From contig CAMYJU010000014.1 of assembly GCA_947258795.1 (NCBI GenBank), positions 988-57,790 of the forward strand: 56,803 bases of DNA, in the 5' to 3' direction. Position numbers and translations under genes: made by a program. This DNA comes from an uncultured Gammaproteobacteria bacterium. GTDB lineage: Bacteria > Pseudomonadota > Gammaproteobacteria > DRJJ01. Below the pieces are notes generated by a model. It worked only from the letters and a program-made list of their open reading frames with translations, was not told the DNA's origin and ran no database searches. Positions 1-56,803 of this stretch are shown here, piece by piece (within the stretch, counting starts at the first letter, position 1; every line of letters starts with the position of its first letter).

Positions 1-105
1 TTTCCGGATCGGGAGATCATACCCGTAAACGCGCTGCCACTGATCCAGCAATATGGCAGTATTCATTGTGCATCCATGCAACTGGCCGGTAGGACTTTAG
101 CCTGA
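1..105 (+). CDS. aguA: Agmatine deiminase, C-terminal end (partial)
   Basis: The window opens inside a plus-strand reading frame whose last 34 codons read FPDRE...GSIHCASMQL and end in TGA at 103-105. Agmatine deiminases end with a glycine-rich IHC motif carrying the catalytic cysteine, seen here as GSIHC. The enzyme converts agmatine to N-carbamoylputrescine in the cytoplasm. The next gene encodes the enzyme for the following step, which supports the call. The tail after the motif is short and lacks the usual Q-Q-P ending, so the last residues are divergent. The rest of the gene lies upstream of the window. Confidence 0.8.
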   Translation, partial: FPDREIIPVNALPLIQQYGSIHCASMQLAGRTLA

Positions 106-147
106 GTGATATGCTATGCCTACAATAGCGACGTGATGCCCTATACT

Positions 148-168
148 CCCTCTCCCTCAGGGAGAGGG
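148..168. repeat. 21-nt palindromic repeat, copy 1
   Basis: Two perfect 10-base arms, CCCTCTCCCT and AGGGAGAGGG, flank a single C. The same palindrome with a different centre base occurs at 13928-13948. It lies in the 267-bp gap between aguA and aguB, which also holds a related hairpin at 247-267 and otherwise no gene. It looks like a dispersed REP-type intergenic element. Confidence 0.7.
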
Positions 169-246
169 TAATAATATATTTATCCCCTCACGCTCCCGCA
201 CATACCTGTGCTCCGCGAAATAAGTACATCCTGTACAAAATCCTGT

Positions 247-267
247 CCTTCTCCCTGGGGGAGAAGG
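247..267 (+). terminator. Hairpin with T-rich tail, related to the palindromic repeat
   Basis: Arms CCTTCTCCC (247-255) and GGGAGAAGG (259-267) enclose a TGG loop, and the plus strand continues with GATTTTT. The arms are one-letter variants of the repeat at 148-168. It could act as a weak terminator after aguA or be a diverged second half of a composite repeat element spanning about 145-275. I cannot separate the two from sequence. Confidence 0.4.
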
Positions 268-372
268 GATTTTTCCAGATATCGCTATGCCAAACTACCA
301 GCCACGTGTGCTCCGTTATTGCCTCAACACCAGTGTATTAATGGTTCCATAACAAACTGATATACTGGATAA

Positions 373-1284
373 ATGATCACCCCCAATGACCCATCTGACA
401 GGAAAATACGCTGCGCGGTGATACAGCACAGTTGTAACGCCGAGCCATCCATAAATCTGCAAAAAAGCATGGATGGGATACGTAACGCCGCTGGGCAGGG
501 AGCGAAGCTGATCCTGTTACAGGAGTTGCATACCAGCCTGTACTTCTGCCAGACCGAGACCTCAACGGCGTTCGATCTTGCCGAGTCGATACCCGGCCCA
601 AGCACTGACAAGCTAGCGGAACTGGCTGCCGAACTGGGTGTGGTCATTGTCTGCTCACTGTTTGAACGCCGCGCAGCAGGCCTGTATCACAACACCGCTG
701 TGGTACTCGACCGTGATGGCTCGATCGCGGGTCGTTATCGCAAGATGCATATACCCGATGATCCGGGCTATTATGAGAAATATTACTTTACACCCGGTGA
801 TCTCGGGTTCACCCCGGTAGCCACCAGCCTGGGTAAACTGGGAGTGCTGGTGTGCTGGGACCAGTGGTTTCCGGAAGCCGCCCGTCTAATGGCACTGGCC
901 GGCGCAGAGATCCTGTTATACCCAACCGCAATCGGCTGGGAACCCGGTGACCCGGAGGATGAAAAACAGCGCCAACTGGACGCCTGGCAGACCATACAGC
1001 GTGCCCATGCGATTGCCAACAACCTGCCCCTGGTGGTTTGCAACCGCACCGGCCTGGAGCTGGCCGAACAGGGAACCGGTCAGATCGATTTCTGGGGTAG
1101 CAGTTTTATCGCCGGGCAACAGGGTGAAATCCTGGCCCAGGCACCGGCAGATCAGGACAGTGTACTGCTAGGCGAGCTGGACCTGTCCAGGACCGAACAG
1201 CTCAGACGCGACTGGCCCTACCTGCGCGACCGCCGTATAGATGCTTACCAGGACCTGCTCAAACGCTATGCTGAAACCAACTGA
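373..1284 (+). CDS. aguB: N-carbamoylputrescine amidase
   Basis: A 303-residue protein of the nitrilase (C-N hydrolase) superfamily, expected to hydrolyse N-carbamoylputrescine to putrescine, CO2 and ammonia in the cytoplasm. The catalytic triad is visible: Glu51 in LLQELH, Lys124 in YRKMHIPDD and Cys161 in VLVCWDQWFPEAAR. The YFCQ segment after the Glu and the PGYYEKYYFTPGD stretch match AguB rather than general nitrilases. Length is normal for the family. It follows aguA on the same strand after a 267-bp gap with repeat hairpins, and the DAHP-synthase-like gene starts within about 25 bp of its stop, so it may be co-transcribed with that gene. The ATG at 373 has only a weak ribosome binding site. 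Confidence 0.93.
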   Translation: MITPNDPSDRKIRCAVIQHSCNAEPSINLQKSMDGIRNAAGQGAKLILLQELHTSLYFCQTETSTAFDLAESIPGPSTDKLAELAAELGVVIVCSLFERRAAGLYHNTAVVLDRDGSIAGRYRKMHIPDDPGYYEKYYFTPGDLGFTPVATSLGKLGVLVCWDQWFPEAARLMALAGAEILLYPTAIGWEPGDPEDEKQRQLDAWQTIQRAHAIANNLPLVVCNRTGLELAEQGTGQIDFWGSSFIAGQQGEILAQAPADQDSVLLGELDLSRTEQLRRDWPYLRDRRIDAYQDLLKRYAETN

Positions 1285-1307
1285 TAATGAATATCGCAGA
1301 GGATGCC

Positions 1308-2420
1308 ATGATACTGATACTCGAACCTGACACTGACCGCAATGGCGAAGAATTCGCAGCGCTGATGGCGCATCTGAACAACCTGGCCAATGTTCAGGTC
1401 AGGTTACATGAGGAAGTCGGGACCCAGCAGGTGCTGACCGAGGTCTACCTGGTTGGTGATACGGCATCATTGAGTCTGGATGACATGAGCAGCCTCCCCT
1501 GCGTCGAACGTGCCGTTCGTGTATCGGAAGAATATCGTATCCTCGGACGTCACAAGGACGATCAACGCCCGACTCATTTTGATTACAATGGTGTGCGTTT
1601 CGGACAGGACACACTGAATGTGTTTGCCGGGCTTTGCGCGGTCGATACCCCGGAGCATGTCGAACAGATGATGCGCGCCTTGCAGGAACAAGGCCAGACC
1701 TGTACGCGCATGGGTGCCTACAAACCACGCACCAATCCGTATTCCTTCCAGGGACACGGCAAAGACTGTCTGCCCTGGGTGTTTGAACTGGCCGGCAAGT
1801 ATGGCATCAAGGTGATTGCGATGGAAATCACCCATGAGTCACACATCGATGAAATTACCGAGGCCTTGCACCAGACCGGCGATCCGACCGGTGTCATGTT
1901 ACAGATCGGTACACGCAATACCCAGAATTTCGAGTTGCTCAAATTCGTCGGTCGACAGCGTCGCTTTCCGGTACTGTTGAAACGCGGCTTTGGTATTACG
2001 CTGGAGGAATCCTTGAACGCGGCCGAGTACCTGGCCAGTGAAGGAACCCGTCATGTGATTTTTGCATTGCGTGGCATGAAGACCAACATGGGTGATCCGC
2101 ACCGTAACTTTGTCGACTTCGCCCAGGTACCGGTGGTAAAACGCCTGACCCGCATGCCGGTCTGTGTCGACCCGTCCCATTCGGTCGGCAGTCGCGACCG
2201 CGCACCGGACGGCATCCTGGACGTCAGTCATGTCACTGCACAGGGCGTTATCAGTGGAGCGAACATGGTGCTGGTCGACTTCCACCCGGACCCGCCAACG
2301 GCGCTGGTCGACGGGCCACAGGCATTATTACTGAAAGAACTGCCCTACTTCCTCGAGGATGTGCAGATTGCACGCGAGGCCTATCTAAAACGCTGTAAAT
2401 TGTCACAACAGTATGATTAA
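1308..2420 (+). CDS. Divergent DAHP synthase family protein (type I-beta-like)
   Basis: About 370 residues, related to 3-deoxy-7-phosphoheptulonate synthases of the AroA-I-beta/KDO8P-synthase family, which join phosphoenolpyruvate and erythrose 4-phosphate at the entry to the shikimate pathway. I chose the ATG at 1308 over 1287 because AGAGG lies five bases upstream and the protein then begins MILILEPDT, like the N-terminal regulatory domain of the family. Numbered from 1287, the recognisable parts are YKPRTNPYSFQG (145-156), LLKRG (230-234), VDPSHSVG (294-301) and VDGPQAL (341-347). Metal-site Cys117 (in FAGLC), His298 and Asp342 are kept, but the usual Glu is Asp331 (LVDFHP), GPC has become GLC, and CERG is ALRG. 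A canonical DAHP synthase is encoded at 26863-27960, so this copy may have another substrate or a specialised role. Confidence 0.75.
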   Translation: MILILEPDTDRNGEEFAALMAHLNNLANVQVRLHEEVGTQQVLTEVYLVGDTASLSLDDMSSLPCVERAVRVSEEYRILGRHKDDQRPTHFDYNGVRFGQDTLNVFAGLCAVDTPEHVEQMMRALQEQGQTCTRMGAYKPRTNPYSFQGHGKDCLPWVFELAGKYGIKVIAMEITHESHIDEITEALHQTGDPTGVMLQIGTRNTQNFELLKFVGRQRRFPVLLKRGFGITLEESLNAAEYLASEGTRHVIFALRGMKTNMGDPHRNFVDFAQVPVVKRLTRMPVCVDPSHSVGSRDRAPDGILDVSHVTAQGVISGANMVLVDFHPDPPTALVDGPQALLLKELPYFLEDVQIAREAYLKRCKLSQQYD

Positions 2421-2437
2421 AGACAATCTGTTTCATA

Positions 2438-4771
2438 TCAGTCATCTTTATCTTTATTCATTTGCAGCCTGACACGTGAACTGGCATGCCGCGATGTGTG
2501 CGTGGGTTCTGCTTCCTCAAGCTCGACACCATTCACAATCCGCATTGGTGCGGCATCGCCTATCTGATAGCTGAATTGATGTCGTTTGTGGAAAGATGCA
2601 CTAGGAGTAAATTTCAAATATGCCGCTTCTGGCTGAATCTGGTCGTCACCTCGATTGAAAACTTCTACAATACCATAATCAAGTTCAACAACATCAGCCA
2701 CACCATCATCAAGATCAATCATACTTCCGGCTACTTTAACAAACTGCAGCTCATCGCCATCTGGATCGCCATCATTTTCAAGTGCATTAATAATAACGCT
2801 TCTACCCTGTTTCACCGTTACCACATCACGTGATGCGAAAGGAGCCTGATTAAGCGCATACGCAATCAACCCTCCGGATGGATTATTCTGCGCTCCATAC
2901 GGGACATAAACCATACCATGGCTAATAATGGTACCGCTGTTCATGCTTGCATGATGTGGCTTACCCAAACCCAGATTAAGCTCCTGATTTAAATCGACAG
3001 TCTGATCAGAAAACAAAACACTACCCTTAGCCGCATCTAAAACAAAAAGCCGACCAGATGATGAAGTGACGAATAACAGTTTATTAGCTACAGATACATG
3101 CCTTAATGCCGAACCAGCAAGGAGCTCAACGAAGTCCTTACTACCTGGGAATTGCCATAGCGAATTACCTGTTGCTGCATCAAGTGCAAATACCTTGATA
3201 CGCATGCCTGTTGCCGGGTTTGCATCGTCGGTAACATCTTCCACATCGGCCCAAAATGCGGGACTGAAAGTTGCAAAAAAGGCATTTGCAAAAAGCCCGG
3301 TTTCCAGTGAGACTCCGAACTGCGCATCCGAAAAACCATCATCAATACCTTCAAAACCCGCTACATAAACAACATCACCGGCAACTGCGGCCCCGGCTTG
3401 TATACCACCGATTCCGCTTGCTTTACTGATTTGACGCTCCCATACCGTCTCACCGGTATCACGGTCAACTGCACGAAACAGCCCACCTTTACTTCCATTT
3501 GCTGCCAAATCGCGTTTTTTACCATTATGTTCAACGGTAAATAGTATTGGTGGAGAAAGGACATCTGCATCGCGTGGTCCTGTTGGCTGATTTGGAGAAG
3601 TTGAAACTGGAGCGCTTAGATTAAAAACATCACCTTGGTGGAACTGATTGGTCCACACAAAATTTCCAGTTGTATAATCTATCGCATAGAGTGAGTCACT
3701 GCGGTCAATAAAGCCAGATGGCACAAGATTCAGATCTGGGTAACCCGGATAAGGATCAGTCGTATTTTGCCCTGTGCCGCCAAATATAAGTTTTCGATCA
3801 AAATCTACGGCCAGGCCTGAACCGGCGGACACCCCACTACCAAATTTGAGTCCGGTTGCAGGATCAGTTTCTAATGTACTCGTGCGCCAAACCTCTATCG
3901 GTTGCGTAGGCTCTGAAATATCAAAAGCAATCTGTAATCCACCTTCCTCACCCTGGACTAACGCATCATTCAGAATCACATTAATACCAACAACCAATAG
4001 TTGCTGTTCGTCATCATCGATGACTACCGCATCACCTAATATAGAAGAGAAAGGCAGATCCTGAACGAGCCTGAAGGGATCGATCTCGGCAGTGCTCGAA
4101 TCAAAATCTATTTCCTGTCCACCCTCACGCTCTATCAGATGCAACTGACCGTATGAAGATCCCAATACCAGCACGTATTTATCAGTTACAATGGGTGCGG
4201 TATAGACTAGCTCCGGTAGCACGGGTGTAATCGCGTTATTAAAATCCGGATCGACCAGAGATGTTGTCCAATGCGTTGTGGAATCAGATATCAAACCAGT
4301 ACGCGCATCCCGCGCGAAAACCGTACCGAGAGCATCTACGTAATAAATCGTATCATCACGAATAATCGGTGACGCAACCACACCGACAACTGCGCCAGGA
4401 AACACAAGACCCAGTACCGACTCAAGCACAAACCCCGTTGGCGGACCTTCTGTGACCTGGCTATCATCGTTAAAAGTTTCCCATGCCCTGCGTAAATATT
4501 TCACATTGCGCCGGTTCAGGAGCCGCTCATCAGGATTGTAATTTGAGTTATTATAATCAAATGAATATAAAGGCCATTCACCTATTTCTACATCATCAGG
4601 CCCGTCTTCATCATTATTATCTTTATTATTCTCATATGTATAGAAGTCAGGTGAATCTGATCCAGCTGATTCTTGGTCTGTATCGGCCTTTACGACACTT
4701 ACCATGGCAAAAAGCACTATCAATAACGCGACCAATAAATCCATTTCAAAACTGCGCAGGCGTGCTTTCAT
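2438..4771 (-). CDS. Secreted PQQ-type beta-propeller protein with C-terminal Ig/cadherin-like domain
   Basis: A 777-residue exported protein. Residues 1-29 form a signal peptide ending VVKA, followed by an acidic Asn/Asp-rich linker (about 30-60). The body carries repeated propeller motifs typical of PQQ enzyme repeats, such as DRDTGETVW, DYTTGNFVW and DAATGNSLW. From about residue 641 a domain beginning NQAPFASRDVV with NDGDPDGDEL resembles cadherin-like or bacterial Ig domains. There is no CxxCH haem motif and no cysteine anywhere, so an attached cytochrome and the vicinal disulfide of methanol-type dehydrogenases are excluded. Resemblance is closest to polyvinyl-alcohol-dehydrogenase-like quinoproteins, but substrate and PQQ binding are not shown. 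The start has a strong GGAGG five bases upstream of the ATG. It is a single gene, convergent with the DAHP-synthase-like gene. Confidence 0.7.
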   Translation of the reverse strand: MKARLRSFEMDLLVALLIVLFAMVSVVKADTDQESAGSDSPDFYTYENNKDNNDEDGPDDVEIGEWPLYSFDYNNSNYNPDERLLNRRNVKYLRRAWETFNDDSQVTEGPPTGFVLESVLGLVFPGAVVGVVASPIIRDDTIYYVDALGTVFARDARTGLISDSTTHWTTSLVDPDFNNAITPVLPELVYTAPIVTDKYVLVLGSSYGQLHLIEREGGQEIDFDSSTAEIDPFRLVQDLPFSSILGDAVVIDDDEQQLLVVGINVILNDALVQGEEGGLQIAFDISEPTQPIEVWRTSTLETDPATGLKFGSGVSAGSGLAVDFDRKLIFGGTGQNTTDPYPGYPDLNLVPSGFIDRSDSLYAIDYTTGNFVWTNQFHQGDVFNLSAPVSTSPNQPTGPRDADVLSPPILFTVEHNGKKRDLAANGSKGGLFRAVDRDTGETVWERQISKASGIGGIQAGAAVAGDVVYVAGFEGIDDGFSDAQFGVSLETGLFANAFFATFSPAFWADVEDVTDDANPATGMRIKVFALDAATGNSLWQFPGSKDFVELLAGSALRHVSVANKLLFVTSSSGRLFVLDAAKGSVLFSDQTVDLNQELNLGLGKPHHASMNSGTIISHGMVYVPYGAQNNPSGGLIAYALNQAPFASRDVVTVKQGRSVIINALENDGDPDGDELQFVKVAGSMIDLDDGVADVVELDYGIVEVFNRGDDQIQPEAAYLKFTPSASFHKRHQFSYQIGDAAPMRIVNGVELEEAEPTHTSRHASSRVRLQMNKDKDD

Positions 4772-5179
4772 GATATCCTCCGATTGATATACCTATTTGT
4801 ACGAGACGATATGCTAATCATGCAGTGTCACGTAACTATCACGGAAGGTTCACAATTTAATCAAAATAAACCGTTAAAAAAATATGGGGCTAAGATCTCG
4901 ACATGATTAGATATACCTGAGATTACTACGTGAATATTATTATATAATTTCTTCAAAAATAATTATTGGGGGAAAAGTTACAATTTATGGTCTTGCTCTC
5001 ATAGTAGTTACCACATGATTAACACAATCCCCGTAATAGATTTTATTTTGTAATTCATATGTTGTGATAAAAATAGAATACTTTTGTTACAACTCGTTTT
5101 TTACTTGTTGTTTAATTTAGTCACAGTATTTAAGTAAGCATGCCTGTCGATAGCTCAGTCTCTAGCACTACCGACGTCT
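4772..5179. other. AT-rich intergenic region
   Basis: About 400 bp upstream of the beta-propeller gene, far more AT-rich than its surroundings, with no open frame I can support. The propeller gene's promoter should lie near its left end. An 8-bp inverted repeat (AGTAAGCA at 5133-5140, TGCTTACT at 5191-5198) flanks the start of the gene remnant to the right. The composition plus the remnant suggests degraded or foreign DNA. Confidence 0.5.
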
Positions 5180-5338
5180 ATGCTAAAGGATGCTTACTCA
5201 TGGATAGAAACGGGAGACATTGATGTTCTTGATGGAACACCCTTATTGGATATAAAGCCTTACGTAAAACATTTTGATCACAAGAACAACTCTAAATGTG
5301 GTTGGTATGATTTCATCGATTGGAGCTGCGTCATATGA
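5180..5338 (+). pseudogene. C-terminal remnant of a TrmO/TsaA-family tRNA methyltransferase
   Basis: A plus-strand frame running from about 5180 to a TGA at 5336-5338 contains DVLDGTPLLDIKPYV followed by CGWYDF. This is the hallmark C-terminal motif of the TrmO (YaeB/TsaA) family, which methylates N6-threonylcarbamoyladenosine-37 in tRNA. Only about 35-40 residues of the domain are present, with no catalytic N-terminal beta-barrel upstream, where the sequence turns AT-rich. The fragment has an ATG at 5180 but no ribosome binding site. I read it as the 3' end left after deletion or transfer of a larger gene. Confidence 0.65.
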
Positions 5339-5385
5339 CTAGCATCTGCAAAGTATTCAGAACATACGTATAGATACTTCGTCGA

Positions 5386-5802
5386 TCATCCATCTGAATG
5401 AAAGTTGTCAAATTGCGGCAGACGACCAGATATCTCTTCCCAGTTCGCCTTTGAACCGACAAATATATGCGCCTCAGGCCGTTCGGTGATATCGGAGTCG
5501 ATCGTGCCCAGCCGCACCCTGACCGTATCCGGTTGATCAGTACGCCGGCTTATGATCGGTGAACCGCAGTGATTGCAAAAGTATTTGGACTGTACGTGAT
5601 CAGACGAATAGGTGGTCAGCTCATGCTCGCCTGACAAAAAGCGAAAATGCGCGGCATCGACATTGCCATTGGTTGCAAACGCACTGCCCTGGGCCTTGCG
5701 ACATCGGGAGCAGTGACAATAGATGATATCCCTGATCTCGCCGGTGATCTCAAACCGCACCCTGCCACACAGGCATCCACCTTGATAGTTTGTCTGTTCC
5801 AT
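5386..5802 (-). CDS. GFA (glutathione-dependent formaldehyde-activating)/CENP-V family zinc protein
   Basis: About 138 residues from the ATG at 5802. The frame can be extended to a GTG at 5823, but that has no ribosome binding site. The cysteine pattern of the family is complete: CLCG near the N-terminus, CHCSRC in the middle and FCNHCGSPI later, giving two zinc sites. Family members include glutathione-dependent formaldehyde-activating enzyme, but most are of unknown function, so no substrate is claimed. It follows ccmI on the same strand after about 38 bp and could be transcribed from the ccm operon, although nothing links it to cytochrome c maturation. Confidence 0.82.
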   Translation of the reverse strand: MEQTNYQGGCLCGRVRFEITGEIRDIIYCHCSRCRKAQGSAFATNGNVDAAHFRFLSGEHELTTYSSDHVQSKYFCNHCGSPIISRRTDQPDTVRVRLGTIDSDITERPEAHIFVGSKANWEEISGRLPQFDNFHSDG

Positions 5803-5840
5803 GATCAGGTGTCCATGCAGCACCCGGACGGGTGTGTTGA

Positions 5841-7103
5841 TTACTCGATCTTGCTGTTGATCCGGACTACCACCTGTTCAGCCTGATTCACCTGTACCGG
5901 CTTAACCTCGCCAATCAGGTCACCGGGCTGACGTGCCGCATTGCCCGAAGATGAGATACGCGCACTGACCCGTACCTGCGGGAATTGCGACAGGCTCATC
6001 GCCGGCATCATCGCCATACTCTCATCCAGCGTGACCTCCAGTGGCAGTTCGGAGGCCTGCTTGCGCACCGCAGCCAATGGCATCGGCGGCCCCTGTAACG
6101 CACGTGCGTAGATAAACAGGGTGTCGGTCGGCTTGTATGTCCCCGCCAGCGCCGGGTCCATTTCGACACGGACCTTGATACTGGCCTTGGCTGCAGTCGC
6201 CGTCTGTGCGGGCTGCGCCGGTACTGCACTGGTAGTGGTAGTCGCTGGCGCCGATGTGCCCAACTTCTGGTGTGCGAGCGCAATCAGGCGTTTCACCTCG
6301 TTGGTAGACCTGTCATCGCCTTTCAACAGGGGTAACAGCGTCTGCCAGCTTTGTATCGCACCTTGATAATTTCCGGATTCAGCCTGTGACATACCCAGTA
6401 ACCACAAGGCCTTCAGATTATTCGGCTGTATCGCCAGGGCCTCATTGATCAACTCCAGTGGCCGGCCGGTGATACGCCCCCCCTGGTTCATGGCCATTGC
6501 ATCGGCATAGAACAGCATGATTTCCGGGTTTTTGTTATTCAATCGATAGGCCTGTGCATAGGCGCTGGTGGCCTGGCCGAAGCGCTTGACCGACATATAG
6601 GAACGACCCAGCATCAGCCAGCCGTCGATGTTATTCGGCTCGGACTTCATACGTTCGGCCAGTCTGGTGATTAATTGATCCAGCGAATGCTGTTGCCCGG
6701 GCTGTACCTGGGTGTGTGCCGGTGTACCCTGCGCGTCTAGCGCGACTGGCGTGCCGTACAGGTAGTAACTACCGGTAACAAGCAGCGGGACTAGGATAAA
6801 CAACGCGGTCAGTGTCATTCGACCCTGTTCGGTCTTGTGCAACTTCATGTCATCAGCTCCATCTGACGAAATGTCCTGGATCAGGACACTCTCCAGTTCC
6901 TTTCTAGCCTGCTCGTACTCCTGCTCGTCGAGTCTTCCCTGTTCCAGTTCGACCCTCAGCTCAATCAGGTTTTCCCTGGCGATGCGAATATTCTGGTCAT
7001 CGACCTGTGAATAACGTATTTTGAATCGTCCGGCCAGGCTGGGGGCGATAATTGCCAATGCTGCGATGACCATTAAGGCAGCCAGTATTACAAACGTGGT
7101 CAT
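5841..7103 (-). CDS. ccmI: Cytochrome c maturation protein CcmI (CycH), TPR-containing
   Basis: A 420-residue membrane protein, last gene of the ccm operon. Two transmembrane helices (about residues 1-24 and 97-116) enclose a charged cytoplasmic loop with the leucine/glutamate pattern ENLIELRVELEQGRLDEQEY typical of CcmI. A periplasmic TPR region follows (about 150-275, with repeats such as GWLMLGRSYM and ALWLLGMSQA), then a C-terminal beta-rich domain. CcmI chaperones apocytochrome c to the CcmF/H haem ligation complex. Its start overlaps the ccmH stop by 4 bp, which indicates translational coupling. The C-terminal region contains an Ala/Thr-rich linker (about 285-305). Confidence 0.93.
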   Translation of the reverse strand: MTTFVILAALMVIAALAIIAPSLAGRFKIRYSQVDDQNIRIARENLIELRVELEQGRLDEQEYEQARKELESVLIQDISSDGADDMKLHKTEQGRMTLTALFILVPLLVTGSYYLYGTPVALDAQGTPAHTQVQPGQQHSLDQLITRLAERMKSEPNNIDGWLMLGRSYMSVKRFGQATSAYAQAYRLNNKNPEIMLFYADAMAMNQGGRITGRPLELINEALAIQPNNLKALWLLGMSQAESGNYQGAIQSWQTLLPLLKGDDRSTNEVKRLIALAHQKLGTSAPATTTTSAVPAQPAQTATAAKASIKVRVEMDPALAGTYKPTDTLFIYARALQGPPMPLAAVRKQASELPLEVTLDESMAMMPAMSLSQFPQVRVSARISSSGNAARQPGDLIGEVKPVQVNQAEQVVVRINSKIE

Positions 7104-7570
7104 GATTCGTCACTCTTCTTGTCTTTTTCCAGCAGCTCACTGGCCCTGGCATGATCAGATTCACTCATATCACTGACCGGCACATGCTTGCGCTTGCGTA
7201 TAAACAGCAGCAGCCCCAGCAAACCAAAACCCATTAACACAAACGGGCCTATCCAGAGTACCGCGGTAGACGACCTGAATGGCGGGCGATACATCACAAA
7301 ATCACCATAACGGTCAGTCATGAAACTTACAATTTCATCCCGACTCTGGCCACTCTTCAACATACCGTAAATCTCCCGACGCAGGTCCTTGGCCAGATCA
7401 GCATCGGAATCCGCGATGTTCTGGTTCTGGCAGACCAGGCAACGCAATTCATTGATCAGCTGCTTGTAAGCTTCCTCTTGCTGGGGGTTGGTAAAATCGT
7501 GTACCTCGATGCCCGCATACAGCTGCGCTGATGCGAATGACATCAGCAAGGTCAGAAGTAAATGTTTCAT
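7100..7570 (-). CDS. ccmH: Cytochrome c maturation protein CcmH
   Basis: A 156-residue thiol-disulfide protein of the haem ligation complex. A signal peptide (about 1-19) precedes the family motif LRCLVCQNQ with redox cysteines at 44 and 47, which reduce the apocytochrome CxxCH or its mixed disulfide in the periplasm. One transmembrane helix (about 103-125) anchors the C-terminus. This is the short CcmH form, separate from the TPR protein CcmI, rather than the fused form of E. coli. It overlaps both ccmG and ccmI by 4 bp. Confidence 0.96.
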   Translation of the reverse strand: MKHLLLTLLMSFASAQLYAGIEVHDFTNPQQEEAYKQLINELRCLVCQNQNIADSDADLAKDLRREIYGMLKSGQSRDEIVSFMTDRYGDFVMYRPPFRSSTAVLWIGPFVLMGFGLLGLLLFIRKRKHVPVSDMSESDHARASELLEKDKKSDES

Positions 7571-8100
7571 GATGATTCCTGATTGAGCTGCCTGACCAGC
7601 GGCAGTAACTCCTGCTTGACGGATTCCGGTGTCAACGGACCGGTGAATTTTTTCCTGATCATGCCTTTTTTATCGACCACAAAGGACTCAGGCACGCCAT
7701 AGACTCCCCAGTCGATACCGGCACGCCCATCCTGGTCAACGATGACGACATTATACGGATCGCCGAAGTTTTTCAGCCAGTCCTTGCCTTTCTGGTTATC
7801 ATCCTTGTAATTCAGCCCGACGATCGGCACCGCATTGCTTTTTGCGAGTGCATTCAGCACCGGGTGTTCCTGTTTGCAGGCGACACACCACGAAGCCCAA
7901 ACGTTCATCAGCCATACACGACCCAGCAGGTCCTGCTTGCCCAGTGTTTCGTTCATCTGAAACAAACGCGGTAGCTTGAACTCCGGCGCCGGTTTATCGA
8001 TTAGTGGTGACGGAATCTCGCGTGGATTCAGGCTCAGACCTTTATATAAAAACGCGACCAATATCGCGAAAACGACCATTGGCAACCATGCGCGTGTCAT
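7567..8100 (-). CDS. ccmG: Thiol:disulfide interchange protein CcmG (DsbE)
   Basis: A 177-residue membrane-anchored periplasmic thioredoxin-fold protein. The N-terminal helix (about 5-20) serves as an uncleaved anchor. The active site is WASWCVACKQEHP with cysteines 72 and 75, and the GVPESFVVD segment supplies the cis-proline. It keeps the apocytochrome or CcmH cysteines reduced using electrons from CcdA or DsbD. No ccdA/dsbD gene is in the window. Four-base overlaps with ccmF and ccmH show operon coupling. Confidence 0.96.
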   Translation of the reverse strand: MTRAWLPMVVFAILVAFLYKGLSLNPREIPSPLIDKPAPEFKLPRLFQMNETLGKQDLLGRVWLMNVWASWCVACKQEHPVLNALAKSNAVPIVGLNYKDDNQKGKDWLKNFGDPYNVVIVDQDGRAGIDWGVYGVPESFVVDKKGMIRKKFTGPLTPESVKQELLPLVRQLNQESS

Positions 8101-10091
8101 GCCGACGCACCTTCTGCCGCCTTGGCGTCCACAGCTGCTTGGACTCGAGACGGCGCGATGGCCGGGGCCTTGCGGTAGCGCCTGTCACTGGCCGCGAGCA
8201 AGCCACCAAGTGTCATGAATATCGCCCCTAGCCAGATCCAGCGCAGGAACGGCTTAACGTAGAGCCGGATAGTCCAGGCATTGTCAGGCAAGGGCTCGCC
8301 CATTGCTACAAACAGGTCACGGGTCAGGCCGGCGTCAATCCCCGCCTCGGTCATCGGATTCTGCTGGACGAAATAGATTCTTTTCTGTGGCGACAGCTGT
8401 GCGACCTGCTCGCCATCACGGAAGACCTGGATATCGCCCTGGGTGGCGCGATAGTTCGGTCCGGTTACATCCCGGATCCCCGAGAATTTGAACTCATACC
8501 CGGCCAGGTTGAAACTGTCGCCGACCAGCATACGCAGATCTTTTTCGACACTATAGGCCGTGGTCAGTGCAATACCGGTTGCAAACACCGCGATACCGAG
8601 GTGGGCAATGGTCATACCATAGATATGCAATGGTACTGTTTTCAGTCTGGACAGATCAAAGCCACGGCTGAAGGCGTGACCGGCAAACATCTGCAAGGTA
8701 GTGAGCGTGACCCAGACAGCCAGCCCGACACCCAGAGCCGCACCCCAGGTAAATTCAGGCAAAAACAGCGCCGGTGTCACCAGCCCGGCTACGATACTGA
8801 TAATGAACAACAGGCCGGTTTTTCCGATCAGTCGTTTTGGATCATCGCTTTTCCAGCGTGTTAATGCACCGATACCGACCAGGATTGCCAGAGGCGCCAT
8901 CAACGGGATGAACACGGCATTGAAGTAAGGCGGACCGACCGAAATCTTGCCCTGATCCAATGCATCCATAAACAGCGGATACAGTGTGCCCAGTAAAATA
9001 CTGGCTGCGGTCACGACCAGCAGGATGTTATTCATCAACATGAGGGTCTCGCGTGAAAACAGGCTGAACATGCCGACACTGCGTATAGACGGCGCACGCC
9101 ACGCATACAGGGCCAGGGAAATACTGACTACCAGCACCAGGAAGATCAGGATAAACACACCACGGGTCGGATCAGATGCGAACGCATGCACCGAGGTCAG
9201 TACACCGGAACGCACCAGGAAGGTGCCCAGCAGACTGAGTGAGAAGGTAAACACGGCCAGTAATATGGTCCAGGCCTTGAATACACTGCGTTTTTCCGTA
9301 ACTGCCAGTGAATGGATCAGCGCGGTGCCGACCAACCAGGGCATGAACGATGCATTTTCAACCGGGTCCCAGAACCACCAGCCACCCCAGCCGAGTTCGT
9401 AATAGGCCCACCAGCTGCCGAGCGCAATGCCTGCGGTCAGAAACGCCCAGGCGACTGTCGTCCATGGACGTGACCAGCGTGCCCAGGCCGTATCCATGCG
9501 CCCACTGAGCATGGCTGCAACTGCAAACGCGAATGCGACCGAGAATCCGACATAGCCCATGTACAGGATAGGCGGGTGTATGGCCATGCCGATATCCTGC
9601 AACAGCGGATTCAGGTCACGACCGTCGATCGGTGCCGGCAACAGGCGCTCAAACGGGGTAGAGGTCATGACAATAAACAGCAAGATGCCAAAACTGACAA
9701 AGCCCATCACGCCGAGCACACGGGCTATGATGTGGTCCGGCACGCTGCGACTGAACACGCTCACAGCAATGGTCCAGACCGCGAGTATCATCGCCCACAG
9801 CAGCATCGAGCCTTCGTGTCCGCCCCATACACCGGAAATCCGGTACATCAGCGGCAGTGAGGTATTGGAATGTTGAGAGACATACAATACCGAAAAGTCA
9901 TTCACGATGAAAGAATAGGTCAGGCTCGCATAGGCCAGTGTCACAAACAGGACCTGGGTCATCGCCAGTGGCTTGGCCACGGCTATCCAGGAAGGAATAC
10001 CGCGAGCCGCACCGGCTATCGGTAGTACCGTTTGCAGCAATGCCAGGCACAGGGCCAGCATCAGCGCGAAATGTCCCAGTTCAGGTATCAT
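8097..10091 (-). CDS. ccmF: Cytochrome c haem lyase subunit CcmF
   Basis: A 664-residue polytopic membrane protein that ligates haem to apocytochrome c. WGGHEGS (89-95) and the tryptophan-rich haem-handling WWD domain (about 234-252, GWGGWWFWDPVENAS) are both intact, and conserved haem-ligand histidines lie nearby. Length matches the family. A large periplasmic loop precedes the last transmembrane helix, near the C-terminus. It overlaps ccmE and ccmG by 4 bp each. Confidence 0.97.
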   Translation of the reverse strand: MIPELGHFALMLALCLALLQTVLPIAGAARGIPSWIAVAKPLAMTQVLFVTLAYASLTYSFIVNDFSVLYVSQHSNTSLPLMYRISGVWGGHEGSMLLWAMILAVWTIAVSVFSRSVPDHIIARVLGVMGFVSFGILLFIVMTSTPFERLLPAPIDGRDLNPLLQDIGMAIHPPILYMGYVGFSVAFAFAVAAMLSGRMDTAWARWSRPWTTVAWAFLTAGIALGSWWAYYELGWGGWWFWDPVENASFMPWLVGTALIHSLAVTEKRSVFKAWTILLAVFTFSLSLLGTFLVRSGVLTSVHAFASDPTRGVFILIFLVLVVSISLALYAWRAPSIRSVGMFSLFSRETLMLMNNILLVVTAASILLGTLYPLFMDALDQGKISVGPPYFNAVFIPLMAPLAILVGIGALTRWKSDDPKRLIGKTGLLFIISIVAGLVTPALFLPEFTWGAALGVGLAVWVTLTTLQMFAGHAFSRGFDLSRLKTVPLHIYGMTIAHLGIAVFATGIALTTAYSVEKDLRMLVGDSFNLAGYEFKFSGIRDVTGPNYRATQGDIQVFRDGEQVAQLSPQKRIYFVQQNPMTEAGIDAGLTRDLFVAMGEPLPDNAWTIRLYVKPFLRWIWLGAIFMTLGGLLAASDRRYRKAPAIAPSRVQAAVDAKAAEGASA

Positions 10092-10543
10092 TTTTTCGTT
10101 TCCAGTCCAGGGTTATTCATAACCGGTTTCTTCATACTCGCAGCCACCTCGGGAGGCATATATTCCTCATCGTGCTTGGCGAGCACCTCGGATGCGACAA
10201 ACACACCCTGTGTATTCAGTTTACCGTTGGCGATAATGCCCTGCCCTTCACGAAACAGGTCTGGCAGGATACCGGTATACTGTATGGTCACACTTTCCGC
10301 ATAATCGGTCACATCAAAGCGTACCGTCAGGCCATCCTGTTCCCGTTGTACACTGCCTTCCTTGACCATTCCACCTAGACGAAAGTTCCGGTTCTCGGGT
10401 GCCTTACCCTGTACCACCTCTGATGGATCGATGAAATACAACAGGTTCGACTGGAATGCCGTTACCGCAAGACCAACCGCGATACCGATACCGACGATCA
10501 GCATAACCACCATGATCATTCGTCTGCGTCTTGTGGGTGTCAT
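10088..10543 (-). CDS. ccmE: Periplasmic haem chaperone CcmE
   Basis: A 151-residue protein with a single N-terminal membrane anchor (about 9-30) and an OB-fold domain. The covalent haem-binding histidine is His124 in LAKHDEEYMPPE, with the conserved Tyr128 four residues on. CcmE receives haem from CcmC and passes it to CcmF in the periplasm. The ATGA junction overlaps the ccmD stop, and the C-terminus overlaps ccmF. Confidence 0.96.
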   Translation of the reverse strand: MTPTRRRRMIMVVMLIVGIGIAVGLAVTAFQSNLLYFIDPSEVVQGKAPENRNFRLGGMVKEGSVQREQDGLTVRFDVTDYAESVTIQYTGILPDLFREGQGIIANGKLNTQGVFVASEVLAKHDEEYMPPEVAASMKKPVMNNPGLETKK

Positions 10544-10701
10544 GAACTTTTCTCCCGCCTTAGTCGGCTGATTAAATCCTGCAGAATCTTTTTACGATGT
10601 ACCCGGGCTGCGACAAGGTTACCCAGTAACAATACCAGCGCGAGCGCATAGGAACTCCACACGTACAGGCCATAACCGCCCATATCGAAAAACGCTTTCA
10701 C
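10540..10701 (-). CDS. ccmD: Haem exporter protein CcmD (small membrane protein)
   Basis: A 53-codon frame between ccmC and ccmE. Read from a GTG at 10701 it encodes VKAFFDMGGYGLYVW, a single transmembrane helix (about 13-31), then a basic cytoplasmic tail with RVHRKK and RLRR. The motif GGYxxYVWxSYA and the charged tail are characteristic of CcmD, which helps release holo-CcmE from the CcmABC complex. It is stitched into the operon by 4-base overlaps: GTGA with the ccmC stop and ATGA with the ccmE start. Confidence 0.92.
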   Translation of the reverse strand: MKAFFDMGGYGLYVWSSYALALVLLLGNLVAARVHRKKILQDLISRLRREKSS

Positions 10702-11441
10702 AATTTCACCTTTGCAACAATATCACGCGCCCATGCGGAACGACGTTCATTAAACAACACATCGGCACGCGCACGTACCAGTACTACCGTGAAGTAATAC
10801 AGCTTGAATGCTACCGCCATAACCAGTAATGGAATTAACATATCGATATGGATGGATGGCTTATCGAATTTCGTAACCGTTGCACCCTGATGCAGTGTAT
10901 TCCACCAATCTACCGAGTAGTGGATGATCGGGATATTCACCACGCCGACCAGTGCCAGGATCGCACCCGCGCGTGCCGCGGTACGCTTGTCTTCGATCGC
11001 CGTAGTCAGACCCATATAGCCCAGGTACAGAAACAGCAGTATCAGCTCGGATGTCAGGCGTGCATCCCAGGCCCACCAGGTGCCCCACATCGGCTTGCCC
11101 CAGAGTGAACCTGTGGCCAGCGCCAAAACAGTAAACGATGCCCCTAGTGGTGCCGAGGCCTGGGCCATTACATCCGCGATCTTGATGCGCCAGATCAGGC
11201 CTATCGCACCGGCTACCGCAAGGATCATGTAAACGAACATGGACATCCACGCAGCCGGCACATGGATATACATGATGCGCGCACTTTCACCCTGCTGGTA
11301 ATCCGGTGGCGAGGTGATCAGGGCTCCATATAAACCGTATAGAAACAGGATCACCGTAATCGCAGCGGTCCACGGAATGACCTTTCCCGCGATCCGATAA
11401 AAATGTTTCGGAGATCCAAACTTGTGTATCCAGGTATACAT
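10698..11441 (-). CDS. ccmC: Haem transporter subunit CcmC
   Basis: A 247-residue protein with six transmembrane helices. It carries the tryptophan-rich motif WGTWWAWDARLT (119-130), which presents haem to CcmE, plus periplasmic histidines around residues 60 (MYIHVP) and about 184 (IHYSVDWW) that flank the WWD domain. It loads haem onto CcmE and acts with CcmAB. The stop overlaps ccmD; ccmB ends 2 bp before its start. Confidence 0.96.
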   Translation of the reverse strand: MYTWIHKFGSPKHFYRIAGKVIPWTAAITVILFLYGLYGALITSPPDYQQGESARIMYIHVPAAWMSMFVYMILAVAGAIGLIWRIKIADVMAQASAPLGASFTVLALATGSLWGKPMWGTWWAWDARLTSELILLFLYLGYMGLTTAIEDKRTAARAGAILALVGVVNIPIIHYSVDWWNTLHQGATVTKFDKPSIHIDMLIPLLVMAVAFKLYYFTVVLVRARADVLFNERRSAWARDIVAKVKL

Positions 11442-11443
11442 AC

Positions 11444-12112
11444 TTAATTCAAACTCACTCTCAAGGCTGCTGCAATCGCCAGTGGCGTCAGGGTGATAGC
11501 CAACATCAGCATCGAACCCAGAAACGTCAGTTGCGCCGTAACTGCCAGTCCGGCAGCAGCGTCATTAACCGCACCGGCAGCAAAAATCAGCACCGGGATA
11601 TATAACGGTAAAACCAGGATGGATAATAACATCCCGCCGCGACGTAGTCCCACTGTTAGCGCAACTCCGACCGATCCGACCAGGCTCAGCACCGGTGTAC
11701 CCAATAATAACGTCAGCATCAGTGTACCCAATGCGGCATCCTTGATGTGGAGCATAGACGCCAATAATGGGGACATTAAAATAAGTGGGACACCGGTCAC
11801 ACACCAGTGCGCCAGCACCTTCGCAAAAACCAGCATGGTGAGCGGCTGCGGGCTCAGCACGATCTGTTCCAGCGCACCATCAGCAAAATCGGAACGGAAT
11901 ACGGCATCCAGCGATAACAACGCTGCCAGCAGGGCCGCCACCCACACCACGCCTGAGGCGATGGTACTCAGTACCCTGCTCTCCGGCCCCAATGCCAGTG
12001 GAAACAGGCTGATAATAATCACGAAAAACAGCAACGGATTAATCAATTCACTGCGGTGCCGGTAGGCCAACAGGATATCCCGGTTAAACATCGCAACAAA
12101 TGCGCGAAACAT
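11444..12112 (-). CDS. ccmB: Haem exporter membrane subunit CcmB
   Basis: A 222-residue, six-helix membrane protein that forms the permease part of the CcmAB ABC complex. Recognisable features are the N-terminal RDILLAYRHRSELINPLLFF segment, the FADGALEQIVLSPQPL segment characteristic of CcmB, and the glycine-rich hydrophobic stretches. CcmAB uses ATP to release holo-CcmE from CcmC. It lies 2 bp from both ccmA and ccmC. Confidence 0.95.
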   Translation of the reverse strand: MFRAFVAMFNRDILLAYRHRSELINPLLFFVIIISLFPLALGPESRVLSTIASGVVWVAALLAALLSLDAVFRSDFADGALEQIVLSPQPLTMLVFAKVLAHWCVTGVPLILMSPLLASMLHIKDAALGTLMLTLLLGTPVLSLVGSVGVALTVGLRRGGMLLSILVLPLYIPVLIFAAGAVNDAAAGLAVTAQLTFLGSMLMLAITLTPLAIAAALRVSLN

Positions 12113-12114
12113 GG

Positions 12115-12780
12115 CTATTGACCCCCCAAATGGACAGAAGGTTCAGACAGATGTGACAGAGCCATACTCTGGTGAGAGGTCAGCAGCGCGATACCGCCAC
12201 GTTCACAATGCGCGGTAATCAGGGATTCCACCACCTTTATACCCATACGATCCATAGCAGTATAGGGTTCGTCCAGCACCCAGATTGCCGCGTCACTGAG
12301 CAATATCCGCGCGATACCGAGGCGGCGACGCTGGCCGGCAGACAGGGTTCTGGCCGGTGAAAATTCGAAACCCGCCAGTCCCACGGTCTCCAGCAGGGTC
12401 GAAAGGTCGTGGTTCGAGTCATGATTAGCGAACAGTTTCTGCATAAAAGTCAGGTTTTCCTGTACGGTCAGCTCGTCTTTAATACCATGCAGATGACCAA
12501 GGTAGGCCAGTTGTTCCTGAAACTCCAGCCGGGCGCTGCGGATATTCTGGCCGTTGAATTCAACATCGCCCTGATCGGCCAGGATCAGGCCGCACATAAT
12601 GCGTAACAGGGTGGTTTTCCCTGATCCATTCGGACCCTCTATTTGCAGTACCCGGCCCGATTTCAGCGTAAAAGACAGGTCTTCAAACAAGGGCCGGTCG
12701 TCGCGCGACATAAACAGTCCGCACGCAGCAAGGGTTGTTTCGGGAACCGGCCTGAGTTCAGGCAAGGGATGTGATGTCAT
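12115..12780 (-). CDS. ccmA: Haem exporter ATP-binding subunit CcmA
   Basis: A 221-residue ABC ATPase, first gene of the ccm operon. Walker A is GPNGSGKTT (49-57), the signature is LSAGQRRR (146-153) and Walker B is AIWVLDEP (165-172), followed by the CcmA-type YTAMD. The signature carries three arginines where many CcmA proteins have QQRR, a minor variation. The gene diverges from the DHH phosphoesterase gene across a gap of about 100 bp that should hold both promoters. Confidence 0.95.
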   Translation of the reverse strand: MTSHPLPELRPVPETTLAACGLFMSRDDRPLFEDLSFTLKSGRVLQIEGPNGSGKTTLLRIMCGLILADQGDVEFNGQNIRSARLEFQEQLAYLGHLHGIKDELTVQENLTFMQKLFANHDSNHDLSTLLETVGLAGFEFSPARTLSAGQRRRLGIARILLSDAAIWVLDEPYTAMDRMGIKVVESLITAHCERGGIALLTSHQSMALSHLSEPSVHLGGQ

Positions 12781-12886
12781 CTGTTCTTAATAAATGTTGT
12801 GGACTGGTATGTGATTCAGCATGCTGCTATTCTGCCACAGCACTTGTAAAGTCGCCATGCCGATAACAATAAAAGAGTCTGTTTTT

Positions 12887-13846
12887 ATGTCAAATTTTGA
12901 TGTTTTTAACGGTGACGCCGACGGTATATGCGCCCTGATTCAGCTACGCCAGCACCAACCGCTGCAGAGTACCCGGGTTACCGGGGTAAAGCGCGATATC
13001 AACCTGTTAAAACGGGTTGACGCCAGCGCCGGTGATCAGGTCACCGTGCTCGATGTTTCACTGGACAAGAACCGTGACGCCCTGCTGAAGGTCCTGGATC
13101 AAGGCGCTGAAGTACTGTATTTCGATCACCATTTTGCCGGTGACATTCCCGAGCACCCGTCACTGACAACACATATCGACACCAGCCCGACCACCTGTAC
13201 CAGCCTGCTGGTCGATCAGTATCTGCACGGCGCCTATCGCGCCTGGGCTGTGACCGCCGCATTTGGTGATAATTTTCATGACAGCGCAATCGAGGCTGCT
13301 AAACCGCTTGCGCTATCAGCACAACAGCTTTCCCGATTACAGGAACTCGGCACCTACATCAACTACAACGGCTATGGCAGCGATATCAGTGATCTGCATT
13401 TCGACCCGGACCGGCTTTATCAATTGATGCTGCCTTACGCAGATCCACTGGACTTTATTGCGTCCGACCCCAGCTTCCAACAACTGCAAACAGGTTACCA
13501 GGAAGATATGCGTCTGGCCGAGGAACTGAAAGCGGAACTTGAAAATACAGCCAATGCCGTGTTTGTGTTGCCCGATGCGTCCTGGGCCAGGCGTGTCAGC
13601 GGGGTATATGGCAATGAACTGGCTCGAACACACCAGCAACGGGCGCATGCCCTGCTCACACACAAGCCCGACGGCGGTTACCTGGTCAGTGTCAGGGCGC
13701 CGCTGTCAAATCGCAATGGCGCCGACACCCTGTGTCGACAGTTTGATACCGGAGGTGGTCGCGCGGCCGCGGCCGGTATCAATCACCTGCCTGACGCAGA
13801 TTTCGATAATTTTGTAAAACGTTTCCAGGAAACCTACCCGGGCTAG
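12887..13846 (+). CDS. DHH-family phosphoesterase
   Basis: A 319-residue protein from the ATG at 12887. The frame continues upstream to 12821, but family members start with a short residue run before DVFNGDADGICAL, which matches this ATG. The metal-binding motifs are GDADG near the N-terminus and YFDHHF about 80 residues in. The C-terminal half contains a DHHA1-like region with a glycine-rich GGGRAAAAG. Such proteins are Mn-dependent phosphoesterases (RecJ, NrnA or exopolyphosphatase relatives), and the substrate of this subgroup is unknown to me. It stands alone, divergent from ccmA and convergent with yajQ. Confidence 0.82.
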   Translation: MSNFDVFNGDADGICALIQLRQHQPLQSTRVTGVKRDINLLKRVDASAGDQVTVLDVSLDKNRDALLKVLDQGAEVLYFDHHFAGDIPEHPSLTTHIDTSPTTCTSLLVDQYLHGAYRAWAVTAAFGDNFHDSAIEAAKPLALSAQQLSRLQELGTYINYNGYGSDISDLHFDPDRLYQLMLPYADPLDFIASDPSFQQLQTGYQEDMRLAEELKAELENTANAVFVLPDASWARRVSGVYGNELARTHQQRAHALLTHKPDGGYLVSVRAPLSNRNGADTLCRQFDTGGGRAAAAGINHLPDADFDNFVKRFQETYPG

Positions 13847-13927
13847 CACCATCTGGCCCGTCGCCATTGCTTTCCCAAAAATATAATCGAAATACCGTGT
13901 GTACAACTTTTGACCCCCTCACCCCAA

Positions 13928-13948
13928 CCCTCTCCCTAAGGGAGAGGG
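13928..13948. repeat. 21-nt palindromic repeat, copy 2
   Basis: The same 10-base arms as at 148-168 (CCCTCTCCCT and AGGGAGAGGG) around one A. It is preceded by CCCCTCACCCCAAC, a flank often seen with such repeats in proteobacterial genomes. It sits between the convergent DHH phosphoesterase and yajQ genes. There is no T-run on either side, so it is not a classical terminator. Confidence 0.7.
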
Positions 13949-13996
13949 AATTGATAGGACAGCAATGACCCATCACCGTCATGACTGGTCGGCCCA

Positions 13997-14479
13997 CTAA
14001 TCCCGAAAGTTCTGGAACTGCAACGGCAGGCCGAGCTCGGCTTCCTTTAACATGGAGATGACCTGCTGCAGGTCATCGCGCTTTTTCCCGGTCACCCTGA
14101 CCTGGTCGCCCTGTATCGCCGCCTGCACCTTCATTTTTTTATCCTTGACCATTTTAACGATCTTGCGCGCCAGGTCCTTGTCGACACCCTGCAAAACCTT
14201 GACCTGCTGTTGTGCACGATTGTTGGCAATCGTCACCTCGCCCGTCTCCAGGCAGCCGACATCAATACCCCGTTTTGCCAGTTTACCACGCAGGATTTCA
14301 TCAATCTGTTTCACCTGGAAATCACTTTCCGATTCAATCAGCAGGTTTTCATCCATCTGCTTGATTTTTGAATTGGTACCCTTGAAATCAAAACGATTGC
14401 CTATTTCCCTGTTGGCCTGATCCACGGCATTGGTCAGTTCGTGCTGGTCAACCTCTGAAACCACGTCGAATGATGGCAT
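13997..14479 (-). CDS. yajQ: YajQ family nucleotide-binding protein
   Basis: A 160-residue protein, normal length for the UPF0234/YajQ family, starting MPSFDVVSE and ending LGLPLQFQNFRD as family members do. It has two ferredoxin-like domains. YajQ proteins bind nucleotides and RNA, and a Xanthomonas member acts as a cyclic-di-GMP-responsive effector; that role is not demonstrated here. A very strong ribosome binding site (GGGGAGGAGG) precedes the ATG. The gene is monocistronic. Confidence 0.95.
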   Translation of the reverse strand: MPSFDVVSEVDQHELTNAVDQANREIGNRFDFKGTNSKIKQMDENLLIESESDFQVKQIDEILRGKLAKRGIDVGCLETGEVTIANNRAQQQVKVLQGVDKDLARKIVKMVKDKKMKVQAAIQGDQVRVTGKKRDDLQQVISMLKEAELGLPLQFQNFRD

Positions 14480-14565
14480 GAACGCCTCCTCCCCTTGAAT
14501 ATCAACCAGAAAGCAACTGCGTTATAATAACCGACTACACACAAGTTCTCACCAGGGTTTTTTAT

Positions 14566-14856
14566 ATGGCTACTATCCAGATTACCGACAAGCTAATGAA
14601 CGACATCATGGACGTCATTATCAAACACGACGAGGAGGCCATTGATGCCGGCATTGGTGCGCAGTATATGTCCGCACTGGTTGGCTACATGATCGCCCGC
14701 TACCCGTCTACCAATACCCAGAAAAAGGAAATCATGCACCATCTGACACAGTTCTCCGAGCACGTCATGCTCGACAATATCGAGCCGGAAGAAGAACCGG
14801 GGGCGGAACCCGGTGAAAATGAAGCCTTTGGCGTATGGAAACCGGGAGATGAGTAA
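14566..14856 (+). CDS. Small acidic protein of unknown function
   Basis: Ninety-six residues, mostly helical (MATIQITDKLMNDIMDVIIK...), ending in an acidic Glu/Pro/Gly-rich tail that finishes VWKPGDE. I do not recognise a family. There is no signal peptide or membrane helix, so it is probably cytoplasmic. A TATAAT box at 14523-14528 lies about 40 bp upstream of the ATG, though its -35 is poor. The stop codon overlaps the start of the next gene (TAATG), so the two are very likely translated together. It is divergent from yajQ. Confidence 0.7.
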   Translation: MATIQITDKLMNDIMDVIIKHDEEAIDAGIGAQYMSALVGYMIARYPSTNTQKKEIMHHLTQFSEHVMLDNIEPEEEPGAEPGENEAFGVWKPGDE

Positions 14857-15071
14857 TGCGCAACCTGGATAGCTACGCTGACAATGATCTGAAACTGATT
14901 TACCGACTGCTGCATGATGGACTGGCCAGCAATCCGGAGCTGATGGACAGCGAACTGCTACATGACCTGCAGACCATACTACAACAAAAGGCAAAACATG
15001 ACGGCGTCGATGTATCCATGCACTCGCAGTGGGCAGCCTGGTTAAGCGGGTTGCCACAGGAACTGGGTTGA
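14856..15071 (+). CDS. Small protein of unknown function, coupled to the preceding gene
   Basis: Seventy-one residues, helical and soluble, starting MRNLDSYADNDLKLIYRLLHDGL and ending LSGLPQELG. Its ATG overlaps the stop of the preceding small gene as TAATG, which is typical of translational coupling and suggests the two proteins act together. No domain is recognised. A decayed GGDEF fragment begins a few bases after its stop. Confidence 0.65.
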   Translation: MRNLDSYADNDLKLIYRLLHDGLASNPELMDSELLHDLQTILQQKAKHDGVDVSMHSQWAAWLSGLPQELG

Positions 15072-15081
15072 ATCAAAATGA

Positions 15082-15276
15082 TCAACAACATACCGGGACA
15101 CCGGTACAAGAAAACAAGAAGAGATAATTGAAAGAAAAAAAGCAGAAAATGAGCTTGAACAATTAGCGACAATAGACCCGCTGACACTGTTGTACAATCG
15201 AAGAACATTCGATGAATTATTGGAGACGGCAATAAAAACGCCGCTCGTTCTTCGCTCTGCTTTTTGCCACCGGTGA
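15082..15276 (+). pseudogene. Remnant of a PAS-GGDEF diguanylate cyclase
   Basis: An open stretch without a start codon reads YRDTGTRKQEEII, then ERKKAENELEQLATIDPLT, then LLYNRRTFDELL. The first part is the C-cap linker of a PAS domain and the second is the entry helix of a GGDEF domain, normally DPLTGLYNRR. After about 50 residues the frame breaks. A neighbouring frame then gives FFALLFATGD, resembling the next GGDEF strand, and near 15300 GRMNQV resembles the usual GGDEF ending. The GGDEF signature itself is missing. This is a gene eroded by frameshift and internal deletion. Confidence 0.65.
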
Positions 15277-15334
15277 TTTGCGACGTTGACAGTACGCGGA
15301 TATCACGATCGAAGGAAGAATGAATCAGGTTTCC

Positions 15335-16168
15335 CTAGGCATCAACTTCAAGTTCGACCTGATAACCGCCATGTCGACGTATATTGATCACACCGCCATC
15401 CAGTAATAGATATTGCCCCTTGATACCTTCCAGTCGACCCTGTATCTCCGGGCTTTTATCCAGGTTCAGGGAGGTAACCTTCTCCGGGTAATGCTCGACC
15501 GGATAGTCCAGCATCACCACCTCGTGATCAAGGAACTCTACCGAGTCCTCTCCGAAACGCTGCTGGCTTTGACTGATTTCATCATCACACAGCTCCAGCA
15601 GGCGATCGCGCATCGCGGCCAGGTCGAGCTCCTCAGTGTCGTTTTTCAGCATACGCCGCCAGTTGGTCTTGTCCGCGACATGCTGCTTAAAAGCAACTTC
15701 CAGCAAACCGGACTGAAAACGTGATTTGACCCGGAGTATCGGCAAGGCCTGTACTGCACCCTGGTCTATCCAGCGCGTCGGTATCTGTGACTGCCGGGTG
15801 ATGCCAATCTTGACACCCGAGGTGTTGGATAAATAGATGATATGGGGCTGCATGCAGTGCTGCCGTCCCCAGTCCTCATCACGGCAGGTACCCTGGTCAA
15901 AATGACACTTTTCCGGACTGACGATACAACTGTCGCACTCAGGCAACTTCCTGAAGCAGGGGTAGCAGTAGCCCTGGCTAAAACTCTTGTTGGTGCGTCG
16001 TCCACAGGCGATACAGTGAATCTCGCCGGTATGACGCATCGACAGGCGATGGCCAATCAATGTATTCAGATCGATCGGCGCTTCACCGGCTATTAACTTG
16101 TAGCGAACCGGCGAACCCAGCTCAGTTTTCATTTTATGTAAATCAAAGGTATACATTATATTCTTCAT
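15335..16168 (-). CDS. DUF2797-like protein with zinc-finger cysteines
   Basis: A 277-residue cytoplasmic protein. The N-terminal third carries nine cysteines (52, 55, 68, 71, 78, 81, 88, 95, 105), arranged as CIAC, CYPC and CDSC pairs likely to bind zinc. Next comes IIYLSNTSGVKIGIT (110-124), then Arg132 and a Glu in LLEVAF (157), a layout like GIY-YIG nuclease folds. The C-terminal part is acidic. I assign it to the DUF2797 family from memory; function is unknown. Later ATGs at codons 5 and 13 are alternative starts. It is a single gene. Confidence 0.65.
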   Translation of the reverse strand: MKNIMYTFDLHKMKTELGSPVRYKLIAGEAPIDLNTLIGHRLSMRHTGEIHCIACGRRTNKSFSQGYCYPCFRKLPECDSCIVSPEKCHFDQGTCRDEDWGRQHCMQPHIIYLSNTSGVKIGITRQSQIPTRWIDQGAVQALPILRVKSRFQSGLLEVAFKQHVADKTNWRRMLKNDTEELDLAAMRDRLLELCDDEISQSQQRFGEDSVEFLDHEVVMLDYPVEHYPEKVTSLNLDKSPEIQGRLEGIKGQYLLLDGGVINIRRHGGYQVELEVDA

Positions 16169-16362
16169 GTTACTTGTTAGTATCTGTCAGCCTGCCTGGG
16201 TACTGTTAATGCCGCTCGACTCAGGCGCAGACCACCCTACCTGAAGCCGGATGGTGGCGCAACGCATGCGTACATACCTTACGTTGCAGGCATAGACAAC
16301 GGCTCGCAACAACCTGAAACGCTTCATCCTGAACCGAAGGCAGCCAGGCTGGCTATGAATAA

Positions 16363-16384
16363 TGAATATTATCTTGAATATTCA
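16363..16384. promoter_or_regulatory. Palindromic operator upstream of tetR
   Basis: TGAATATT (16363-16370), six spacer bases, then AATATTCA (16377-16384): a perfect inverted repeat of 8-base arms. The same 22-bp layout recurs at 17055-17076 before the RND permease gene. It is followed directly by the 12-base palindrome CACAGATCTGTG (16383-16394). A site here would let the TetR protein repress its own gene, provided tetR starts at 16409. Confidence 0.65.
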
Positions 16385-16408
16385 CAGATCTGTGCTTTAC
16401 TGGATGAC

Positions 16409-17008
16409 ATGAGCACGACCGTCGCAAAACATGAGGAAAGTGATACCGCCAGCCAGATTCTGGATGCGGCCGAACAGCGCTTCAGAACCTATGGTTATAA
16501 CAAGACGACCATGGCGGAAATCGCAAACGATGTCTGCATGTCGACCGCGAACCTGTATCGCTACTTCACCAATAAGCTGGAAATTGCCGCCGACTGTGCC
16601 CAACGCTGTCTGGGTAAGCGCGCCGAGCAACTCAGGGCAATCGTCAACCTGGACAATATCAGCGCCGCGGACAAGCTCGAACAGTACTTTCTGACAATCG
16701 CCCGCTACACCTACCAGGAAACTCATGATAACTATAAAATCAATGAGTTAGTAGGACAAATTATTGCAGAACGTAAGGATATCGTACGCTTGAAAAACAA
16801 ACGGGAACAGGCCTATATCGCCGAGATTCTGGCTCAGGGCAACATTTCCGGGGAATTCAATATCAGCGATGTGATTGATACGGCAGAAGTCATCCATGCC
16901 AGTCTGGCACTATACCAGACGCCGTTATTCATGAGTTTGTATGAGCTCGAGACCCTGGAAAGTCTGGCGGCACGCACTGCCCGGCTTATCATTAACGGAC
17001 TGAAGTAA
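16409..17008 (+). CDS. TetR/AcrR family transcriptional regulator
   Basis: A 199-residue regulator when read from the ATG at 16409. The open frame extends to an ATG at 16355, but that would place the palindrome at 16363-16384 inside the gene, and 199 residues is the usual family size. The helix-turn-helix is at about residues 33-52 (TTMAEIANDV...STANLYRYFTNK). The C-terminal ligand domain is generic, so the effector cannot be predicted. It precedes, on the same strand, a permease operon whose promoter carries a copy of the same palindrome, so it probably controls that operon and itself. Confidence 0.88.
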   Translation: MSTTVAKHEESDTASQILDAAEQRFRTYGYNKTTMAEIANDVCMSTANLYRYFTNKLEIAADCAQRCLGKRAEQLRAIVNLDNISAADKLEQYFLTIARYTYQETHDNYKINELVGQIIAERKDIVRLKNKREQAYIAEILAQGNISGEFNISDVIDTAEVIHASLALYQTPLFMSLYELETLESLAARTARLIINGLK

Positions 17009-17023
17009 TCAACGAAACAGTTA

Positions 17024-17076
17024 TGGTCAATGACTAAATTACTCACTATAAATGTGAATATTTAATAAATTATTCA
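17024..17076 (+). promoter_or_regulatory. Promoter of the RND operon with overlapping TetR-type operator
   Basis: TGGTCA (17024-17029) and TATAAA (17047-17052) are separated by 17 bases, a plausible sigma-70 promoter. Immediately downstream, over the expected transcription start, lies TGAATATT-six bases-ATTATTCA (17055-17076), the same 22-bp layout as the tetR palindrome with one mismatch in the right arm. The ATG of the permease is 32 bp further on, with AGGAGGG as ribosome binding site. A repressor bound here would block transcription. Confidence 0.6.
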
Positions 17077-17107
17077 GAAGTTACAACTTGCCAGGAGGGC
17101 AACCAGA

Positions 17108-19453
17108 ATGCACAGACTAGAACAGGCATACAGCCGCTGGGTGATGAACCATCGCCTGCTGATTATCGTCAGCACCCTGGTCCTGGTGGCACTGGTTGCC
17201 AGGGGCATGGGTAACCTGGAGTTCACCAACAACTACCGTGTATTTTTCAGCCAGGATAACCCGGAGTTACTGGCATTCGAGGCGCTGGAGAAGACCTATA
17301 GCAAGAACGATAATGTCCTGTTTGTGATCACGCCGAAGGACGGTAAGGTGTTCACACGTGAGATCCTTACCGTCATCAAGGACCTGACTGACAAGGCCTG
17401 GCAGATACCCTATTCCACCCGGGTTGACTCGATTACCAATTACCAGCACACCGAGGCCATGCTCGAGGACGACCTGAAGGTCGGCGACCTGGTCGAGGAC
17501 CCGGCCAGTCTGACACAGGCCGATCTCGACAAGATCAGGCGGGTCGCACTGAATGAACCCCTGCTGAAACACCGCCTGATTTCGCCTGATGGTAAAACCA
17601 CCGGTGTCAACATCACGATACACCTGCCTGGCAAGAATCTGGCCACCGAAAACCCGGAGGTGGTTGCGTTTGCGCGAGACCTGGCCGCACAGGTTCGTGA
17701 AGCCAATCCGGACATGGAAGTTCGCCTGACCGGCATGATCATGATGAATGCTGCGTTCAACGAGGCCTCGATGAACGATATGCAGTCATTGATCCCGCTA
17801 AGCTATATCGTCATGTTTGTGTTTCTGGGCTTTCTGCTGCGCAGTATTACACCGACTATCAGCACCTTCCTGGTCATTACTTTATCCATCATCACAGCCC
17901 TGGGTATCAGTGGTTATATCGGTTTCCCGGTGACCCCACCATTGGTGTCTGCGCCAACCATCATCCTGACCGTGGCGATCGCCAACTCGGTACATATCCT
18001 GGTCACCTTCCTGCATGAAATGCGACGCGGTGTAGCCAAGCTGGACGCGATGAGTGAGAGCCTGCGCATCAATCTGCAACCGGTATTCCTGGCCAGCGTG
18101 ACCACCGCGATTGGCTTCCTGAGCATGAATTTCTCGGAGGTACCACCCTTCCAGCATCTCGGCAACACCGTTGCATTCGGTGTGCTGGCATCTTTCGTCT
18201 ACAGCACAACCTTTCTGCCCGCCGTCATTTCCTATCTGCCGGTACGCGTCAAGGTGCAGGAGCAGGATGACTACCATATGATGGCCAGGCTGGGTAATTT
18301 TGTGGTCGCCAAACGCCATTTTCTGTTATGGGGGATGGTTGTGGTTGTCGCCACCCTGGTTTCCTTCCTGCCCCGTAATGAACTGAACGATGTGTTCGTC
18401 GAGTATTTCAACGAGAACGTGGAATTCAGGCGCGATGTCGATTATGCATCCGAACATCTGAGCAGCACCTATGTAATCGAATACTCCCTCAAATCCGGCG
18501 AGTCAGGCGGGATCAGCAAACCTGACTTTATGGCCGAGGTTGAGGCGTTCAGCAACTGGTACCGGCAGCAGCCAGAGGTCGAACACGTCAACACGCTGTC
18601 CGATACCATGAAACGCCTGAATAAAAACATGCACAATGACGATCCCTCCTATTACAAGGTGCCGGAGGAACGCGACCTGTCTGCACAGTATCTGTTGCTG
18701 TATGAAATGAGTCTGCCCTATGGCCTGGACCTGAATAACCAGATCGATATCGAGAAATCCTCTACCCGCATGCTGGTGACAACCGAAATACTGTCAAGCA
18801 ATCATATTATCGATCTCGGCCAGCGCGCCGATGCCTGGCTGAAGGCCAATGCGCCCAATATCGTCGAAGGCATGGGCTCAGGAACCACGATGATGTTTGC
18901 GAATATCGGCAAGCGCAATATCATCAGCATGCTCGGCGGCACCACGCTGGCGCTGGTGACGATTTCGTTCATCCTGGTGCTGGCGTTCCGCTCGATCAAG
19001 ATGGGTATGATCAGCATGGTCCCGAACCTGGTACCGGCCGCGATGGGCTTTGGCCTTTGGGGCATCCTCGTTGGTGAGGTGGGCCTGGGACTGTCTGTCG
19101 TTAGTGGTATGACGCTCGGTATCGTGGTTGATGACACGGTCCATTTCCTGAGCAAATACCTGCGCGCCAGGCGCGAAGGCAAGCACGCACCGAGTGAAGC
19201 GGTCAAGTATGCGTTCAACACCGTAGGCCGTGCACTACTGATCACCTCGATCGTGCTGGTTGCCGGGTTTATGGTCCTGGCCCTGTCGGATTTCAAGATG
19301 AATTCCGGCATGGGAATACTGACCTCCATCATTATCTCACTGGCACTGATTGCCGACTTCTTGTTACTACCGTCATTACTGATGAAAATCGAGGAAAAAC
19401 GAAATGAAGATATGGACACCGTTACTGGCCAGTCTGACCCTGCTTCCGCTTGA
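17108..19453 (+). CDS. RND superfamily (MMPL type) permease
   Basis: A 781-residue inner-membrane protein with the two-fold RND layout: a transmembrane helix near residues 17-36, a periplasmic loop to about 225, five helices with the MMPL/sterol-sensing-like core (for example LSYIVMFVFLGFLLRS), then a second helix, loop and helix bundle repeating the pattern. ALGISGYIGFPVTPP and the GIVVDDTVHFLSKYLRARREG stretch resemble hydrophobe exporters such as HpnN and MmpL rather than tripartite drug pumps. Substrate is unknown, likely a lipid or other hydrophobic molecule. The last 50 bp overlap the next gene, which encodes a LolA-like protein. Confidence 0.87.
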   Translation: MHRLEQAYSRWVMNHRLLIIVSTLVLVALVARGMGNLEFTNNYRVFFSQDNPELLAFEALEKTYSKNDNVLFVITPKDGKVFTREILTVIKDLTDKAWQIPYSTRVDSITNYQHTEAMLEDDLKVGDLVEDPASLTQADLDKIRRVALNEPLLKHRLISPDGKTTGVNITIHLPGKNLATENPEVVAFARDLAAQVREANPDMEVRLTGMIMMNAAFNEASMNDMQSLIPLSYIVMFVFLGFLLRSITPTISTFLVITLSIITALGISGYIGFPVTPPLVSAPTIILTVAIANSVHILVTFLHEMRRGVAKLDAMSESLRINLQPVFLASVTTAIGFLSMNFSEVPPFQHLGNTVAFGVLASFVYSTTFLPAVISYLPVRVKVQEQDDYHMMARLGNFVVAKRHFLLWGMVVVVATLVSFLPRNELNDVFVEYFNENVEFRRDVDYASEHLSSTYVIEYSLKSGESGGISKPDFMAEVEAFSNWYRQQPEVEHVNTLSDTMKRLNKNMHNDDPSYYKVPEERDLSAQYLLLYEMSLPYGLDLNNQIDIEKSSTRMLVTTEILSSNHIIDLGQRADAWLKANAPNIVEGMGSGTTMMFANIGKRNIISMLGGTTLALVTISFILVLAFRSIKMGMISMVPNLVPAAMGFGLWGILVGEVGLGLSVVSGMTLGIVVDDTVHFLSKYLRARREGKHAPSEAVKYAFNTVGRALLITSIVLVAGFMVLALSDFKMNSGMGILTSIIISLALIADFLLLPSLLMKIEEKRNEDMDTVTGQSDPASA

Positions 19454-20186
19454 GTTGCCTGCACAGACACCTGAAGAGAAAGGCCTGGCCATCGCCATGG
19501 AGGCCGACAAGCGCGATACCGGCTGGGGCGACATCAAGACCGAACTGTTCATGGTCCTGCGTAATCGTCAGGGCCAGGAAAGCAAACGCAGGATGCGCAG
19601 CAAAATTCTAGAGGTGGATGGCGATGGCGACAAGAGCCTGATCGTTTTCGATCACCCGCGTGATATCAAGAACACTGCATTCCTGAGCTACACCCATGCA
19701 CTGAAGGCAGATGACCAGTGGCTGTACCTGCCCGCCCTGAAACGGGTAAAACGCATATCATCAAACAACAAGTCCGGACCATTCATGGGTAGTGAGTTCG
19801 CCTATGAAGACATCTCTTCACAGGAAGTCGAGAAATACACCTATAAATTTATAAAAGACGACAAAGTTAATGGGCGCGATGCATTCGTCATCGAGCGCTA
19901 CCCGGTTTACAAACATTCTGGATACACACGTACTGTAGTATGGGTAGACAAGGAAATGTATCAGGCATTGAAAACTGTATTCTATGACCGCAAAGACAGC
20001 CTGTTGAAAGAACTGGTACTCAATGATTACAAGCAGTACCTGGGAAAATACTGGCGCCCCTCAAAAATGACTATGGTCAACAAACAGAATGGCAAGAGCA
20101 CTGACCTTGAATACAAGGGCTATGAGTTCAACACCGGGTTGAAGGATAGCGATTTCAATCGCAATACCCTGAAGCGTACCCGCTAA
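19404..20186 (+). CDS. Outer membrane lipoprotein-sorting (LolA-like) periplasmic protein
   Basis: A 260-residue protein with a signal peptide of about 21 residues (ending LPAQ) and the features of the COG2834-type LolA-like family: MVLRNRQGQESKRRMRSK, LIVFDHPRDIKNTAFL, DDQWLYLPALKRVKRIS and GPFMGSEFAYEDI. LolA-like folds carry acyl chains in a hydrophobic half-barrel across the periplasm. Members of this family are commonly encoded next to MMPL-type RND permeases, as here. The start lies inside the permease gene (50-bp overlap). It presumably accepts cargo from the permease and delivers it towards the outer membrane. Confidence 0.85.
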   Translation: MKIWTPLLASLTLLPLELPAQTPEEKGLAIAMEADKRDTGWGDIKTELFMVLRNRQGQESKRRMRSKILEVDGDGDKSLIVFDHPRDIKNTAFLSYTHALKADDQWLYLPALKRVKRISSNNKSGPFMGSEFAYEDISSQEVEKYTYKFIKDDKVNGRDAFVIERYPVYKHSGYTRTVVWVDKEMYQALKTVFYDRKDSLLKELVLNDYKQYLGKYWRPSKMTMVNKQNGKSTDLEYKGYEFNTGLKDSDFNRNTLKRTR

Positions 20187-20188
20187 CC

Positions 20189-21400
20189 TTGAAGATTGCT
20201 TGCAACAAGGCGCTTTGGAGCCAGCTGCTGTTGCTTTCCATACTGACGGCACACAACGCCGTTATGGCAGGTGAATGGAGCGGCTACCTGGGAGCCGAGG
20301 CCCGTATCTTTCTGGATGACCCTACGGATCCCCGTCAACAAGGCAACACGCTGTCATTTGTCGCTCAGCCGGAGTATTACACCGAATGGGATGATGGCAA
20401 TCAAAGCCTGTTATTCATCCCGTTTGCGAGGATAGATCAGCATGATACCGAACGCAGTCATGCCGATATCCGTGAACTGGTCTGGCTCAAGGCAGCTGAC
20501 ACCTGGGAAGTGCATATTGGCATCGGTAAGGTTTACTGGGGCGTGACTGAATCACAACACCTGGTCGATATTATCAATCAGACCGACCTGGTCGAAAGTC
20601 CGGATGGCGAGGAAAAACTCGGTCAACCCATGATCAACCTGAGCCTGATTCGCGACCTTGGCATCTTTGATCTGTTTGTGCTGCCCGGTTTCAGGGAACG
20701 GACCTTTCCGGGCATCAAGGGCAGGCTGCGATCCGTACCGCGAATCGACGCAGATGACGCCCTGTATGAATCTTCAAGAAAAAATCGCCATGTCGACTGG
20801 GCATTACGATGGAGTCATACCCTGGGTGACTGGGATATCGGCCTGTCCTGGTTCGATGGGACCTCGCGTGAACCACGCTTTATACCGACGATCAAGCCGG
20901 ATGGTGAATCCGTACTCGTTCCTTTTTATGACCAGATACAGCAGGCAGGACTGGACATACAGGCCACAAAGGAAGGCTGGCTATGGAAACTGGAAGCCAT
21001 TAACCGGCGAGGCATGGGGGAAACCTACAACGCCCTGACGGGCGGTTTCGAATATACAGTCGTTGGCATAGCCAGTACCCAGGCTGACCTCGGCCTGATC
21101 TCGGAATACCTGTACGATGATCGTGATGAACAGGCCCTGAGCCTGTTTCAGAACGATCTGATGCTGGGAACCCGATTGACGCTCAACGACGAACAGTCGA
21201 CCGAGTTTCTGCTGGGCCTGATCACCGATCTGGATGACAGCAGTGAACGATCCTGGTTTATTGAAGCCAGCCGCCGACTTGGAGACAGATGGAAACTGAA
21301 TATCGAGGCGAGAGTACTCTCACTCCAGGACCCGCTCAACCCATTCCACGCGCTTGCGAAAGATGACTTTATCCAGCTGGAGTTGCTAAGGTATTTTTAA
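20189..21400 (+). CDS. Predicted outer-membrane beta-barrel protein
   Basis: A 403-residue protein with a signal peptide (about 1-27, ending AVMA before GEWSGYLG). The rest shows alternating aromatic/polar strand patterns, for example WEVHIGIGKVYWGV and WDIGLSWFDGTS, and it ends in LELLRYF, with the terminal phenylalanine typical of barrel-assembly signals. The start is a TTG at 20189, 2 bp after the LolA-like stop; no ATG upstream of the signal peptide is available. As third gene of the operon it is a candidate outer-membrane partner of the permease. No specific porin family was recognised. Confidence 0.75.
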   Translation: MKIACNKALWSQLLLLSILTAHNAVMAGEWSGYLGAEARIFLDDPTDPRQQGNTLSFVAQPEYYTEWDDGNQSLLFIPFARIDQHDTERSHADIRELVWLKAADTWEVHIGIGKVYWGVTESQHLVDIINQTDLVESPDGEEKLGQPMINLSLIRDLGIFDLFVLPGFRERTFPGIKGRLRSVPRIDADDALYESSRKNRHVDWALRWSHTLGDWDIGLSWFDGTSREPRFIPTIKPDGESVLVPFYDQIQQAGLDIQATKEGWLWKLEAINRRGMGETYNALTGGFEYTVVGIASTQADLGLISEYLYDDRDEQALSLFQNDLMLGTRLTLNDEQSTEFLLGLITDLDDSSERSWFIEASRRLGDRWKLNIEARVLSLQDPLNPFHALAKDDFIQLELLRYF

Positions 21401-21427
21401 CCGGTGATGAATAATAGCGGCATCTGG

Positions 21428-23200
21428 CTAGTCACCGATATACTCTTCCTCATCATCTTCCTGATCCACCTGGTTGTCCGTATCAGTCCGGGATGCGGGT
21501 TTGCTTGCTGCTGTATCTGCTACGGCCGATCGATATTCAGACTCATACATACCGATATCAGGCGCAAAACCGTTATATGCCAGGCTCAGACCCTGGTTTT
21601 GCGCCCATGACAGTGCCTGATCAACCGTCAGGGTATTCTTTTCATAGTCTATGGAAACAATCCTGGCGGTCTGCTCCTGCCCCTGAAACTGAATAACATC
21701 GCCCTTTTCCCCGGGAATACCGTAACCGTCATAGAAGTAGCTGACATCCTTTACTCTGATCACGGTGCCTTGCCCGGCATCTGTTGTTTGTGTCAAAAAC
21801 GCACCCTTATCGATCAGCGGACTGTCAGCTGCCAGGTGGAAATCGCGCTGTATTGCATTGACAAAGCCAGGGGCCTTCTCGACCGTGTTTTTGATCAGTT
21901 CCGGATATTCCGACTCCCACCATTCAATTTCAGGCTGGGCACCAAATTTGAATCCGGGTTCACGCCCGCCATAGGTCAGCAACCAGGACTCGCCCACCTC
22001 GTTACCATAAATAGCATTATTCAGCAGCTGGAATCCGTCCAGGCGCGCGGTCTTGATCTGCACCGGTTGCCCATCAACCCTGAACACCCACCATCTTGAA
22101 CGCCGGTCATTCGCAACGAAGACATTTTTGGCGAACACATTGTTAATAAAACGGTTGTCCTTCAGGACCTGGCCGGGGGCGATATTGATACCGGCAAATT
22201 TCGTCGCATAAAACACATTATGATAAGTGCGATTACCGGTATTGTTACGGGCCTCATGACCGTAAATGGCAAAACGAATACCCGGCCCGGTCAGGTCATG
22301 AAATTGGTTATGCCTGATAATGCCGTTCTGGCCCGCATATTGTATGCCTGAAAAGGGTGAGGCATTGCCGCTGGATGGTACAAATGCGAAATCATTGCCT
22401 TCAATCAAGTTGTGTTTGGTGGCATTGTATCTTTTAAATCCGGCAACCTTGTGACAATCATAGACTTCCCCGATCTTCTGCCTTTCATTATGGAAGTAGT
22501 TATTCCTGATTACATTAAAATTACCGCAACGTATATCCCATAGTGCATGTCTGGCATAACGAAAAGTATTGTTCTCAACCACATTGTAATCAGAACCGAC
22601 TATCGACATGGCGTCACTGGCATTACCCTGTATCGTATTTCCGGCTACCCGGTTATAACTGGCGTTTCTGAAGAAGATTCCGGTCTTGGAACCACCCCCT
22701 CCATTGGTCGCCTTGCGAAAGGTATTATTACGAATGATGTTATATCTGGCATCCACCAGGTACAGCCAACGGTCGACGTCGTTTACTTCCAGACCTTCTA
22801 TGACGATATACTCCCGGTTGGACAAATCGATCGCGGGACGATGTGGCCCTGTAATAACGACCTTTTCCTTGTCATAATTTCTGTAGGTAATATATTTCCC
22901 TTTTTTACCGGAGGTCTGTGGCGCCAGCTGCTCATGGTAGGTGCCGGCACGGATGAAAACCGTTTCTGCCGGTTTGATGATCGCCGCTACCGTGGAGAAA
23001 CGGCTATAAGCAACGGCATTGCCTTGACTACATTCCCGTTTGACCGGGTCGTATTTGTTACAGACTTCGGCTCCGATATTCTGGTCTACATAATATTCAG
23101 AACTGGCGATAGCAAGTGGGGTATACAGCAGAGCTGCAGCCAGCGACATACCGGTTGCATATCGATAACACCTGCTTAACAATCTTTCCGACTGCTTCAT
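21428..23200 (-). CDS. Secreted right-handed parallel beta-helix protein
   Basis: A 590-residue protein with a signal peptide (about 1-32, ending LAIAS). The core (about 95-420) consists of coils with recurring asparagine ladders, such as NIIRNNTF, NRVAGNTIQGN, NVVENNTF and NVIRNNYF, typical of pectate-lyase-like folds (NosD/Pectate_lyase_3 type repeats). The start FRAGTYHEQLAPQ-like segment (VFIRAGTYHEQL) is the usual first coil. The C-terminus carries an acidic tail (QEDDEEEYIGD). Such proteins bind or cleave polysaccharide; catalytic residues cannot be assigned. It follows the SpoIIE-type phosphatase gene by 28 bp on the same strand. Confidence 0.8.
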   Translation of the reverse strand: MKQSERLLSRCYRYATGMSLAAALLYTPLAIASSEYYVDQNIGAEVCNKYDPVKRECSQGNAVAYSRFSTVAAIIKPAETVFIRAGTYHEQLAPQTSGKKGKYITYRNYDKEKVVITGPHRPAIDLSNREYIVIEGLEVNDVDRWLYLVDARYNIIRNNTFRKATNGGGGSKTGIFFRNASYNRVAGNTIQGNASDAMSIVGSDYNVVENNTFRYARHALWDIRCGNFNVIRNNYFHNERQKIGEVYDCHKVAGFKRYNATKHNLIEGNDFAFVPSSGNASPFSGIQYAGQNGIIRHNQFHDLTGPGIRFAIYGHEARNNTGNRTYHNVFYATKFAGINIAPGQVLKDNRFINNVFAKNVFVANDRRSRWWVFRVDGQPVQIKTARLDGFQLLNNAIYGNEVGESWLLTYGGREPGFKFGAQPEIEWWESEYPELIKNTVEKAPGFVNAIQRDFHLAADSPLIDKGAFLTQTTDAGQGTVIRVKDVSYFYDGYGIPGEKGDVIQFQGQEQTARIVSIDYEKNTLTVDQALSWAQNQGLSLAYNGFAPDIGMYESEYRSAVADTAASKPASRTDTDNQVDQEDDEEEYIGD

Positions 23201-23228
23201 AACGATTCCCTCCCTACTGGCGCTGCTT

Positions 23229-24632
23229 TCAGGGTTTTTTCCTGCATACGCAAAAAAAACTCATATCATCACGCATGCTTTTCTCTCCTATATGGGCACC
23301 CAGCGCATCCAGAATATGCTGTTTCAACTCACGTGGTGACTTGCCACAATAGTCACACAGTATCTGGTCCAGCACCGGCTTGAATTGCGTACCATCCATG
23401 CCATTTGCCTCACTCAGACCATCGGTATAGGCAAACAGTGACGAACCCGGTTCAAATGGCATGGAATGCATCTGGAACTGGTAATTTTCGATCACGCCCA
23501 GTACCGGGTCTGCCTGGCTAAGTTCGATTACATTGCCTGTAGCGGTTTCACATAACAGCGGCGGATTATGTCCGCAATTCACATAATGCAACTCGTTTTG
23601 AGGCTTGTCCAGATACATCGCAATCAGGGTCACAAAGCGCCCTCGCGCACTGGCATGAAACACCGCCTGGTTCAGCACGCGCATCATGTCACGCAGATCC
23701 CTGCCTTCCTGCACCATCAGACTGATAATAGACTGCAAATTGGCCATCATCATCGCCGCAGCATAGCCTTTGCCCGAGACATCGGCCATAAACGCATACT
23801 GACTACCATCCGGTGCGGCTATCATATCGAAATAGTCGCCACCCACCTTGTTTGCCGGCCGGTAGAAGGAGGTCATTTCAAAATACTCATTACCAACCAA
23901 TTGTTCAGGTATCAGCCTGCTCTGTATCTCGGCGGCCAGCATCATGTCTTCTTCCATATGCTGAATGTGAACCTCCTGCCTGGCCTGCTCTACCGCCCTA
24001 TTCAACAGGCGGCGCGCCTGCATCGCGATCAGCATGGATGCGGCCCCCATCGCGATAAAGATCAGCGAGCGCATCAGGATCGCAGGCCAGCCGGTATTGT
24101 AAATAACATAGTCCTCAGGCTTGACCAGATCCTGCAACCAGAATGCATAGACACCAACGTATTGTCCTGCTGCAAATCCTGCCGCAATGATCGCGACCTT
24201 GGGATTGAAGGTCAGGCTGCTGACACCGATAATCAGCAGATAGAAAAACGGAGCCGCTGAAGTCAATGCAAACGTCACGCCAACGAGGTTGGAACTGACC
24301 AGTAAAAACAGGGTGACCGTTGAAACCTGTATAATGACATTTACGTATTTGACGAAGTGATGATAATGACCAAACCTGATTACCATCACCAGTAAAGCGA
24401 GCCATAATCCCAGGAACAGGCTCAAACCGATGACTGCGTAACGAAAAGCCAGACTCAGGTCCTGTAACTGCGTATGAAAAATAATATTGATAAATATCAG
24501 CGTTACGATCAGCAAGGCACTGATAATACGCTGTGAACGCATTTCAACACGCTGGATAGCTGATTCAAAGGTTTCAAGCTGGTCGTTACTTATTGGCACG
24601 CTTATCCTCTGCGGCGTTAAAACTGTCGTCAA
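23229..24632 (-). CDS. Membrane-bound SpoIIE/RsbU-type serine phosphatase
   Basis: A 467-residue protein. Six or so transmembrane helices occupy residues 38-205. A short coiled coil (about 207-240, with EEDMMLAAEIQSRLIP, the usual entry of RsbU-type domains) leads into a PPM/SpoIIE phosphatase domain. Metal-binding aspartates are Asp266 in GGDYFDM, Asp284 in MADVSGKG and the C-terminal RDDMSFF. These enzymes dephosphorylate anti-anti-sigma (STAS) proteins, but no STAS or anti-sigma gene lies nearby, so its partner is elsewhere. The start overlaps the MFS gene by 47 bp; a GTG at 24599 would shorten the overlap. Confidence 0.87.
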   Translation of the reverse strand: MTTVLTPQRISVPISNDQLETFESAIQRVEMRSQRIISALLIVTLIFINIIFHTQLQDLSLAFRYAVIGLSLFLGLWLALLVMVIRFGHYHHFVKYVNVIIQVSTVTLFLLVSSNLVGVTFALTSAAPFFYLLIIGVSSLTFNPKVAIIAAGFAAGQYVGVYAFWLQDLVKPEDYVIYNTGWPAILMRSLIFIAMGAASMLIAMQARRLLNRAVEQARQEVHIQHMEEDMMLAAEIQSRLIPEQLVGNEYFEMTSFYRPANKVGGDYFDMIAAPDGSQYAFMADVSGKGYAAAMMMANLQSIISLMVQEGRDLRDMMRVLNQAVFHASARGRFVTLIAMYLDKPQNELHYVNCGHNPPLLCETATGNVIELSQADPVLGVIENYQFQMHSMPFEPGSSLFAYTDGLSEANGMDGTQFKPVLDQILCDYCGKSPRELKQHILDALGAHIGEKSMRDDMSFFCVCRKKP

Positions 24633-25836
24633 CCGGGTTTGTTACAGCATTTCGATATACACGGGCAAACCAGATTGCCGTAGTCATCATAGCAAGGCCA
24701 AATAAAATGGTCACCTGCGCTGGCTGCAACCAGTCTGCCAGCAGACCGGACAACAGACTCCCCAGTGGCATCAAGCCAATAAACACCATGCTGAACAAAC
24801 CCATGATGCGTCCACGTATCGAATCCGGAATACTGTGCTGGATAGCGATATTACTGCTGGCAACCTGTGTGGATTGACAGAAGCCGATAACAAACAATAC
24901 CGCCATACCAATTACTAATTGCTCCATTTGCGAGAACACGACCAGACTGCCACCCATGATTATTGCCGGCAGGATTATCATGCGACCATGGTCTTTACGT
25001 CCGGAGCGCATGGCCAGCCGTATCGCACCCGCCAGCGCCCCTGCACCCAGTGAACCCAGTAACAGGCCCAGGGTCCTGGAGTCGCCCTGATAGGTAGTGG
25101 ACGCAAACACCGGCATTAACACCGTTACGGTAGCGAGCACAACGCTGGTTACCGCTACCAGTATTAACAGATCGCGTATGGTGCGATGACGACGGGCGTA
25201 GGTCAGTGCATAACCGATACGCCCCGGAATTCCGTCATCACTGACTGCTTCTGGCTGGTAATTTCCGCTCATCAGCAGGAAACCAGACAGTACAACCAGG
25301 TAGGTGACCGCGTTCAGCACAAACACCCAACCTTCGCCGGTCAGCGCGACCAGCCATCCAGCCAGCGCCGGGCCAACAAAGCGCGCCACGTTGAATGCGC
25401 TGGAATTCAGTGCAATCGCGTTGGCCAGGTGTTCACGCGGTACACTGTGTGCAATAAAGGCGTGCCGGGCCGGGATTTCCAATGCGTGAATCACACCCAG
25501 CACCAGCGCCAGCACAATGATGTGCCAGACCTGGATCTGCCCACTCAGTGTCAGCACTGCCAGGATAATCGCTTGCAGGGCGGCCAGGCTGTGCGCAGTG
25601 ATCAACAGCTTGCGCCGATCTATCCGGTCAGCCAGGGCCCCGCCGGCCAGGGTCAGGATCAACACCGGAAACAATGCACAGAAGGCAACAATACCCAGCA
25701 TGGTACTGGATTCGGTCAGACGATAGACCAGCCAGGACTGGGCCACTGTCTGCATCCAGGTGCCATTCAGAGAAACCAGCTGACTCAGATAGTAAAGCCT
25801 GTAATCCCGATTGCGTAGTGAGGAAAATAGTATCAA
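24586..25836 (-). CDS. MFS transporter (DHA3/EntS-like)
   Basis: A 416-residue protein with about 12 transmembrane helices and the N-terminal signature FSSLRNRDYRLYYLSQLVSLNGTWMQ found in EntS-like exporters. The loop 2-3 motif reads GGALADRIDRRKLL. The family exports siderophores, macrolides and other small molecules; the substrate here is unknown. It is first in a unit with the phosphatase and beta-helix genes, overlapping the phosphatase by 47 bp. It is divergent from the ThiL-like gene. Confidence 0.87.
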   Translation of the reverse strand: MILFSSLRNRDYRLYYLSQLVSLNGTWMQTVAQSWLVYRLTESSTMLGIVAFCALFPVLILTLAGGALADRIDRRKLLITAHSLAALQAIILAVLTLSGQIQVWHIIVLALVLGVIHALEIPARHAFIAHSVPREHLANAIALNSSAFNVARFVGPALAGWLVALTGEGWVFVLNAVTYLVVLSGFLLMSGNYQPEAVSDDGIPGRIGYALTYARRHRTIRDLLILVAVTSVVLATVTVLMPVFASTTYQGDSRTLGLLLGSLGAGALAGAIRLAMRSGRKDHGRMIILPAIIMGGSLVVFSQMEQLVIGMAVLFVIGFCQSTQVASSNIAIQHSIPDSIRGRIMGLFSMVFIGLMPLGSLLSGLLADWLQPAQVTILFGLAMMTTAIWFARVYRNAVTNPVDDSFNAAEDKRANK

Positions 25837-25947
25837 AAAGTCATTCCGTACAAATACGCGTAACCGTACACGCGTGTTAAACTGTATCGGTGTCCCGCAG
25901 TCTTGTTATTACTTCCGCTAACTGGTCATTATACCTGCAATACCGTC

Positions 25948-26859
25948 ATGAATGAGTTTGAAATAATCAAACAGTATTTTTCCGACCCGATGCATACCCG
26001 GCGGAATGATGTACTGACCGGTATTGGTGACGATGCCGCACGGGTGTCGTGTGAACATACCATTGTCACCCGTAATCTGACCCTGCAGGCCGAAAAAGAT
26101 TTCCAGCCTGATGATGCCGCCGACAGTATAGGACACAGTCTGCTGGCCAGAACCCTGGCGCAACTCATCGCCAGGGGTGCTGAACCTGCCTGGGCCCTGC
26201 TTTCTTTGAGCATGCCACAAGCCGACGCCCCCTGGTTAAAGGCATTCAGCCTCGGACTGATGCAACTCACGACACAGGCCGGGGTTCAACTGGTAGGTGG
26301 TGATACCACGCGCAGCCCCGCTATACGTCTTTCGCTGAACTGTCATGGCATTCTGCAACAGGGTATCGCAAAACAGCCATATCGGCCCGTATCGGGCGAC
26401 CTGATTTATGTGATTGGCAACCTCGGCGAAGCCGGGCTGGCGATTCTCGATCTCAGGGGTGAAATCCACCTGCCGATTAAAGAGAAACAGGCGGCGCTGG
26501 CCAGGCTGCACTATCCTGACCCGCCACTCGGACTGGAACAACTCCACCAACTGGTGCCGGTGCATGCGTTTACCTTGGCCGATGGCCTGTCAGCATCACT
26601 GGGCAAGGCCGTCGAGCATTTTCGCATTGGCGCCAGTCTCTACCCGGCACAACTACCCTGCCCCGAACAGCTTGTCCCGTATCTGGACATGGCCGGCGAT
26701 TACACCCTGCTGCTGGAGTCCCCACAACCCTGCACATTGGCAATGATCATAGCCGCTGAACAGCAGGCGCTGTTTGAACAATCCGTACAGGACCTGGGTT
26801 ATCGCGCAAACTGGGTAGGCAGTATTGAATCGCAGCCTGGCGTGCGCGTCATCGACTGA
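25948..26859 (+). CDS. thiL: ThiL-like protein (thiamine-monophosphate kinase family) with altered active site
   Basis: About 303 residues from the ATG at 25948. The frame extends to 25903, but MNEFEIIKQYFS is the usual ThiL start. Conserved pieces are GIGDDA (25-30), GGDTTRSP (117-124) and ADGL (211-214). Expected but changed are the DTLVxGxHF motif (here RNLTLQAEKDF), NLSDLAAMGA (here TLAQLIARGA, losing a metal-binding Asp), DLSDGL (here TLADGL) and SGGEDYEL (here MAGDYTL). ThiL makes thiamine pyrophosphate from thiamine monophosphate. With these changes kinase activity is doubtful, and the protein may be a paralogue or a relaxed copy. It is convergent with the DAHP synthase gene, 3 bp between stops. 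Confidence 0.65.
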   Translation: MNEFEIIKQYFSDPMHTRRNDVLTGIGDDAARVSCEHTIVTRNLTLQAEKDFQPDDAADSIGHSLLARTLAQLIARGAEPAWALLSLSMPQADAPWLKAFSLGLMQLTTQAGVQLVGGDTTRSPAIRLSLNCHGILQQGIAKQPYRPVSGDLIYVIGNLGEAGLAILDLRGEIHLPIKEKQAALARLHYPDPPLGLEQLHQLVPVHAFTLADGLSASLGKAVEHFRIGASLYPAQLPCPEQLVPYLDMAGDYTLLLESPQPCTLAMIIAAEQQALFEQSVQDLGYRANWVGSIESQPGVRVID

Positions 26860-26862
26860 CGG

Positions 26863-27960
26863 TTAACCGGTCAGAGACGCCTTCATTTGCTCCAGGCGAT
26901 CCGGTAATATGTTTTTCAGCTTGTTACGGGCCTGGAGGATGATCTCTTCGGTTGTCTCCCAGCTGATACAGGCATCGGTCACCGAGACCCCGTGTTTGAG
27001 TTGCGACAGGTCCTTCGGTACCGGCTGGTTACCTTCATGCAGGTTACTTTCCAGCATCATGCCGATGATCGACTGATCGCCTTCCAGGATCTGGTTACAG
27101 CAGTTATCCAGTACCAGTGGTTGCAGGCTGAAATCCTTCATCGAGTTACCGTGACTGCAATCAACCACGATATTGCCCGACAAACCGGCATTTTCCAGTT
27201 CCTTGCGACACATGGCGATACTATCCGAGTCGTAATTGGGTGTGCCGCCACCGCCACGCAGCACCACATGCCCCCACGGGTTACCGCGTGTGTGATAAAC
27301 CGCGCTCTGGCCGTTCTGGTTAATGCCGAGAAAATGATGGGGTCGTGATACCGAGTGCAGTGCGTTAATCGCCACCTGCAAACTGCCATCGGTGCCATTC
27401 TTGAAGCCCACCGGTGTCGACAGTCCACTGGCCATCTCACGATGGGTCTGGGACTCGGTCGTGCGTGCGCCGATTGCGGTCCAGCTGATCAGATCAGACA
27501 GGTATTGCGGTGTAATCGGATCCAGCGCTTCGGTTGCGGTGGGCAGACCCATATCCACCAGGTCGGACAACAACTTGCGCGCCATGTACAAACCCTTTTC
27601 GATATGGAACGAGTCATCCATACCCGGGTCGTTGATCAGCCCCTTCCAGCCGACTGTGGTACGCGGTTTTTCAAAATACACACGCATGATCAGGTACAGG
27701 GTGTCCTGTACCTCGGCGGCCAGTTTTTTCAGCCTGCCGGCATACTCCAGGGCCGCTTCCGGGTCATGGATAGAACACGGGCCGAGTACCACAAACAGCC
27801 GGTGATCCTCACGATTGAGAATGTCGCGTACCGTCTGGCGACCCTTGAAGACCTGTTTCATGGCAGATTCGGTCAGTGGATATTTCTCCTTGACCTGCGC
27901 CGGTGTCGGCAACAGTTCCTGCGACAAAACATTTACATTGATCAGCTGTTGTTCGTCCAT
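26863..27960 (-). CDS. aroG: 3-deoxy-7-phosphoheptulonate (DAHP) synthase, type I-alpha
   Basis: About 365 residues from the ATG at 27960. The frame continues to 28044, but MDEQQLINVNVLSQELLPTPAQ matches the family start. The sequence carries LFVVLGPCSIHDPEAALEYA, MRVYFEKPRTTVGWKG, GIGARTTESQ-type IGARTTESQTHREMASGLS and VVDCSHGNSMKDF, all canonical for E. coli AroF/G/H. The enzyme condenses phosphoenolpyruvate with erythrose 4-phosphate, first step of aromatic amino-acid synthesis. I cannot tell which amino acid inhibits it, so the aroG symbol stands for the family. The gene stands alone. Confidence 0.92.
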   Translation of the reverse strand: MDEQQLINVNVLSQELLPTPAQVKEKYPLTESAMKQVFKGRQTVRDILNREDHRLFVVLGPCSIHDPEAALEYAGRLKKLAAEVQDTLYLIMRVYFEKPRTTVGWKGLINDPGMDDSFHIEKGLYMARKLLSDLVDMGLPTATEALDPITPQYLSDLISWTAIGARTTESQTHREMASGLSTPVGFKNGTDGSLQVAINALHSVSRPHHFLGINQNGQSAVYHTRGNPWGHVVLRGGGGTPNYDSDSIAMCRKELENAGLSGNIVVDCSHGNSMKDFSLQPLVLDNCCNQILEGDQSIIGMMLESNLHEGNQPVPKDLSQLKHGVSVTDACISWETTEEIILQARNKLKNILPDRLEQMKASLTG

Positions 27961-28168
27961 CTTCGTTTGCAAGCGTGTTTGATCTGTTTGTGCCGGGATT
28001 GCGATTCGGTTCTGGCCCACCCGGGATAGCACCAGAACAACCAATGATAACGTTTTTCAGGGCTTACGTCTTCCTAATCCCGGCACGTTCGGGGGTGTAT
28101 TAGCTATAAAAAACAACCTATAATCCGCTTCCCGACCAATTTTAGCAATTTGATGTACAGGAAACAGC

Positions 28169-28606
28169 ATGTCTGATATCGATACCGACCTGATGAGTGG
28201 CATTTCAGCCTTCGAGGCCAAGCATTTCAGCACCGCCAGCAGCCTGCTCGGCCCGCTGGCCGAAGACGGCAATGAAGAGGCCCAGTTCCGTATGGCCATA
28301 ATGTGCCAGAACGGCCTGGGCATGGTGGCCAATGAGGACCGCGCCTTCAAGTTTATGAAGGCAGCCGCGGAACAGGGCTATCCGCTGGCCCAGCACGGCC
28401 TGGGTTTTATGTACATGGAAGGCGAATGTACCGAAAAAGACCCGGCCAAGGCAGTACAGTGGTTCGAGAAGGCCGCCGAACAGGGCATGATGGGGTCGAT
28501 TACCACCCTGGCGATGATGTATCAACAGGGCAACGGCGTCGAAAAGGACGAGGAAAAGGCGCGTCAGCTGTTTGAGCAGGCAGGCTTTAATCCGGACGAG
28601 CTGTAA
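28169..28606 (+). CDS. Sel1-repeat (TPR-like) protein
   Basis: A 145-residue soluble protein with three Sel1-like repeats: AQFRMAIMCQNGLGMVANEDRA, AQHGLGFMYMEGECTEKDPAKA and a last one with LAMMYQQGNGVEKDEEKAR. Sel1 repeats form solenoids for protein-protein contact, and no catalytic function is expected. A strong ribosome binding site, AGGAAACAGC, precedes the ATG. It is convergent with pepN. Confidence 0.88.
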   Translation: MSDIDTDLMSGISAFEAKHFSTASSLLGPLAEDGNEEAQFRMAIMCQNGLGMVANEDRAFKFMKAAAEQGYPLAQHGLGFMYMEGECTEKDPAKAVQWFEKAAEQGMMGSITTLAMMYQQGNGVEKDEEKARQLFEQAGFNPDEL

Positions 28607-28617
28607 CCTGTCCTGGC

Positions 28618-28643
28618 GTTGACCCGGCCTGCCGGGTATCAAC
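28618..28643. terminator. Hairpin between convergent Sel1 and pepN genes
   Basis: GTTGACCCGGC, a CT loop and GCCGGG-TA-TCAAC form a GC-rich stem with one two-base bulge. It overlaps the pepN stop codon and lies just after the Sel1 stop. There is no clear T-run, so it may act as a transcript-end hairpin rather than a full intrinsic terminator. Confidence 0.4.
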
Positions 28644-31278
28644 CCGGATCGGCGAGACTTTTCTCCACCACCTCGAAACAGTCGCTCGACAGTCCCCTGT
28701 TCTGACTGACCTGCTCCAGCGCCTCGCGCATTTTACCCTGTCGTTGCTGATCGTAACGCCGCCAACGGCTCAGGCTGCCGAGCAGGCGTGCCGCGATCTG
28801 TGGATTGAGCCTGTCCAGTTCGATCACCTGCTCTGCCAGAAAACGGTAACCACTACCACCCGACTCATGGAAACAGACCGGATTGCGCATACAGAAACTG
28901 CCGATCAGCGCCCGCACCTTGTTCGGGTTCCTGAGACTGAAGGCCGGGTGTGACATCAGTTGTCGTACTGTATCCAGGGTACCGGCCAGCGGCGCGCTGG
29001 CCTGAATCGTAAACCATTTATCCATCACCAGTGGCTGTTGCTGCCACTTGTGTGCAAACCGGGACAAGACCTCCTGCTGCTCTGGACGGTTGTGGTGAAC
29101 CAGGGCCGTCAAGGCCGCCACCACGTCGGTCATATTATCCGCGTGCTGAAACTGCTGTATGCATAATTCGGCAATTTCTTCATCATCCAGCGTCATCAGA
29201 CATGACAGGGCCGTATTACATAACGCCCGTCTGCCCATCTGCGCGGCACTGATGCCGTAGGTTTCGCCCTGTGCGGCTCTGTAAATCGGTAACAGGCTGT
29301 CCTGTAACTCAGCTGCCAGCGTTTTTCTCAAGGCCTCACGTAATTGATGGGTTTGATCAACTGCGATGGTTTGCTGGAATTCGCCGAGGTAACTTTCCGA
29401 TGGCAGCGCCAGTACCTCGGCCTTGAACGCATCGTCCAGTTCTTCACTGGCCAGCATCTGGTGCAAGGCATTGGTCAACACCTGTGCCGGTATCTCAGCC
29501 TGGTCAGCCTGGTCCAGCCCCTGCAGAATCAGGCGTATACAGAGCTGCTGAGCTGCCTCCCAGCGATTGAACGCATCCGTATCATGAGCCAGCAGAAAGG
29601 CCAGTTGATCATCGCTATAGTCGTACTCCAGCTTGACCGGGGCAGAGAACCCCCTGAGCAGGGATGGCAATGGTGGCTCCTTGATGTCCCTGAAGCGAAA
29701 CACCTGGCTTTGTTCATTCAGCACCAGAACCATTTCAGTATCCGCATCAGCCGGACTTTCCTGATCCAGCCTGAGGCTCATGGCCCGGCCCTGCCGATCG
29801 AGCAGACCCATGCGCACCGGTATTGTAAACGGCGCCTTGCTCGCCTGCCCCGGGGTGGCCGGGCAATGTTGCTCAAGCGTCAAATGGTATTCTGACGCGT
29901 CGGCATGATACTCACCCTGCGCCCGTAGCACCGGTGTACCGGCCTGTACGTACCAGCGCTCGAAACCGGACAACCCGACCTGGTTCGCATCGCGCATGGC
30001 CGCGAAAAAGTCGTCCGTGGTCACCGCCTGGCCATCGTGTCGCTGGAAATACAGGTCCATGCCACGCCGAAAGCCATCCCTGCCCAGTAACGTCTGGTAC
30101 ATACGCACCACTTCGGCACCCTTGTTATAGACCGTGGTGGTATAGAAATTATTGATTTCAACGTAGGACGCAGGCCTGACCGGGTGCGCCATCGGTCCGG
30201 CATCCTCCGGAAACTGGGCGCTGCGCAGTGCACGTACATCCTGGATGCGTCTGACCGGGCGCGAGGTCATATCGGCACTGAATTCCTGGTCGCGGTACAC
30301 GGTCAGACCCTCTTTCAGGCTCAGCTGAAACCAGTCACGGCAGGTCACCCGGTTGCCGGTCCAGTTATGGAAATACTCGTGCGCAATCACATTCTCGATG
30401 CCGATGTAGTCCTGGTCGGTTGCAGTTTCCGGACTGGCCAGTACATAGCGGGAATTGAACACGTTCAGACCCTTGTTCTCCATCGCACCCATATTGAATG
30501 CATTGACCGCGACAATCATGTAGATATCCAGGTCATACTCCAGGCCAAATACCTGCTCGTCCCACTGCATGGATTTCTGCAATGAATCTAGCGCATGCCC
30601 ACACAAGGCCGCATTTTCATGCTCGACATAGACGCGTAGGTCGATCTGCCGGCCTGAGGCGGTGACATAGCTGTCCGACTCACAGTGCAGATCACCGGCC
30701 ACCAGTGCAAACAGATAACAGGGCTTCGGGAACGGGTCCTGCCATTTGACCCAGTGGCGATTGTTGTCCAGCTCGCCTGACTCGACCGGGTTACCGTTGG
30801 AAAGCAGTACCGGGCAGGCATCCCGGTCTGCGATAATCGTGGTGGTATAGGTCGCCATCACATCAGGCCGGTCCAGGCACCAGGTAATCTTGCGAAAACC
30901 CTCGGCCTCGCACTGGGTAGAAAATATCCCGTCAGACAGGTACAGGCCTTCCAGCGCGGTATTCTGGTCAGGGTTCAGGCCGGATTCGATGGTCAGGCTG
31001 AACCTCTCCGGCACATCGGCAATGATCAGACTGTCTGTACTGAGTACATACTGATCCTCAGACAGCTCACGCTCATCGATCTGTACCGCCAGCAATGTCA
31101 TGTCCTGACCATCCAGTTGAAGTGGTACCGGTTCAGGTGCGAGCCTGCGTAGCTGCATTGTCGCGCTGACCCGGGTGGCATCGGGCTTCAGGTCAAAAAC
31201 CAGGTCCACGGTATCAACCGTATAAGCCGGGGCCTTGTAGTCTTTCAGATAAATGGCTTTGGGGCTGTCACCCTTCAT
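28639..31278 (-). CDS. pepN: Aminopeptidase N
   Basis: An 879-residue M1-family zinc metallopeptidase. The exopeptidase motif GAMEN is at 264-268 and the zinc site HEYFH at 300-304, with the third ligand Glu323 in LKEGLTVYRDQEF. Length and domain order (N-terminal beta domain, catalytic domain, beta sandwich, long helical C-terminal domain) match E. coli PepN. It removes N-terminal residues from peptides in the cytoplasm. The gene stands alone with its own upstream region. Confidence 0.97.
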   Translation of the reverse strand: MKGDSPKAIYLKDYKAPAYTVDTVDLVFDLKPDATRVSATMQLRRLAPEPVPLQLDGQDMTLLAVQIDERELSEDQYVLSTDSLIIADVPERFSLTIESGLNPDQNTALEGLYLSDGIFSTQCEAEGFRKITWCLDRPDVMATYTTTIIADRDACPVLLSNGNPVESGELDNNRHWVKWQDPFPKPCYLFALVAGDLHCESDSYVTASGRQIDLRVYVEHENAALCGHALDSLQKSMQWDEQVFGLEYDLDIYMIVAVNAFNMGAMENKGLNVFNSRYVLASPETATDQDYIGIENVIAHEYFHNWTGNRVTCRDWFQLSLKEGLTVYRDQEFSADMTSRPVRRIQDVRALRSAQFPEDAGPMAHPVRPASYVEINNFYTTTVYNKGAEVVRMYQTLLGRDGFRRGMDLYFQRHDGQAVTTDDFFAAMRDANQVGLSGFERWYVQAGTPVLRAQGEYHADASEYHLTLEQHCPATPGQASKAPFTIPVRMGLLDRQGRAMSLRLDQESPADADTEMVLVLNEQSQVFRFRDIKEPPLPSLLRGFSAPVKLEYDYSDDQLAFLLAHDTDAFNRWEAAQQLCIRLILQGLDQADQAEIPAQVLTNALHQMLASEELDDAFKAEVLALPSESYLGEFQQTIAVDQTHQLREALRKTLAAELQDSLLPIYRAAQGETYGISAAQMGRRALCNTALSCLMTLDDEEIAELCIQQFQHADNMTDVVAALTALVHHNRPEQQEVLSRFAHKWQQQPLVMDKWFTIQASAPLAGTLDTVRQLMSHPAFSLRNPNKVRALIGSFCMRNPVCFHESGGSGYRFLAEQVIELDRLNPQIAARLLGSLSRWRRYDQQRQGKMREALEQVSQNRGLSSDCFEVVEKSLADPG

Positions 31279-31476
31279 TTTCGATATGTTTCCATGGCAT
31301 AAATAGTGCTAGAATGATTCCCAACCAGGCTGGGTCATCAAGGATGACTTGCTGTCGAATACCTACCGGATTTTATCGACCACCCTACCCTGAAGTAACG
31401 CTGCATCAGCAACTTTTTTGTGGACCCCGATTTCAGTAACATTTGTTTACAAAAAATGGTGATATTTAACAGAATT

Positions 31477-31505
31477 TTAACAACTGATTCACATAATCAT
31501 ATTAT
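31477..31505 (+). promoter_or_regulatory. Predicted sigma-70 promoter of the FHA gene
   Basis: TTAACA (31477-31482) and TATTAT (31500-31505) are spaced by exactly 17 bases in an AT-rich stretch. The rest of the 325-bp gap between pepN and the FHA gene shows no open frame I can support. Confidence 0.5.
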
Positions 31506-31603
31506 GCTAATCATCAGTAAATACCACCGTGATTTGAGGGTCAGACAAAATGATGCAATCGCAAAACATCGTATCAACAATTCCAGGAAAATTCTTAACT
31601 AAA

Positions 31604-32344
31604 ATGCCTACAATAGTCGTGACACGTGAAGACATCATGGTAAAGGAACTCGAACTGAAACAGGGCGAGTTGATCATCGGTCGTGATGATGATTGCGACC
31701 TGACACTGAATGACCACTCGATCAGCAACCGCCATGCCAAGATTATTACCCTGTTTAATGCCACCTATGTCAAGGACCTGGGCAGTACCAACGGCACCTT
31801 TGTCAACGGCAAACAGACCAAGGAACATACCCTGCATGACGGCGATGTCGTTACAGTCGGGAAACGCTACCGCATCCTGTTCGAAAAAGACAGCGAACAG
31901 TCAGCGACTGGGGGCGACAAAACCACGGTCATGAGCCGTGACGAGATGAACAGGGCGTTGTCCGAGTTTATCCAGGAAGAAAAGCAGCAAAAGGCCGGCA
32001 ATGTGCCGCCCAAATCGGCATCGATACACAGTCTGAGCGAACAGGAAACACCGGTACCTGCTGAACCCAGTCTCGGCAATGCCTGCCTCAGAGTCATGGC
32101 CGGCGAGCATAGCGGCCGGGAAATGCCACTGAACCGGCGCCGCACCCGCTTAAGCCGCAGCGGTATTACCTATGCGCATGTTGAACGGAGCGAAAATGGC
32201 TTCAATATCAAGCGCGATGCCAATGCCCCGGCGGACAGTACCATTCTGTTGAATGAGGAGCCGCTGAGCGCCCAGGCAATCCGGCTGAAGCCGGAAGACA
32301 TTATCAACCTGAACGGCATATTGATGGCCTTTCAGACCGATTAG
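31604..32344 (+). CDS. FHA-domain protein with a second FHA-like C-terminal region
   Basis: About 246 residues from the ATG at 31604, which gives the usual FHA start (MPTIVV...VKELELKQGELIIGR). ATGs at 31550 and 31553 are alternatives. The FHA domain spans about 1-95 with phosphothreonine-binding residues GR (26-27), SNRH (41-44) and GSTNGT (60-65). After a charged linker the C-terminal 85 residues (LRVMAGEHSGREMPLNRRRTRLSR...LLNEEPL...LKPEDIINLNG) again look like an FHA fold but lack the binding motifs. FHA proteins bind phosphothreonine partners; no kinase or type VI secretion gene is near. A strong terminator follows. Confidence 0.82.
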   Translation: MPTIVVTREDIMVKELELKQGELIIGRDDDCDLTLNDHSISNRHAKIITLFNATYVKDLGSTNGTFVNGKQTKEHTLHDGDVVTVGKRYRILFEKDSEQSATGGDKTTVMSRDEMNRALSEFIQEEKQQKAGNVPPKSASIHSLSEQETPVPAEPSLGNACLRVMAGEHSGREMPLNRRRTRLSRSGITYAHVERSENGFNIKRDANAPADSTILLNEEPLSAQAIRLKPEDIINLNGILMAFQTD

Positions 32345-32372
32345 TCAGCCATTACTTTATAATCTACGCATT

Positions 32373-32395
32373 AAAGCCCGCACCTGCGGGCTTTT
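32373..32395 (+). terminator. Intrinsic terminator after the FHA gene
   Basis: Perfect 10-base arms AAAGCCCGCA (32373-32382) and TGCGGGCTTT (32385-32394) with a CC loop, followed by TTCTTTATTT. It ends the FHA transcript 28 bp after the stop codon. By symmetry it could also stop transcripts from the tRNA-Pro side. Confidence 0.88.
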
Positions 32396-32443
32396 CTTTA
32401 TTTAGCGTGTATGCATATCCGTGCAGCGGATATAGAGATAAAT

Positions 32444-32520
32444 TGGTCGGGACGACAGGATTTGAACCTGTGACCACCACACCCCCAGTGTGGTGCGCTA
32501 CCAGACTGCGCTACGCCCCG
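32444..32520 (-). tRNA. tRNA-Pro (GGG)
   Basis: The minus strand reads CGGGGCGTAGCGCAGTCTGG..., with acceptor stem CGGGGCG pairing CGTCCCG, D-arm, anticodon arm CACACTGGGGGTGTG with anticodon GGG, T-arm GGTTCAAATCC and an encoded CCA end (TGG at 32444-32446 on plus). Length is 77 nt. Its place downstream of ihfA-merR is typical of gammaproteobacteria. Confidence 0.96.
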
Positions 32521-32612
32521 TGTGAAACAGGATTCCTGATACAGATGAAATCTCAGGCTGCGTATTCTAGCCCAGATGTAAACCGGAAAGAAGGATAATC
32601 AGGAGTTAGTGA

Positions 32613-32969
32613 CTAGTTTTTCAGCAACGACAGGATATCTTCCAGTTCGGTACGGATCTGGCGGATAATCTGCTGACTCTGGTTTGAGTCATCCTTGGCG
32701 CCTGAACTGGTCAGTTTCTGGCGTGCGCCACCGATGGTAAAGCCTTGCTCGTACAGCAGGCCCCGTATCTGGCGGATCATGATGACGTCATGACGCTGAT
32801 AATAACGACGATTACCACGACGCTTGATGGGCTTCAGCTGCGGAAATTCCTGCTCCCAATAACGTAAGACGTGAGGCTTTACGTTACAAAGATCGCTGAC
32901 TTCACCAATTGTAAAATAACGCTTTCCCGGTATAGAGGGCAGTTCGTTATTGTTCCCTGCCTCCAGCAT
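32613..32969 (-). CDS. MerR family transcriptional regulator
   Basis: A 118-residue protein with an N-terminal winged helix (about 17-60): [32 protein letters not shown] is the signature of the small MerR proteins encoded after ihfA. A basic [13 protein letters not shown] wing and a C-terminal dimerisation helix follow. There is no cysteine pair for metal binding. Its start overlaps the ihfA stop by 23 bp, so the two are co-translated. The regulon is unknown. Confidence 0.92.
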
Positions 32970-33249
32970 AAGCCTCTACTCTTGCTTTTAATTTTTGACC
33001 AGGCCTGAATGTAACCACGCGACGGGCGGTGATGGGTATTTCCTCACCTGTTTTAGGGTTTCGACCAGGTCGCTGATTTTTATCACGCAAATCGAAATTA
33101 CCAAAACCTGACAGCTTGACCTGTCTTCCCGTTTCCAGAGCTCCGCGTATTTCCTCGAAGAACATTTCGACCAGTTCCTTGGCTTCGCGTTTGTTCAGAC
33201 CAAGCTCTTCAAACAGGCGTTCTGCCATATCGGCTTTTGTTAGTGCCAT
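32947..33249 (-). CDS. ihfA: Integration host factor subunit alpha
   Basis: A 100-residue DNA-bending HU/IHF protein ([24 protein letters not shown]...) with the beta-arm signature [20 protein letters not shown], including the intercalating proline. It pairs with IhfB to bend DNA at specific sites. The gene lies 2 bp after pheT, the normal gammaproteobacterial arrangement, which can place its expression under the pheST transcript. Confidence 0.98.
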
Positions 33250-33251
33250 GC

Positions 33252-35633
33252 TTATATTCTCAGTGTCGCGTTGTAACGTTTTTCTAAAAGTGCGAGAACG
33301 GCTTGCACCACTTCATCGCAATCTTCATCCGTAAGTGTTCTTGAAGTTTCCTGTAAAATCAAGCCCAAAGCTAAACTTTTTCGACCTGATTCTATGTTTT
33401 TTCCCTGATAAACATCAAATAATGTGATATTTATCAATTTATCGTTATCCAATGCACGTATGTCTGCCAGTATTTGTCCCGCTGCGACGTTTTCATCGAC
33501 CACAATGGCCAGATCACGACGTACAGACGGATACTTCGATAATGGTGAAAACACCGGTATCCGGGCCTGGCCTAGCGCCGATATGTTTAGTTCGAAAACA
33601 AATACATTAGCTGGTATTTGATGATTTTGCTGTATCCGAGGATGCAGCGCCCCAATCCACCCGACCTGCTTTTTATCTATTTGAATACAGGCAGATTGTC
33701 CGGGATGTAATGCCGGATGTCCCTTGTCAATAAAGATAAAGTCTTCTCCCCTTCCCGTCAAATGTAATATTGACTCCAGGTCTGATTTTAGATCAAAAAA
33801 ATCAACGGCCTCTGACGCCTGCCCCGTCCAGTTTTCCTGTTCACGGCTACCGTATATCAGCCCGGCAATGGACATTTCCTGTTTAATTTCATTGTCTTGT
33901 GATATAAACTTCAGACCTGACTCGAACAAGCGGACCCGTTCGTGCTGTCTTTTAAGGTTATAAGTCAGGGTTGATAACAGGCCCGGCCACAGACTGGTAC
34001 GCATGACTGACAATTCGCTGGACAGCGGATTGGCCAGTGCTACGGCCTGCAGGTCCGGTTGCAATGTCTCCTGAATCTGCGGATCGACAAAACTGTAGGT
34101 AATCACTTCCTGGAAATCTCGCTGGATCAACAGCTCGTGCAAGCTATCCAGCTGTAACTGGCCCTCCGGGCGAGGTTTCATTTCCAAGGATCTGCGACCC
34201 GGTTCGCTGGGTAATTGATCGTAGCCATAGATACGGCCGACTTCCTCGATCAGATCCGCCTCGATACTGATATCGAACCGGAAACGGGGGGAAATGATCT
34301 GCCAGGCCGATTCAGTCTCGGTCAGCGCCATACCCAGTCGCTGCAGGATATCTGTCACCTCCCTGTCAGCAATGGAGACGCCAAGTACCTGGCCCAGGCG
34401 CTGCTTACGTAGGGTGATCGCCTCAGGCTCCGCCAGTGCCTTCCTGTCGCCAGCTTCCGTGACCGGTCCAGCCTGCCCCCCACATAGCCTTAAAATCAGC
34501 TGTGTGGCCGCTTCCATCACATCAGCACAGATATCCGGGTCGACACCGCGTTCAAACCGGAACGATGAGTCGGTCTGCATATTCAGGCTGCGCGCCCGTC
34601 CGGCAATCGCGGTGGGTGCAAAATGGGCACATTCCAGGAAGATATCTGCCGTGGTGTCGGTTACAGCGCTGTCCTGACCACCCATGATACCGGCCAGTGC
34701 CAACGGCCCGTTCTGATCGGCAATCAACAGGGTGTTCGTATCCGGCTCAGCGGTACGGCCATCAAGCAACGTCAGCTTTTCACCCCTGGCGGCTAAACGT
34801 ACGTCGATGCCTCCGTTCAGCTTACCCAGGTCGAAGGCATGCATCGGTTGGCCATAGGCCAGCAGTACATAATTGGTGATATCAACAATCGCATTCAGAC
34901 TGCGTATGCCATTGCGGCGCAGGCGTTCCTGTAACCACAACGGCGAGTTGGCGCCGGCATCGACGCCACGGATGACCCGACCGAGATAACGCGGGCAGGC
35001 GCGGGTCGCGGATACCTTGACCGGAAAGCTATCGTCATTATCCACGCTGACCGTCGGAATCACATGTGCTTCCAGCTCGGTACGGGTCAGCACCCCGACT
35101 TCCCTGGCAATACCCTTCATGCCCAGGCAGTCACCTCGATTGGGGGTCAGATCAACCTCGATCAGGGTGTCGTCCAGTTGCAGATAGTCGCGAATATCCT
35201 GTCCGATCGGGGCGTCATCCGGCAATTCCATCAGGCCTTCGGCCGACTCTGCCAGACCCAGTTCCTTTTCGGAACACAGCATGCCCGAGGAAGGCACACC
35301 GCGCAGTTTTGATTTCTTGATCTTGAAATTACCGGGCAGCACTGCACCGACTGTCGCCACCGCGACATGCAAGTCCTTGCGCACATTGCTGGCTCCGCAA
35401 ACGATATTCAGCGCCTCGCCAGCATCGACGTCGACCTGGCACACACGTAATCGGTCGGCATCCGGATGTGCTTCGACTGAAATCACCCGGCCGACCTTTA
35501 CCCCGCTGAACTCAGGCGCAGCCGAACGCACGGAATCGACTTCCAGTCCGGCCATGGTCAGCTTGTGGGCCAGGGTATCGGCGTCGATATCGGGATTAAC
35601 CAGTTCCCGTAACCAGCTCTCACTAATAATCAT
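33252..35633 (-). CDS. pheT: Phenylalanyl-tRNA synthetase beta subunit
   Basis: A 793-residue protein of the (alpha-beta)2 class II synthetase. In order: the N-terminal region with an EMAP/tRNA-binding-like domain (about 39-150, [19 protein letters not shown]), the B3/B4 editing domain (about 210-380), the B5 domain, and the C-terminal ferredoxin-fold anticodon-binding domain (about 700-793, [20 protein letters not shown]). It attaches phenylalanine to tRNA-Phe together with PheS and hydrolyses mischarged tyrosine. It is separated from pheS by 109 bp. Confidence 0.98.
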
Positions 35634-35742
35634 AATTTGTCTAGTTCAACATCATATTTAATGTTACACATCCCAAGGTATACCCTGGCTGGCCAACATG
35701 TGATTAGTCTTCTCTCGCATACAGATCGAAGCATTGAGATTC

Positions 35743-36768
<1,026 letters not shown>

Positions 36769-36798
36769 TTACCAGTGTTATTGTTTATATTCACTACA

Positions 36799-36838
36799 GA
36801 AACAAAAGAGGGGCAAGACCCGATAGCCTTGCCCCTCT
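36799..36838 (-). terminator. Intrinsic terminator/attenuator between rplT and pheS
   Basis: On the minus strand, an 11-bp perfect stem (AGAGGGGCAAG at 36807-36817 paired with CTTGCCCCTCT at 36828-36838) with a 10-base loop is followed by TTTTGTTT. It lies about 50 bp upstream of the pheS start. In E. coli this position holds the pheM leader and attenuator. I see no phenylalanine-rich leader peptide here, so it may be a plain partial terminator. Confidence 0.8.
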
Positions 36839-36866
36839 CTATACGTCGCTTATATCAGTAATCGAC

Positions 36867-37226
36867 TCAAGCTGCGAGGCTGGCCTTGGCCTGCTCTACC
36901 AGAGCGGCAAAACCGGCTTCGTCAAATACTGCAATATCAGCCAGCACCTTGCGGTCTACTTCAACCCCTGCCTTGGACAGGCCATTGATGAAGCGACTGT
37001 ACGACAGCCCATGTTCACGCGCAGCGGCGTTAATACGTGCAATCCACAATGCACGAAACTGACGCTTGCGCTGACGACGGTCACGATAAGCATACTGACC
37101 CGCCTTGGTAACAGCCTGCTTGGCAACCCGGAAAACCTTTCTGCGGGCACCGTAGTAACCCTTGGCCTTTTTCAGGACTTTTTTGTGTGATGCGTGCGCC
37201 TGTACACCGCGTTTTACTCTTGGCAT
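36867..37226 (-). CDS. rplT: 50S ribosomal protein L20
   Basis: A 119-residue basic ribosomal protein ([24 protein letters not shown]) that binds 23S rRNA early in large-subunit assembly. In other bacteria L20 represses translation of rpmI-rplT by binding the leader mRNA. It lies 12 bp after rpmI. Confidence 0.98.
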
Positions 37227-37238
37227 CTCAACACCCCT

Positions 37239-37436
37239 TTAAGTATATGGCAACATGCGGCGTATACTACGTGTATCCGCTTCGTTGATCATGGAAGCAC
37301 TGCGCAACTGACGTTTACGCTTGGTACTTTTCTTGGTCAGGATGTGTCGACGATGCGACTGGTTTCTTTTGAAACCACCCGATGCGGTACGTGCGAATCG
37401 TTTCGCTGCACCACTGTTCGATTTAATTTTCGGCAT
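37239..37436 (-). CDS. rpmI: 50S ribosomal protein L35
   Basis: A 65-residue, highly basic protein starting [24 protein letters not shown] with the [15 protein letters not shown] segment of L35. It is in the order infC-rpmI-rplT, with infC ending 50 bp upstream. Confidence 0.98.
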
Positions 37437-37486
37437 TTTACTTCACCACTTCGCATTTATGGTTAAACGATACTGGCAGGTACACT

Positions 37487-38023
37487 CTATGAGTGTTTCT
37501 TTGTTTTGGCTCGCGGAGCAAAGACCATGACCATCTGGCGGCCTTCCAGCTTCGGACGCTGTTCGACCACACCATATTCTTCAAGGTCCTTTTCCACGCG
37601 ATCCAAAAGCTGAACCCCCAGCTCCTGATGGGCCATCTCACGACCACGGAATCGCACCGTGACCTTGGCCTTATCACCATCATCAAGGAAACGGATCAGG
37701 TTGCGTAGTTTGACCTGATAGTCTCCAACGTCCGTCCCGGGACGAAATTTGATTTCCTTTACATGAATCTGTTTCTGTTTCTTTCTGGCAGACTGATTTT
37801 TCTTGTTCTGATCGAACTTGAACTTGCCATAATCCATGATGCGGCATACCGGCGGCTCTGCATTCGGTGATACTTCCACCAGGTCCAGATTGGCTTCGCT
37901 AGCGACATCCAGCGCCTTGCTGATCGGGACGACACCCAACTGGTTGCCCTGGTCATCAATCAGTCGTACTTCCGGCGACGTTATTGCCTGGTTCAGGCGA
38001 GTCTTGGTTTTTCCAGCAGCGAT
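37487..38023 (-). CDS. infC: Translation initiation factor IF-3 (probable AUC start)
   Basis: The unmistakable IF-3 core ([22 protein letters not shown] and the C-terminal domain) runs in one frame from at least 37939. Family members have about 28 more residues. The same frame upstream reads [10 protein letters not shown]...[14 protein letters not shown], which is the IF-3 N-terminus. No ATG, GTG or TTG fits there. An ATC at 38021-38023 sits 9 bases after GGGAG and gives a 178-residue protein, matching E. coli's 180. E. coli infC starts with AUU, a rare codon that lets IF-3 repress its own synthesis, and the same logic should hold here. It lies 19 bp after the thrS stop codon. Confidence 0.85.
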
Positions 38024-38042
38024 TTTATCAGTCTCCCATTTA

Positions 38043-39959
38043 CTAAACAGTTAGGCCGCGGCTCGCGATCTCTGCGGAGAACAGGTCAGCCAGCTCTTCG
38101 AGTGACTTGCTACCCAGGTCTTCTCCACTGCGCGTGCGCACGGCCACAGTACCCGATTCAGCTTCACGATCCCCTATTACCAGCAGGTACGGAACACGCT
38201 GAATTGTGTGTTCGCGGATTTTAAAGCCTATTTTCTCATTTCTCAAGTCCGAAATGGCCCTAAAACCCTTATTTTTCAAGAATTCTTCGACTTCTTTCAC
38301 AGCATCGGTCTGACGGTCGGTAATATTCATCGCGACCGCCTGTACCGGGGCCAGCCAAAGCGGCATAGCGCCGGCATGATGTTCGATCAGGATACCGATA
38401 AATCGCTCCAATGAACCCAGTACCGCACGGTGCAGCATGACCGGTGTCTGCCGACTGCCGTCCTCGGCGACATACTGGGCATCCAGCCGCCCCGGCATGG
38501 AGAAATCGACCTGTATGGTGCCGCATTGCCACACACGCTCCAGGCAGTCACGCAGCGAAAATTCGATCTTGGGGCCATAAAAGGCGCCTTCACCCGGCTG
38601 CAGGTCCCAGGGCAGGCCCCTGGTATTCAGTGCGCGTTCCAGTGCGTGTTCGGCCTTGTCCCAGTCTTCATCCGAGCCGACCCGCTTTTCCGGACGGGTC
38701 GACAGCTTGACGATTATGTCCTCGAAACCGAAATCCTTGTAGACACTGAACAGCAGGTCCATAAAACGGGACACCTCGTCCTGGATCTGGTCTTCGGTAC
38801 AGAAGATATGTGCGTCATCCTGGGTGAAATTGCGCAGGCGCATCAGCCCATGCAGCGTACCGGACGGTTCGTTGCGGTGGCAGGAACCGAATTCAGCGAG
38901 CCGCAGCGGCAGGTCACGGTAACTCTTAAGTCCTTGATTATAAATCATAATATGGCATGGGCAGTTCATCGGCTTAACCGCATACTCGCGATGCTCCGAA
39001 TTGGTCGTGAACATATCCTCGCGAAACTTTTCCCAATGCCCGGATTTTTCCCACAAGCTTCGGTCAACTACCTGAGGGGTATGCACCTCCTGATAGCCAT
39101 GCTCGCGCATGCGCTCGCGCACATACTCCTCGACCTGGCGGTACAGGGTCCAGCCGCGGTCATGCCAGAAAATCATGCCTGGTGCCTCTTCCTGGGCATG
39201 AAACAGATCCATGCGCTTGCCCAGACGGCGATGATCGCGTTTTTCGGCCTCTTCGAGACGATTCAGGTAAGCCTTGAGCGCCTTCTTGTCCTGCCAGGCG
39301 GTGCCGTACACACGTTGCAGCATTTCATTGCTAGAATCGCCTCGCCAGTAGGCCCCGGCCAGCTTCATCAGCTTGAACGCCTTGAGTTTGCCGGTACTGG
39401 GGACATGCGGGCCACGACACAAATCGATAAAATTGCCCTGCTGGTACAGCGACAGATCCTCGCCCTGCGGGATAGATTCGATGATCTCGGCCTTGTACTC
39501 CTCACCCATGCCGCGAAAAAAATCGATTGCCTCGTCCCGAGGCATGACCTTGCGCGTAACTGTGTCATTGCCCTTGGCCAGCTCGCTCATCTTCTTTTCA
39601 ATGGCCTTCAGGTCATCGGGCGTAAACTGCCGCTCATAGGCAAAGTCGTAATAGAAGCCGTTCTCGATCACCGGGCCGATGGTCACCTGGGCGTCCGGAA
39701 ACAGTTCCTTGACCGCCTGGGCCAGCAGATGGGCAGTGGAATGCCGGATAATATCCAGGCCTTCTTCGTCGCGGTCGGTAACCAGGCTGAGCGCGACGTC
39801 CTGATCAATCACATAGGAGGTGTCGACCAGCTTGTCATCGATCTTACCGGCCAATGCGGCCTTGGCAAGGCCTGGACCGATGTCCAGGGCGACGTCATAA
39901 ACGGAGACGGGCTGATCGAAACTGCGGCTGGATCCATCCGGGAGGGTAATAACAGGCAT
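38043..39959 (-). CDS. thrS: Threonyl-tRNA synthetase
   Basis: A 638-residue class II synthetase. In order: the TGS domain (about 1-61, [14 protein letters not shown]), the editing domain with [11 protein letters not shown], the catalytic core with GFYYDF and [17 protein letters not shown] (zinc-site region), and motif regions ending [19 protein letters not shown]. The C-terminal anticodon domain follows (about 535-638). Two genes downstream comes rpmI, via infC. A ribosome binding site AAGGA lies 8 bases before the ATG, and a hairpin resembling the E. coli thrS translational operator sits immediately upstream of it. Confidence 0.98.
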
Positions 39960-39980
39960 ATTGTCTATCCTTCTTCAGTG

Positions 39981-40001
39981 GTGATCCATACGAGAGATCA
40001 C
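39981..40001 (-). promoter_or_regulatory. Candidate thrS translational operator (tRNA-Thr anticodon-arm mimic)
   Basis: On the minus strand, GTGATC and GATCAC form a six-base stem enclosing the nine-base loop TCTCGTATG. The loop contains CGT, the RNA CGU anticodon of a tRNA-Thr, at positions -33 to -31 from the thrS ATG. In E. coli, domain 2 of the thrS operator is a hairpin with a CGU anticodon-like triplet at about -32 to -30, bound by ThrRS to repress its own mRNA. Position and triplet agree closely with that layout. Confidence 0.65.
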
Positions 40002-40056
40002 TTGATCATACATTGTTCATACTGATGTGTGGCTACACACATCTATTAGGTGTAAT

Positions 40057-40133
40057 TGGTAGGCGCGATTGGATTCGAACCAACGACCCCCACCATGTCA
40101 AGGTGGTGCTCTAACCAACTGAGCTACGCGCCT
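40057..40133 (-). tRNA. tRNA-Val (GAC)
   Basis: The minus strand gives AGGCGCGTAGCTCAGTTGG..., acceptor AGGCGCG pairing CGCGCCT, anticodon arm CACCTTGACATGGTG with GAC, T-arm GGTTCGAATCC and encoded CCA (TGG at 40057-40059). It is 77 nt, upstream of thrS on the same strand. Confidence 0.95.
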
Positions 40134-40146
40134 GCCGAGGTAGCGT

Positions 40147-40175
40147 AATTTACGGATTTATTAGGAAAATTGCAA
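40147..40175 (-). promoter_or_regulatory. Predicted promoter of tRNA-Val
   Basis: On the minus strand TTGCAA and TAAATT are separated by exactly 17 bases, and the tRNA begins 13 bases after the -10 element. The spacing and distance suit a strong tRNA promoter, which may also read through into thrS. Confidence 0.6.
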
Positions 40176-40282
40176 GCCTTAAGCATCCCGGAATAGCCGC
40201 ATGATGTTTCCCGGTCAACCAGCACCTGTCAACCCTGACAAAACCGGTGGTTCACAGCCTGCCCGGAGTGGCCCGATCCGGC

Positions 40283-41164
40283 TTATTCCAGCCCGTCACG
40301 GATCCCGGCAATAACGGCCTGCAAATGCCGTCCTCGAGCGGAGTTTAACATCAAATAGCCGTTGATACGCATATTCAGGCGCATGCAGTCGTACAGTTTC
40401 CACTTCAGTGGAATATGTTTCATCCGGTAAAGCAGAATGGCGTTGCGGACCATGTAGTAGGTCCTTTCAGGGGATCTGAGTGGTATCTGCACCTTACCAC
40501 CCAAAAAGGTTTTGATGGTGTCTCCCAACTCATGCCTGATTGTTGCCTCGAAGGCTGCGAGTACGTAATAGCCCCTGGCACGTGCCCGCAAACACCATTC
40601 GATGTCGACATAGTCGATGAACAGGTCGCTGTTCATGTAGCCGATCTTTTCAATGACCGTAAGATTCAGTAACAGGCCCGATGAAATCGCGTAATCAACA
40701 AAATGTACCGTAGCGGAACCATCACATACCAGCTTTCTGGGTATCAGCCTGTCTATCAGCATGAAAGAACCAGCGTAGTCGTAACGCCTGTCATAGAAGC
40801 AGGGCGCGATCGCCGCAACCCTGTCCCGTTTGGCCGTATCGATCTGATCAAGCGCCGCCAGTTGTCTCGCAACCAGATCTGTTGACGGGATACTGTCCTG
40901 GTCCAGGATCAGCAGATAGTCACAGCCCTGATCCAATGCGGTCCTGATACCCTGGTTATGTGCCTCGGCCACCCCCAGGTTCTCGCCGTTGCTTATCCTG
41001 ATGATTTTCTCATCGAGATCTGCCTGATCTCCGGTAGCAACATTTGATGCCGGTGTGTTATCAACGAGTATGATGGTATCGGCTGATGGCTTGACTGCCT
41101 CAATCAATTTTTGCAGTAAGGTATGATCCGGGTAATAGAGAACGACAACTGCTGCGATTTTCAT
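40283..41164 (-). CDS. Family 2 glycosyltransferase (rhamnosyltransferase-like)
   Basis: A 293-residue GT-A fold enzyme. The N-terminal VVVLYYPD strand, NGENLGVAEAHNQG loop and LDQDS (87-91, the nucleotide-sugar DxD motif) are clear. A DYVDIEW acidic segment supplies the acceptor-side catalytic region. It resembles RfbF-type rhamnosyltransferases. It lies just downstream of rfbC, 82 bp away on the same strand, so it likely uses the dTDP-sugar made by that unit to extend a surface polysaccharide. Confidence 0.82.
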   Translation of the reverse strand: MKIAAVVVLYYPDHTLLQKLIEAVKPSADTIILVDNTPASNVATGDQADLDEKIIRISNGENLGVAEAHNQGIRTALDQGCDYLLILDQDSIPSTDLVARQLAALDQIDTAKRDRVAAIAPCFYDRRYDYAGSFMLIDRLIPRKLVCDGSATVHFVDYAISSGLLLNLTVIEKIGYMNSDLFIDYVDIEWCLRARARGYYVLAAFEATIRHELGDTIKTFLGGKVQIPLRSPERTYYMVRNAILLYRMKHIPLKWKLYDCMRLNMRINGYLMLNSARGRHLQAVIAGIRDGLE

Positions 41165-41246
41165 AGCCGATAGCTAATCTGCATATACATACACACATCA
41201 TACATATGATTGGTTCTTGTTGCAGAACAGCCAGGTCATAGGGGCG

Positions 41247-41786
41247 TTATGCAAAAGCCTCTTCAAACTTCTTCCCGTTCCTGTCTTTTTCCGACAACTC
41301 GGGCTCACCATCGATCGGCCATGTAATATTCAGTACCGGATCGTTCCAGAGTATGCAACGTTCGTGCTCTGGCGCATAGTAATCGGTGGTTTTGTACAGA
41401 AACTCGGCATTGTCACTGAGCACAACGAATCCGTGTGCAAATCCCGCCGGCACCCAGAACTGTTTTTTGTTTTCCGCAGACAAGTATGCACCTTCCCATT
41501 GGCCGAAGGTCGGCGAGCCGGGCCTGATGTCCACCGCGACATCATACACTTCACCAACGACGCAACGAACCAGTTTACCCTGCGCCTGTTTTACCTGGTA
41601 ATGCAAGCCCCTAAGCACGTTTTTGGCCGAACGGGAATGATTGTCCTGGACAAATTCGACATCAAGTCCTGTCTGTTCCCTGAATACGTTTTGGTTATAG
41701 CTTTCCATGAAGAAACCGCGACTATCACCAAACACCCTGGGTTCGATAATCAGCAGGTCGGGGATTTTTGTTTTAACTACATTCAT
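41247..41786 (-). CDS. rfbC: dTDP-4-dehydrorhamnose 3,5-epimerase
   Basis: A 179-residue cupin-type epimerase. The catalytic His62 is in LRGLHYQ, and DNHSRSAKNVLRG and KLVRCVVGEVYDVAVDIR are typical family stretches. Length matches RmlC. It converts dTDP-4-dehydro-6-deoxyglucose to dTDP-4-dehydrorhamnose. The start codon abuts the rfbA stop (1-bp overlap). RfbD, the final reductase, is not in the window. Confidence 0.96.
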   Translation of the reverse strand: MNVVKTKIPDLLIIEPRVFGDSRGFFMESYNQNVFREQTGLDVEFVQDNHSRSAKNVLRGLHYQVKQAQGKLVRCVVGEVYDVAVDIRPGSPTFGQWEGAYLSAENKKQFWVPAGFAHGFVVLSDNAEFLYKTTDYYAPEHERCILWNDPVLNITWPIDGEPELSEKDRNGKKFEEAFA

Positions 41787-42661
41787 CAGTAAACTTTTTC
41801 CTGCAGCATTTCCATCAGGTACTTGCCATATTCATTTTTAACCAGAGGCTGGGCCAGTGCTTCAAGCTCCTGATCAGAAATCCACTTGTTACGCCAGGCG
41901 ATTTCCTCCGGGCAGGCCACCTTCAGGCCCTGCCGTTTTTCAATGGTCTGGATATACTGGGACGCCTCAAGCAAGGATTCGTGCGTGCCGGTATCCAGCC
42001 AGGCCATACCACGGCCGATACGTTCGACAGCAAGTTGCTGTTGATCCAGGTAGGTCCGGTTCACGTCGGTGATCTCCAGTTCACCGCGGGCTGAAGGCCG
42101 GACCGATTTTGCGATATCCACTACCTGGTTGTCATAAAAATACAGACCGGTTACCGCATAGCGGGATCTGGGCTGTGCCGGCTTTTCTTCCAGGCTCAGC
42201 GCATTCCCCTGCTGGTCGAACTCGACCACCCCATAGCGCTCAGGGTCGTGCACTGGATATGCAAACACGGTTGCGCCTTCTGTTTTTTTGGCAGCACGCC
42301 TGAGCATGGTCTCCAGCTCATGGCCATAAAACAGGTTATCGCCCAGTATCAGCGCACAGGCATCATCGCCAATAAACGAATCCCCGATCAGGAATGCCTG
42401 TGCCAGTCCGTCCGGACTGGGCTGTACCGCATAGGACAGTTCCATGCCCCACTGACTGCCATCGTTCAGAAGCCGTTTATACAGTGGCGTGTCCTGAGGT
42501 GTCGAAATCACCAATATTTCACGTATACCCGCCAGCATCATGATGCTCATGGAGTAATAAATCATGGGTTTGTCGTAAACGGGTAGCAGTTGTTTGGATA
42601 CTGCATGCGTTACCGGATGCAGCCTGGTTCCGGAACCACCAGCCAGTATGATTGCCTTCAT
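41786..42661 (-). CDS. rfbA: Glucose-1-phosphate thymidylyltransferase
   Basis: About 291 residues from the ATG at 42661. The frame runs open to 42868 inside rfbB, but [14 protein letters not shown] is the canonical start. The nucleotide-binding GGSGTRL loop, DKPMIYYS and the [11 protein letters not shown] segment of the RmlA family are all present. It makes dTDP-glucose from dTTP and glucose 1-phosphate, first step of dTDP-rhamnose synthesis. Between rfbB and rfbC on the same strand, the three genes form a tight operon. Confidence 0.97.
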
Positions 42662-42662
42662 T

Positions 42663-43748
42663 TTATTTTCCCTGTCCCAGTCCAAGACGTTCACCCTGAT
42701 AACTGCCATCCAGTACGTGCTGCCACCACTCCCTGTTGTCAAGATACCAGTGGACGGTTTTGCGTATGCCACTCTCGAAGGTTTCAGCTGGTGACCAGCC
42801 CAGGTCGTTATTGATTTTACTGGCGTCGATCGCATAACGCTGGTCGTGACCCGGCCTGTCTTCAACATAGGTGATCAGTTGTTCATAGTTTTCGATACCG
42901 TTCGGGTGATCGGGTACCAGTTCATCAAGAATGGCACACAGGGTCTTTACAACTTCGAGATTGGTTTTTTCATTATTGCCACCGATATTGTAGGTCTCAC
43001 CGACCTTGCCTTCCGTTACCACTCGATACAGAGCCTGGGCATGATCCTCTACATGCAACCAGTCACGGACCTGGTCACCTTTGCCATAGACAGGCAAGGG
43101 CTTGCCATCCAGTGCCTTGAGTATCATCAACGGAATCAGCTTCTCCGGAAACTGGTATGGTCCATAGTTGTTGGAGCAGTTGGTCAATACGACCGGCAAG
43201 CCATAGGTACGATGCCAGGCCCTGACCAGGTGATCAGACGAGGCCTTGCTGGCCGAGTACGGGGAACTGGGGTCATAATTCGTGGTTTCGGTAAACAGAC
43301 CGGTTTCCCCGAGACTGCCGTAGACCTCATCGGTCGAGATGTGGTGAAACCGGAACCGGGACCTGTTCGCCTCTTCCAGCCGGCTCCAGTACTGGTAGGC
43401 CGTATTCAGCATCACATAGGTACCATAGATGTTGGTATGAATGAATTCGGCCGGACCGCTGATCGAACGGTCGACATGTGACTCCGCGGCCAGATGCATA
43501 ACGCAATCCGGTGTGTATTGCCTGTACAGGCGCTCGATGTGGTCCTGGTTGCAGATATCGACCTGTTCGAAGTGATAGCGGTCTGAATCTGCCACTTCAG
43601 CCAGGGATTCCAGGTTGCCGGCATAGGTCAATTTGTCGACATTGACGACCTGTGCATCGGTTTCATTGATCAGGTATCTGATCACCGCCGAGCCGATAAA
43701 ACCTGCTCCACCAGTGACCAGGAAGGTCTTGCTTGCTTGCTTAGACAT
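42663..43748 (-). CDS. rfbB: dTDP-glucose 4,6-dehydratase
   Basis: A 361-residue extended SDR enzyme. The NAD loop is GGAGFIG (13-19), catalytic Thr139-Asp140-Glu141 lie in STDEVYG, and Tyr164 and Lys168 form the YxxxK pair. [14 protein letters not shown] completes the RmlB signature. It oxidises and dehydrates dTDP-glucose to the 4-keto-6-deoxy sugar. It is the first gene of the rfbBAC unit. Confidence 0.97.
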
Positions 43749-43881
43749 ATTTTTCGGTTACCAATTACTATCCCTATGTTTTTATTCGGGATATCAACGC
43801 CACGATATGCGCTAGCAATGTACAGGATTCAGGCAGGGTTTTCTACAGAAATCCGGGTATCAGTACAAATTTACGCTGTTC

Positions 43882-45912
43882 TCAGACGATACCGAGGTTT
43901 TCCTGCTCGATTTTCCTGATCTGGTCACGCAGTTTTGCGGCCTCCTCAAATTCCAGGTTGCGTGCGTGCTCGAGCATGGTCTCCTGTAATTCATTAACAC
44001 GCCGGTTCAGATCCCGGGCAGACATACCCGCATACTCGATCACCTCTTCCGCCACTTTCGCATATTCACGAGCCGGGGCCGGCGCACCGGGATACCCGGT
44101 ATCCATAATATCGAGGACCTTTTTCTGCACACCGCTGGGGGTAATTCCGTGCTTTTCGTTGTAGGCCAGCTGGATATCACGTCGCCGGTTGGTCTCGTTG
44201 ATTGCGCGTTCCATCGAACCGGTAATACGGTCGGCGTACAGGATCGCCATGCCATTCAGGTTGCGGGCTGCACGCCCCATAGTCTGGATCAAGGAGCCTT
44301 CGGAACGCAGAAAGCCCTCCTTATCGGCATCGAATACCGCTACTAGCGAGACTTCAGGCATATCCAGGCCTTCACGCAACAGGTTGATACCAACCAACAC
44401 ATCAAATTCCCCCAGCCTTAGATCGCGAATGATCTCGACGCGTTCGACCGTATCGATATCGGAATGCAGATAGCGTACGCGCACCCCGTGTTCCTGCAGG
44501 TAGTCGGTCAGATCTTCGGCCATGCGCTTGGTCAGGGTTGTAATCAGCACCCGCTCATTTCGTTCAGTACGAATCGATATTTCCGACAACACATCCTCGA
44601 CCTGGGAACCCGCCGGGCGAATTTCGATAGGCGGATCCGTCAGGCCGGTCGGCCTGACCACCTGTTCTACCACCTGGTCCGTGTTTTCCTGTTCATATTT
44701 GCCCGGGGTCGCTGATACATAGATGGTCTGGGGAGCACGCGCCTCAAACTCGTCAAAACGCAAGGGCCGGTTATCCAGCGCCGAGGGCAGACGGAATCCG
44801 TAGGTGACCAGGTTCTCCTTGCGTGAACGGTCTCCCTTGTACATCGCGCCCAGTTGCGGGACGGTGACATGACTCTCATCAATAAAAAGCAGCGCATTTT
44901 CCGGCAGGTAGTCATACAGGGTCGGCGGTGGTTCACCCGCCGCCCTGCCGGACAGGTAACGGGAGTAGTTTTCTATCCCGGAGCAGTACCCCAGTTCGTG
45001 AATCATTTCCAGGTCATACAGGGTACGCTGTTCCAGGCGTTGTGCCTCGACCAACTTGTCCTGCTCGCGCAATTCCGCCAGACGCTGTTTCAGTTCAACC
45101 TTGATCTGCTCAGCCGCCTGGAGCAGACGCTCACGGGGTGTAACGTAGTGAGACTTCGGATAGACGGTCAGCCTGGCAACCCGACGCAGGATTTCACCGG
45201 TCAGCGGATCAAACCAGGCCAGGGTCTCTATCTCGTCATCAAACATCTCGATACGCACGGCTTCACTATCGGATTCCGCCGGGTAGATATCGATAATTTC
45301 ACCACGGACCCGGTAGGTGGCTCGTTGCAGGTCCACCTCGTTGCGCGTGTATTGAAGTTCGGCCAGCCTGCGCAGTAACTGGCGCTGGTTGATCCGGTCA
45401 CCCTTGACCAGGTGCAGCACCATGCTCAGATAGGCCTCCGGGTCACCCAGACCATAAATGGAAGATACCGTGGCGACGATGATTGCATCCGGCCTTTCCA
45501 GCAAGGCCTTGGTTGCGGACAGACGCATCTGCTCGATATGTTCGTTGATCGAGGCATCTTTCTCAATAAACGTATCCGAGGAAGGCACATAGGCCTCTGG
45601 CTGGTAGTAATCATAATAGGAAACAAAGTATTCCACCGAGTTATTCGGGAAAAAGGACTTCATCTCACCATATAACTGTGCAGCCAGGGTCTTGTTATGG
45701 GCCAGGATCAACGCGGGGCGCTGTACCGTCTGAATTACATGCGCCATCGAAAAGGTTTTTCCCGAACCGGTGACTCCCAGCAGGATTTGCCTGGCCAGGC
45801 CATGCTGCAAACCCTCTACCATTTCCCGGATTGCCAAGGGCTGGTCGCCGGCAGGCTCGAACGGTGACTTCAGTTCAAATGATGCTGTCATGGGGATTTT
45901 GTCTGAACTCAT
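43882..45912 (-). CDS. uvrB: UvrABC system protein B (excinuclease subunit)
   Basis: About 676 residues from the ATG at 45912 (a TTG six bases upstream is the other possible start). Helicase motifs begin with Walker [10 protein letters not shown]. The damage-probing beta-hairpin carries [21 protein letters not shown], and the C-terminal UVR domain [24 protein letters not shown] binds UvrC. It loads onto damaged DNA from UvrA and recruits UvrC for nucleotide excision repair. No SOS box was identified upstream. The gene interrupts the two polysaccharide clusters. Confidence 0.98.
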
Positions 45913-45936
45913 ATTCAAGTATTATTACACGAGGAG

Positions 45937-46056
45937 TCACTGAATTAATTCTTGGATCAGTGTCTGATAGTCAAAATTGTCCATCTCTGCGTTACTCAGT
46001 TTGGCAATAGCCCTGCTATTACCTGCAATGAGTGCCTTGAGCTGAACAATTTGATC
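45937..46056 (-). other. Possible short coding remnant
   Basis: A 39-codon stretch on the minus strand ends in TGA at 45937-45939 and reads DQIVQLKALIAGNSRAIAKL, then SNAEMDNFDYQTLIQELIQ. It begins after a TAA with no start codon, in the 200-bp gap between uvrB and the aminotransferase gene. It could be the C-terminal end of a lost gene or chance. No family was recognised. Confidence 0.25.
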
Positions 46057-46131
46057 TTACCATCCACTTGACACAGAATGAATCCAATGGCTCCTGATCA
46101 TATAATGCCCTGACCAGACTGGAAAATAACA

Positions 46132-47319
46132 GTGACAATAACACTCTCTGATCGAGTTCAACGCGTAAAACCGTCCCCTACCCTGGCTGTGACTGCCCGT
46201 GCTGCGGAACTAAGGGCCGCTGGACAGGATATCATCGGTCTGGGTGCAGGCGAACCGGATTTTGATACACCGGACCATATCAAGGCCGCGGCCAAGCAGG
46301 CGATTGACCAGGGTATGACCCGTTACACGGCCGTTGATGGTACAGCCGGTCTGAAACAGGCCATCATCGACAAGTTTGAACGTGATAACAGCCTGCAATA
46401 TACACCGGACCAGATACTGGTATCCTGTGGTGGCAAACAGAGTTTCTATAATCTGGCCCAGGCTCTGCTGAATCCGGGAGACGAGGTCATTATTCCAGCG
46501 CCTTACTGGGTATCCTATCCGGACATGGTGCTGCTTGCCGATGGCAAACCGGTGATTGTAGCCGCTGGCAAGGAACAGGGATTCAAGATCGAGCCCGAAC
46601 AGCTCAAGGCAGCAATTACTGACCGGACACGGCTGCTGGTCATCAACAGCCCGTCCAACCCGACCGGGGTTGCCTACCAATGCGCTGAACTGGAGGCACT
46701 GGGCGAGGTACTGCGCCAGTATCCGGATATCCTGATTGCGACTGATGATATGTACGAGCACATACTCTGGAGCGAGGAACCGTTCTGTAATATCGTCAAT
46801 GCCTGCCCGGATCTGTACGATCGGGCAATCGTGCTGAATGGTGTCTCCAAGGCCTATGCAATGACAGGCTGGCGTATCGGCTATGCCGGCGGCCCGGTTG
46901 ACCTGATTCGGGCAATGAAAAAGGTCCAGTCGCAAAGTACGTCCAACCCCGCGTCGATATCCCAGGCCGCAGCCATGGAAGCACTGAACGGGGACCAGTC
47001 GGATCTGCAGGTCATGTTAAAGGCCTTCAGGGAGCGCCATGATTTTGTGGTTAGCGCCCTGAATGACTTGCCTGGATTCTCTTGCCTGCCCGGAGATGGC
47101 ACCTTTTACAGCTTCCCGGATGTCAGTGGTGCCATCGAACAAACCGGTGGCGTCAGTAATGATGTGGAACTGGCTGAGCATTTCCTGGCTAAGGCCGGTG
47201 TTGCGCTGGTACCTGGCTCTGCATTTGGCGCACCCGGTTACATGCGCCTTTCCTATGCGACTGACATGGAAACATTAAAAACAGCGGTGGATCGCCTGCG
47301 TAGCTGCCTGACCGGCTAG
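46132..47319 (+). CDS. aspB: Pyridoxal-phosphate aspartate aminotransferase (class I)
   Basis: A 395-residue fold-type I aminotransferase starting at a GTG. The cofactor lysine is Lys240 in GVSKAYAMTGWR, with SPSNPTG (173-179) and DDMYEH (205-210) as other cofactor contacts. The GLGAGEPDFDTPD start marks the I-gamma (AspB-type) group, which transfers amino groups between aspartate and 2-oxoglutarate; some members also accept prephenate. Substrate specificity is inferred only. It stands alone. Confidence 0.9.
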   Translation: MTITLSDRVQRVKPSPTLAVTARAAELRAAGQDIIGLGAGEPDFDTPDHIKAAAKQAIDQGMTRYTAVDGTAGLKQAIIDKFERDNSLQYTPDQILVSCGGKQSFYNLAQALLNPGDEVIIPAPYWVSYPDMVLLADGKPVIVAAGKEQGFKIEPEQLKAAITDRTRLLVINSPSNPTGVAYQCAELEALGEVLRQYPDILIATDDMYEHILWSEEPFCNIVNACPDLYDRAIVLNGVSKAYAMTGWRIGYAGGPVDLIRAMKKVQSQSTSNPASISQAAAMEALNGDQSDLQVMLKAFRERHDFVVSALNDLPGFSCLPGDGTFYSFPDVSGAIEQTGGVSNDVELAEHFLAKAGVALVPGSAFGAPGYMRLSYATDMETLKTAVDRLRSCLTG

Positions 47320-47440
47320 CCACCGCTGTATCAGGAAAGTCCTACAAAAATATCAGAACAAGCTGACCTGCTGGCCCTTTCTTCCTGCCACAACTCAGGT
47401 AAAATCGCGTGCATTAGTCTAGTTGCCATGGATGGTGATC

Positions 47441-48004
47441 ATGCGATATCGATACATATCGGCCGTCCAGTGCGGCCGTCCGGATTATTCCGGCTTTACA
47501 CTGTTAGAACTGCTGATTGCTGTTGCGATGCTGATCATCCTGGTCACACTCGCAATTCCCGGTATGTCAGCCCAGATCCAGAACAGTCGTGCCAATGCCG
47601 CGATCTTTGAAATGTTTTCAACCCTGGCGCTGGCCAGAAGCGAATCAATCAAACGCGGATATCGGGTAGGCCTGTGTCCGACGGATGACGGGGTAAATTG
47701 CAAGAACACCTATTACTGGCAGGATGGCTGGATGCTGTTTCATGACCCGGATAGTAACGGTCTGCCTGATACGGCCAATGCGCAGATTGTTTACCATAAC
47801 ACCGAAATCAGTATCCAGATCATGACGACAAGCGGACGCCGCAAAGTGATCTATGAACCGGATGGTACGGTCACCGGAAACAGTAACCTGACCATGACTT
47901 TCTGTCGTCCACTGTCCAACCTGCCGCCTGATCAAATCGTACAAAGCCAGACCGGCCGGATCCGTATCGAACGCAAGGTCAGTTTGGCAACATCCCTATG
48001 CTGA
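47441..48004 (+). CDS. GspH/FimT family type IV pseudopilin
   Basis: About 187 residues from the ATG at 47441; the frame also allows ATG 47432 or TTG 47423. The prepilin cleavage motif is SGFTLLELLIAVAMLIILVTLAIPG, cut after the glycine, leaving a Phe N-terminus and Glu5. The globular domain (GspH/FimT type) contains a cysteine pair near VGLCPTDDGVNC and ends in a Cys. Such minor pseudopilins prime type IV pilus or type II secretion fibre assembly. No other pilus gene is nearby, so it is an orphan in this window. Confidence 0.87.
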   Translation: MRYRYISAVQCGRPDYSGFTLLELLIAVAMLIILVTLAIPGMSAQIQNSRANAAIFEMFSTLALARSESIKRGYRVGLCPTDDGVNCKNTYYWQDGWMLFHDPDSNGLPDTANAQIVYHNTEISIQIMTTSGRRKVIYEPDGTVTGNSNLTMTFCRPLSNLPPDQIVQSQTGRIRIERKVSLATSLC

Positions 48005-48098
48005 TAATAGCCCTGCCTGGATCATGCAACATAACCATAGGGACAGAATTGATGACCCTGATAGCCAGGGAAATATCGTCAATCAGGGCGGCATAGTA

Positions 48099-48127
48099 TT
48101 GACCGGGAACCTGTCAGACAGTACCAT
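48099..48127 (+). promoter_or_regulatory. Predicted promoter of tRNA-Asn
   Basis: TTGACC (48099-48104) and TACCAT (48122-48127) are separated by 17 bases, and the tRNA starts 17 bases after the -10 element. This fits a sigma-70 promoter. Confidence 0.5.
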
Positions 48128-48144
48128 ACCGCCTGCTTTGTTGT

Positions 48145-48220
48145 TCCCCGGTAGCTCAGTTGGTAGAGCAGATGACTGTTAATCATCGGGTCGGCGGTTC
48201 GAGCCCGTCCCGGGGAGCCA
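48145..48220 (+). tRNA. tRNA-Asn (GTT)
   Basis: A 76-nt gene: acceptor TCCCCGG pairing CCGGGGA, D-arm, anticodon arm GATGACTGTTAATCATC with anticodon GTT, T-arm CGGTTCGAGCCCG and encoded CCA. It lies between the pseudopilin gene and galU. Confidence 0.97.
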
Positions 48221-48242
48221 TTTTCTTCCTTAGCCCTTGTTT

Positions 48243-49130
48243 TTAATCCAGATTTTCAGACCTCTCACGCAGATAGGCTGAAAACTTTTCTGCTAGTTCC
48301 GGATGTTTCAGCGCATATTCGACGGTCGCCTTCAGGTAACCCAGCTTGCTGCCACAATCATAACGATGGCCCTGGAACTGATAGGCCAGCACCTGTTCCT
48401 CCCTTAGCAGGGCCGCGATCGCGTCCGTCAGCTGGATCTCACCGCCCGCACCTCCCTGTGTTTTCTCAAGCAGGGAGAATATCCGTGGCGTCAGTATATA
48501 GCGCCCAACCACCGCCAGGTTGGATGGCGCATCCTCAGGAGCCGGTTTCTCGACGATTGCACTGACCCGGTTCAAACCGTCTGTGATTGGGTCGGATGCA
48601 ACAATCCCGTATTTCGCCGTTTCCTCCCTGGGCACCTCTTCGACGCCCAACACACTACAACGGTTGTATTCAAATGTAGAGACCATCTGCTCCATACAGG
48701 AGGCATTACCACCATCGATCAGGTCGTCTGCCAGAATCACGGCAAATGGTTCGTTCCCGACAATGGATTTTGCGCATAACACGGCATGCCCCAGGCCCAG
48801 GGCCTCCGGCTGACGCACATAAACGCATGCCACATCTGGTGGAACGACACTGCGCACTATCTCAAGTAATTCCTTTTTTCCTTTGCGCTCAAGCTCGGTT
48901 TCCATTTCATAGTTTTTATCGAAATGATCCTCAATGGCCCGTTTGCTGCTGCTGGTCACAAATATCAGTTCATCCACACCCGCTGCGATCGCCTCTTCTG
49001 CAGCATACTGAATCAATGGTTTGTCTACGATAGGCAGCATTTCCTTGGGATTGGCCTTGGTCGCCGGAAGAAATCTTGTACCCAGACCTGCTACAGGAAA
49101 AACGGCTTTCTTGATTGTAATTTTACTCAT
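48243..49130 (-). CDS. galU: UTP-glucose-1-phosphate uridylyltransferase
   Basis: A 295-residue nucleotidyltransferase. The N-terminal [20 protein letters not shown] loop binds nucleotide, and [16 protein letters not shown] and [21 protein letters not shown] mark GalU. It makes UDP-glucose, a precursor for surface polysaccharides, and is the last gene of the minus-strand polysaccharide block. The upstream gene ends 52 bp before its start. Confidence 0.96.
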
Positions 49131-49182
49131 TACCAGTCCTTATTGTTTTCTCGGGCTAATCTTGTACGTCAGATTAAAATCA

Positions 49183-51060
49183 TTATGCATGCTCTGCTTT
49201 TCTTATAACACCTGATTCGGTTTTCTCAGATGCCTCATGCCATTCTGGCACCAGCATGTGCAAAACAGTACGTATCTCATGCTCATCGTAATTCTTGCAA
49301 GCTTGATCGATATGATCGATTTTCGTATCAAGATCATCCCATATTACCGCACGATGTTTTGATAATAATATCTTATCGTGACAGGTATGTTGCAAATCCT
49401 CAGCTTCGTGAAACAGTTCCTCATACATCTTCTCGCCAGGTCGCAGGCCAGTATAACTGATTTTAATATCAGCCCCCGGCTCAAACCCGGACAAACGTAT
49501 CATCTGCTCCGCCAGATAGCTGATCTTCACCGGCTCTCCCATATCCAGCACATAGATCTCCCCTCCCTCACCTATCACAGCAGACTGCATAATTAACTGA
49601 CACGCCTCGGGGATGGTCATAAAATAACGTGTAATATCAGGATGCGTTACTGTCACAGGCCCTCCCGCCTCTATTTGCTGCCTGAAAATAGGCACAACAC
49701 TTCCTGCAGAACCCAGCACATTCCCAAAACGGACCGTTATGAAACTGGTTGATGATGCATTATTCATATTCTGACAATATATTTCGGAAACCCGTTTACT
49801 CACTCCCATTACATTGGTCGGGTTAACAGCCTTGTCTGTGGAAATCAGCACAAAGCTGTCAACGCCTGCAGAAGCAGCAGCATTGGCAATCACTTTGGTT
49901 CCAATAATGTTATTAAAGGCAGCCTCACGTATCTGATGCTGTAATAATGGAACATGTTTATATGCTGCAGCATGAAAAACAGTTTTTGGTTCATAGTCAT
50001 GCATCAATCTGTTGACAGCCACTGCATCTGTCACATCAACCAGGCATGACCTGATTTTCACATCTGGAAAATGACTGATCAGTTCCTGCTCTATCGTGAA
50101 CAGGTTAAATTCACTATTATCAAGTAATACCAGTGCCGCCGGTTGCAGACGCGCAATCTGCCGGCAGAGTTCAGATCCTATCGAACCGCCAGCCCCGCTA
50201 ATCAGGATGCATCTGCCAGTAAGACCATTCTTGATGGCCTCCCAGTCCAGCTGCACCGGATCACGTCCAAGCAAATCATCAATAGCGATATCTCGCAGTT
50301 GTTGTATGCCTATCCGGCCCGTCAGCAAGTCTTCCATCCTGGGCAAGGTGCGCAAGCTTAAACTGGTCTTTTCGCACGCCTCGATTATTCTTCTCATCTC
50401 AGCAGTACTAGCTGTCGGGATAGCAATTATTATTGTATCGGCTTCAAACTTATCTACAATTCTATCAATCTCATTGACAGATCCCGCCACTGGCACACCA
50501 TGGATATCCTTTCCCTGTTTCTTTCTGTCATCATCCACGATGGCCACTGGTGTGTAGGCATGGGTACTATCACGTAACAGATCCCTGACCAGCATCTCAC
50601 CCGCTGCACCTCCTCCAATAACAAGCACTTTCTGCCCTGTTACAGCAAACATACGATGATCTTTGTAAAACCGGTATATTAATCGTGGCCCACCAAGCAA
50701 AAGCATTAACAGAATCGCATACAGAATAAATACGCTTCTTGGAATCGATTCGAGTCGCGTTAACAGGAAGATGGTTATTGCCGATAATGCAACACCAGTA
50801 ATCACAGCTTTGGTTATACGAATCAGATCTGGTATCGAGGCATAACGCCAGATTCCCCGATATAATCCAAAGTACCAGTACACACTTCCCTGTATTACCA
50901 GCAGTAAAGGCAAAATAGTAATGGCCATGCCAAAGTATGGGTCCGGTATCCCCTCAAGATTGAAACGAAAAAAATATGCGCCAAACCAGGCAATCGGAAT
51001 GGTAATCAAATCATGTAGAAAAGCTGTTGTACGGGACCGGATTTTTGATGAAATACGCAT
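49183..51060 (-). CDS. Membrane-bound nucleoside-diphosphate-sugar 4,6-dehydratase (WbpM/CapD type)
   Basis: A 625-residue protein. Four transmembrane helices (about 13-30, 44-66, 86-102, 108-127) precede a first Rossmann domain (VLVIGGGAAGEMLVRDL, about 145-161) and a second, catalytic SDR domain with SGAGGSIGSEL (288-298). The ISTDKAVNPTNVMGVSKR stretch is characteristic of UDP-GlcNAc 4,6-dehydratases, which make precursors of 6-deoxy amino sugars such as QuiNAc or FucNAc. It follows the WecA-like gene by 5 bp. In P. aeruginosa O-antigen loci WbpM also lies with WbpL- and WbpV-like enzymes. Confidence 0.92.
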   Translation of the reverse strand: MRISSKIRSRTTAFLHDLITIPIAWFGAYFFRFNLEGIPDPYFGMAITILPLLLVIQGSVYWYFGLYRGIWRYASIPDLIRITKAVITGVALSAITIFLLTRLESIPRSVFILYAILLMLLLGGPRLIYRFYKDHRMFAVTGQKVLVIGGGAAGEMLVRDLLRDSTHAYTPVAIVDDDRKKQGKDIHGVPVAGSVNEIDRIVDKFEADTIIIAIPTASTAEMRRIIEACEKTSLSLRTLPRMEDLLTGRIGIQQLRDIAIDDLLGRDPVQLDWEAIKNGLTGRCILISGAGGSIGSELCRQIARLQPAALVLLDNSEFNLFTIEQELISHFPDVKIRSCLVDVTDAVAVNRLMHDYEPKTVFHAAAYKHVPLLQHQIREAAFNNIIGTKVIANAAASAGVDSFVLISTDKAVNPTNVMGVSKRVSEIYCQNMNNASSTSFITVRFGNVLGSAGSVVPIFRQQIEAGGPVTVTHPDITRYFMTIPEACQLIMQSAVIGEGGEIYVLDMGEPVKISYLAEQMIRLSGFEPGADIKISYTGLRPGEKMYEELFHEAEDLQHTCHDKILLSKHRAVIWDDLDTKIDHIDQACKNYDEHEIRTVLHMLVPEWHEASEKTESGVIRKAEHA

Positions 51061-51065
51061 TGGGT

Positions 51066-52103
51066 CTACTGGCTTTTATGTCGTTTAAATTGCAATGATA
51101 CCGCTATCATAAGGAGGATATAAGCCACTATCCAGAACATGATGATTGACCAGTGCACCATAGACGGCTGCCCGATCGCAAAAATGGCAGATGCCGCACA
51201 ACAAAGCATGAGACAGTATTCCCATAACACGGTTCTCTTGTGACCCCATCCTGATTGCGCAAGCTTTTGATAATAATGCGTTTTATGGGCTTCCCATATC
51301 CTTTCACCGGTGACCAAACGTCGCAACAAGGTGACCGTTGCATCGACGATGAAGGGTGAAAAAATCAGGATGGAAAACCATAGCGGCAATATTTCCAGTT
51401 TTGATGCCCAGATCGCACATCCAGCTGCCATAAAGCCCAGAAAAGACGACCCGACATCACCCATGAAGATCTTGGCTGGAGGAAAGTTAAATACCAGAAA
51501 ACCGGCTGCCGATGCTGCGGTTACAAGATTTATCAGCATAAACTCAGTGTTACCGGAAAACCAACCGACCAGGGCGAACGACCCGAATCCAATTACAGTC
51601 ATACCGCCAGCAAATCCATCCATTCCATCCATAAAATTATACAGATTGGTCATCCAGACGATAAAAAGCCCTGTAATCAGATATGAAATATATACAGGTA
51701 GCTCAATCAACAGGCCCGGAATCTGAATATCTGAAATAGACAGGCCGCTGTATATCAGCAGCAATGCAGCAATAGTCTGAACCAATAGTCTGATAATAAA
51801 AGGTATGTGTGAGTGATCGTCAATATATGAGATGACAGCCACTATCACTGATGACAGTGCCAGCCAGGCAATACTATTCAGGTTTAAATATGAGAATGCT
51901 GAAAGTATCAAAAGAGCTATCGTTAATGTAATAAAGATAGCCAGGCCACCCGCTCTTGGTGTTGGAAACTCATGCATGGATCTTTCATTGGGATGATCAA
52001 GCACATAAAACCATGTTCCCGGTCTTGAAAAAAAGTGCGTTAGCCACATTGCGCAGATGAAAGATGATAACGCCACTATTAACTGTACCGAAACTACTGG
52101 CAT
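51066..52103 (-). CDS. Undecaprenyl-phosphate sugar-1-phosphate transferase (WecA/WbpL type)
   Basis: A 345-residue, roughly 11-helix membrane protein of the MraY/WecA family. The motifs are DDHSHIP (Mg site), NLYNFMDGMDGFAGG with catalytic aspartates, PPAKIFMGDVGSSFLGF, and the cytoplasmic HKTHYYQKL loop, the family's carbohydrate-recognition loop. It transfers a sugar-1-phosphate to undecaprenyl phosphate, starting a polysaccharide repeat unit. The first bases overlap the GT-SDR fusion gene by 10 bp, so translation is coupled. Confidence 0.93.
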   Translation of the reverse strand: MPVVSVQLIVALSSFICAMWLTHFFSRPGTWFYVLDHPNERSMHEFPTPRAGGLAIFITLTIALLILSAFSYLNLNSIAWLALSSVIVAVISYIDDHSHIPFIIRLLVQTIAALLLIYSGLSISDIQIPGLLIELPVYISYLITGLFIVWMTNLYNFMDGMDGFAGGMTVIGFGSFALVGWFSGNTEFMLINLVTAASAAGFLVFNFPPAKIFMGDVGSSFLGFMAAGCAIWASKLEILPLWFSILIFSPFIVDATVTLLRRLVTGERIWEAHKTHYYQKLAQSGWGHKRTVLWEYCLMLCCAASAIFAIGQPSMVHWSIIMFWIVAYILLMIAVSLQFKRHKSQ

Positions 52104-54088
52104 TTACGATATTCTTCTATCATATCTGGCAAGGCTGAATAAAATGTTCTTGATGGTTTATACCCCAGCTCCCTCTGGATTTTATCACTTGAATAATAGG
52201 CAGAATCAAACAGTTTTCTGAAGACATCACTATTAAATAAGAAGGGTCTGCCAGACATTTTACCTATCTGGTCTCCCAGTTTAGACAATATACGAAATAC
52301 AATAACTGGTACCTTCAGAAAGGGTATTTTACCTTTAAGACTTTTGACAATTTCTGCGTATATTTGATATGTGGAATATGAATTCCCGTCAGTGACAATA
52401 TAAACATTACCATTAGCCTCTTCTCTGGTAATAGACAGCAATATCGCCTGCACAACATCATCAACATGTACCATTGACCTTTTATTATGTGTTTGCGGCA
52501 ATGGCGGAAAACGTCTTCTGTCTATCTGGGCTATCATTTTGGGAAGATTGCCTTTATTTCCTTCACCATATACCATTGGCAATCTAAGCACACATACATG
52601 AACACCGTGCTCTTTACCCAGTTCCAGAACCAGTTTCTCTGCAGTAAGTTTTGAAATCCCATAAGGTGATTCCGGCTTGCAACCGGTTTTCTCATCTGCA
52701 ATTGTATCAGTATTCTCACCCATAGCCTTCACACTACTGACATAAACAAATTTTTTTACACCCGCTTCAACTGCCTTTCTTATCAGGTATCGTGTACCAT
52801 CTTCAGTAATAGTAAAGTGATTTTCGTCAACCTCCTTATCCTTGTTCTTATGCACATAACTGGCCAGATGTATAACACTGTCTACATTTTCAAACATCCT
52901 TTCTGGCATGGATTCATGTACCGCCAGGTCGCCCTGGATAACATCAATAACACCTTCATACCCTTGAATTGCGGGTAGAGTCTCATTTCTACTCAACACG
53001 GAAACAGGTGTTTTTTTCCCAATCGCTTTTATCAACCTGCTACCGATAAAACCGGACCCACCTGTCACCAAGACACGCTCTCCTAATAAATCCTTGTTAA
53101 TTGATTCCGGATCAAATAACTTATTATTACCGGGTGATAGATCGGGTACAGAACCTATTGCTACATTAGAGACATCTTTTTCAGATCTTGATCTCGTAAA
53201 TGTAGCTTTTATAAGCAATGGGAGTGACAAAATCGCAAATCTGGCCCAGACCGACATAATGACCAGAAACATCAGTGGCAACGGATATCGTTCGCGGAGA
53301 AACTTCCTGTAGAAAATTACCATGCCGATATGCTTGTACCACAACACCTTAACCGGGTTACTCTTACTACAAGTACCCTGGTAATGAACAGCCGATGCTT
53401 CCGGGACAAAAAGGATATCTTTCCCCGCGTTTCTGAAACGCATACACCAGTCAAGGTCCTCACAATGCAGGAAATATTTTTCATCGAGCAACCCGATTTC
53501 ATCGAGCACACTACGCCTGATACACATAAAGGCACCCGATATTGCTTCAGTTGATACAGGGCCCTCTGGTAATGGCGTACCCGACATATTGAAACTCTGA
53601 AATCTGGGATGTTTCCGGAAAATCCTGTCAAGATTCAGGGCCCTCTTAAGCGATCGATACGGTGTTGGAATCAGCCTTCTGCACCCGACCTGCTCAGTAC
53701 CATCTGGATTAAGAATGAGACAACCAGCCATTCCCGCGTTCGGATAATCCTTCATGACATCTATCATGTGCATCAAAGTATCCTTTCCCACTATACAGTC
53801 CGGGTTTAATAATAAGATATATTTACCCTTCGATTTTAATATTGCCTTATTGGCTGCAACTGCAAATCCATAGTTGTCTTCATTTCTGATTAACTGGACC
53901 CGTTTATCACCATCCGATATTTCAGCAAGACGATCAAGACTTGTGTCTGATGAATTGTTATCTGACACAATAACTTCGAGAGATAGTGGTGTATCAAGTA
54001 CAGAATTGACAGATTGCCGTAGCAATTCTCCACTATTGTAGTTTACGATTACCACACTCAGTAGTGGGCTGAATTCACTGCTCATCAT
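52094..54088 (-). CDS. Fusion of a family 2 glycosyltransferase and an SDR sugar epimerase/dehydratase
   Basis: A 664-residue two-domain protein. Residues 1-260 form a GT-A glycosyltransferase (SVVIVNYNSGELLRQSV, LLNPD at 93-97, acidic EDLDW at 210-214). A hydrophobic segment follows (about 271-294). After a linker (about 300-335), residues 336-664 form an extended SDR enzyme with GGSGFIG (343-349), SSVKAMGE and YGISK (476-480, the YxxxK catalytic pair). The SDR half resembles WbpV/WbfT-type 4-epimerases or ketoreductases, next to a WbpM-like dehydratase and a WbpL-like transferase. One polypeptide may thus make a sugar and attach one. Confidence 0.88.
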   Translation of the reverse strand: MMSSEFSPLLSVVIVNYNSGELLRQSVNSVLDTPLSLEVIVSDNNSSDTSLDRLAEISDGDKRVQLIRNEDNYGFAVAANKAILKSKGKYILLLNPDCIVGKDTLMHMIDVMKDYPNAGMAGCLILNPDGTEQVGCRRLIPTPYRSLKRALNLDRIFRKHPRFQSFNMSGTPLPEGPVSTEAISGAFMCIRRSVLDEIGLLDEKYFLHCEDLDWCMRFRNAGKDILFVPEASAVHYQGTCSKSNPVKVLWYKHIGMVIFYRKFLRERYPLPLMFLVIMSVWARFAILSLPLLIKATFTRSRSEKDVSNVAIGSVPDLSPGNNKLFDPESINKDLLGERVLVTGGSGFIGSRLIKAIGKKTPVSVLSRNETLPAIQGYEGVIDVIQGDLAVHESMPERMFENVDSVIHLASYVHKNKDKEVDENHFTITEDGTRYLIRKAVEAGVKKFVYVSSVKAMGENTDTIADEKTGCKPESPYGISKLTAEKLVLELGKEHGVHVCVLRLPMVYGEGNKGNLPKMIAQIDRRRFPPLPQTHNKRSMVHVDDVVQAILLSITREEANGNVYIVTDGNSYSTYQIYAEIVKSLKGKIPFLKVPVIVFRILSKLGDQIGKMSGRPFLFNSDVFRKLFDSAYYSSDKIQRELGYKPSRTFYSALPDMIEEYRKCQ

Positions 54089-54117
54089 CTTTTGTTCATA
54101 TAATTGTAATTAGTTGA

Positions 54118-55272
54118 CTATTTTGTCAACAGTTCCTGATAGATACTAATGGTTCTTCTATTAACGATTTCGGAAGTAAATTTATCTATAACCAGGTTTC
54201 TACCATTATCTGACATTTTTTTTCTTAATTCGGGGTTATTAATGAGATTTAAAATAGATTCTACCAGCCCGGTCACATCTTTTTCCCTGACCAGAAACCC
54301 ATTCAGTCCATCCTTTACAATTTCCCTGCAACCAGCAATGTCAGTTGTGACAATTGGCCGTCCGGATGCGGCGGCCTCGATCAAAATTTTGGGCACACCT
54401 TCACCATAATAAGTTGGCAAACAGACTATATTTGTTTGCCTTAGAATCTCTGGCATGTTCTCACAAAACCCCCACCATTCTATAACGCCATCTTCATTCC
54501 ACGAGGATAATTGCGATGTTGGTACAGCATTAGGATTCCCGGGATCGCTATCACCAACCAGGGCGAAACGTGCTACCATTTTATCACAATTTATGTACCT
54601 TGCTGCTTCGACAAATTGCTCTACTCCTTTATCATATAGCATTCTGCTGGCCAGAATAATCAAAGGCAAACCATCTGTGGGTTCAGCCACAGGACAATAT
54701 TCTTTTATATCGACGCCTGATCCCTTTATAAGCATTGCATTTGATTCAGTGACAAGGTGTTTCTTCAGAAACTGCTCATAATTGTCTGTATTTTGAAATA
54801 TAACCTTCATATTTCTATGCCTAAGAGCCTGTCTATATGCGAAAATGACCAGTTGCCTTCTTATGAACGACTTCATCCCCGTCTCAGTAAAGACATGTCC
54901 CAACCCAGGTATAGCATTCACAACAGCCGGAATTCTTGCTAGGCGAGCTGAGATAGTCCCGTATAGTACCGGCTTGATTGTTATGTGATGAACAAGGTCT
55001 GGTTGCAGTCTTCTATATAAGGAATAAAGCGAGTAGAAAGAATGTAATTCCTGAAAAGGATTCACTCCACTCCGACTCATATATATAGAATGATACACAA
55101 ATCCGTTCTCAATTATCTTCTGAACATCATTATCAAAAGGTGTAGCAACATGTATTGCATAGCCATTATTTTTTGCATGCATTGCCAGTAACTTTCTATG
55201 CGACAGGAAAAATGCCGCCTTGTTAACAACAAAAAGAACTGATTTACTATGACTCATCTCGCTATTGACCAT
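54118..55272 (-). CDS. Family 4 glycosyltransferase
   Basis: A 384-residue GT-B enzyme. The N-terminal domain has HHITIKPVLYG and GLGHVFT. The C-terminal domain has the donor-site signature GEGVPKILIEAAASGRPIVTTD with the conserved EX7E pattern. An alternative ATG at 55257 begins MSHSKSVLFVVNK, equally plausible. It adds a sugar to the lipid-linked repeat unit; donor and acceptor cannot be predicted. The upstream gene's end lies 70 bp away. Confidence 0.88.
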   Translation of the reverse strand: MVNSEMSHSKSVLFVVNKAAFFLSHRKLLAMHAKNNGYAIHVATPFDNDVQKIIENGFVYHSIYMSRSGVNPFQELHSFYSLYSLYRRLQPDLVHHITIKPVLYGTISARLARIPAVVNAIPGLGHVFTETGMKSFIRRQLVIFAYRQALRHRNMKVIFQNTDNYEQFLKKHLVTESNAMLIKGSGVDIKEYCPVAEPTDGLPLIILASRMLYDKGVEQFVEAARYINCDKMVARFALVGDSDPGNPNAVPTSQLSSWNEDGVIEWWGFCENMPEILRQTNIVCLPTYYGEGVPKILIEAAASGRPIVTTDIAGCREIVKDGLNGFLVREKDVTGLVESILNLINNPELRKKMSDNGRNLVIDKFTSEIVNRRTISIYQELLTK

Positions 55273-55342
55273 ACATTCTTGTGTTTTGTGATTCTATACA
55301 TATTGGAATCTGGCTATACCAATAGCACTGATATATTTCTGA

Positions 55343-56506
55343 TCAAATCTGTTTTTCAGTCAGAAGATCCGCATAAATACTATTCAACTGTTCTACAATA
55401 GCCACCAGGGAGAAATTCTTTTCAATCCTGGTCCGCGCATTTTTACCCATCAGATTTCTTTCTTCCCTTGGCATGGACAAAATATCTTCTATCCCTTCAA
55501 CAAATGCTTCGAGATTATCGGGAGGAACAATCACTCCTGTGTCTCCGATAATTAACTCACTATCTCCAACATCAGTAGCCACGCATGGAATCATAGTTGA
55601 CATTGCCTCACCAAGTACGATCGGAAAGGCCTCACCCCAACTACTACTTAAACAATAAACATCCATGGCACACATCAACTCTGATATATCATTTCGCTCA
55701 CCCAGCAAGTGGATCCTGCTTTCTATACTCGATGGAATCATTGTTGTAAGCTTATCGTTATCAGATGCCACACCTTTACCGGCAAACAGAAAATGAACAT
55801 CCGGGCTTTTTGATGCGATAATTACCGCTGCCTGTATTAGCATTGGATGGTTTTTCATTGGATGAAGTCTTGCAGCATGGCCAACGACCCTTGCGTCATC
55901 GGGAACATCCAATTGTGCACGTATTTTCTTACCGGTTGCCTGCGAAAAAGAAAACTTGTCTACATCAGTTCCATTTGGTAAAACAAATCCAGTTTCAGGT
56001 TTATAACCGTAATTTTCATGTAACTTTCTGGATTGCTGACTTACATAAAGAAGCATATCTGGTGAAGATGAAAACAGACGATTCAGCCTGATAACCTGTC
56101 TTGTCATCAACTTTTCTAGCTTAATATCATATAAAGTATGATGAATATTCCAAATCAGAGCAGACTTACATTTTGTCATTTTTCGGGCGAACAACGCTGC
56201 CAAATTTCCATGGTACATCCAGCCTTGAATTATATCAGGGTTAATTTCCTTTATTGTATGGTGTAATTTTAATAAAGCAGGCAATACAGACCATACACCT
56301 TTCATATTCAATGTAGTGACGGGAACCCCAAGCGCCTGTATATCCGGACCGATCTTGCCAAGATTGCTCAAGGAAATAACATGATTAGTATATTTTTTTT
56401 CGAGACCACCATTTATTAAATTAAATAGCGCTTTTTCTGCCCCGCCCGTTTCAAGTCCATTAATCAGGTGGATAACTATCGGTTTATTGTTTCTCAAAAA
56501 CTGCAT
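55343..56506 (-). CDS. Family 4 glycosyltransferase
   Basis: About 387 residues from the ATG at 56506; TTG at 56512 and a later TTG are alternatives. The start IHLINGLETGGAEKALFNLI is a family hallmark (TGGAE loop). The C-terminal donor site is SWGEAFPIVLGEAMSTMIPCVATDVG. It is the second GT4 in the minus-strand polysaccharide locus, with an unknown donor. AT content is higher here than in the core genes to the left, as is common in antigen loci. Confidence 0.88.
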   Translation of the reverse strand: MQFLRNNKPIVIHLINGLETGGAEKALFNLINGGLEKKYTNHVISLSNLGKIGPDIQALGVPVTTLNMKGVWSVLPALLKLHHTIKEINPDIIQGWMYHGNLAALFARKMTKCKSALIWNIHHTLYDIKLEKLMTRQVIRLNRLFSSSPDMLLYVSQQSRKLHENYGYKPETGFVLPNGTDVDKFSFSQATGKKIRAQLDVPDDARVVGHAARLHPMKNHPMLIQAAVIIASKSPDVHFLFAGKGVASDNDKLTTMIPSSIESRIHLLGERNDISELMCAMDVYCLSSSWGEAFPIVLGEAMSTMIPCVATDVGDSELIIGDTGVIVPPDNLEAFVEGIEDILSMPREERNLMGKNARTRIEKNFSLVAIVEQLNSIYADLLTEKQI

Positions 56507-56613
56507 CCTCAATTGAATTACCCAGATCCCGGACTCATTGTATGAGTATACTACTCGGATTATCTTTAGCAGTGGCGCATGTATTATTTACCGAACAATT
56601 TCTGCTAACAGTA

Positions 56614-56803
56614 TTAATCGCTAATATCACTAGCGTATGATTCCATCAGCATTTTATATGTCTTCATATAAACAGGATTTATATTTTGACGAGAAAGCAT
56701 TTCAGTAGCCCGTTGCGACAAATCCTTTCTTTCGCTATCATCTAGCTTGCCAGGCAAATTCGGGATATCATCTGACCAGACCAGATTCCCCAGCAACTCT
56801 GAA
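56614..56803 (-). CDS. C-terminal end of an unidentified protein (partial)
   Basis: The frame is open to the right edge and ends at 56614. The visible part reads SELLGNLVWSDDIPNLPGKL followed by DDSERKDLSQRATEMLSRQN and a helical C-terminus. It is probably the end of another gene of the polysaccharide locus on the same strand, but I recognise no family. The TTG at 56796 is unlikely to be the true start. Confidence 0.5.
   Translation of the reverse strand, partial: SELLGNLVWSDDIPNLPGKLDDSERKDLSQRATEMLSRQNINPVYMKTYKMLMESYASDISD

Follow-up and report, generated by a model that had tools for sequence, protein, structure and literature searches.

To our knowledge, there are few cases in which it is understood how a hydrophobic molecule traverses the periplasm when no ATP is spent at the inner membrane, and how it gets past the outer membrane. 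The question is raised here by three contiguous genes in a 56,803-nt stretch of DNA from an uncultured gammaproteobacterium (the window), encoding an inner-membrane MMPL pump, a periplasmic LolA-fold carrier and an outer-membrane barrel: do they form one transport system, in which direction would it work, and what would it carry? The set is compact and conserved, and it comes with natural fusions and a candidate operator, which makes the question testable in one operon.

Organization of the locus

The three genes are arranged head to tail behind the gene of a TetR-family regulator (Table 1). All four genes are on the + strand. The coordinates given in an earlier, sequence-only reading of the locus are exact, as are the 50-bp overlap of the pump and carrier genes and the 2-bp gap between the carrier and barrel genes; the start codon of the barrel gene is TTG. 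The families and the AlphaFold models agree with the three compartments assigned in that reading, and the Pfam search of the locus revealed no ABC gene in the module, consistent with the claim that it lacks an ABC ATPase.

Table 1. Features of the pump-carrier-barrel locus (positions in the window)
Feature	Position	Strand	Evidence
TetR-family regulator, 217 aa as listed	16355-17008	+	PF00440 (TetR_N) E 2.5e-11; PF17935 E 7e-9
Candidate TetR operator 1, TGAATA-N10-TATTCA	16363-16384	.	1 of 2 copies in window and genome
Candidate TetR operator 2, TGAATA-N10-TATTCA	17055-17076	.	before pump gene
MMPL/RND pump, HAE3-like, 781 aa	17108-19453	+	PF03176 E 3e-34, 118.8 bits
LolA-fold carrier, 260 aa	19404-20186	+	PF17131 LolA_like E 2e-65, 220 bits
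Outer-membrane beta-barrel, 403 aa, ~18 strands	20189-21400	+	AlphaFold2 model, fold matches, profile links

Genes flanking the trio in the window encode DUF2797, beta-helix, SpoIIE and MFS proteins. The gene of the 590-aa right-handed beta-helix protein (Beta_helix, NosD-like), which looks secreted, is located at 21428-23200 on the - strand, convergent with the barrel gene. Scans with consensus promoters and terminators yielded matches at the chance level.

Inner-membrane pump

The pump matches PF03176 in two stretches, far above the curated cut-off of 20.5 bits, and thus belongs to the MMPL family, which has been linked to lipids and hydrophobic compounds. The best NCBIfam match is the HAE3 model TIGR00921, and since its score is below the subfamily cut-off (167.4 vs 351.9 bits), we call the pump only HAE3-like. 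In 66 relatives, Asp675 of TM10 and His296/His679 are invariant, and the TM4 position is mostly occupied by Asp or Asn. This pattern, taken together with what is known about RND pumps, suggests that the pump is proton-coupled.

Two more specific assignments were rejected, namely the hopanoid transporter HpnN (97.5 of 751.9 bits for TIGR03480, 41 of 1100 bits for NF052374) and BstA, whose model gives 17 of 1400 bits. The genome encodes two further MMPL pumps, neither with a carrier or barrel gene alongside. One (G000:C6:43899-45653; L156 3867-6191) is 47% identical to the pump of the window and may share its carrier; the other, of 863 aa (G000:C7:223552-225348; L157 5848-8439), is encoded near fabA-like and fabB-like genes.

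Periplasmic carrier

The carrier matches PF17131 with 220 bits against the cut-off of 30, its N-terminus resembles a signal peptide without a lipobox, and several of its strands are amphipathic. The LolA-like fold proposed from the sequence is borne out by the structure prediction (mean pLDDT 90), whose top structural match is 3bk5 from Vibrio parahaemolyticus (Z 34, rmsd 1.3 over 235 residues, 60% identity). It is followed by 9tp6, LolA3 from Porphyromonas gingivalis (Z 29.5, 32% identity), and by 4z48, a DUF1329 protein (Z 29.4), classical LolA and LolB scoring far lower (Z about 13). The fold of the carrier is that of 9tp6, a structure with a hydrophobic groove; a cavity of this kind, on which the earlier proposal depended, may be present in the carrier as well.

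The carrier is no canonical LolA, as no PF03548 match is found at E 0.1; the canonical LolA gene (PF03548) of this genome sits on another contig, so housekeeping transport of lipoproteins is not the job of the carrier studied here. The current annotation, 'outer membrane lipoprotein-sorting protein', would make the module a second lipoprotein-sorting route, that is, an alternative Lol system, in keeping with the LolA fold. We regard this as very improbable, because the genome keeps its own LolA, the module has no LolCDE-type ABC gene, and the pump is an MMPL protein, from a family with lipids and hydrophobic compounds among its known associations. Moreover, LolA3, a protein with the fold and from the family of the carrier, is reported to possess a hydrophobic groove, to bind LolB only weakly and probably to serve a separate function (PMC13103446). 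These observations suggest a role other than lipoprotein sorting for proteins so annotated through PF17131, at least for those linked to MMPL genes.

Outer-membrane barrel

Neither Pfam nor NCBIfam models match the barrel, nor does any of its 47 aligned relatives score meaningfully against them. Membership in the pump-carrier-barrel set gives a place to this family, which lacks a model in both databases. The AlphaFold2 model (mean pLDDT 89.9) has about 18 membrane strands; the N-terminus resembles a signal peptide, and the C-terminal Phe is nearly invariant. The closest folds are those of OprD/Occ porins and of AlgE, which exports alginate (Z about 23 with about 290-320 aligned residues), the likeness being one of fold only, at 6-12% identity. 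Specific porins mostly import, and this resemblance therefore speaks for uptake, one of the two directions weighed below.

The longest conserved stretch of the barrel, residues 111-148 (WGVTESQHLVDIINQTDL...), may form the loop after strand 5, where porins have their constriction loop, if the strands are counted from a periplasmic N-terminus. The motif WG...N..D alone is nonspecific, as 10% of unrelated ORFs satisfy the expression. Searches of PDB sequences with the barrel and with its profile produced no match.

In particular, neither the barrel nor its 47 relatives match the Pfam model of DUF1302 (PF06980). Still, the profile of the barrel family retrieves barrels of 450-500 aa that do match DUF1302. 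In hhalign comparisons, these intermediates are linked to the family of the window barrel at 98.8% (E 1e-16, 343 columns), and their match to classical DUF1302 reaches 98.2% (E 4e-14), whereas direct profile comparison of the barrel family with classical DUF1302, as with an unrelated barrel, gives less than 1%. Judging by these profile links, the barrel is a remote relative of DUF1302 through intermediates, and Pfam would not count it among the members. A relationship to FadL or AupAB was also considered, and no link was seen; AupA is FadL-like according to its own paper.

Conservation and co-inheritance of the three genes

Among 80 loci collected through the barrel, 55 have the MMPL, LolA and barrel genes on one strand, and nine more have the carrier and the barrel, while their pump gene is either located elsewhere or cut off. 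The remaining loci are contig ends (4/80), another arrangement (2/80) or the barrel alone (10/80). In nine of the 12 genomes with a separated or rearranged barrel (ten barrel-alone, one contig-end, one rearranged), a close carrier is found elsewhere or rearranged. Several Thiotrichaceae and other bacteria have the barrel apart from the pump and the carrier in the same genome, so that a permanent complex of the three is not required. The term 'self-contained', used in the sequence-only reading, is therefore too strong.

Co-occurrence was assessed in 56 genomes, for the most part a single one from each family of the class, a close carrier being defined by E < 1e-39. The barrel and a close carrier are found together in 19 genomes, the barrel only in one, an incomplete genome whose barrel gene is located where a contig ends, and a close carrier only in none (Fisher p = 5e-14, an optimistic value given that the genomes are related). 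Conservation of the barrel beside the other two genes, on which the earlier proposal depended, is therefore observed both in gene order and in co-occurrence.

In five genomes from the order to which the Oceanospirillaceae locus L099 belongs, the pump and the carrier are fused into a single gene of 1050-1100 aa, with MMPL at approximately residues 1-780 and PF17131 at approximately residues 820-1065. In all five, a DUF1302-type barrel gene directly follows the fused gene or overlaps it slightly. The adjacency of the trio is not due to chance, and the three genes constitute a conserved set. That they are mere neighbours with no joint function, as the separated barrels of some genomes might suggest, has almost no credibility, being contradicted by the co-occurrence, the fusions and the conserved order in most loci.

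The trio is present in sulfur oxidisers, magnetococci and Nitrospirota. One genome (G052) holds both a trio of the window type and an MMPL-LolA-DUF1302 trio (L131 8040-12754) in identical order. On a 23.9-kb Pseudoalteromonas plasmid (NZ_CP118497.1, L111 1028-11926), the MMPL and LolA genes are divergent from the barrel gene and located beside gamma-mobile-trio genes; the module may be mobile.

TetR-family regulator and candidate operator

The 22-bp palindrome TGAATA-N10-TATTCA has two copies in the 3.36-Mb genome, one before the likely start of tetR and the other before the pump gene, while a reversed control pattern has none. As the pattern was derived from the same two sites, these counts test its uniqueness and are not a prediction. 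The listed start of the TetR gene is upstream of the palindrome; ATG 16409, downstream of it, fits better and may be the true start. The placement of the palindrome solely before these two genes supports the TetR control assumed in the sequence-only reading.

In the relatives, a TetR gene adjoins or precedes the pump gene in 27 of the 41 loci with room for it, and these regulators fall into three different TetR clusters. No shared palindrome pair of this kind is present in 16 relatives with TetR, hence the candidate operator would be specific to the regulator of the window. Apart from TetR, no gene recurs widely around the trio in the neighbourhoods of relatives, and so the neighbours do not indicate the cargo.

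Comparison with known systems

The system AmeABCD from Castellaniella defragrans unites in one cassette an HAE3-type RND pump, a periplasmic protein of the LolA superfamily (DUF1329) and a DUF1302 outer-membrane protein (PMC6394551). It differs in having a fourth, YCF48-like protein, AmeC, and no YCF48/COG4447 component is found among the genes flanking the trio in the window. Its barrel is a DUF1302 protein of 605 aa and its carrier a DUF1329 protein of 451 aa, whereas the barrel of the window, at 403 aa, does not match DUF1302 and its carrier is a PF17131 protein of 260 aa; the gene order is barrel-carrier-AmeC-pump in AmeABCD and pump-carrier-barrel in the window. Deletion of AmeABCD decreases monoterpene tolerance and increases Nile Red accumulation (PMC6394551). 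This phenotype, caused by loss of the same three kinds of part and a fourth one, favours export of a hydrophobic molecule.

The opposite direction has been proposed for TOL_3187 (MMPL + LolA) and the adjoining porin-like TOL_3188 from Thalassolituus oleivorans, which have the same parts in identical order, are strongly induced on the n-C28 alkane, and are considered by the authors to be part of alkane uptake (PMC6304351). In this system the pump and the carrier are one protein, and the barrel type is closer to DUF1302, judged on the five similar fused loci and not on T. oleivorans itself. Applied to the window, uptake would mean that long-chain hydrocarbons or fatty acids enter through the barrel and are taken inward by the carrier, the pump being their acceptor; the induction, the five fused genes followed by DUF1302-type barrels and the fold closest to substrate-specific porins all agree with it. 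We nevertheless find it unlikely, as the hosts of the trio listed above are not typical alkane degraders, and RND pumps of known direction are exporters. AmeABCD, too, behaves as an exporter (PMC6394551).

Three other systems resemble the trio in part. The sterol transporters BstABC from Methylococcus capsulatus also combine an RND inner-membrane protein, a periplasmic binder and an outer-membrane-associated protein for a lipid; BstB and BstC, however, are placed in other transporter families by the study of this system, which does not describe BstC as a barrel like that of the window (PMC10942540). In the E. coli aryl-polyene system ApeL/ApeM/ApeN, a lipid-like product is handled by an RND pump together with a LolA-like carrier, and a LolB-like protein takes the place of the barrel (PMC8253772). 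In P. gingivalis, a member of Bacteroidota, there is a TetR-MMPL-'lipoprotein-sorting' operon that contains ABC genes (PMC10434189, PMC10470040); LolA3 would be its carrier.

Related systems are thus already known, while the version in the window and its barrel family had no name. The sequence-only reading mentioned neither the DUF1302 kinship nor the precedents AmeABCD and TOL_3187-3188. New here are this kinship, the barrels directly following pump-carrier fusions, and the two-copy palindrome.

Proposed function and cargo

Taken together, the locus probably encodes a TetR-regulated trans-envelope exporter of a hydrophobic molecule, driven by the proton-motive force, in which a LolA-type shuttle and a dedicated barrel follow the pump. 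The pump would take the molecule from the outer leaflet of the inner membrane or from the periplasm, the carrier would receive it in a hydrophobic groove and cross the periplasm, and the OprD/AlgE-like barrel would be the outer-membrane terminus; both the transfer of the molecule from each part to the next and the outward direction are our inference. In addition to the AmeABCD phenotype, export is favoured by the conservation of the trio, the fusions followed by a related barrel, the carrier fold shared with 3bk5 and LolA3, and the invariant TM10 Asp with its flanking His residues. The induction of the T. oleivorans look-alike and the likeness of the barrel to mostly importing porins count against it.

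A further argument for export comes from two Sulfitobacter plasmids (L113 7176-21041; L112), in which genes for a type I polyketide synthase (PKS), MMPL, LolA_like, UDP-glucose epimerase (galE) and the barrel are in a row, and from aryl-polyene clusters, where a LolA-like protein accompanies an RND pump (PMC8253772). The Sulfitobacter trio consists of diverged homologues (33, 40 and 29% identity), and the linkage to PKS and galE is the sole hint of a cargo in the form of a made (glyco)lipid.

The candidate cargo is an endogenous lipid or polyketide, or a toxic hydrocarbon. The lipid cargo of the sequence-only reading is a guess, its delivery to the outer membrane is conjectural, and the comparable systems with data concern monoterpenes (AmeABCD) and long-chain alkanes (TOL_3187-3188). 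If the module exports, it could be a TetR-induced detoxification pump for solvents or toxins with no endogenous cargo at all. The AmeABCD phenotype (PMC6394551), the palindrome before both tetR and the pump gene, and the small Pseudoalteromonas plasmid are in line with such efflux; the PKS and galE linkage, suggestive of a made product, and the wide occurrence of the trio in chemolithotrophs are not, and we hold it to be somewhat unlikely. Also somewhat unlikely is the broader proposal that the trio is a widespread lipid-export machine, by which many environmental bacteria would furnish their surface with a (glyco)lipid derived from fatty acids or polyketides. Beyond the row described above, the Sulfitobacter plasmids carry genes of glycosyltransferases and an ABC transporter.
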